A stretch of DNA of 32,610 nucleotides from Anaerolineales bacterium. Lineage in GTDB: Bacteria; Chloroflexota; Anaerolineae; Anaerolineales; UBA11858. Shown here one piece after another: positions 1-32,610 of this stretch. The position numbers and the translations under genes were made by a program. The notes under the pieces were generated by a model that saw only the letters and a program-made list of their open reading frames with translations, searched no databases and was not told where the DNA came from. Location of the stretch: positions 1 to 32,610 of the forward strand of contig JADHXE010000015.1 of the NCBI GenBank assembly GCA_016783125.1. The letters are read 5' to 3'. Positions within the stretch are counted from its first letter, which is position 1. Each line of letters opens with the position of its first letter.

Positions 1-51
1 TTCATCGCTGAAAGTTTTCGTCATTGAAGCGCTGTCGCCGATTGTAATCAT
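1..51 (-). CDS. N-terminal fragment of a possible MaoC-like dehydratase, truncated by the window edge
   Basis: Reverse strand ATG at 51 reads MITIGDSASMTKTFSDE, resembling MaoC/R-hydratase N-termini; upstream cgggaga could be an RBS. Only 17 aa visible. Confidence 0.4.
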   Translation of the reverse strand, partial: MITIGDSASMTKTFSDE

Positions 52-92
52 AGTTTGGTCTCCCGTAACTATTAAGTCATGGAATGGATTAC

Positions 93-152
93 CCCGAAAA
101 AAGGGTGTGCGCAGGGGGGAGTACCCCCCCCTGCGCACACCCTTTTTTCGGG
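93..152 (-). terminator. Long perfect hairpin with A-tract/T-tract, terminator-like, member of a dispersed family
   Basis: cccgaaaaaagggtgtgcgcagggggg / ccccccctgcgcacacccttttttcggg, 4 bp 3' of the stop of the 157-1278 gene; near-identical hairpins at 27787-27844 and 30473-30525. Confidence 0.7.
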
Positions 153-156
153 ACTA

Positions 157-1278
157 TCATAATACTTTCTTGTATATCCTGTGCCGCTTATGCCAGTTCG
201 CGCCCAGGTTGCTGGCTTCGCCGAAACTCTTTAGATTGGTTTCGTTGACCTGGACAAGATCAGCATATTCGAAGCCAAAATCACGCACAGTTTTTTCAAG
301 CTCGGTATAAAGGATCGCAGTCGCGCCGAGCCCCTGGTGTTCGGGCAGCAAGCCGATGCCGTTGATATCCAGCATTTTGGTGCGCTTGAATTCCCGCATC
401 AGATGCCACCAGCCGAATGGCCACATACGCCCCTTGGCTTTTTGAAGTCCTTTACAGATATTGGGGTAAGCGAAGAGAAATCCCACTAATTTGTCTTCCT
501 TGAAAACCAGCTTGAGCATGCGAGGATCGGCAATCGAAAGGATTTTGTCGGCGATCAACCAGACCTCATCTTCGGTGATGGGCACAAACTCGGGTACGGT
601 TGCAAAAGCCTGGTTATACACTTCGCGCACATTGGGTATCCATTGGCGAAGCTCTTCCTTAGTGGTGAATTGCCTGACATGAAAGCCGCGGCGCTTTTTG
701 ATCTTTTCGGCCAGCTGATGAACGCGCTCGGGCAGCTGATAGTCTTCTGCTGTCAAGAATCCGGAGAGTAAATCACTCTCTTTCTCGAAGCCCAATCTTT
801 CCAGGAAACCGGGGTAATAATCCATGTTGTAGGCGATGCCCATGGCTGGCAAATAGTCGAAGCCCTCCACCAGCATCCCAATGCTGTCGCCCTGGGCAAG
901 CCCTTTTGGCCCGATCAGCGTATCGATGCCCTGGTCTCTGGCCCATTGGCTGCTTCCCTCGATCAGGGCGCTGGCCACATCAAAATCTTCGACCACCTCG
1001 AAAAAATAAAACAGGCCTGTTTCACTTTGGTTTCGTGGGCGATAGCGCTTGTTATCTAAAATGGCGATGCGCCCCAGGGTCTCCTTACCGCGTTCGGCGA
1101 TAAAAAACGCCGCCTGAGAGTGCTGATAGAAAGGATGCATTTCTGGGTCGAGAGCGGCTTTCATCTCGCCTGCCATGGTCGGTACCCAGTAGGGGTTGCC
1201 TTTATAGAGATCGAGAGGGAAGCGGATGAAACGACGCACGTCGTGGGGGTTGCTGGTATCAATTTGACGGACTTGCAT
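157..1278 (-). CDS. GNAT-like N-acetyltransferase family protein
   Basis: 373-aa ORF; ...GLLPEHQGLGATAILYTELEKTVRDFGFEYADLVQVNETN... resembles a GNAT acetyl-CoA binding region. Confidence 0.6.
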   Translation of the reverse strand: MQVRQIDTSNPHDVRRFIRFPLDLYKGNPYWVPTMAGEMKAALDPEMHPFYQHSQAAFFIAERGKETLGRIAILDNKRYRPRNQSETGLFYFFEVVEDFDVASALIEGSSQWARDQGIDTLIGPKGLAQGDSIGMLVEGFDYLPAMGIAYNMDYYPGFLERLGFEKESDLLSGFLTAEDYQLPERVHQLAEKIKKRRGFHVRQFTTKEELRQWIPNVREVYNQAFATVPEFVPITEDEVWLIADKILSIADPRMLKLVFKEDKLVGFLFAYPNICKGLQKAKGRMWPFGWWHLMREFKRTKMLDINGIGLLPEHQGLGATAILYTELEKTVRDFGFEYADLVQVNETNLKSFGEASNLGANWHKRHRIYKKVL

Positions 1279-1519
1279 GAAGCAGGCTCCTATCTATTTT
1301 TTCACGCCAATGCTCTGCGCGCCTTGGGAAGGCTTATGAAATATGCCGTAGGCAGTACGCAATACAGGTACCTTTTTTAACTCATTTGAAATGCGCCCTA
1401 ACATCTCCCCGAAAATGATACCATAAGGCAGCCAACCTGACTTTCGTCCTGACCCAAATCAACCGTCTTGCTTTTGATTGACTGTGAGAATATAATCGCA
1501 GCGAGATAGCAAAGCATTC

Positions 1520-1621
1520 GGACGTGTTTCAAACGAGCGGAAAAGTTCCGGAAATAGGGGTGTGCGCCCCCCCCGCACACCCCTATTTCCGGGATAACAT
1601 CCACTGGAATGAAATACACCC
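1520..1621. mobile_element. MITE-like element, family 1, copy 1
   Basis: Degenerate TIRs ggacgtgtttca/tgaaatacaccc, central 19-bp-arm hairpin ccggaaataggggtgtgcg; flanked by aaagcattc (1511-1519) and aaagaattc (1622-1630), an 8/9 target duplication; flanks match the inverse of 6195-6297. Confidence 0.8.
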
Positions 1622-1657
1622 AAAGAATTCCCACAAAAATTGGAGAGATACCCATTC

Positions 1658-3001
1658 ATGAATCCATCACAAGTTCATCAAGCAATTGGCAAACATATGC
1701 TCGCCGATGGCAGCCCGATTGTTTTCGATAGGGAGCGCTCGCACGGGGCTTATCTGGTCGATGCGGTCACCGGGCGCGAGTATATCGATTTTTACACCTT
1801 CTTCGCCAGCATTCCCATTGGCTATAACCACCCCCGTCTAAAGGACCCCGCATTTTTAGAAAAGTTGACTGCTTCGGCAATCCACAAACCGGCCAATTCG
1901 GATATATACACAACCGAGATGGCAGAGTTTGTGGAAGTTTTTGGCCGAGTCGCCATGCCAGAGACAATGCCGCATCTCTTTATGGTCAGCGGTGGTGCCC
2001 TGGCTGTTGAGAACGCTCTCAAAACAGCTTTTGATTGGAAGGTACGCAAGAACTTAGCCGCCATCGCTGGATCCAACCTTCAGCAGGCCATCCCAGCATT
2101 GGTCGAAGGACTGGGGTCTAAGGTGATCCACTTTCAAGAGGCATTTCACGGCCGTTCGGGGTATACCATGTCCATCACCAACACGGATGACCCCCGCAAA
2201 TATATGTACTTCCCCAAATTTGATTGGCCCCGGGTAGTCAGCCCAAAATTGCGGTTTCCTGTAAATGATGAAGCCATTCAGGAAGTCACCAAATTGGAAG
2301 AGATGGCTTATACCCAGATCGAGATTGCCCTCAGCCAATACAAAGGCGATATCGCCGCTCTAATTATTGAAACGATACAGGGTGAGGGAGGAGATAATCA
2401 CTTCCGGCCAGAATTTTTACGTGAACTGCGCCGTCTGGCTGACGAGTATGAATTCTTGCTCATCTTCGACGAAGTGCAGGCTGGTATGGGCATCACCGGC
2501 AAGATGTGGGCCTTCGAGCACTATGATGTTCAGCCCGATATCTTCGCTTTTGGGAAGAAGACTCAAGTCTGCGGTATCGTGGCCGGGAAGCGCATCGAGG
2601 AGGTCAGCAATCACGCTTTCGAAGAATCCAGCCGCATCAATTCGACCTTCGGGGGCAACCTGGTCGATATGGTACGCTGCACGCGTTATTTAGAGATCAT
2701 CGAAGAAGAGCATCTCTTGGAGCATACGGCCAAAGTAGGCCAGAAGATGCTCGGCGAATTGTATGCTGTATCTGACGAGTCTAAGGGCATGATGACCAAC
2801 GTGCGCGGCAAGGGCCTGATGATCGCTTACGATCTGCCCGATCAGGATAATCGAAATGTAATGATTGATAAGTTGGCAGAGAATGGCCTTCAAGCACTGA
2901 AGTCCGGCAACCGCTCGATCCGTTTCCGCGGCATGTTGGACACCCCCGAGGAAGTAGTCGACAAAGCCATGGAGATCGTCGCCAAGAGCATTCCGGCTTA
3001 G
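1658..3001 (+). CDS. lat: Class III aminotransferase, L-lysine 6-transaminase-like
   Basis: 448 aa from ATG 1658 (ggagag RBS at 1640); LAT-like SGGALAVENALKTAFDWK, EAFHGRSGYTMSITNTDD and IIFDEVQAG-like segments. Confidence 0.82.
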   Translation: MNPSQVHQAIGKHMLADGSPIVFDRERSHGAYLVDAVTGREYIDFYTFFASIPIGYNHPRLKDPAFLEKLTASAIHKPANSDIYTTEMAEFVEVFGRVAMPETMPHLFMVSGGALAVENALKTAFDWKVRKNLAAIAGSNLQQAIPALVEGLGSKVIHFQEAFHGRSGYTMSITNTDDPRKYMYFPKFDWPRVVSPKLRFPVNDEAIQEVTKLEEMAYTQIEIALSQYKGDIAALIIETIQGEGGDNHFRPEFLRELRRLADEYEFLLIFDEVQAGMGITGKMWAFEHYDVQPDIFAFGKKTQVCGIVAGKRIEEVSNHAFEESSRINSTFGGNLVDMVRCTRYLEIIEEEHLLEHTAKVGQKMLGELYAVSDESKGMMTNVRGKGLMIAYDLPDQDNRNVMIDKLAENGLQALKSGNRSIRFRGMLDTPEEVVDKAMEIVAKSIPA

Positions 3002-3019
3002 AAGAGCGAAACGCAAAAT

Positions 3020-3057
3020 AAAGAAGCCGCCTAATGCGATTTAGGCGGCTTCTTTTT
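3020..3057 (+). terminator. Rho-independent terminator after lat
   Basis: aagaagccgcctaa-tgcgat-ttaggcggcttcttttt. Confidence 0.9.
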
Positions 3058-3067
3058 GATGGGAAAT

Positions 3068-3138
3068 AGACCGCTGACGGCGAATACTTCAGTTTAGCAT
3101 GAAGTGTGATGCGGTCCGCGGTCGTCCGTCGGCGGTCT
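3068..3138. repeat. Imperfect inverted repeat
   Basis: agaccgctgacgg (3068-3080) vs ccgtcggcggtct (3126-3138), 12/13 complementary. Confidence 0.55.
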
Positions 3139-3143
3139 GTTAA

Positions 3144-3659
3144 CTACCAGCGTTCGTATCTCACCAACTCTTCAAGCGACTTACGAACCTTTGGCTTTGG
3201 CTCTGCATCAGGATAGCCCAGGGGAGTCATCACGATGAGGTCGACCCCTTCAGGAAGGCCCAGGATCTCACGCGCCGCCTCGGGGTTGAAAGCCCCAATC
3301 CAGCAAGTGCCCAATCCTTGAGCAGTCGCTGCCAGGATGAGATGATCCATGATGATGGCCACGTCGACAACGCTGTAGTTGGACTTATCGTGCCGAACCC
3401 AGGCCTTGGAAGGAATCCCGCAGGCCACGATGATGATAGGAGCCTGCACGAACCACTCGCGATCATAAATGCGGCACAGTTCTTCTTCACGTCCCTCGGT
3501 ATGGACGACGATCAATTGGAAGGGCTGCATATTGGCTGCCGTGGGGGCCATGCGGGCGGCTTCTAACACCTGCTGAAGCTTTTTGTCTTCGACAGGGTCA
3601 GGCTTGTAGCCGCGCACGCTGTAACGCTGTTTGATAAGTTCAGAAAATTCCATGTGCAC
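3144..3659 (-). CDS. Nitroreductase family protein
   Basis: MEFSELIKQRYSVRGYKPDPV...LEAARMAPTAANMQPFQLIVV...GLGTCWIGAFNPEAAREILGLP. Confidence 0.88.
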   Translation of the reverse strand: MHMEFSELIKQRYSVRGYKPDPVEDKKLQQVLEAARMAPTAANMQPFQLIVVHTEGREEELCRIYDREWFVQAPIIIVACGIPSKAWVRHDKSNYSVVDVAIIMDHLILAATAQGLGTCWIGAFNPEAAREILGLPEGVDLIVMTPLGYPDAEPKPKVRKSLEELVRYERW

Positions 3660-3664
3660 TCCTT

Positions 3665-3885
3665 TTTTGGTACACGGATCGCACGGATTTAACGGATTTA
3701 GGCTCGTTTTACTGCTTAGACTCGTTCCACTGCTCCGCGGTGGAACGCCGGTGTAAACGTTCCACGTTTAACGCGGAGCGTTACCCAGCGGTTACGACGC
3801 AGAGCATCGTAACCAGAGCAACAGATAAACAAAAAATCCGTGTTCGCCAAAGGCACGCAGAGCGTCCGCGTAATCCGTGTCCTAT
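3665..3885. repeat. Noncoding region rich in short inverted/dispersed repeats
   Basis: gttccac..gtggaac; ggttacga-cgcagagca-tcgtaacc; aatccgtgttcgccaaaggcacgcagagcgtccgcgtaatccgtgtcc, the last echoed at 24113-24163. Confidence 0.6.
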
Positions 3886-3887
3886 TA

Positions 3888-4649
3888 TCATTTCTCTTTG
3901 GGTAAGACACGCCCTTTGGTCTTCTCCCAGCTCTCATCATCGACCAGGGTGATCACGCGGAAGGCTTCGGCGTAGGCCATCTCTTTGCCTTTGCCGCGCT
4001 CGGCAGCCCAACCTCTGATCATATCTTCGGGATCCCAATCTTTCATCTGGCTCTTGTGGGCGCGCAGGGCCTCGACTTTGAGATCGATGGTCTTGCTGAT
4101 ATTGACGTAAATATCGACCTCGCCCCAGGTGGTGACGTAAACCTTGCGGGGTTTGTAGGCTGTCAGGCCCTCTTCTTCGAGTTCTTCGAAAAGGTTGGGT
4201 TGACCAGCGGCGGGGAAGGTGGCATCCAAAGCAGCGGTAGCTGCAGCGCGGTGATCGGGGTGATTGATATAGCGGTCGCTGGCCCACACCACAGTGGGAT
4301 CGCCGGTGATGACCACCTCCGGGCGGAAGCGCCGAATTTCGCGTACGATCTTCTTGCGCAGTTCCAGGGTGGGCAGTAACATGCCGTCCGACTCACCCAG
4401 GAAGACGACTTCCATAACGCCCAGGATTTTGGCTGCTTCGCGTTCTTCGGCCTCGCGTATCTCGGCGGCTTTTCCGCGGGTCATACCCGGCTCGGCGATA
4501 CCCACATCGCCGCTGGTGCAGAGCACATAACAAACCTCTGTGCCAGATTGCGCCCAGCGGGCCACGGTGCCAGCGCAGGAGAATTCGGGGTCATCGGGGT
4601 GGGCCATGATCACCATGGCGCGTGCGGGGGTGTAGAAGTTGTTGGGCAT
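3888..4649 (-). CDS. PIG-L/LmbE family deacetylase
   Basis: [23 protein letters not shown]...[23 protein letters not shown], matching the AHPDD and HPDH motifs. Confidence 0.9.
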
Positions 4650-4715
4650 GGGTTAGGTTTTATCTCTTTGGTGGTTTCCAGTTGGGAAGAAATGGCCGAA
4701 ACGCAGATATTCCTC

Positions 4716-5141
4716 TTATTGCGCAAGCATTTCACCCAATGTGATGCAATCGGCAATCAGCCCGGGCAGATTGGGAGCCTCAAAGGCGATCCCCGGCGCG
4801 GGCTTGCGGTTGTGCTTGGTATCGGGTTCTTCGTGGTAGTGATGCGGGAAGGTTTCGGCTAAATCCTGATTTTGGGGATGGGGCTGCGGATCGTACCAGC
4901 GGATTTTCTCGTCCCCTCGGAAAATAGTATAACTGTAATCGATGATTTTCCTGATCCTGAAATCCAGGAACTCTCTGATTTTTAACACTAAACCATTTGT
5001 GAAGTGTACTTCCCCTTCCACTCTGGCGGTGAGTGCGCTGGTTGTATATAACCGCAGCGTTGACCTACGTATTTGCTCAGGATAATTTTCTGCCAGGCTA
5101 TAGATCAGCGCTTCGTAGTCGGCGTGGTCAAGGATGGCCAT
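4716..5141 (-). CDS. TumE/DUF6516-like putative toxin
   Basis: LTARVEGEVHFTNGLVLKIREFLDFR...IIDYSYTIFRGDEKIRWYDPQPH...TFPHHYHEEP..., DUF6516-like pattern. Confidence 0.6.
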   Translation of the reverse strand: MAILDHADYEALIYSLAENYPEQIRRSTLRLYTTSALTARVEGEVHFTNGLVLKIREFLDFRIRKIIDYSYTIFRGDEKIRWYDPQPHPQNQDLAETFPHHYHEEPDTKHNRKPAPGIAFEAPNLPGLIADCITLGEMLAQ

Positions 5142-5456
5142 TTATCTGATGGCAGGCAATGGGATAGCCGGTTCACGAGGATCAATCTCGATAAAACCTC
5201 TTTCTTGCCTGGCCTTTAAACGATCAACACGCTCCTGAGATAGCTGTCGCAAAATGGCTTCACGATCTAATTTGATCTGGTAAAAGGCTGACCATTCTGC
5301 GAACTCATCGGTGTGTTCTCCGTCATCCAGCAAACCCTGCATATACAAGTCATAAAAATCTGCCGAACTCAGCCAGTAAAGCCGCTCATAGCGCCGGGTG
5401 ATTTCATCGGCAGCACGAAGATCATCGAGAATTGCTGTAATGGTGATTTTATTCAT
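5142..5456 (-). CDS. Putative partner/antitoxin of the TumE-like gene
   Basis: MNKITITAILDDLRAADEITRRYERLYWLSSADFYDLYMQG...; directly abuts the downstream TumE-like ORF. Confidence 0.5.
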   Translation of the reverse strand: MNKITITAILDDLRAADEITRRYERLYWLSSADFYDLYMQGLLDDGEHTDEFAEWSAFYQIKLDREAILRQLSQERVDRLKARQERGFIEIDPREPAIPLPAIR

Positions 5457-5788
5457 TGGTACACTTTCCAAAGGTTGTTCTGTTGGTATTATACCCTACT
5501 CGATCCGATGCGGATACATGAGCAAAACATGAGCACATACCCTAATGCTGCGTTCAGATTATATCAGGCAAAGGCGCACAGATTTACTAAAGATCACCCC
5601 AAAAAGTTGTAAAATAATCAAAGATATATGCTAGAATTATGATAAATGTGGGTAGTTTGACAATCTTATATTAGCGGGTAGCAGCCCAACCGTTCGGCTG
5701 AGCTCACGACGAAGCCTCGTTGGATGGTATCTTCTCGTTATTTTGGGGTGGCACGAACCTGGAAAAATAATTTCCAACTGGTCATTAT

Positions 5789-5814
5789 CCTTGAAATTAG
5801 AACCGATTTCAAGG
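5789..5814. promoter_or_regulatory. Inverted repeat overlapping the RBS of the small HTH gene, possible operator
   Basis: CCTTGAAAT-tagaaccg-ATTTCAAGG, perfect 9-bp arms, 8 bp before ATG 5823; a second dyad TGGAAA-aataa-TTTCCA at 5760-5776. Confidence 0.5.
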
Positions 5815-5822
5815 AGTCAAAA

Positions 5823-6023
5823 ATGGCCAGATTACAGAAAGGTGAACGAGATGAACGCCGGAGGCAGATTTTCCAGGTTTTACAGCGCTGCCAGTGGGGA
5901 ATCCGGGAAAGTGAAATTGCCCAGGAATTGGGGCTGCGGAGGAGGACGGTGAACAATTACCTCAGGGAACTGCAGCGGGTTCACAAAGCCGAGAAAGACG
6001 GCTGGCTGTGGTATGCCCGATAG
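5823..6023 (+). CDS. Small HTH protein paralogous to the N-terminus of the Cas3 fusion
   Basis: MARLQKGERDERRRQIFQVLQRCQWGIRESEIAQELGLRRRTVNNYLRELQRVHKAEKDGWLWYAR; aaggag RBS. The ORF-track start at 5724 lacks such support. Confidence 0.65.
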   Translation: MARLQKGERDERRRQIFQVLQRCQWGIRESEIAQELGLRRRTVNNYLRELQRVHKAEKDGWLWYAR

Positions 6024-6194
6024 GCATTTGCCTATTTGTAATTTTCCAACTTTCCGTTAAACTGGAAGTATAACTAACATAAAGTACATAATATCCAATT
6101 TCGGAGTTTTATTTGTAAGTTGACATTGCAAAACTACGAAGGGCACAAAGGCATACCCTGAGTGAACCCGAAGGAAACACGAAGAAAACGAAAT

Positions 6195-6297
6195 GGGTGC
6201 GTTTCATTCCAGTGGAAGTAAAACCGGAAATAGGGGTGTGCGCCCCCCCCCGCACACCCCTATTTCCGGAACTTTTCCGCTCGTTTGAAACACACCC
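6195..6297. mobile_element. MITE-like element, family 1, copy 2, upstream of cas3
   Basis: gggtgcgtttca...tgaaacacaccc TIRs; perfect 9-bp duplication aaacgaaat (6186-6194 and 6298-6306); central hairpin ccggaaataggggtgtgcg. Confidence 0.88.
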
Positions 6298-6318
6298 AAA
6301 CGAAATAAGGAAGGGCTA

Positions 6319-9300
6319 ATGCCTCGGATCGAAGACCAACACAAACAAGAGATCAAACAGCAAATCTGGCTCAAGATTCAGCAGAACCAGGGCATCCGCA
6401 CCGCGGAGATAGCCGATCAACTCAAGCTGGACCGCCGCAGAGTGCAAAATTACCTGGCAGAATTGCGGGACGAGGGCAAGATCGAGCAGGAAGGTTGGGG
6501 TTGGTTGTCCCTGGAGTTTCGCGGGCCGCGCCTGTATCGCTTCGAGCTTTCGCCGGAAGAGGTGATCACCCTGTACCTGGGCGCCCGCCTGCTGGTGAAG
6601 CAGCATGACCAGCGCAACGAACCCGCCGAGACTGCTTTACGCAAACTGGCAACCGTCCTGCGCTCCGACGCCCCCATCGGCCAGGAGATCGAACGGGCAG
6701 CCGACGAACTGGCCCAACGTGAGGAAGACCACGAATACCAATCAATCTTCCGCAAGATTGCCCAGGCTTACGCTTACCGCAAGAAGCTCAAGCTGGTATA
6801 CAAACCGCCAGGGAGCAATCCATTCCCCACCGTTTTTTCTGTCTACCTGATCGAACCCTCCCTGGTGGGGGCAGCGACCTATATCATCGGCCACAGCAGC
6901 AATGTGGATGCGGTGCGCGAATACAAGCTGGGGCGCATCCAGTCGGCGGAATTGACGGACGAAAATTGCACCATCCCCCCTGAATACCAGGGATTGGAAG
7001 TGATGCGCCACGCCTGGTCGGTGATCGGCGGGGAGGCCAAAATAGAGGTCGTGCTGCGCTTCAGCCCAAAGGTACGCGAACGCGTCCTGGAAACCCGCTG
7101 GCACCCTTCGCAGGAGACCAAAGACGACCCCGAAAAAACCGGCTGGCTGCGCTGGCAGGTGAAAGTGCCCAGCACGCTGGATATGCTCCCCTGGATCCGC
7201 GGCTGGGGGGCGGATTGCGAGGTGGTGGGGCCGGAGGGGTTGCGCGAGAAATTGGAGACAGAAGCCAAACGGCTAATGCATCGATATAACATCGCTTCTC
7301 CAAAAACTACAGAACCCCAACAACGCCTGTTGCGTTGCTGGGGGAAGACCGGTAAACACGAACTGGATTTTCACCCGGCCCTGTTCCACATGCTTGATGT
7401 TGGGCATACCGCGTACCATCTGTTAAGCGCACCGGCCTCTCCCCGCTGGCGGAAAGCACTGGTGCGAGCATTCAACACCGACGATGAGACGTTAGTCTAT
7501 TGGTTGCCGTGGCTCATCGCGTTACACGACATTGGTAAAATCTCTGTTCCCTTCCAGGCGCAAAACGCATCCCAAAAAGCACGGCTGGAGCGGGAAGGTT
7601 TTGAATTCGGAGCATGGAAACCCAAAGACAAAATCCATCACACGGACATGGGGAGGCTATTCCTCAAATATGAGTATGACGAGGCGGACTTACCCCCCTG
7701 GCCGCAGCGGAACTGGCTTCGCCGGGCCTGGCTGGAGATGGTTGGCGGGCACCACGGCACTTTCCCGGGGCTACGGCAAGAGGGGGACTCCCTCTCCCGA
7801 AGCCGGAAACACATGAGAAGCCTGCAAGTGCCAGAAGAATGGGCGCAGCTACGCCAGCGTGCAGACCAACTTCTCCGCACGTTTTTCTTGTCCGCCACGC
7901 CTGTCCAATGGCCTGAACCCCAAAACGTATCAGTTGCGATTATGGCCTTAACCGGCTTTACAATTCTCTGTGATTGGTTGGGGTCCGACGAGCGGTACTT
8001 CATGCCGCATTCAGACACTGACCTGTTGGACTACGTTGCCCATAGCCGCCAACAGGCGCGTGAGGCTGTAACAAAAGCCGGGTTCTTTCAACCGAGCCAA
8101 AGTACTGCTCCCGCCAAATTCGAGGAATTATTTCCAGACCGTACACCTCCCCGCCCATTGCAACAGGCCATAGACGAAATCCCAGAGGAAATCCTGCAAC
8201 AGCCCTGTCTTGCCATCATCGAAGCACCCACCGGCGAAGGCAAGACCGAAGCCGCCCTCGCTCTGGCACACCGCGTTGCCCAACATAGCGGCACGGATGC
8301 CCTCTACTGCGCGTTGCCTACTATGGCTACCAGCAACCAGATGTTTAAGCGAGTGCAAACCCATCTATACCAGCGCTTGGGGCTGCCCACCCAGGCCAAA
8401 TTGGTTCACGGGCAGGCATTTCTCATGGAAGATGATCTGCGCCTGAAACCGCTTGGAGATGCTGAAAAAGGACCACACCCATCACTAGAATGGTTTGGGC
8501 CAAAAAAGAAAGCCTTGTTAGCCCCTTTTGGAGTAGGTACGGTAGATCAGGCCGAACTTGCCGCACTCAACGTGCGCCACAACGCCTTGCGGTTAATTGG
8601 ACTGGCCGGGAAAGTCGTCATCCTGGACGAAGTTCACGCTTACGACACCTATATGACCACCATCATCGAACAAATGCTGCGCTGGCTCTCCGCGTTGGGC
8701 AGCACGGTCATATTGCTCTCAGCCACCCTGCCCCAATCCCGCCGGACTGCTCTGGCGAAGGCTTACGGTGCCCCTTTTGAGACCTGTTCTGATCAGGAAC
8801 GCGACTATCCCAGCTTGTGGATTGGTGGTCAAAACGGAAGCCATCACGCCCTGCCCGAAGCTTACAAACTACAACAGGTCTTTCAACTTAAGCACCTGCA
8901 CATTCCCCACGAAGACGCGGCAGAAAAAGCCCGATGGCTGTTGAACGCAGTCGCGGAGGGAGGCTGTGCGTGCTGGATCACCAACACAGTGGATCGGGCG
9001 CAAAAACTTTATGAGGCCGTCACGCAAGCTGATCCAACGCTCACAGCATACCTGCTCCATGCCCGTTTTCCCCTCGAAGAACGCCAAAAACTTGAGGAAG
9101 ATATTACTACTCTCTTTGGACCCGGGGGTGCGCGTCCGCAACGCAGCGTCGTTATCGGCACACAGGTGTTGGAGCAAAGTCTGGATTTGGATTTCGACGT
9201 GATGGTTTCCGACCTGGCTCCTATAGACTTGCTCTTACAGCGCATGGGACGCGTGCATCGCCATGATAATTCTCGCCCGGAGGCGCACCAAGTTCCAACC

Positions 9301-9999
9301 TTGTGGGTCAACAGTGAACCCGATCTCGCAGACGATAACCGGGTACTGATGGGCGCAGACCGTTTTTATCACGAATACATCCTGCAAAAAACCTGGCAGG
9401 CTATCACCGGGAAAAATGTAATCCGGCTGCCGGATTACTACCGGCCCCTGGTGGAGGCGGTATACGCGCCTGGCGTGCCTGATGCAGGCGATCCCATGCA
9501 GGAAGCGTGGGATAAGCTGCAGAAACATGAAACCCTCGCTCGCGGCAAAGCCCGGCAATATCTTTTGCCTGCGCCCGACCCTCGGCGGCCTTTTTGTTAC
9601 TCCAGCCAGGTGACTTTCGAAGAAGACGACAACAGTGCGGCCTGGTTCGTCGCCCAAACCCGTCTGGGTGCAGAGAGCGTGACCATACTCCCCCTGGTGC
9701 GAGAAGGTGACAAAGCCAGATTGTATCCTCTGGATGAATGGGTAGACCTGACAACCGCGCCCGCGCGGCAGACCGCCTTGCGCCTGCTCCGCCGCACCTT
9801 GCGTCTCAGCCAGTACAATGCAGTAGCTTATTTCCGCGAACAGGGCAGCCCAACAGAAACCCTATTTCAAGACTCATCTCTGCTAAAATCTATCTATCCA
9901 TTGTGGCTGAAAAATGGTGCAACTGAAATCCCTGCCGGAGAGAGAACAATAAAATTGACACTGGACCCTGATTTAGGGTTGGTGATTGACAAATCGTAA
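6319..9999 (+). CDS. cas3: HTH-WYL-WCX regulator fused to Cas3 HD nuclease-helicase, type I-E
   Basis: N-terminal IRTAEIADQLKLDRRRVQNYLAELRDEGKIEQEGWGWL (HTH), IEPSLVGAATYIIGHSSNVDAVREYKLGRI (WYL-like) and VVLRFSPKVRERVLETRW...GADCEVVGPEGLREKL (WCX-like); then LLRCWGKTGKHELDFHPALFHMLDVGHTAYHLL, ALHDIGK, EAPTGEGKTEAAL, LDEVHAYD, SATLP, QRMGRVHRH. Confidence 0.92.
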   Translation: MPRIEDQHKQEIKQQIWLKIQQNQGIRTAEIADQLKLDRRRVQNYLAELRDEGKIEQEGWGWLSLEFRGPRLYRFELSPEEVITLYLGARLLVKQHDQRNEPAETALRKLATVLRSDAPIGQEIERAADELAQREEDHEYQSIFRKIAQAYAYRKKLKLVYKPPGSNPFPTVFSVYLIEPSLVGAATYIIGHSSNVDAVREYKLGRIQSAELTDENCTIPPEYQGLEVMRHAWSVIGGEAKIEVVLRFSPKVRERVLETRWHPSQETKDDPEKTGWLRWQVKVPSTLDMLPWIRGWGADCEVVGPEGLREKLETEAKRLMHRYNIASPKTTEPQQRLLRCWGKTGKHELDFHPALFHMLDVGHTAYHLLSAPASPRWRKALVRAFNTDDETLVYWLPWLIALHDIGKISVPFQAQNASQKARLEREGFEFGAWKPKDKIHHTDMGRLFLKYEYDEADLPPWPQRNWLRRAWLEMVGGHHGTFPGLRQEGDSLSRSRKHMRSLQVPEEWAQLRQRADQLLRTFFLSATPVQWPEPQNVSVAIMALTGFTILCDWLGSDERYFMPHSDTDLLDYVAHSRQQAREAVTKAGFFQPSQSTAPAKFEELFPDRTPPRPLQQAIDEIPEEILQQPCLAIIEAPTGEGKTEAALALAHRVAQHSGTDALYCALPTMATSNQMFKRVQTHLYQRLGLPTQAKLVHGQAFLMEDDLRLKPLGDAEKGPHPSLEWFGPKKKALLAPFGVGTVDQAELAALNVRHNALRLIGLAGKVVILDEVHAYDTYMTTIIEQMLRWLSALGSTVILLSATLPQSRRTALAKAYGAPFETCSDQERDYPSLWIGGQNGSHHALPEAYKLQQVFQLKHLHIPHEDAAEKARWLLNAVAEGGCACWITNTVDRAQKLYEAVTQADPTLTAYLLHARFPLEERQKLEEDITTLFGPGGARPQRSVVIGTQVLEQSLDLDFDVMVSDLAPIDLLLQRMGRVHRHDNSRPEAHQVPTLWVNSEPDLADDNRVLMGADRFYHEYILQKTWQAITGKNVIRLPDYYRPLVEAVYAPGVPDAGDPMQEAWDKLQKHETLARGKARQYLLPAPDPRRPFCYSSQVTFEEDDNSAAWFVAQTRLGAESVTILPLVREGDKARLYPLDEWVDLTTAPARQTALRLLRRTLRLSQYNAVAYFREQGSPTETLFQDSSLLKSIYPLWLKNGATEIPAGERTIKLTLDPDLGLVIDKS

Positions 10000-10007
10000 T
10001 GCGAAGA

Positions 10008-10034
10008 TGACAGTCACTTCCGCAGTGACTGTCA
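10008..10034. other. Hairpin in the cas3-cas8e intergenic region
   Basis: tgacagtcact-tccgc-agtgactgtca, perfect 11-bp stem. Confidence 0.75.
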
Positions 10035-10056
10035 CCGGGTAAAAAGGAGAACACGT

Positions 10057-11625
10057 ATGGAAAAACCCTCTTTCAACCTTTGGACGGAGCCATGGGTCAC
10101 GGTCGAACGGGATGACGGCAGCACAGACACGCTCAGCCTGCAAGACGCGCTGCTGCAAGCCCACCGGCTGCGTGCCCTGTATGACCCTTCGCCCCTGGTG
10201 GTGGTGGGCGTTCACCGGCTGCTGACTGCCATCTTGCAGGATACTTTCTCCCCACAATATGAAGAAGACCTGGCGGACATCTGGCACACCGGGCAATTTA
10301 CTGAAGAAACCATCCTGCAATTTGGGGAGCAATATGCCCATCGCTTTGACCTGTTCTCAGAGACCGAGCCGTTTATGCAGAGCGCGGATTTGCCTTTGCA
10401 GTCACGCAAACAGGATAAGAGCAAACTCAAAAGCGTTGCCTATCTTTTCCAAGAGATTCCTGCTGCAACTGCTGTCGCGCACTACCGGCACGGAAATGAG
10501 AATGATTATATTCTGAGTCCTGCTAGCGCAGCAAAGGGGCTGGTGATGATTCCGGCTTTTGCAACTTCGGGTGGTGCCGGGATTAGGCCCTCGATAAATG
10601 GTGTTCCCCCGATTTATATCCTCCCTGGCGGAAACACCCTGTTCGAACACCTGACAACTTCGCTCATAACACCCCATTACCAACCTCGGGTGCGTGACAA
10701 GCAAAATGATTTGGTGTGGTGGCGGCGAGAACCCATTGTAGAACATAAAAAAGAATGGGGATCAATCGGATATTTGCACAGCCTGACATTCCCTGCCCGG
10801 CGGGTGCGGTTGCACCCTGAACGAGGCCCAGTTCATTGTTCCAGGTCTGGAGAGAATTCGCCGTGGGGTGTACGCACAATGACCTTTCAAATGGGCGAAA
10901 GCCGTCCAAAAGATGCCGCTTTCTGGTTTGATCCTTTTGCAGCTTATCGTTTACCGGACGATAAAGCCAAGAAAAAACAACCACCAACTCCTATCCGGCC
11001 TGTGGCAGGGCGAGTGTTGTGGCGGGAGTACGCAGGGTTGTTTTTGCAGAACCAAAAGAGCAACACTCGACAGCCAGATGTTTTACGGCAGATAGCATAC
11101 CTGAGTGCGGAACACGATATTGCCAGTGATGGCGTTGATTATCCTTTCCGTTGCGTTGGTATCCGTACTGATATGAAAGCTAAAATCTTTGAATGGGTTG
11201 ATATTGGTTTCGACGTGTCTCCCAAAATCATACGCGATCCACAAGCAGGGTGGATGGTACAAGAAGCGATTGATTTTGCTGTCAAAGGCGAGAAAATTAT
11301 TAAGCAAGTCTTCCGCAGCGTTTTTGGCGGCCCGTCGGCTAAGAATGAACGCTACAAACGCAGCAAAGCTCAGATGGCAACGGATTACTGGCGTACCCTA
11401 TCCCCGTATTTTTATCAATATATTGTGGGTATGGGCGAGGTTGCCCAACGAGAAGATCATCAAATCCAATGGGTAGATATTGTTGTAAATGCCGGGCTGG
11501 AAGTTTTTCGACAGGTAGCTGCTAACCTCGGAGACAGCGCGGCTGCGCTCCACCTGCGAGTGGAAGGTGAAGCCTTTTGCCGTGCCCGTTTGTACAAAGC
11601 CCGAAATAAACAAAAAGGAGAATGA
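10057..11625 (+). CDS. casA: Cascade large subunit Cas8e (Cse1/CasA)
   Basis: MEKPSFNLWTEPWVTVERDDGSTDTLSLQDALLQAHRLRALYDPSPLVVVGVHRLLTAIL, Cse1-like N-terminus; operon position. Confidence 0.93.
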   Translation: MEKPSFNLWTEPWVTVERDDGSTDTLSLQDALLQAHRLRALYDPSPLVVVGVHRLLTAILQDTFSPQYEEDLADIWHTGQFTEETILQFGEQYAHRFDLFSETEPFMQSADLPLQSRKQDKSKLKSVAYLFQEIPAATAVAHYRHGNENDYILSPASAAKGLVMIPAFATSGGAGIRPSINGVPPIYILPGGNTLFEHLTTSLITPHYQPRVRDKQNDLVWWRREPIVEHKKEWGSIGYLHSLTFPARRVRLHPERGPVHCSRSGENSPWGVRTMTFQMGESRPKDAAFWFDPFAAYRLPDDKAKKKQPPTPIRPVAGRVLWREYAGLFLQNQKSNTRQPDVLRQIAYLSAEHDIASDGVDYPFRCVGIRTDMKAKIFEWVDIGFDVSPKIIRDPQAGWMVQEAIDFAVKGEKIIKQVFRSVFGGPSAKNERYKRSKAQMATDYWRTLSPYFYQYIVGMGEVAQREDHQIQWVDIVVNAGLEVFRQVAANLGDSAAALHLRVEGEAFCRARLYKARNKQKGE

Positions 11626-11628
11626 CCT

Positions 11629-12099
11629 ATGAAACAACCAGACGAACGCATCACCAAATTCATTGCAACTCTGGAAAAACTCGACCCAGGCGAGCGCGCC
11701 CGCCTCAAACGCAACGCGGGCAAACGCCTGGATGAAGCCCGCAGCCTGGGACTGTTCTACCGCATTTTGCCGTATGGCGTGCCCCGTTACCAGGAAGAAA
11801 TGTACTTCCTAGTCGCTACCCTGTACCCGTTGGCCGAAGGCTGTGGAGAGAAAATTTTTGGCGCATCCATGCGGCGTGCGCGGGATAGCCAAAACGAAAA
11901 AGGGCTGAACCGGCGCATGGAAGTCTTGTTGGACACCGATGAACGGCAGCTTCCCTTCCGGCTGCGCCAGGCCGTGCGCTACCTGTATTCAAAACGTGTG
12001 CCTGTCAACTGGCCCTGTTTGCTACGCGACTTGCTGCAATGGAACGCGCCTAAACGTTACATTCAACAAGCCTGGGCACGGGCTTATTTCGCCAAATAA
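11629..12099 (+). CDS. casB: Cascade small subunit Cse2 (Cas11/CasB)
   Basis: 156 aa; LDPGERARLKRNAGKRLDEARSLGLFYRILP..., conserved position after cas8e. Confidence 0.9.
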   Translation: MKQPDERITKFIATLEKLDPGERARLKRNAGKRLDEARSLGLFYRILPYGVPRYQEEMYFLVATLYPLAEGCGEKIFGASMRRARDSQNEKGLNRRMEVLLDTDERQLPFRLRQAVRYLYSKRVPVNWPCLLRDLLQWNAPKRYIQQAWARAYFAK

Positions 12100-12131
12100 G
12101 GAACACGGTTGCTAGTAGCAACCGTGTTCCT
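12099..12131. other. 33-bp hairpin between cse2 and cas7e (15-3-15)
   Basis: AGGAACACGGTTGCT-agt-AGCAACCGTGTTCCT, perfect arms; no T-tract. Confidence 0.85.
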
Positions 12132-12178
12132 AAAGGATGAAAACATATTTCTCAAAATTACAACAAGGAGACCAAATC

Positions 12179-13291
12179 ATGTTAATCCAAATCCACATCT
12201 TGCAAAACTATGCCCCTTCCAACCTGAACCGGGACGACACTGGCTCCCCAAAAGATGCCTTCTTCGGCGGCTTGAAGCGCGGCCGCGTTTCCAGCCAGTG
12301 CATCAAGCGTAGCATCCGCCACTCCGAAATTTTTAAGGAAGCCTTCCAAGCACGAAACTTACTGGCTTCCCGCACCAAACGACTGCCGGGCATGATTGAC
12401 GAGGAACTAAAAGCAATGGAGGTAGACGAAGAAATACGCGCCGCCATCGTCGCCCGCATTCCCGAAATCGGGCGCGAATCCGGAAAAGGGGGTGGGACGA
12501 AAACCGAAGAGGGCGAAATTGAGACCAAACAACTGATCTTCATCAGCCCCAATGAACGCCGCCCCCTGGCAGAGAAACTTCTGGCAACTTATCAAGAAAA
12601 AGGTGCGAAGAATTGGCCTAAAGTGAAAATTGGCGACCTTACAAAAGCGCTAGGCGCAAGTGTGCCGCGCTCCGTAGATGTTTCCATGTTTGGCCGCATG
12701 ACCACCTCCGCGGCTTTTGAAGATGTGCAGGCTGCCGTGCAGGTTGCTCACAGCTTGACCACCAGCGCGGTGGAAACCGAGTTCGATTACTTCACAGCCG
12801 TAGACGACATTTCCGGGGAATCAGGCGCAGGCATGATCGGCGATGTGGAATTCAACAGTGCCACCCATTACAAATACTTCAACATCCACTGGGAAGAGTT
12901 GGTCAAAAACCTGGGTGACGATAAAGGCATTGCCAAAGAAGCGGTGCTGGCCCTGATAGAAGCCGCGGCTACTGCCCAACCAAGCGGCAAGCAAAACAGC
13001 TTCGCCGCCCACAACCTGCCTGACCTGATTTTGATTGAAGTCAGCAAACGTAATCTGCCGGTGAGTTACGCCAACGCTTTTCTCAAGCCGGTTCGCCAGA
13101 CTTACGATAAATCTTTGATGGATGTCTCGGTCGCGGCTCTGGATGATTACGCCAAACGCCTGCACAAGGTCTACGGGGTGAATGGATTACATGCCTATGT
13201 TGCAGTAGGCGAACACGACATCACTGGAGCGGACGGACAGGAAAGTCTGGTCGACTTAGAAGCCTGGCTCGCGGCACAATTGCCAGCGTAA
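12179..13291 (+). CDS. casC: Cascade backbone Cas7e (Cse4/CasC)
   Basis: MLIQIHILQNYAPSNLNRDDTGSPKDAFFGGLKRGRVSSQCIKRSIR; start set by aaggag RBS rather than the track start 12137. Confidence 0.94.
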   Translation: MLIQIHILQNYAPSNLNRDDTGSPKDAFFGGLKRGRVSSQCIKRSIRHSEIFKEAFQARNLLASRTKRLPGMIDEELKAMEVDEEIRAAIVARIPEIGRESGKGGGTKTEEGEIETKQLIFISPNERRPLAEKLLATYQEKGAKNWPKVKIGDLTKALGASVPRSVDVSMFGRMTTSAAFEDVQAAVQVAHSLTTSAVETEFDYFTAVDDISGESGAGMIGDVEFNSATHYKYFNIHWEELVKNLGDDKGIAKEAVLALIEAAATAQPSGKQNSFAAHNLPDLILIEVSKRNLPVSYANAFLKPVRQTYDKSLMDVSVAALDDYAKRLHKVYGVNGLHAYVAVGEHDITGADGQESLVDLEAWLAAQLPA

Positions 13292-13309
13292 CCCCAATCA
13301 GAGGTTGAT

Positions 13310-14041
13310 ATGTCAAACACCCTTTTCCTCCGTCTCGAAGGTCCCTTGCAATCCTGGGGGGAGCGCGGGCGATGGAGCCAGCGAGACACGGCTCCCGAAC
13401 CCACCAAATCTGGCATCGTTGGCTTACTAGCCTGCACGTTGGGGCTGCAAGCTGATGAAGACCTTACCCAGCTCTCCCGGCAAATCCAACTCGGCGTGCG
13501 CTGCGACCGCTCCGGCGTGTCCTACACCGACTATCACACAATTGGTGGCGGGTACGATACCCCCCAACTGCTCACCGCCGCGGGAAAACTGAAGTACACC
13601 CCAGGTAACGAACCTCACACTGAACTCACCTACCGGGAATACCTGCACGATGCCTCGTTCTTAGCAGCGGTGCAGGCCACTCCCGAACTGATCCACCGCC
13701 TAGCAGAGGCCGTGCAAGCCCCATATTGGGTGATCTATCTAGGGCGCAAATCCTGCCCGCCCAGCTGCCCGCTGTATGAAGGAGTTGGGGATTATCCATC
13801 CTTGCAAACCGCTTTACAAGATTGGCCCTGGTATTGCCCGGAAGCCAAAGAAGAAATCCAGGTGAATGCCCGCACCGTCCTCCCTGACCAGCCTGCCGAT
13901 GGGGCCGCGCGCAGGCGACACGAAGTCATTTCTCGTTCCCGCCGAATGTATGGTCCGTACTATACACAGGATATATTGCTCAAAAACATCAATGTAATTC
14001 CCGGCTTTCCACCATTCGCACCAAAATTTCAAGATATTTGA
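13310..14041 (+). CDS. casD: Cascade subunit Cas5e (CasD)
   Basis: LFLRLEGPLQSWGERGRWSQRDTAPEPTKSGIVGLLACTLG. Confidence 0.94.
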   Translation: MSNTLFLRLEGPLQSWGERGRWSQRDTAPEPTKSGIVGLLACTLGLQADEDLTQLSRQIQLGVRCDRSGVSYTDYHTIGGGYDTPQLLTAAGKLKYTPGNEPHTELTYREYLHDASFLAAVQATPELIHRLAEAVQAPYWVIYLGRKSCPPSCPLYEGVGDYPSLQTALQDWPWYCPEAKEEIQVNARTVLPDQPADGAARRRHEVISRSRRMYGPYYTQDILLKNINVIPGFPPFAPKFQDI

Positions 14042-14164
14042 TACCTTTGCCCCCGCCGGGTGAACACTACTTTTATCGACTGGCCGCCGTTTATCACTGA
14101 AACCTCCGCTGTTTTGGGAACACCTGAAGTCAGAAAGAAATGAGCCGAATTAAATGAACAGCCG

Positions 14165-14506
14165 TTACACATGCAGCCAGGCCCCCAGCCGTCTTTTGAC
14201 CGAAACCATGCGGTGGCTGCTGACCTTGCCCAAACGGGCGTTGATTACCGATGCGTCCACTGTGGCTAGCCGCGCGATGCGTACTACAGAACGCACCTTG
14301 AGACCGGTTTCGGCAAAATCGCGATCTTCCGGTTCGATGATCTCATCGAAATCGGGAACGGCCTGGTGGACTCGTGAAGTGATCAGCGCCAGAAGCACAT
14401 CTTCATGGCGGCCCGGCGCGATGGCAACGACCAGTGCAGGACGCAGTTTGCCAACCTGCAAATCGGTTTGCGGAAAACGAATCAGAACGATATCCCCGGG
14501 TTTCAT
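14165..14506 (-). CDS. PemK/MazF-family toxin
   Basis: MKPGDIVLIRFPQTDLQVGKLRPALVVAIAPG...LITSRVHQAVPDFDEII; overlaps the upstream ORF by 4 nt. Confidence 0.82.
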   Translation of the reverse strand: MKPGDIVLIRFPQTDLQVGKLRPALVVAIAPGRHEDVLLALITSRVHQAVPDFDEIIEPEDRDFAETGLKVRSVVRIARLATVDASVINARLGKVSSHRMVSVKRRLGAWLHV

Positions 14507-14739
14507 GGCCGGTAAACTTCCTGGGCGTCTTTCAGGGTGTATGTCACTTCATCATTTTCCCGAAAGAGTTGCTCCAGGGCCATATCCTGCCATTGCTGGT
14601 CGCTCCAGTCATCATAAAGCGGCGCGATTTTGCGGCGCACCATCAAGAATTGCGCAAAATCTGCGATTTGCTGGACAATATCATCCGGTAAATGGTCAAT
14701 TTGCTGGAGCAACTGCTCGCGAAGCGGGGCTGTTTTCAT
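14503..14739 (-). CDS. Putative cognate antitoxin (DUF2281-like)
   Basis: MKTAPLREQLLQQIDHLPDDIVQQIADFAQFLMVRRK...; immediately upstream of and overlapping the toxin ORF. Confidence 0.7.
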   Translation of the reverse strand: MKTAPLREQLLQQIDHLPDDIVQQIADFAQFLMVRRKIAPLYDDWSDQQWQDMALEQLFRENDEVTYTLKDAQEVYRP

Positions 14740-14831
14740 GGTTCTACCTCACAGCTTTCGAATTACGTCATGGATAAAGGTTGATCTTTTTAACATTTCC
14801 ATTTTAACATGTTTTGACTGGAGAACATCCC

Positions 14832-15497
14832 ATGTACCTATCTCGACTAATCCTCAACCCCCGCTCGCGGCAAGTCCGCAGCGAACTGGCCCGCCCCTAC
14901 CAGATGCACAAGACCATCTTGCGGGCTTTCCCTGAAACCTTACCGACCGCTGAACGCGTCCTCTTCCGCCTGGAAGAAGACCCTCGCACCGGTATGTTGA
15001 TGCTCCTGGTGCAATCGCAGCACTCACCCGATTGGGGACACTTGCTCAATGGTAAGAATTACCTGCGGCTGGTTGAGTCGCTTCCTGCCCAAATTGCAGA
15101 AAACCCCAGCACCAAAGAGGTCAACCTGCAATTGAGCGCCGGGCAACCCCTATGCTTCCGCCTCTACGCCAACCCCACCAAAAAGATCAAAGTGGAAGGC
15201 AAGAAAAACGGCCAGCGCGTCGGCATCTTTAAAGAAGAAGACCAACACCAATGGTTAGCACGCAAACTAGAAGCCGCGGGCACCTCTCTCCTGAGGGCCA
15301 ACACATCCCAAAGCGGCAATATCTACGGCCAGCAAAACAAAGCTGGTCAGAAAAATAAACTCACGATGCTGGGCGTGCGCTTCGAAGGTGTATTGCAAGT
15401 CATCGATCCCCAGGCCCTGCTGCAAGCTGTGAACAACGGTATTGGCAGCGGCAAAGGGATGGGCTTTGGCCTGCTCTCTTTAGGGCCAGCCAGGTAG
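14832..15497 (+). CDS. casE: CRISPR RNA endoribonuclease Cas6e (CasE)
   Basis: MYLSRLILNPRSRQVRSELARPYQMHKTILRAFPE...GSGKGMGFGLLSL, a Cas6e-like glycine-rich end; start chosen at ATG 14832 after ggagaa. Confidence 0.94.
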   Translation: MYLSRLILNPRSRQVRSELARPYQMHKTILRAFPETLPTAERVLFRLEEDPRTGMLMLLVQSQHSPDWGHLLNGKNYLRLVESLPAQIAENPSTKEVNLQLSAGQPLCFRLYANPTKKIKVEGKKNGQRVGIFKEEDQHQWLARKLEAAGTSLLRANTSQSGNIYGQQNKAGQKNKLTMLGVRFEGVLQVIDPQALLQAVNNGIGSGKGMGFGLLSLGPAR

Positions 15498-15504
15498 ATA
15501 AGCA

Positions 15505-15537
15505 AGAAGTTCGACTTCTCCGAGAAGTCGAACTTCT
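15505..15537. other. 33-bp nested palindrome between cas6e and cas1 (15-3-15)
   Basis: AGAAGTTCGACTTCT-ccg-AGAAGTCGAACTTCT. Confidence 0.85.
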
Positions 15538-15664
15538 CAGTATAAGCGGATAGCATTTTCCGCTGAGATGACACGGAAGGGTGTATCGCGCCGGAGACGC
15601 GCGAAAAACCCGGATGTGACACCTGTCTCCATCCGCACCTTAACAACTGAATAGTTTTAGATTC

Positions 15665-15755
15665 TGTCACTGCGAGGAGTGCCCTTCGCGACGAAGCAGT
15701 CTCCTATCTGTGAGGAGATTGCTTCGCTCACACAGAACGTTCACTCGCAATGACA
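15665..15755. repeat. TGTCA(T/C)TGCGAG-type dispersed inverted repeat
   Basis: tgtcactgcgaggagtgcccttcgcgacgaagcagtctcc...ggagattgcttcgctca...cactcgcaatgaca. Confidence 0.75.
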
Positions 15756-15765
15756 GAGAATAAGG

Positions 15766-16695
15766 ATGCGAGAACCCATGCGAGATTTACACGAACTCCC
15801 CAAGTTGCGTGACAGCTTGAGCTATCTGTATGTTGAACATGCCACGCTCAACCAGAAAAATCAGGCAGTTGAATTTTGGCGAGAAGATGAAGGGAGGGTG
15901 ATGATTCCCGTTGCCAATCTGTCGGTATTGCTGCTTGGCCCTGGAACCAGTATCTCCCACGCGGCGATAAAAACCCTGGCTGATAATGGCTGTTCTGTCT
16001 TGTGGGTTGGAGAAAATGCCACCCGCTTCTATGCCGGTGGCACTGGTGAAACCCGCAAGGCTTACCATCTCCTGCGCCAGTCTGAACTTGCCAACGATCC
16101 CCAAACCCGTCTGGCTGTGATCCGGCGTATGTACCAATACCGCTTTGATGAGCCGCTTGACCTGGACTTAAGCTTGCAGCAAATCCGCGGCAAGGAGGGT
16201 GCCCGCGTTCGCTCCAGCTACTATCGTTTCAGCCAGGAGTTTGGCGTTAAATGGAATGGCCGTCGTTACGACCGTAATCAGTGGCGCAACTCCGATCCCA
16301 TCAATCGGGCGCTTTCTGCAGCCAACGCTCTGCTTAATGGCCTGTGCCATGCAGCTATCGTTTCTGGCGGCTACTCTGCGGCCATTGGCTTCATTCACAC
16401 CAGCAAGCAGCTTTCTTTCGTCTATGATATTGCTGACCTCTACAAGGCTGAGATCACCATCCCGCTAGCCTTTCAAATCGTGGCCGAATCGGAAGAGAAA
16501 GTCGAAGCTCGGGTGCGGGCTGCCTGCCGTGAAAAATTCAAAGAAGCCAGGCTGCTGCGGCGCGTATTGCCGGATATCGATGAGTTGTTGTCGATTGATG
16601 ATGATCCCGTTCCGGATTTCGGCGATGTGGATGCCGACCCCGCCCTGCCGACGCCCCTTTGGGAAGCCCCTGCTGAAGAAGAGGAGTCAAAATGA
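15766..16695 (+). CDS. cas1: CRISPR integrase Cas1 (type I-E)
   Basis: LPKLRDSLSYLYVEHATLNQKNQAVEFW...GCSVLWVGENATRFYAGG...ALLNGLCHAAIVSGGYSAAIGFIHTSKQLSFVYDIADLYKAEI. Confidence 0.95.
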   Translation: MREPMRDLHELPKLRDSLSYLYVEHATLNQKNQAVEFWREDEGRVMIPVANLSVLLLGPGTSISHAAIKTLADNGCSVLWVGENATRFYAGGTGETRKAYHLLRQSELANDPQTRLAVIRRMYQYRFDEPLDLDLSLQQIRGKEGARVRSSYYRFSQEFGVKWNGRRYDRNQWRNSDPINRALSAANALLNGLCHAAIVSGGYSAAIGFIHTSKQLSFVYDIADLYKAEITIPLAFQIVAESEEKVEARVRAACREKFKEARLLRRVLPDIDELLSIDDDPVPDFGDVDADPALPTPLWEAPAEEEESK

Positions 16696-17000
16696 TAGTA
16701 ATGATCCTCGAAAAAGTGCCCCTCCGTTTACGCGGTGAATTGACCCGCTGGCTGCTGGAACCGCATACTGGCGTATTTGTCGGACACGTCAATGCCATGG
16801 TGCGCGACCGTCTCTGGGAGAAATGCTGCAAGGCGCGCGGGGGCGCTGGCGGTGTGCTGCAAATCTGGTCGACCAATACGGAACAGCGTTTCAAAATGAG
16901 GCTGCATGGACGAACCAGGCGAAGGATTGTAGAGCTGGAAGGGTTGCAACTGATCTGCATCCCAGATGCGACAGATGGCGAGGAAGCTGAGGAAAAATAG
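16692..17000 (+). CDS. cas2: Cas2 (type I-E, CasF-like)
   Basis: MIVMILEKVPLRLRGELTRWLLEPHTGVFVGHVNAMVRDRLWEKC; ATGA overlap with cas1. Confidence 0.94.
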   Translation: MIVMILEKVPLRLRGELTRWLLEPHTGVFVGHVNAMVRDRLWEKCCKARGGAGGVLQIWSTNTEQRFKMRLHGRTRRRIVELEGLQLICIPDATDGEEAEEK

Positions 17001-17072
17001 CCTGAGTTGAAAGTATCCGTCCCCATATATGGGAAAACATCCTATGATACCCAGGGTTGACCCAGATATAGT
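17001..17072 (+). promoter_or_regulatory. Putative CRISPR leader
   Basis: 72 bp between the cas2 stop and repeat 1; contains tccccatatatggga and two acccag copies. Confidence 0.6.
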
Positions 17073-19305
17073 GATGTCCCCACACACGTGGGGGTGAACC
17101 GATTACTTATTTGAAACCGAAGATAGGCCAAAACGATGTCCCCACACACGTGGGGGTGAACCGATGATTGGCTCATTTGGGAGTGCGCTACTGGCGATGT
17201 CCCCACACACGTGGGGGTGAACCGCTGGCGGGGTTGGTCACACGCTGACGGCAGCAGATGTCCCCACACACGTGGGGGTGAACCGTTGTAGCCCCGCATT
17301 ACTGCAAGAGCATCTTCGATGTCCCCACACACGTGGGGGTGAACCGCTTGCTAGATTACGCTTTGAAATGGAAAATGGGGATGTCCCCACACACGTGGGG
17401 GTGAACCGTTTACGCCACTCCCGATCTGTCAACTCGCCCCGATGTCCCCACACACGTGGGGGTGAACCGCCTGTGCATGCGTGCATTAGACCGACTTTAC
17501 ACGATGTCCCCACACACGTGGGGGTGAACCGTTTTTTACAATAGTGATAACTTCATCTCCATGCGATGTCCCCACACACGTGGGGGTGAACCGCTCGTGC
17601 TGCTGCTCGGAAGGGTCGCCTGAGCAGATGTCCCCACACACGTGGGGGTGAACCGTACGATATTCTCCGCAAGATCGGCAGCTTTGTGATGTCCCCACAC
17701 ACGTGGGGGTGAACCGTATTGATGGCGCAGCCTGAAACGTGGCATCAATGATGTCCCCACACACGTGGGGGTGAACCGAATTGATTGAATATGGTCACTG
17801 GTCAGATGAACGATGTCCCCACACACGTGGGGGTGAACCGGCTGGAAGCAGAGTTGAGTGGCGGCGGAACATGATGTCCCCACACACGTGGGGGTGAACC
17901 GTCATGCCGTGTTGGTTCTGGTTTCCCCTCTGGCGATGTCCCCACACACGTGGGGGTGAACCGAAACATTCCCCTGATCCTACCTTTGTGGGATAGATGT
18001 CCCCACACACGTGGGGGTGAACCGAGGCATGGAGACTATTCGCAGCCGAAACCATGCGATGTCCCCACACACGTGGGGGTGAACCGTCTTATACTTCACG
18101 CGGCACCTCGACAAAGGGAGATGTCCCCACACACGTGGGGGTGAACCGGTCATGGGATGGCTATCGACAAGACAAGGTTGGGATGTCCCCACACACGTGG
18201 GGGTGAACCGAGTGGGCTGAGAGGCGGGCGCACGGCTGGTTTACGATGTCCCCACACACGTGGGGGTGAACCGCCAGAGGACGACCCCTGCCACGCCGAT
18301 ACCGGGATGTCCCCACACACGTGGGGGTGAACCGAGAGCCGCCCCACAAGCGCAGCATCGGAATTGGATGTCCCCACACACGTGGGGGTGAACCGCGACA
18401 CGACGGCAAATAGCACGGCGAACCATAGATGTCCCCACACACGTGGGGGTGAACCGTAGACCACTTTCATTGCGCCCGATCTACCATAGATGTCCCCACA
18501 CACGTGGGGGTGAACCGTACTATCAACCTTTGGTTGTACCGATGTCGGCGATGTCCCCACACACGTGGGGGTGAACCGTCATCTTAGAAGTTGATGAGGC
18601 CGACCTTCAAGATGTCCCCACACACGTGGGGGTGAACCGTAATACCATGCCAAAAACGCGGGTGGGTCACGGATGTCCCCACACACGTGGGGGTGAACCG
18701 GACATCAAAGAAAGAATGGCTGCAACTATTCGCGATGTCCCCACACACGTGGGGGTGAACCGTCAAAGACAGTCCACCGCCGACGAGAGAGGAGAGATGT
18801 CCCCACACACGTGGGGGTGAACCGTGACATCGGGATATTATACAAAAAATGGCAAAAGATGTCCCCACACACGTGGGGGTGAACCGCTGGGACAGCCTTT
18901 ATTCTTCGGAAATTTGAACGATGTCCCCACACACGTGGGGGTGAACCGAATCCCACCTGAAATAGTATCTCCAACAACAAAGATGTCCCCACACACGTGG
19001 GGGTGAACCGTCATGAAGGCCATACCCAAAGCGGCTGAAATCAGATGTCCCCACACACGTGGGGGTGAACCGCGGCAGTAGATGCAGCATGAACCGGCGA
19101 TGTCGATGTCCCCACACACGTGGGGGTGAACCGATAACTACAACAAAGTGTCCGTTAAAGGTCATGATGTCCCCACACACGTGGGGGTGAACCGGAGCAA
19201 AAAATGACCACGAAAAACGTCCAATCGATGTCCCCACACACGTGGGGGTGAACCGACAAACAGGCCAAACAGCACCAACTGAGAAATCGATGTCCCCACA
19301 CACGC
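17073..19305 (+). CRISPR. Type I-E array: 36 intact 29-bp repeats GATGTCCCCACACACGTGGGGGTGAACCG plus an interrupted 37th; 36 spacers, about 32-34 bp
   Basis: Repeat starts read by eye at 17073, 17135, 17196, 17257 ... 19166, 19227; the 37th begins at 19289 and is split after 19305. Confidence 0.98.
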
Positions 19306-19461
19306 CAGGGCTGTTCAGTTCTACCTGTTCAAATCGATTCTGGCTCGCGAAACCGACCTTCGACGGTTGAAAATCCAATCCACGAAGGTGGATTTTGCAG
19401 GCCAGAATCGAATTTATTCGACTGGATAAGTAGAACTGAACAGCCCTGCTGAACAGCCCTG
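19306..19461. mobile_element. MITE-like element, family 2, copy A, inside the terminal CRISPR repeat
   Basis: CAGGGCTGTTCAGTTCTAC...GTAGAACTGAACAGCCCTG plus a tandem CTGAACAGCCCTG; 10-bp duplication ccacacacgc at 19296-19305 and 19462-19471. Confidence 0.87.
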
Positions 19462-19570
19462 CCACACACGCAGGGCGTGGATTAAAATCTCGATGGAAAA
19501 CCAAAATGGGGAACTTGGATTAATAAGTGCTGTTTGAAGCGGATTATGTGATAGAGTGGATCCGAGGTGA

Positions 19571-20263
19571 TTATAAACCTTCTAATAAATCCGGCAACTG
19601 CCCCAGGTGTTCGAGCTGGTCGTACTCGACTGCTTCCGTTTCCGCTTCAGTGACCTGCTCGTGGAACCAGGTTTGCTCGTGGGGGATATAAACTGCGCTT
19701 CCTCCAATCCTTATCACCGGTAGAATATCAGACTTGAGCGAGTTGCCTACCATGAGAAAATTTTCGGGGGTGATCCCATTTCTTTTCAACACTTTGCGGT
19801 AGGCAGCTTCAGTTTTGTAGCTGACGATCTCGACCGCAGTGAAATAACCCGCTAAACCGGAGCGCTCGATTTTCCGCTCTTGCTCGTAGGTTTCCCCCTT
19901 GGTGATCAGAATCAGTTCATAACTTGCGGAAAGTTTTGCTAACGTATCCTCAGCATAGGGGTTGGTCTCGAATTCTGTGTTCAGCATTTGCCTGATTAGC
20001 TCAACCAGTTTGAGCAGCTTGGCGCTATCGATGGGCCGACCTGACAGCCGGGCCACAGTTTCGATCAGGGAGAGGGCATAGCTTTTGATGCCATATCCAT
20101 AGAGGGGGATATTGCTGACTTCGGCCTGGTCAAGCTGGTCGAATAACTGGTCAGAGACGATGCCATCGCCAAGGATTTGGATGATCTTCGGCTTTACTTG
20201 ATGATAGAGAATTTCATAATCCCACAGGGTGTCGTCTGCGTCGAAGCCGATGACTTTGATCAT
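19571..20263 (-). CDS. HAD-superfamily hydrolase
   Basis: MIKVIGFDADDTLWDYE...ELILITKGETYEQERKIERSGLAGYFTAVEIVSYKTEAAYRKVLKRNGITPENFLMVGNSLKSDI. Confidence 0.88.
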   Translation of the reverse strand: MIKVIGFDADDTLWDYEILYHQVKPKIIQILGDGIVSDQLFDQLDQAEVSNIPLYGYGIKSYALSLIETVARLSGRPIDSAKLLKLVELIRQMLNTEFETNPYAEDTLAKLSASYELILITKGETYEQERKIERSGLAGYFTAVEIVSYKTEAAYRKVLKRNGITPENFLMVGNSLKSDILPVIRIGGSAVYIPHEQTWFHEQVTEAETEAVEYDQLEHLGQLPDLLEGL

Positions 20264-20278
20264 GTAATATGCTCCAAT

Positions 20279-20340
20279 AGACTTCCGAAGTTTTTGCTCC
20301 TTCGCTTTACTCGGAGTGCTCCGCAAAACTTCGGAAGTCT
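20279..20340. repeat. REP-like inverted pair 3' of the RAYT-like gene
   Basis: agacttccgaagtttt (20279-20294) / aaaacttcggaagtct (20325-20340). Confidence 0.8.
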
Positions 20341-20343
20341 GCG

Positions 20344-20973
20344 TTAATCGAATAGTAAGCCAGCAATCATATCTTGATCTTTCGATGTGTAGGATTCTAC
20401 AAACTCCCGATATGCCTGGCGCGATGAAAATAGTGACAATATGATTTCAGGTTTTGGCAATGTCCCTTCTCGGATTCCTATGTATTCGCGATAGCTGGAA
20501 AACTCCCAATCTTCGGGGCGCTTTACTAAATTTGCGGGCACAGGGTTGATATGAATGTAGCGCGATAAATGGATGAGATAACGATCTGTCCCAACGTGTT
20601 TGGCTTGGAAAGCGCCTTGAAACAAGGATCCAACGCGATCATATCTGTTGTTCATTGCCTTGGTGTAGGAGATGGAGAACAATTTCATCGCCTTAGACAC
20701 TTTTTTGGAGACTTCCGAAGTCTCCAAGACTTCGGAAGTCTCGGTGTCACTTACTTGCATGAGTAGATGATAATGATTTGGCATCAGGCAATAGGCTACG
20801 ATCTCTACGGTGGGAATTACGAATTTGCGTAACCGTCCCAGAAAGAATAGATAGTTCTCCCGCTCATAAAAAATTTCCGCGCGGTTATTGCTGCGATTGT
20901 AGAGATGATAATATTCGTTTACGCAAAATGGCACATCGCGTCTTGGAATGATTTCCTCCAACACTAACTTCAA
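20344..20973 (-). CDS. REP-associated tyrosine transposase (RAYT)-like, Y1/IS200-type
   Basis: VNEYYHLYNRSNNRAEIFYERENYLFFLGRL...EIVAYCLMPNHYHLLMQV...NRYDRVGSLFQGAFQAKHV...YIHINPVPANLVKRPEDWEFSSYREY; HYH is the HUH-type motif. Start uncertain (track start is TTG). Confidence 0.87.
   Translation of the reverse strand: MKLVLEEIIPRRDVPFCVNEYYHLYNRSNNRAEIFYERENYLFFLGRLRKFVIPTVEIVAYCLMPNHYHLLMQVSDTETSEVLETSEVSKKVSKAMKLFSISYTKAMNNRYDRVGSLFQGAFQAKHVGTDRYLIHLSRYIHINPVPANLVKRPEDWEFSSYREYIGIREGTLPKPEIILSLFSSRQAYREFVESYTSKDQDMIAGLLFD
20709..20741. repeat. 33-bp REP-like pair (15-3-15) inside the RAYT-like coding region
   Basis: AGACTTCCGAAGTCT-cca-AGACTTCGGAAGTCT; read in-frame as part of ETSEVLETSEVS. 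Confidence 0.85.
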
Positions 20974-21066
20974 ACTTCGGAAGTCTGATCAACATCCCCA
21001 ATAACAAGAATCTTTGCTGTTCACGAAGACTTTGCGCAGAATCAATTTGGAGACTTCCGAAGTTTT
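20972..21066. repeat. REP-like inverted pair spanning the 5' edge of the RAYT-like gene
   Basis: aaacttcggaagtct (20972-20986) / agacttccgaagttttt (21051 onward). Confidence 0.78.
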
Positions 21067-21068
21067 TC

Positions 21069-22061
21069 TCAGATCCTTTCCAACAACCTCTCCTCATATA
21101 TCCGCCTGATCGTCTCCTCGATCTCTGGTTCGCGCACTTCCAGGTCGCGGATGCGGTATTGGGCGGAGATGCCCCCGATCAGTTCCGAAGCGGTGATCGT
21201 GTCTCGTGAAAAGTGATACGTGACGCGTGATCCATCTTGATGGGTTAATTCGGCGCTTGCGATTTGTGGGTTTGCATATTCTTCAGCGAACTCGACCACC
21301 AGTTCGCGCTTGCCGCTGAAGCGATCTTTCAGGGCGGATAAATTCCCATCGTAGAGCAGCTTACCATGATCGATGATCATCACCCGCTGACAGAGTTTTC
21401 CGACATCGGAAAGGTCGTGGGTGGTCAGGATGACTGTGGTGCCGCGCTGGCGGTTGACCTTTTGGATGAAGCCCCGGATGCGTTCCTTGGCGACCACGTC
21501 CAGGCCGATGGTGGGTTCGTCTAAGAAGAGCAGGTCGGGGTCGTGGAGCAGAGCGGCGCATAGGTCAGCGCGCATACGTTGGCCCAGGGAGATGGCGCGC
21601 ACCGGGGTGTTCAGGAAGGGGTCTAGCTCAAGGGTTTCGCGGAACTCTTTGAGATTAGCCTCGAACCGCCCAGGGGGGATTTTGTAGATGTGCTGCAGCA
21701 GACTCAAAGATTCGATCACTGGCAAATCCCACCAAAGGGTAGTACGCTGCCCAAACACGGCACCCACGCGCGCAACATAGTTCTGACGCTCCTTCCAGGG
21801 GACCAGGCCATTCACCGAGAGTTCGCCACTCGTTGGGACCAGCAATCCAGTCAACATTTTGATCGTCGTCGATTTGCCTGCGCCGTTGGGGCCGATATAT
21901 CCAACCAGCTCGCCCGGCTGGATCTCGAAGCTGATCTCATCCACGGCGCGCACGGTGGTGTGCTGGCGCGAGAAAAGATTGCGCACTGCGCCCATGGTGC
22001 CGCGATTGTGTTTGGATACCTTGAAGTGTTTAGAAAGTTCTCGCACGCTGATGATGGCCAT
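21069..22061 (-). CDS. ABC transporter ATP-binding protein, ABC-2/NatA-like
   Basis: GYIGPNGAGKSTTIKMLTGLL (Walker A), ISLGQRMRADL, LLFLDEPTIGLDV. Confidence 0.93.
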   Translation of the reverse strand: MAIISVRELSKHFKVSKHNRGTMGAVRNLFSRQHTTVRAVDEISFEIQPGELVGYIGPNGAGKSTTIKMLTGLLVPTSGELSVNGLVPWKERQNYVARVGAVFGQRTTLWWDLPVIESLSLLQHIYKIPPGRFEANLKEFRETLELDPFLNTPVRAISLGQRMRADLCAALLHDPDLLFLDEPTIGLDVVAKERIRGFIQKVNRQRGTTVILTTHDLSDVGKLCQRVMIIDHGKLLYDGNLSALKDRFSGKRELVVEFAEEYANPQIASAELTHQDGSRVTYHFSRDTITASELIGGISAQYRIRDLEVREPEIEETIRRIYEERLLERI

Positions 22062-22064
22062 TTT

Positions 22065-22865
22065 TTAAGTTCCCGTGGATTGATAGTGCCGGATGCCGAA
22101 ACGCCAGAAAGCCAGGGCCAGGGTTAACATCCAGAGGCCTGCCACCGGGGCCAGGAAGGGGGCTATGGCGGGCATGTCGAAGGGGTCGGGCAGATCGAGG
22201 ATGTAGAGCGCCGGATAGTAGTTGAGAAAGATGGCGGGAATGATGAAGGTAAAAAAGTAGCGCAGGAAATTTGGGAAGATGTGCATGGGGTGGGAGATCA
22301 TATAACTGCCGCCGTAAGTGAAGATGTTGACCACTTCGATGGACTCGACCGTCCAAAAGGTGATCGTGGCCCCGATGATGAACAACCCCCCAAAGAAGGC
22401 CACCTGACTGACGACTACGAGGCTGGTCAGCAGGATTTTGAGCGGAGTCCAGTCGACGGGGTTCATATTGAGCGCGGCGATGAAGATGCCAATGCCGACA
22501 ACGATTTTGCCTATTCTGCGCAAAGTAAACTCGGAGCCAATCACTTGCAGGGTAATATTTAGTGGGCGCAGCAAGAGTTGGTCGAAGAAACCACGACGAA
22601 CTTGCAGGCCAAAGAAACTGGGATCAAAGCCGCTGAAGAACATATCCATGATGCCGAAGGAAAGTTCCGCCAGCCCGAAGAGAAAGGCAACTTGACCGAG
22701 GCTCCAGCCTTTGAGGGTCTCGAAACGGGCGAAGACCAGCGCCAGCGAGGCGTATTCCAACAAGGTGATCAGTGCAGTTCCGGCTAACTCCATGAAGAAG
22801 GAGAAGCGGTACTGCATCTGCCCCCGGATTTGCACGCCGATCAGGCGGCGGTAAATTTCCAACAT
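22065..22865 (-). CDS. ABC-2 type transporter permease, DUF990-like
   Basis: Multi-spanning hydrophobic protein adjacent to the ATPase; LEIYRRLIGVQIRGQMQYRFSFFMELAGTALITLLEY. Confidence 0.82.
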   Translation of the reverse strand: MLEIYRRLIGVQIRGQMQYRFSFFMELAGTALITLLEYASLALVFARFETLKGWSLGQVAFLFGLAELSFGIMDMFFSGFDPSFFGLQVRRGFFDQLLLRPLNITLQVIGSEFTLRRIGKIVVGIGIFIAALNMNPVDWTPLKILLTSLVVVSQVAFFGGLFIIGATITFWTVESIEVVNIFTYGGSYMISHPMHIFPNFLRYFFTFIIPAIFLNYYPALYILDLPDPFDMPAIAPFLAPVAGLWMLTLALAFWRFGIRHYQSTGT

Positions 22866-22881
22866 AATTCTTAAAATTATT

Positions 22882-22955
22882 ACCGCAGAGACGCAGAGTA
22901 CGCTGAGAAAAAATAAAAAAGTGAATGCTCTCTGCGCTCTCAGCGTCTCCGCGGT
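22882..22955. repeat. Imperfect inverted repeat, CCGCAGAGACGCAGAG type
   Basis: accgcagagacgcagagtacgctgagaa ... tctgcgctctcagcgtctccgcggt. Confidence 0.65.
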
Positions 22956-22963
22956 GATGAATT

Positions 22964-23755
22964 TTAGCCTCCTAAAATGACCAGCCGCCGTACGCCAAGG
23001 CGCAGGACGATTTGTCCGGCGAGGATCAGGCTTAATATCCAGAGCACCTGGTTGAGTAATGCCAGGATCATCTCAGGGCCAACCAAGACTCCGAGATAAA
23101 TTTCAATGACTGTATTGAACATATGCGGGAATGGCATCAGATAGCTGATGCGCAGCACCCATTCTGGGAAGAAACGCAGGGGCATCAAGAAGCCTGAGAA
23201 GAACCAGGATAGCACGAAGAAGAAGCGCAAGATGCCGCGGGCGTTAGGTGTCCAGAAGGAGGTCAGGTTGATCAAGAATCGCCACGAGAAACTGACCAGC
23301 CAACCGAGCACTAAGCTTACTGCTACGGCGATGATTTGGGCGGCTCCCCGCGGCCAAACCAGGTCGAAGATGAAGGCGTAGCCGATCATAACAATGATGC
23401 CACGCAGTAGGAAGTTGACCGCAGCGCGCCCTAAATCTTGGGCCATCCAGAAGCTGAAGTAATTCATCGGCTTGAGTAAATCGGAGGCGATATCCCCGGT
23501 GTAGACGGTGTTCATCAGCTCGAACCAGGAGAACATGCATAAATAGCCTATCAGCGCCTGTCCCAGGGCGGCGTAGGTGATGGCTCCCTGCAGGGTGATG
23601 CCTTCGACTTCGGTCTGTAAATCGTACAAAGCTACAAAGATCGCCGCCCGCAGAATGCCGAAGAAGAAATTCGTCACCAGACCAGCTACGGTGGCAGCCC
23701 GGTAAGTCAGGTGACGCTGGAAGGAGATTTTGGTCAGTTCCCAGAAGAGGCGCAT
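22964..23755 (-). CDS. ABC-2 type transporter permease
   Basis: MRLFWELTKISFQRHLTYRAATVAGLVTNFFFGILRAAIFVALY; second membrane subunit beside 22065-22865. Confidence 0.82.
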   Translation of the reverse strand: MRLFWELTKISFQRHLTYRAATVAGLVTNFFFGILRAAIFVALYDLQTEVEGITLQGAITYAALGQALIGYLCMFSWFELMNTVYTGDIASDLLKPMNYFSFWMAQDLGRAAVNFLLRGIIVMIGYAFIFDLVWPRGAAQIIAVAVSLVLGWLVSFSWRFLINLTSFWTPNARGILRFFFVLSWFFSGFLMPLRFFPEWVLRISYLMPFPHMFNTVIEIYLGVLVGPEMILALLNQVLWILSLILAGQIVLRLGVRRLVILGG

Positions 23756-23784
23756 GGGTCAGTGGACAGGAATCAGTGAACAGT

Positions 23785-23945
23785 CAGGGCTGTTCAATTC
23801 TAAAACCAATATTGCTTACGAGACTTCGGAAGTCTCCCGGCAAGCATTTCGTGGGCAAAATCAGCTTGATATCACGTCAAGCTCACTCCAGTAGAACACT
23901 TTTGAGACTTCCGAAGTCTGGTCTGCCTAGAATTGAACAGCCCTG
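23785..23945. mobile_element. MITE-like element, family 2, copy B, carrying a REP-like pair
   Basis: CAGGGCTGTTCAATTCTA...TAGAATTGAACAGCCCTG; flanks agtgaacagt (23775-23784) / agtaaacagt (23946-23955), 9/10; REP-like units at 23821-23835 and 23905-23919. Confidence 0.75.
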
Positions 23946-24028
23946 AGTAAACAGTAAACAGTTTGCAGTAAACAGTGTGCAGTGAACAGTAACTGGTGAA
24001 CAGTTACCAGTGAACGGTAGCCAGTTGC
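23946..24028. repeat. Degenerate tandem AGT(A/G)AACAGT-type repeats
   Basis: agtaaacagtaaacagtttgcagtaaacagtgtgcagtgaacagtaactggtgaacag... Confidence 0.7.
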
Positions 24029-24059
24029 GGAAGCTGTATTTTACCGTAACTGTGATATC

Positions 24060-24165
24060 ACGGATGCGCAGCACGCCTACGCCTACGGCGAACACGGATT
24101 TTTTATATGTTTTCATCCGTGTTTGCCAAATGCACGCATAGCGTCCGTCAAATCCGTGTCCAAAA
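24060..24165. repeat. Dispersed/inverted ATCCGTGTT(C/T)GCC repeat
   Basis: ggcgaacacggat...atccgtgtttgcc inverted, followed by aatccgtgtcc; related to 3836-3884. Confidence 0.6.
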
Positions 24166-24347
24166 AATGTTACTTTATGTCCGTTTTGTGTATATTCTTG
24201 AAGGGCTGATCAATCACGGTTGCTTTTCCATCAAGAATCGAAGAAAGCAAGAAGAAATTCCCGCATACCTGCGTTCCTGCTTTCCTCATATGTTACAAAT
24301 TCGACTGGACTGGGGAATGATAGCTGCGACCAGCGGCCAATTACTCC

Positions 24348-25871
24348 CTACTCCATACTCCCTACTACCTCCTCCACCTCATCCAAAATCTCCCCCGACT
24401 CGACCAGTGCTTTCATCACATTATGATCCGGATACAAAGGCCGATCCTCATCGAGATATTCCACGTGCTCCCGGACGACTGCTTTAGCCGCCTGAACACC
24501 TTTTCCGGGCGTGAAATCGCGGAAATCCAAACCCTGCGCCGCGCCCATAAATTCGATGCCTAAAATTCCGTAGGCATTATCCAATATCTGGCCGTTCTTG
24601 ATAGCGGTATTCATGCCCATAGAGACGAAGTCTTCCTGGTCAGCCGCGGCGGGGATCGACAGGATGCTGGCCGGAGCCGACAGGATGCGCTGCTCCGTGA
24701 TCAGCATATCGGCGGTGTACTGGCTGAGCATCATCCCCGACATCATCCCAGCCCCCTTGGTCAGGAAGGGCGGCAGGCCCACGCTCAGGGCGGGATTGGT
24801 CAAGCGGTTGAAGCGCCGCTCGGAGAGCACGCATACCATCGTGATCGCCGCGCCCGCCATATCCATGGGCAGGCTGACCGGTGAACCCTGGAAGTTGGCC
24901 CCGGTGAGCGTCAGTTGATACTCTGGGAAGAAGATCGGATTGTCGCCGATGCCGTTGAGTTCGATCTCCACCTGGCTGCGGGCGTAGGCGATGGCGTCGA
25001 TAGCCGCGCCGATGACCTGAGGGGTAGAGCGCATCGAGTAGGCGTCCTGCACTTTGACCTTCATCTTACCGGTGACCAGGTCGCTGCCCTCGACGAGTTT
25101 GTTCAAGTTATTCGCAGTCCGCACTGCGCCGCTGAAACCGCGCACTTTGTGCAGACGCACATCATAGGGCTTCATGTTAGCCAGCAGCGCTTCCAGGGTC
25201 ATGGCGCATGCGATCTGGGCTTGCTTGATCCAGCGTTCCATCTCATAGATATGAATGGCCGACATCGCCGTGAGCAAGTTAGAGCCATTGATCGTCGCCA
25301 ATCCATCGCGTGCTTTGAGCCCGGGGATGGGGATACCAGCCCGATCCATGGCCTCTTTGCCAGATAAGAGCTCGCCTTCGTAGAAAGCCTCGCCTTCGCC
25401 CATCAGCAGCAGGGCAATCTGCGACATGGGGGCCAGATCGCCGCAGGCCCCTACTGACCCCTTCTGGCAGATCGCTGGGGTGAGTCCTTTGTTGAGCATA
25501 TCTATCAACGTCAAAGTGATTTCCGGGCGGCAGCCAGATTTCCCATGCGCGTGCACATTGATGCGTCCCGCAATCGCCGCCCGGACATATTCAATCGGCG
25601 CGGGCTCCCCGATCCCCGCGGCGTGGTTGTAAATCAGGTATCTCTGAAATTGTTTGGTCTGCTCGTCGGTCAAGACCACTTCCGAAAACTCCCCGATGCC
25701 GGTATTGACGCCATACATAATCTCCCCCGCTACGATCTTCTCCTCCAGCATGGCGCGGCATACTTTGATGCGTTCGAGCGCCCCAGGGTGCAGTTCCACC
25801 TTTTCGCCATGCCGGGCGATGCGCACCAGCTTCTCAACGGTCAGCCCAGAGCCATCCAGAACAACGGTCAT
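24348..25871 (-). CDS. hutH: Histidine ammonia-lyase-like MIO enzyme with Ala-Cys-Gly at the MIO tripeptide
   Basis: YGVNTGIGEFSEVVL, YNHAAGIGEP, GSVGACGDLAPMSQ, IPAAADQEDFVSMG; Cys143 codon is at 25443-25445. Confidence 0.87.
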   Translation of the reverse strand: MTVVLDGSGLTVEKLVRIARHGEKVELHPGALERIKVCRAMLEEKIVAGEIMYGVNTGIGEFSEVVLTDEQTKQFQRYLIYNHAAGIGEPAPIEYVRAAIAGRINVHAHGKSGCRPEITLTLIDMLNKGLTPAICQKGSVGACGDLAPMSQIALLLMGEGEAFYEGELLSGKEAMDRAGIPIPGLKARDGLATINGSNLLTAMSAIHIYEMERWIKQAQIACAMTLEALLANMKPYDVRLHKVRGFSGAVRTANNLNKLVEGSDLVTGKMKVKVQDAYSMRSTPQVIGAAIDAIAYARSQVEIELNGIGDNPIFFPEYQLTLTGANFQGSPVSLPMDMAGAAITMVCVLSERRFNRLTNPALSVGLPPFLTKGAGMMSGMMLSQYTADMLITEQRILSAPASILSIPAAADQEDFVSMGMNTAIKNGQILDNAYGILGIEFMGAAQGLDFRDFTPGKGVQAAKAVVREHVEYLDEDRPLYPDHNVMKALVESGEILDEVEEVVGSME

Positions 25872-25967
25872 TTTTCTCTCTCCTTATGAAGTTTGTGGTT
25901 ATGCTATGCAGCTTGAATTATTACAGAAACTTTTTCCCCTTGCAAGTGGCGGTTGTCACACCATGGG

Positions 25968-26318
25968 TCAACATGTCAGATGGATTGCCAAAGCGACATT
26001 GCTCACTTCGCGGATTTCGTTATAACGCAAGCAGGCCTCTTGGGATTCTAATTTGATGATATGGATATTTGCTTTTTTTAGGGGGACGAGTGTCTTTCTA
26101 GGGACGCGCATGCGCCCATTGGCCCCCGTGCCGATGATCAGAACCTGGGGAGGTGTGGTCAGCACCTCTTGGAGATCTACTACGCTCAGAGAGTGTCCCT
26201 GCTCCCGCCACCAGTTGGATATGACTCTGTCCGGGAGGACGATCACATCTTTGGTGTAGCTTTGCCCGTCGATGCTGATTTGACCGAATTGATACGAGTC
26301 GATCTTGGGTGGAGACAT
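25968..26318 (-). CDS. Mth938-like domain protein (NDUFAF3/DUF498 family)
   Basis: MSPPKIDSYQFGQISIDGQSYTKDVIVLPDRVISNWWREQGHSLSVVDLQEVLTTPPQVLIIGTGANGRMRV. Confidence 0.8.
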   Translation of the reverse strand: MSPPKIDSYQFGQISIDGQSYTKDVIVLPDRVISNWWREQGHSLSVVDLQEVLTTPPQVLIIGTGANGRMRVPRKTLVPLKKANIHIIKLESQEACLRYNEIREVSNVALAIHLTC

Positions 26319-26335
26319 GATTGGGATATTGGATA

Positions 26336-27286
26336 TTAGGTATTCGAGCGTTCCAAGATACCTGATAAGCAGCCAATCCCGCCCGCGGCTTTGGTCAACT
26401 CGCTGATGTCGACAGTGTTGCACTTGACCCCAAGAGATTCGTAGAAATTCTGCGAGTTGGGGTTCCCCGCCGCCATCAAGATTTCCCGCGGTCCCAGGGT
26501 GACGAAGTTGAAAGCGCTGCCATTGGTTGCTTCGGCTTCACCGGGGACGAAGTGAACTTCATAACCGCGGCCCCGCAGGGCGTCCACCGCCGACCAGGCC
26601 AGGCGGTACGGCCAGGCTACCGCCAGGTCTTTGTCAAGGAAGCGTAGGATACCCATCAAGTGCATCGTACCGATGGGTAAATCCACCACGATGGTTTCGA
26701 CGCCCATCTCGTTGAGCGCCGCGCTGACTTGGGCCGCGCCCTCAGCGTTAGTACGCAGCCCGCGCCCAATCAGCACAGTCTGTGGATCGATCCACAGGGC
26801 ATCGGCGCCCTCGAAGGTGGCTTTGCCCCGCAGCGTGCGCACGATGGGGATTCCCAGATCAGCCAATCGCCGGGCGATCCAGCGCTCCTCGCCAGCGCGC
26901 ACCGTCGAGGCCGCCCGCCCCAGGATGGCCCCCTCGGGGGTCATGACGAACAGGTCGGCGCAGAACATCTGGTTTGGGGTGGGGGTTTGATCTGGCTCGA
27001 CGTAATGCACTGCCACCCCCGCATCACGATAAGCCTGCGCTATCGCGGCATGTTGTTCGCGCCCTAATTCCAGATCGGGCTTATCCAGCATTTGAACCGC
27101 ATCGGGTTCTGAGATACGCTCCCACTCTTCCCCTGGCTGGTGGAGCAGCACGGCTTTGAGTTCACCCCATTCGCTGTTGACGCCGGAGGCGCTCCATATC
27201 GAGCCGATCTCCTCCTCATGAGTTTGTGTTCTGGGCGACCAGTTCTCTCCGCCGTAAGCGGCTGTCTGGATATTTTTTTTCATCAT
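26336..27286 (-). CDS. Amidinotransferase/DDAH-arginine deiminase superfamily protein
   Basis: AVLLHQPGEEWERI, FCADLFVMTPEGAILGR, RGKATFEGADALWIDPQTVLIGRGLRTN, PIGTMHLMGILRFLDKDLAV. Confidence 0.82.
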   Translation of the reverse strand: MMKKNIQTAAYGGENWSPRTQTHEEEIGSIWSASGVNSEWGELKAVLLHQPGEEWERISEPDAVQMLDKPDLELGREQHAAIAQAYRDAGVAVHYVEPDQTPTPNQMFCADLFVMTPEGAILGRAASTVRAGEERWIARRLADLGIPIVRTLRGKATFEGADALWIDPQTVLIGRGLRTNAEGAAQVSAALNEMGVETIVVDLPIGTMHLMGILRFLDKDLAVAWPYRLAWSAVDALRGRGYEVHFVPGEAEATNGSAFNFVTLGPREILMAAGNPNSQNFYESLGVKCNTVDISELTKAAGGIGCLSGILERSNT

Positions 27287-27304
27287 ATTTCACTGATTAG
27301 GGTG

Positions 27305-27760
27305 TCAGGGGATCATGCTTTCACCGTAGATTTCTTTCTCTTTTTGCTTCCGGAACATTACGGCTTTTTTCTTGGCTTCATCTTCGCCATATTTTTCAAC
27401 GGAGAAAGAAGTGTTCTTCCTCTTACCGGGGATAGGGCTCCACGTTACAGCGTACACTGGGGTGAAGTTTGGTTTTGGGTTTCCGTCAGTGTCGGTAGCC
27501 CCAGTCCATTTCATTATTCTTCTCACCCCGGTAATGCCGAAGTCGCTATCTGGTTTCGAGAGCACCATTCGTTCGGTACGCGGCTTGCCTAATTCGATCT
27601 CTTTTTCATTGCGCCATTGGATAGCCTCCAGTAATGCATCTTCTGTTCCTCCCCAGACTGTGTCGCCGAAATATTTTCTGTGTTCTTTTCCTCTGAACTT
27701 TACTCGTACGTACCACCCTGTATTCTTTTTGTAATCCATGCGAGTGATACTCTTATACAT
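27305..27760 (-). CDS. Protein with two AP2-like domains
   Basis: KKNTGWYVRVKFRGKEHRKYFGDTVWGGTEDALLEAIQWRNEKEIELG and a second YAVTWSPIPGKRKNTSFSVEKYGEDEAKKKAVMFRKQKEKEIYG; aggag RBS. Confidence 0.68.
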   Translation of the reverse strand: MYKSITRMDYKKNTGWYVRVKFRGKEHRKYFGDTVWGGTEDALLEAIQWRNEKEIELGKPRTERMVLSKPDSDFGITGVRRIMKWTGATDTDGNPKPNFTPVYAVTWSPIPGKRKNTSFSVEKYGEDEAKKKAVMFRKQKEKEIYGESMIP

Positions 27761-27786
27761 TTATTCATGCTCCTTCTAAACAGATT

Positions 27787-27844
27787 GTCCCGAAAAAAGG
27801 GTGTGTGCAGGGCCCCCCCCTGCACACACCCTTTTTTCGGGGAC
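27787..27844 (-). terminator. Terminator-like hairpin downstream of the dnaJ-like gene
   Basis: gtcccgaaaaaagggtgtgtgcaggg...cctgcacacacccttttttcggggac, one bulge; stop of the gene at 27865. Confidence 0.78.
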
Positions 27845-27864
27845 TTCCCATTCTCTACGGTTGA

Positions 27865-28836
27865 TTACCGTCGTCGTATATCGTGTAGCTGCTTGAATAA
27901 TTCCTTCTCTTTAGCGCTCAACTTCTTGGGCAGCAGCACATTTACCTTCACAAGCAGATCGCCAACTTTCTTGGGGTCGCGAGCGTTTGGCATCCCCAGG
28001 CCGCGCAAACGGAAGGTTTTGCCGTTCTCAGTTTCGGGCGGGATGGTCAGCTTGATGCGCTGATCGATGGCTGCCGCTTCCACTTCTCCGCCTAGCACTA
28101 AATCATAAAGACCAACAGGCACATTCGTGCGCAGGTTATCACCATCGCGTTTGAAGAGCGGATGGGGTAGCACTTTGACTTTCAAGAACAGATCGCCGGA
28201 CTGACCTCCCATGGCACCGCGCTGACCCTGACCCCGTAAACGCACTTTCGAACCAGTCTTCACGCCTGGGGGTATCGATGCTTCGATTTTGCGGCCATCC
28301 TCCCACTGAAGGAGCCGGGATGCGCCGCGGTGGGCTTCTTCTAAAGTGATTTCTACGGTGTGCTCAGCATCCTGTCCGCGTTGGGAGCGGCGCACCCGCC
28401 TTTGACCAAAGTCGATACCGCCGCCGCGACCAGCGCCGCCAAACAGGGTTTCGAAGAAATCGGAGAAGCCGCCCATGCCCCCGATACCGCCAAAGATTTG
28501 CTCCAGTTCTTCCTGCGACATAGTGCGTGTATTAAAACCGCCGGCGCCTTGCCTCTGCCAGGGGTCCCAGTTGAAATCTTCAGGCCGACCGCCAGCGCGT
28601 CCATATTGCTGCCAGTGTGCGCCGAACTGGTCGTACTTCTGGCGCTTGTCCGGGTCGGAGAGCACCTCGTTGGCTTCGTTGATCTCTTTGAATTTCTCTT
28701 CGGCTGCTTTCGCATTATCGCCCTTGTTCATGTCAGGGTGATATTTGCGAGCCAAATTACGGAAAGCCTTTTTGATCTCGTCTTGCGAAGCGTTCCTATC
28801 GACACCGATGGTTTTGTAGTAGTCTTTGTAGTTCAT
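27865..28836 (-). CDS. DnaJ/CbpA-like J-domain co-chaperone without zinc finger
   Basis: [56 protein letters not shown] plus DnaJ C-terminal [23 protein letters not shown]. Confidence 0.92.
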
Positions 28837-28920
28837 AGCATTCAGTCAACAGAGTATATCACTAACTAGCTGCCTGACGCTTTCGGGCAAGCTAAATGCC
28901 TGCACTTCAGGTAGTTTGTC

Positions 28921-28953
28921 AGAAGCTAAACTTCTCACAGAAGTTTAGCTTCT
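28921..28953. other. 33-bp nested palindrome (15-3-15)
   Basis: AGAAGCTAAACTTCT-cac-AGAAGTTTAGCTTCT. Confidence 0.85.
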
Positions 28954-29040
28954 TTTCTTCTTTTCTGGCGAAACCACCGACTGATTTTTACAAGGAAACC
29001 AGGAATCTTGTCTCCTGCGTTCCTGGTTTCCTTATATAGA

Positions 29041-30460
29041 TTATGCCGTCCAGCCCAGGCTGATGCGCCCGCGTTCGGGTTCCACTTTGCGGATAATCAC
29101 ATCGACCACATCGCCGACGCCCGGTTTTTCCCCGCGTGGGATTTGGCTGCGATGCAGCAGACCGTCCTGTTTGACGCCGATGTCGATGAAAGCGCCGAAG
29201 TCAACCACGTTGCGAACAGTGCCCTGCAAGCGAATTCCGATGACCAGGTCTTCCATTTTGAGCACATCGCTGCGCAGGACCGGTTTGGGCAGGTCTTCAC
29301 GGGGATCGCGGCCAGGGCGGATGAGCTGCTCGAAAATGTCTTCCAGGGTGGGGACGCCGGTATCTAGCTCGGCGGCTAACGCTTCGAGGGGCAGGTCTGA
29401 CTGGAGCTCCGTTAGGGCTGATTCGCGCTCCTCGAACATGGCACTCACCCCCTGGTTCACGCGCTGCAGCACCGCCTCGGCGATGGGGTAGCTCTCCGGG
29501 TGAATGGCCGACGCGTCCAACGGGTTATCCCCATCGCGAATGCGCAAAAATCCAGCCGCTTGCTCGAAGGTTTTAGGCCCCATGCCAGGGACATCCCGCT
29601 CAGGCTGCGGCGCACATCGCGCTCGATGGCCGGTAGCAGCAGACGATTAGCGGCCTCTTCGATGGTCAGCTCCATTTGGGCTTTCAATGGCGATCTTCGA
29701 TGGGGCCGGAAACGGTCTTCAATAGCGCTGCGCCAGTCGCGTTCGGGGATAGAGACGCCCACGCGCAGTATTTTCTCGCGTTCGGCGCGGTTGATGGCCA
29801 GGATTTGGTGAGGCCGCAAACGGTCGACGCGGAAATCGAAATCGTAATAGGTTTCGTAGACGCCGCGTTCATCCTCGGCGCTGTCGATCTTTTTGGTATG
29901 CTGCTGCCCCCATTGCATTGCTTTCTGGCGGGTTGCCTGGCGGACTTCGGGGTTGTCGCTGATGGCTTCGGCAACGATGTCGCGCGCTCCGGCCAAAGCC
30001 ACTTCGTCATTGGGGACTTCTTCGTTGATGAAGGGGGCTGCCAGGTCTTTGGGTGATTCGTTGCTGAGAACTTGCGCCAGGATCAGATCAGCCAGGCCTT
30101 GAAGCCCCTTCTCTTTTGCGACAGCAGCTCGGGTTACCCGTTTGGGTTTGTAAGGCCGGTAGAGATCCTCCAGCGCGGTGCGCGTCTCGACTTTCTGGAT
30201 CGCATCGTTCAATTCCGGCGTCAGCGCGCCTTGTTCCGTGATGGTTTTGAGCACAGTCTGGCGGCGTTCGTCGAGGGCGCGCAGTTGTTTTAGGTTTTCT
30301 TCGATTTGACGGATCTGTTCTTCGTCGAGTCCCCCGGTGACTTCTTTACGATAGCGGGCGATGAAAGGGAGCGTGTTTTCGGCGTCGAGCAGTTCGACCG
30401 TCGCTGCGACTTGTTCGGTGCTGATCTGAAGTTTTTGGGCAATTTTTTTAATGTGAGTCA
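29041..30460 (-). pseudogene. tex: tex/yhgF-like S1 RNA-binding gene with internal deletion and frameshift
   Basis: N-terminal MTHIKKIAQKLQIS...LLLPAIERDVRRSL meets ...DVPGMGPKTFEQAAGFLRIRDGDNPLDASAIHPESYPIAEAV...GAFIDIGVKQDGLLHRSQ in another frame near 29595-29610; the central YqgF/RNase H-like part is absent. Confidence 0.8.
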
Positions 30461-30472
30461 TGGGGGATTCTC

Positions 30473-30525
30473 CCGAAAAAAGGGTATGCGCAGGAGCTAC
30501 TCCCCTGCGCATACCCTTTTTTCGG
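30473..30525 (-). terminator. Terminator-like hairpin downstream of the 30542-31540 gene
   Basis: ccgaaaaaagggtatgcgcagg / cctgcgcatacccttttttcgg, 16 bp 3' of that gene's stop. Confidence 0.8.
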
Positions 30526-30541
30526 TTCAATTTGTTCTGCT

Positions 30542-31540
30542 TTATTTGGTTGCTTGCGCTCTCTTGGCATTCATTATTTTTATAAAGACAGGCACAAGTT
30601 GGGGATCGAAGTGTTTGCCAGATTCTTCAGCTATGATTTTGACCACTTCCTCGTGGGTTCGGGCTCTGTGATATGGTCGGGCGGTGGTCAACGCGTCATA
30701 GACATCGGCCAGTGCCAGAATCCGACCTTGAATAGGTATCTTTTTCGCTTTCAAGCCCTTTGGATACCCTGAGCCGTCCCACTTTTCATGGTGATACAAA
30801 ATATAAGGCAGGGTTCCTCGAAGATGAGGGATTTCCTGGAGCATCTTTGCGCCAGCAATGGTGTGCTTTTTCATCAAGTTCCACTCTTCGTCTGTAAACG
30901 GTTCTGGTTTGTTGAGTACTTGGCCTGGGATGACGATTTTGCCAATATCGTGGAGCCGGGCGCCGAACTCTAATGTGCGGATATGTTGCGCGGGCCACTT
31001 CAACGCTTTGGCCATCCATAGAGAATAAGTCGTCACTCTTTCAACGTGGCCGCGGGTGTATTTGTCTCGGCTCTCGATGGCATTAGCCAGCACCTTGACG
31101 GTATCCAGATAAGCCTGTCCGACCTGGGCAACTTCCACAGCTGCAGTGCGGTAGAGACGCGCGTTGATAATTCTCACCAGATCGTCGGGATCGATTGGCT
31201 TGGTTAGATAATCTTCGACGCCCAATTCGCGCCCCCGCTGGATATCTTCGGATGTGCTATGGGATGTCAAAAAGACAAAGGGTATTGCTGTCCACTGAGA
31301 GTTCTGCCGCACAGCCTTGAAGAATTCGATCCCGTCCATGTGCGGCATATTGACATCCGAGAGGATCAAATCGGGGGTGGCCTCTTTGAGCAGTTCTAAA
31401 CCCTCGAGGCCGTTCTTGCCTTGCCTGGTTATGTAGCCCTCCATTTCGAGAGCTTTCGAAATCACGTTCCGAATTTGGGCGCTGTCCTCAACGACCAGGA
31501 TCAAACGATCAGGAGTGGGTACACTGGATGTGGCATTCAT
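30542..31540 (-). CDS. Response regulator with HD-GYP domain
   Basis: REC: LILVVEDSAQIRNVISKAL...LILSDVNMPHMDG...LTKPID; HD-GYP: RLHDIGKIVIPGQVLNKP...YHHEKWDGSGYPKGL. Confidence 0.92.
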   Translation of the reverse strand: MNATSSVPTPDRLILVVEDSAQIRNVISKALEMEGYITRQGKNGLEGLELLKEATPDLILSDVNMPHMDGIEFFKAVRQNSQWTAIPFVFLTSHSTSEDIQRGRELGVEDYLTKPIDPDDLVRIINARLYRTAAVEVAQVGQAYLDTVKVLANAIESRDKYTRGHVERVTTYSLWMAKALKWPAQHIRTLEFGARLHDIGKIVIPGQVLNKPEPFTDEEWNLMKKHTIAGAKMLQEIPHLRGTLPYILYHHEKWDGSGYPKGLKAKKIPIQGRILALADVYDALTTARPYHRARTHEEVVKIIAEESGKHFDPQLVPVFIKIMNAKRAQATK

Positions 31541-31541
31541 A

Positions 31542-32537
31542 TCAATGAGCGCTCTGAGTGCGCATTTGCATGACTTTATGGAATACGAGCACGAGATCAG
31601 GATCAAAATGCTTGCCCGCATTCAGCTCAAGGAATTTTAACACCTCTTCGTGTGGTCTGGGAGGATGATAAGGCCTTTCAGTTGTTAAAGCATCATAAAC
31701 ATCGATAATAGAGAGCAGCCTGGCTTCCAGGGGAATCTCACGCTGCTTCAATCCTTCAGGATAACCGCAGCCATCCCAGCGCTCATGGTGATATAAAACA
31801 TATGGCCGGACAGCGTGGAGATGACTGATGCCCATCAGGATTTTCTCTCCGGCAACAGGGTGCTGTTTCATCAGTTCCCACTCAGCCTCGTTGAGTTTAC
31901 CTTTTTTGTTGAGGATATGATCTGGAACGATCACCTTGCCAATATCGTGGAGTCGGGCGCCAAATTCCAGCGTTCGCATTTGATCCTCTGGCCAGCGCAA
32001 CTCCTGGGCCATCCACATGGCAATCTTGGTGACGCGATCCACATGACCGCGTGTGTAATTGTCGCGCCCTTCGATGGCATTAGCCAGAACAGCGACCGTT
32101 TCGAGGTAGGCCTGCCCGATGTGAGCGACTTCAACCTCAGTGGCCCTCAACAGGCGCGCGTTGATGGTGTTGGTCAACTCCTGGTGTTTGATGGGCTTTG
32201 TGAGATGATCCTCGACACCTAACTCGCGTGCCAGGCGGATGATGGTGGGTGAGTTGTCTGAGGTTAAGAATAAAAATGGGATTGCAGCCCACTGTGGATG
32301 TTTACGGACATCTTTAAAAAATGTGATGCCATCTTTGCGCGGCATATTGATATCAGAAAGGATAAGGTCGGGCGAAAAATGTTCTAAGGCCTTCAGCGCT
32401 TGTTCTCCATCGCCGGCCTGAACAACAAAAAAATTATCTATCTGGAGATGCTGTACAATGGTCTCGCGAATAGCCTCATCATCTTCGACGACCAATATTT
32501 TTTTACTGGGAACAGGGATGGTAGGTTTTGATATCAT
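31542..32537 (-). CDS. Response regulator with HD-GYP domain, tandem paralog
   Basis: KKILVVEDDEAIRETIVQHL...LILSDINMPRKDG...; RLHDIGKVIVPDHILNKKG...YHHERWDGCGYPEGL. Confidence 0.92.
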   Translation of the reverse strand: MISKPTIPVPSKKILVVEDDEAIRETIVQHLQIDNFFVVQAGDGEQALKALEHFSPDLILSDINMPRKDGITFFKDVRKHPQWAAIPFLFLTSDNSPTIIRLARELGVEDHLTKPIKHQELTNTINARLLRATEVEVAHIGQAYLETVAVLANAIEGRDNYTRGHVDRVTKIAMWMAQELRWPEDQMRTLEFGARLHDIGKVIVPDHILNKKGKLNEAEWELMKQHPVAGEKILMGISHLHAVRPYVLYHHERWDGCGYPEGLKQREIPLEARLLSIIDVYDALTTERPYHPPRPHEEVLKFLELNAGKHFDPDLVLVFHKVMQMRTQSAH

Positions 32538-32610
32538 TCTATGGTAAGTGTAACAGATAAAAGTGGGTCTATGGGATTTTGCGTGAAGGCTCCCAGATTT
32601 GGGGGTATGC

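What the first reader, a model, noticed from the sequence alone, without database searches (positions are those of the whole stretch)
6319..9999. Cas3 fused at its N-terminus to an HTH-WYL-WCX transcription regulator
One uninterrupted ORF joins a complete-looking WYL-type regulator (about aa 1-330) to a complete-looking Cas3 (HD, Walker A, DEVH, C-terminal helicase motifs). WYL proteins are established CRISPR-associated regulators or ligand sensors, but usually as separate proteins. A fusion would tie the interference nuclease to a DNA-binding, probably ligand-sensing module, suggesting cas autoregulation or signal-gated Cas3 recruitment. I do not recall this architecture being characterised.
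Basis: partly seen in the sequence, partly recalled or inferred. Interest (0 to 1): 0.88.

Follow-up and report, generated by a model that had tools for sequence, protein, structure and literature searches.

The report
Swappable regulator head on CRISPR nuclease
In this Anaerolineales-type bacterium the CRISPR DNA-shredder Cas3 carries a complete gene-regulator (HTH-WYL-WCX) fused to its front; such fusions were noted before, but here the regulator 'head', with its promoter DNA and a small helper gene, turns out to be exchanged repeatedly between different CRISPR subtypes, probably as an autoregulatory sensor unit.

Summary
ORF 6319-9999 (1226 aa) is one uninterrupted protein: wHTH, three-helix bundle, WYL, WCX, a short linker, and a complete type I-E Cas3. 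It heads an I-E operon with a 36-repeat array. It is not a sequencing error: 49 non-redundant in-frame WYL::Cas3 fusions were found, 19 on I-E Cas3 and 30 on I-C Cas3, nearly all in Chloroflexota. The architecture is not new. Makarova 2014 mentions WYL-Cas3 fusions in one sentence, and PADLOC's Cas3c profile spans the head.

I found no description of four further features. (1) A 66-aa winged-HTH gene sits upstream (window 5823-6023; 40 of 49 fusions). (2) A conserved promoter-like element, TTTCCA-N9-TAnnnT, precedes both genes in 16/16 cassettes of this head clade. (3) Heads are swapped between I-C and I-E Cas3, with crossovers clustering at a conserved WCX motif (LPWxRGWGAD). (4) The window's own gene is such a recombinant: its nearest Cas3 relative (84% aa) carries another head.

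The head is closest to DriD and PafBC, which are activated by ssDNA. Best reading: an exchangeable autoregulatory sensor head controlling cas expression, perhaps gated by ssDNA. Binding, ligand and sign are inferred, not shown.

The parts
5760..5776 (.). Palindrome TGGAAAAATAATTTCCA, half-sites of promoter-like element A upstream of the mini-HTH
   Evidence: only match in the window with up to 3 mismatches; only exact match of the related pattern in the genome. TGGAA half 5' of TTTCCA in the 15 cassettes with enough sequence.
5771..5791 (+). Promoter-like element A: TTTCCA-N9-TATCCT
   Evidence: 16/16 cassettes of the head clade, shuffle rate about 0.2%; window expectation 0.26, found 2.
5788..5815 (.). 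Perfect 10-bp inverted repeat TCCTTGAAAT/ATTTCAAGGA overlapping the -10-like hexamer and the Shine-Dalgarno of the mini-HTH
   Evidence: an inverted repeat here in 16/16 cassettes (the same stem in 15), with arm sequences that change in step; role unknown.
5823..6023 (+). mini-HTH gene, 66 aa winged HTH (family m1)
   Evidence: m1 homologue directly upstream of 15 fused genes of this head clade, on both I-C and I-E Cas3; a second family m2 upstream of 25 others.
6040..6063 (+). Promoter-like element B: AATTTTCCAACTTTCCGTTAAACT (TTTCCA-N9-TAAACT) upstream of wyl::cas3
   Evidence: only exact copy in the genome.
6201..6291 (.). MITE-like 91-nt hairpin repeat inserted between element B and the fused gene
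   Evidence: roughly 40 copies across the genome; not part of the conserved cassette.
6319..6510 (+). Head: N-terminal winged HTH (aa 1-64)
   Evidence: helices 6-21, 28-35, 39-51 plus wing.
6553..6714 (+). Head: helical linker (three-helix-bundle region, aa 79-132)
   Evidence: by analogy to DriD.
6745..6951 (+). Head: WYL domain (aa 143-211), with Y188, R200, K203, R206
   Evidence: conservation (R206 invariant, K203 and I207 at least 90%).
7039..7275 (+). Head: WCX domain (aa 241-319)
   Evidence: E 6e-17.
7186..7224 (+). Crossover hot spot LPWIRGWGADCE (aa 290-302) where heads have been exchanged
7282..7341 (+). Linker between head and Cas3 (aa 322-341)
   Evidence: low confidence (block pLDDT 55) between two well-folded domains.
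7339..8001 (+). Cas3 HD nuclease domain (aa 341-561)
8161..9279 (+). Cas3 SF2 helicase (aa 615-987)
   Evidence: motifs.
9661..9981 (+). Cas3 C-terminal domain (aa 1115-1221)
10057..11625 (+). cse1/cas8e
   Evidence: TIGR02547.
11629..12099 (+). cse2/cas11
   Evidence: TIGR02548.
12137..13291 (+). cas7e
   Evidence: TIGR01869.
13310..14041 (+). cas5e
   Evidence: TIGR01868.
14814..15497 (+). cas6e
   Evidence: TIGR01907.
15766..16695 (+). cas1e
   Evidence: TIGR03638.
16692..17000 (+). cas2e
   Evidence: TIGR01873.
17073..19255 (.). CRISPR array, 36 repeats of GATGTCCCCACACACGTGGGGGTGAACCG (end estimated from the last listed copies)

Best explanation
The protein is a type I-E Cas3 whose N-terminus is a complete DriD/PafBC-like transcription regulator. 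The head, the mini-HTH gene and the two flanking promoter elements act as one exchangeable autoregulatory cassette for the cas operon. The head's HTH, the mini-HTH, or both bind the TTCCAA elements at about -26/-35 of two promoters, one before the mini-HTH and one before wyl::cas3. The WYL domain senses a nucleic-acid ligand, most likely ssDNA. Liganded head then raises (or, less likely, derepresses) cas transcription. Fusion to Cas3 puts the sensor on the enzyme that makes ssDNA and ties sensor level to Cas3 level. Shown here: domain anatomy, conserved cassette, conserved elements, repeated head swapping with upstream DNA co-inherited. Inferred: DNA binding, ssDNA as ligand, activation rather than repression, and any feedback from Cas3 products.
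For: The head aligns end to end with DriD (E 9e-23) and folds like DriD, then PafBC, CapW and BrxR. DriD and PafBC are activated by ssDNA bound in the WYL domain, and PafB's HTH reads a -26 motif (PMC12340889; PMC11804915). PafB residues implicated in ssDNA binding (Y196, R208, R211, R214) have the same spacing as Y188, R200, K203, R206 here; K203 is kept in at least 90% and R206 in all 65 aligned heads. The element TTTCCA-N9-TAnnnT occurs before both genes in 16/16 cassettes at nearly fixed positions, shuffle rate 0.2-0.4%. Counting TAnnnT as the -10, the TTCCAA half-site falls at -26 to -21. The element is found with 17/17 head-clade-1 loci and 0/33 other fused loci within 700 bp, independent of Cas3 subtype (p 1e-13 against p 0.77). 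Upstream DNA and head recombine as a unit: L135 (I-E) matches I-C loci at 78-80% nt from -327 to +935 and then not at all, while matching I-E L117 from +877 on. A mini-HTH gene lies upstream of 40 of 49 fusions.
Against: No binding, expression or ligand data exist. The element could be bound by the mini-HTH alone: site 2 follows mini family m2 across two head clades. An element between -35 and -10 fits repression as well as activation. DriD itself does not regulate its own gene (PMC12340889). Upstream DNA would be co-inherited in any 5'-end recombination. The Trp of the WYL triplet is absent here (TYI), and clade-2 heads lack R200.
Confidence: 0.55

Rival explanations
1. Enzyme module: the WYL-WCX head is mainly a ssDNA-binding or allosteric part of Cas3, holding unwound DNA or dimerising Cas3, and gene regulation is secondary.
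For: WYL in Thermotoga elfii PIF1 helicase binds ssDNA and couples ATPase to unwinding, and WYL1 stimulates Cas13d (reviewed in PMC9122601). Cas3 makes ssDNA. The fused state is stable: only 2 changes on the Cas3e tree.
Against: The complete winged HTH is kept. Heads swap freely between I-C and I-E Cas3 tails (7 and 12 head-clade changes; AU p 2e-68 and 4e-43), which fits poorly with tight co-adaptation. Promoter elements and the mini-HTH travel with the head. AF2 of head plus HD shows no confident packing (pTM 0.52, low-confidence linker).
Confidence: 0.2
2. Repressor with DNA anchoring: the head-Cas3 dimer sits on its operator as a CapW/BrxR-type repressor that also stores Cas3; infection-derived ligand releases it. 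(A sub-case of autoregulation, with the opposite sign.)
For: CapW and BrxR are WYL regulators of defence operons (PMC9122588, PMC9122589, PMC9122601) and Sll7009 represses a I-D locus (PMC9122601). The elements lie in the spacer between -35 and -10, where a repressor would block polymerase.
Against: Sequence and fold are closer to the activators DriD and PafBC than to CapW/BrxR. The promoters lack good -35 boxes, as expected for activator-dependent ones.
Confidence: 0.2
3. Two products: an internal start or cleavage yields a separate regulator and a normal Cas3, so the fusion is only a co-translation device.
For: Separate WYL genes directly upstream of cas3e exist in relatives (L049, L050, L051, L151). 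An in-frame ATG lies at 7276.
Against: M320 is not conserved (6 of 52) and has no Shine-Dalgarno. 49 fusions keep the frame, and fused Cas3e persists in two clades over large divergence.
Confidence: 0.05
4. Assembly or sequencing error joining two genes.
For: The window comes from a fragmented assembly (318 contigs).
Against: 49 non-redundant fusions in independent genomes, some on single-contig chromosomes.
Confidence: 0.01

Closest known systems
WYL-Cas3 fusions noted by Makarova et al. 2014 (PMC4012209) and PADLOC Cas3c model PDLC01766
   Same: WYL head fused to a HD plus SF2 helicase Cas3; I-C fusions match the PADLOC profile end to end (1109-1366 bits).
   Different: The window protein is a I-E Cas3; PADLOC Cas3e PDLC01767 (680 positions) matches it only from aa 329. 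The mini-HTH, promoter elements and head swapping were not found described.
DriD (Caulobacter crescentus, PDB 8tp8/8tpk/9pfq)
   Same: Same domain order wHTH-3HB-WYL-WCX; best sequence and fold match.
   Different: DriD is free-standing, about 16% identical, and does not regulate its own gene.
PafBC (Mycobacterium, PDB 9fnd)
   Same: WYL-WCX activator triggered by ssDNA; HTH reads a -26 motif; similar spacing of basic residues.
   Different: Heterodimer, unfused; motif sequence differs; activation not tested here.
BrxR / CapW WYL regulators of defence loci
   Same: HTH-WYL-dimerisation regulators located upstream of defence operons.
   Different: Weaker fold match (E about 1e-7), not fused to effectors.
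Sll7009 (Synechocystis I-D) and WYL1 (Cas13d)
   Same: WYL proteins acting on CRISPR systems.
   Different: Separate genes; one a repressor, the other an RNA-binding stimulator of the effector.

Membership tests
Type I-E Cas3 (CRISPR helicase-nuclease) | HD nuclease plus SF2 helicase with intact motifs | tested here: met
Type I-E Cas3 (CRISPR helicase-nuclease) | Encoded with cse1-cse2-cas7-cas5-cas6e-cas1e-cas2e and a CRISPR array | tested here: met
Type I-E Cas3 (CRISPR helicase-nuclease) | Cascade-dependent DNA degradation | not testable with these tools
   Needs biochemistry
WYL transcription regulators (HTH-WYL-WCX) | Winged HTH, WYL and WCX in this order | tested here: met
   WYL and WCX above the Pfam cutoff, HTH Pfam matches just below cutoff but fold clear
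WYL transcription regulators (HTH-WYL-WCX) | Binds a specific operator and changes transcription | not testable with these tools
   Only indirect: conserved elements
DriD/PafBC ssDNA-sensing activators | Basic and Tyr residues of the WYL ssDNA groove | tested here: inconclusive
   Y188, R200, K203, R206 match PafB spacing and K203/R206 are conserved, but R200 is absent in clade 2 and no structure with ssDNA was modelled
DriD/PafBC ssDNA-sensing activators | Activator site at fixed distance upstream of the -10 in promoters with poor -35 | tested here: inconclusive
   TTTCCA-N9-TAnnnT 16/16; -10 assignment is inferred, no transcription start known
WYL::Cas3 fusions (Makarova 2014) | WYL domain in the same polypeptide as Cas3 | tested here: met

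The most novel reading that the evidence does not exclude
Type I CRISPR systems of Chloroflexota use a transferable, ssDNA-gated autoregulatory head (promoter elements, mini-HTH, HTH-WYL-WCX) that is recombined between Cas3 enzymes of different subtypes at a conserved WCX motif, so regulation evolves as a plug-in module independent of the interference machinery.
Probability: 0.4. Interest if true: 0.8.

Novelty: new variant of a known kind. Interest (0 to 1): 0.62.

Why it matters
How bacteria decide when to switch on a DNA-shredding CRISPR system is poorly known. Here the regulator is physically part of the shredder, and the evolutionary record of dozens of genomes shows that this regulator with its control DNA is a unit that can be swapped between CRISPR subtypes. 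That predicts a specific operator, a specific ligand class and a feedback loop, all directly testable, and it points to a modular control part for type I CRISPR systems.

Tried and rejected
Sequencing error: rejected (49 fusions). Internal start at 7276: not conserved, no Shine-Dalgarno. The hairpin at 6201-6291 as operator or attenuator: rejected, it is a roughly 40-copy genomic repeat. A genome-wide regulon: no exact further copies of the palindromic element or element B in the genome, so control looks local. Intragenomic donors for the swaps: most swapped genomes lack a second system of the other subtype, with G408 the clear exception. AF2 of 1200 aa failed; the 600-aa model gives no confident head-Cas3 packing. 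A first count of head changes used mini-HTH presence as label and mislabelled L061 (5 changes); redone by head clade (7 changes).
Full report
OBSERVATION. ORF 6319-9999 encodes 1226 aa without a stop. Pfam and PADLOC place a WYL and a WCX domain (aa 143-211, 241-319), HTH matches near aa 17-57, and a full Cas3 from aa 341 on. The Cas3 motifs HDIGK, GEGKT, DEVH and GRVHR are present. Downstream lie cse1, cse2, cas7e, cas5e, cas6e, cas1e and cas2e and a 36-repeat array. The finding is real at the stated coordinates.

THE HEAD. A profile of 65 heads finds DriD (8tp8, E 9e-23, aligned end to end), then PafBC. The AF2 model (pLDDT 88.6) is closest in fold to DriD (E 1.5e-14, TM 0.63-0.66), then PafBC, CapW and BrxR. 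The head is therefore a whole regulator, not a remnant. In PafB, Y196, R208, R211 and R214 were among the residues mutated with loss of ssDNA binding (R211/R214 as a pair, R208 in a triple mutant; PMC11804915). Y188, R200, K203 and R206 here have the same spacing; K203 is kept in at least 90% and R206 in all aligned heads. The mapping is by spacing and the shared motif, not by a structure with ligand.

HOW COMMON. A phylum search, an order search and a scan of named genomes gave, after removal of near-duplicates, 94 WYL proteins: 30 fused to I-C Cas3, 19 fused to I-E Cas3 (the window's included), 28 encoded directly upstream of a cas3, and 17 others. Subtypes were checked with NCBIfam on representatives. 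The automatic E/C/G labels for partial loci are less certain. The same genus and family as the window contain fusions (L134, L115, L114).

PRIOR KNOWLEDGE. Makarova et al. [quoted passage not shown] PADLOC model PDLC01766 (Cas3c) covers the head: I-C fusions match positions 4-1009 of 1009 with 1109-1366 bits. The architecture as such is therefore known. I found no functional study and no mention of the features below in the open literature searched; subscription papers are not covered.

THE CASSETTE. Upstream of the fused gene lies a 66-aa winged-HTH gene (5823-6023), 43-44% identical to the head's own first 64 residues. Homologues (family m1) precede 15 fused genes with related heads, and a second family (m2) precedes 25 others. 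Together that is 40 of 49 fusions against 3 of 26 assessable separate WYL genes. Two further fused loci (L116, L145) are cut by contig ends inside this region.

THE ELEMENTS. Before the mini-HTH and before wyl::cas3 stands TTTCCA-N9-TAnnnT. Both copies are present in 16/16 cassettes at nearly fixed positions, allowing the variants TTGCCA, TTTCTA and CAnnnT. The window has exactly these two copies, against 0.26 expected. The first copy carries an additional TGGAA half-site, forming a palindrome. If TAnnnT is the -10, TTCCAA sits at -26 to -21, and PafB's HTH binds a -26 motif in its promoters. Other head clades carry a different element, GTTGCAGAA, also often in two copies flanking the mini-HTH. 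Element 1 is found in 17/17 loci of head clade 1 and 0/33 other fused loci within 700 bp, with no link to Cas3 subtype; widening to 900 bp adds two stray single matches outside the clade (L121, L129). The motif was defined on clade 1, so the 17/17 is partly by construction; the near absence elsewhere and the lack of a subtype link are not. Element 2 tracks mini family m2 across two head clades, so the binder may be the mini-HTH, the head, or both. Single copies of element 1 at clade-1 heads without a mini-HTH (L061, and the separate genes L065 and L069) favour the head as at least one binder.

HEAD SWAPPING. On the Cas3e tree fused proteins form two groups (2 changes), yet head clades change 7 times on that tree and 12 times on the Cas3c tree; in the latter 19 of 200 random shuffles do as well. 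On the head tree, Cas3 subtype changes 12 times, and holding L135+L117 or L131+L126 together is rejected (AU p 2e-68, 4e-43; the pairs were chosen from the Cas3e tree, not from the head tree). At DNA level the joins are sharp. L135 (I-E) is 78-80% identical to I-C loci from -327 to +935 and unmatched after that, while it matches the I-E locus L117 from +877 through the operon. L131 (I-E) matches I-C L033 up to +1040 and I-E L126 from +974. In genome G408 a I-E and a I-C fusion share -269 to +875 at 87%. For 34 of 52 fused proteins the nearest head and nearest tail belong to different relatives, and 24 of these 34 crossovers begin between aa 280 and 319, around LPWxRGWGAD. These pairs are not all independent events.

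THE WINDOW'S OWN SWAP. L114, from the same family, has 84% identical Cas3e, but its preserved WCX piece is of clade-2 type up to the LPWVRGWGAD motif, whereas the window has a clade-1 head. After the motif the two are nearly the same. The two genes therefore differ by a head exchange with its join at aa 290-303; which of them kept the older head is not settled.

MECHANISM. Free exchange of heads among Cas3 enzymes of different subtypes argues that the head works largely independently of the Cas3 surface. Co-inheritance and conservation of promoter elements argue that its work is transcriptional control of its own operon. The homology to DriD and PafBC suggests ssDNA as ligand and activation as outcome, but CapW/BrxR-type repression is not excluded. 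Why the regulator is fused to Cas3 remains open; placing an ssDNA sensor on an ssDNA-producing enzyme is the most economical idea and is inference. The AF2 model of head plus HD shows two folded parts and a poorly defined linker, which neither proves nor excludes contact.

LIMITS. No expression or binding data could be obtained.

Noticed in passing
window 6201-6291, also 1526-1614: A 91-nt hairpin repeat (MITE-like) present in roughly 40 copies in this genome, one inserted between promoter element B and wyl::cas3.
   Followed up: partly
window 5788-5815: Perfect inverted repeat overlapping the -10-like hexamer and Shine-Dalgarno of the mini-HTH; arm sequences change in step in relatives. Could be a second operator or an RNA hairpin.
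   Followed up: partly
window 14154-14777: 207-aa ORF between cas5e and cas6e without any Pfam or NCBIfam match; may be a lineage-specific insertion in the operon or spurious.
   Followed up: partly
window 4716-5471 (-): TumE-like toxin gene (Pfam TumE, E 2e-13) next to a 109-aa ORF, a likely toxin-antitoxin pair just upstream of the CRISPR locus.
   Followed up: no
L062, L064, L065, L067-L070, L073, L078: Heads of the same superclade encoded as separate genes directly upstream of an ~810-aa Cas3 with helicase first and HD last (I-G-like, below the curated cutoff), i.e. a third Cas3 type served by this regulator family.
   Followed up: partly
L116 and L145 (genome G408): One genome carries a I-E and a I-C WYL::Cas3 with nearly the same head (87% nt), suggesting shared regulation of two CRISPR systems.
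   Followed up: partly
window 20344-20973 (-): IS200-like transposase (Y1_Tnp) shortly beyond the end of the CRISPR array.
   Followed up: no
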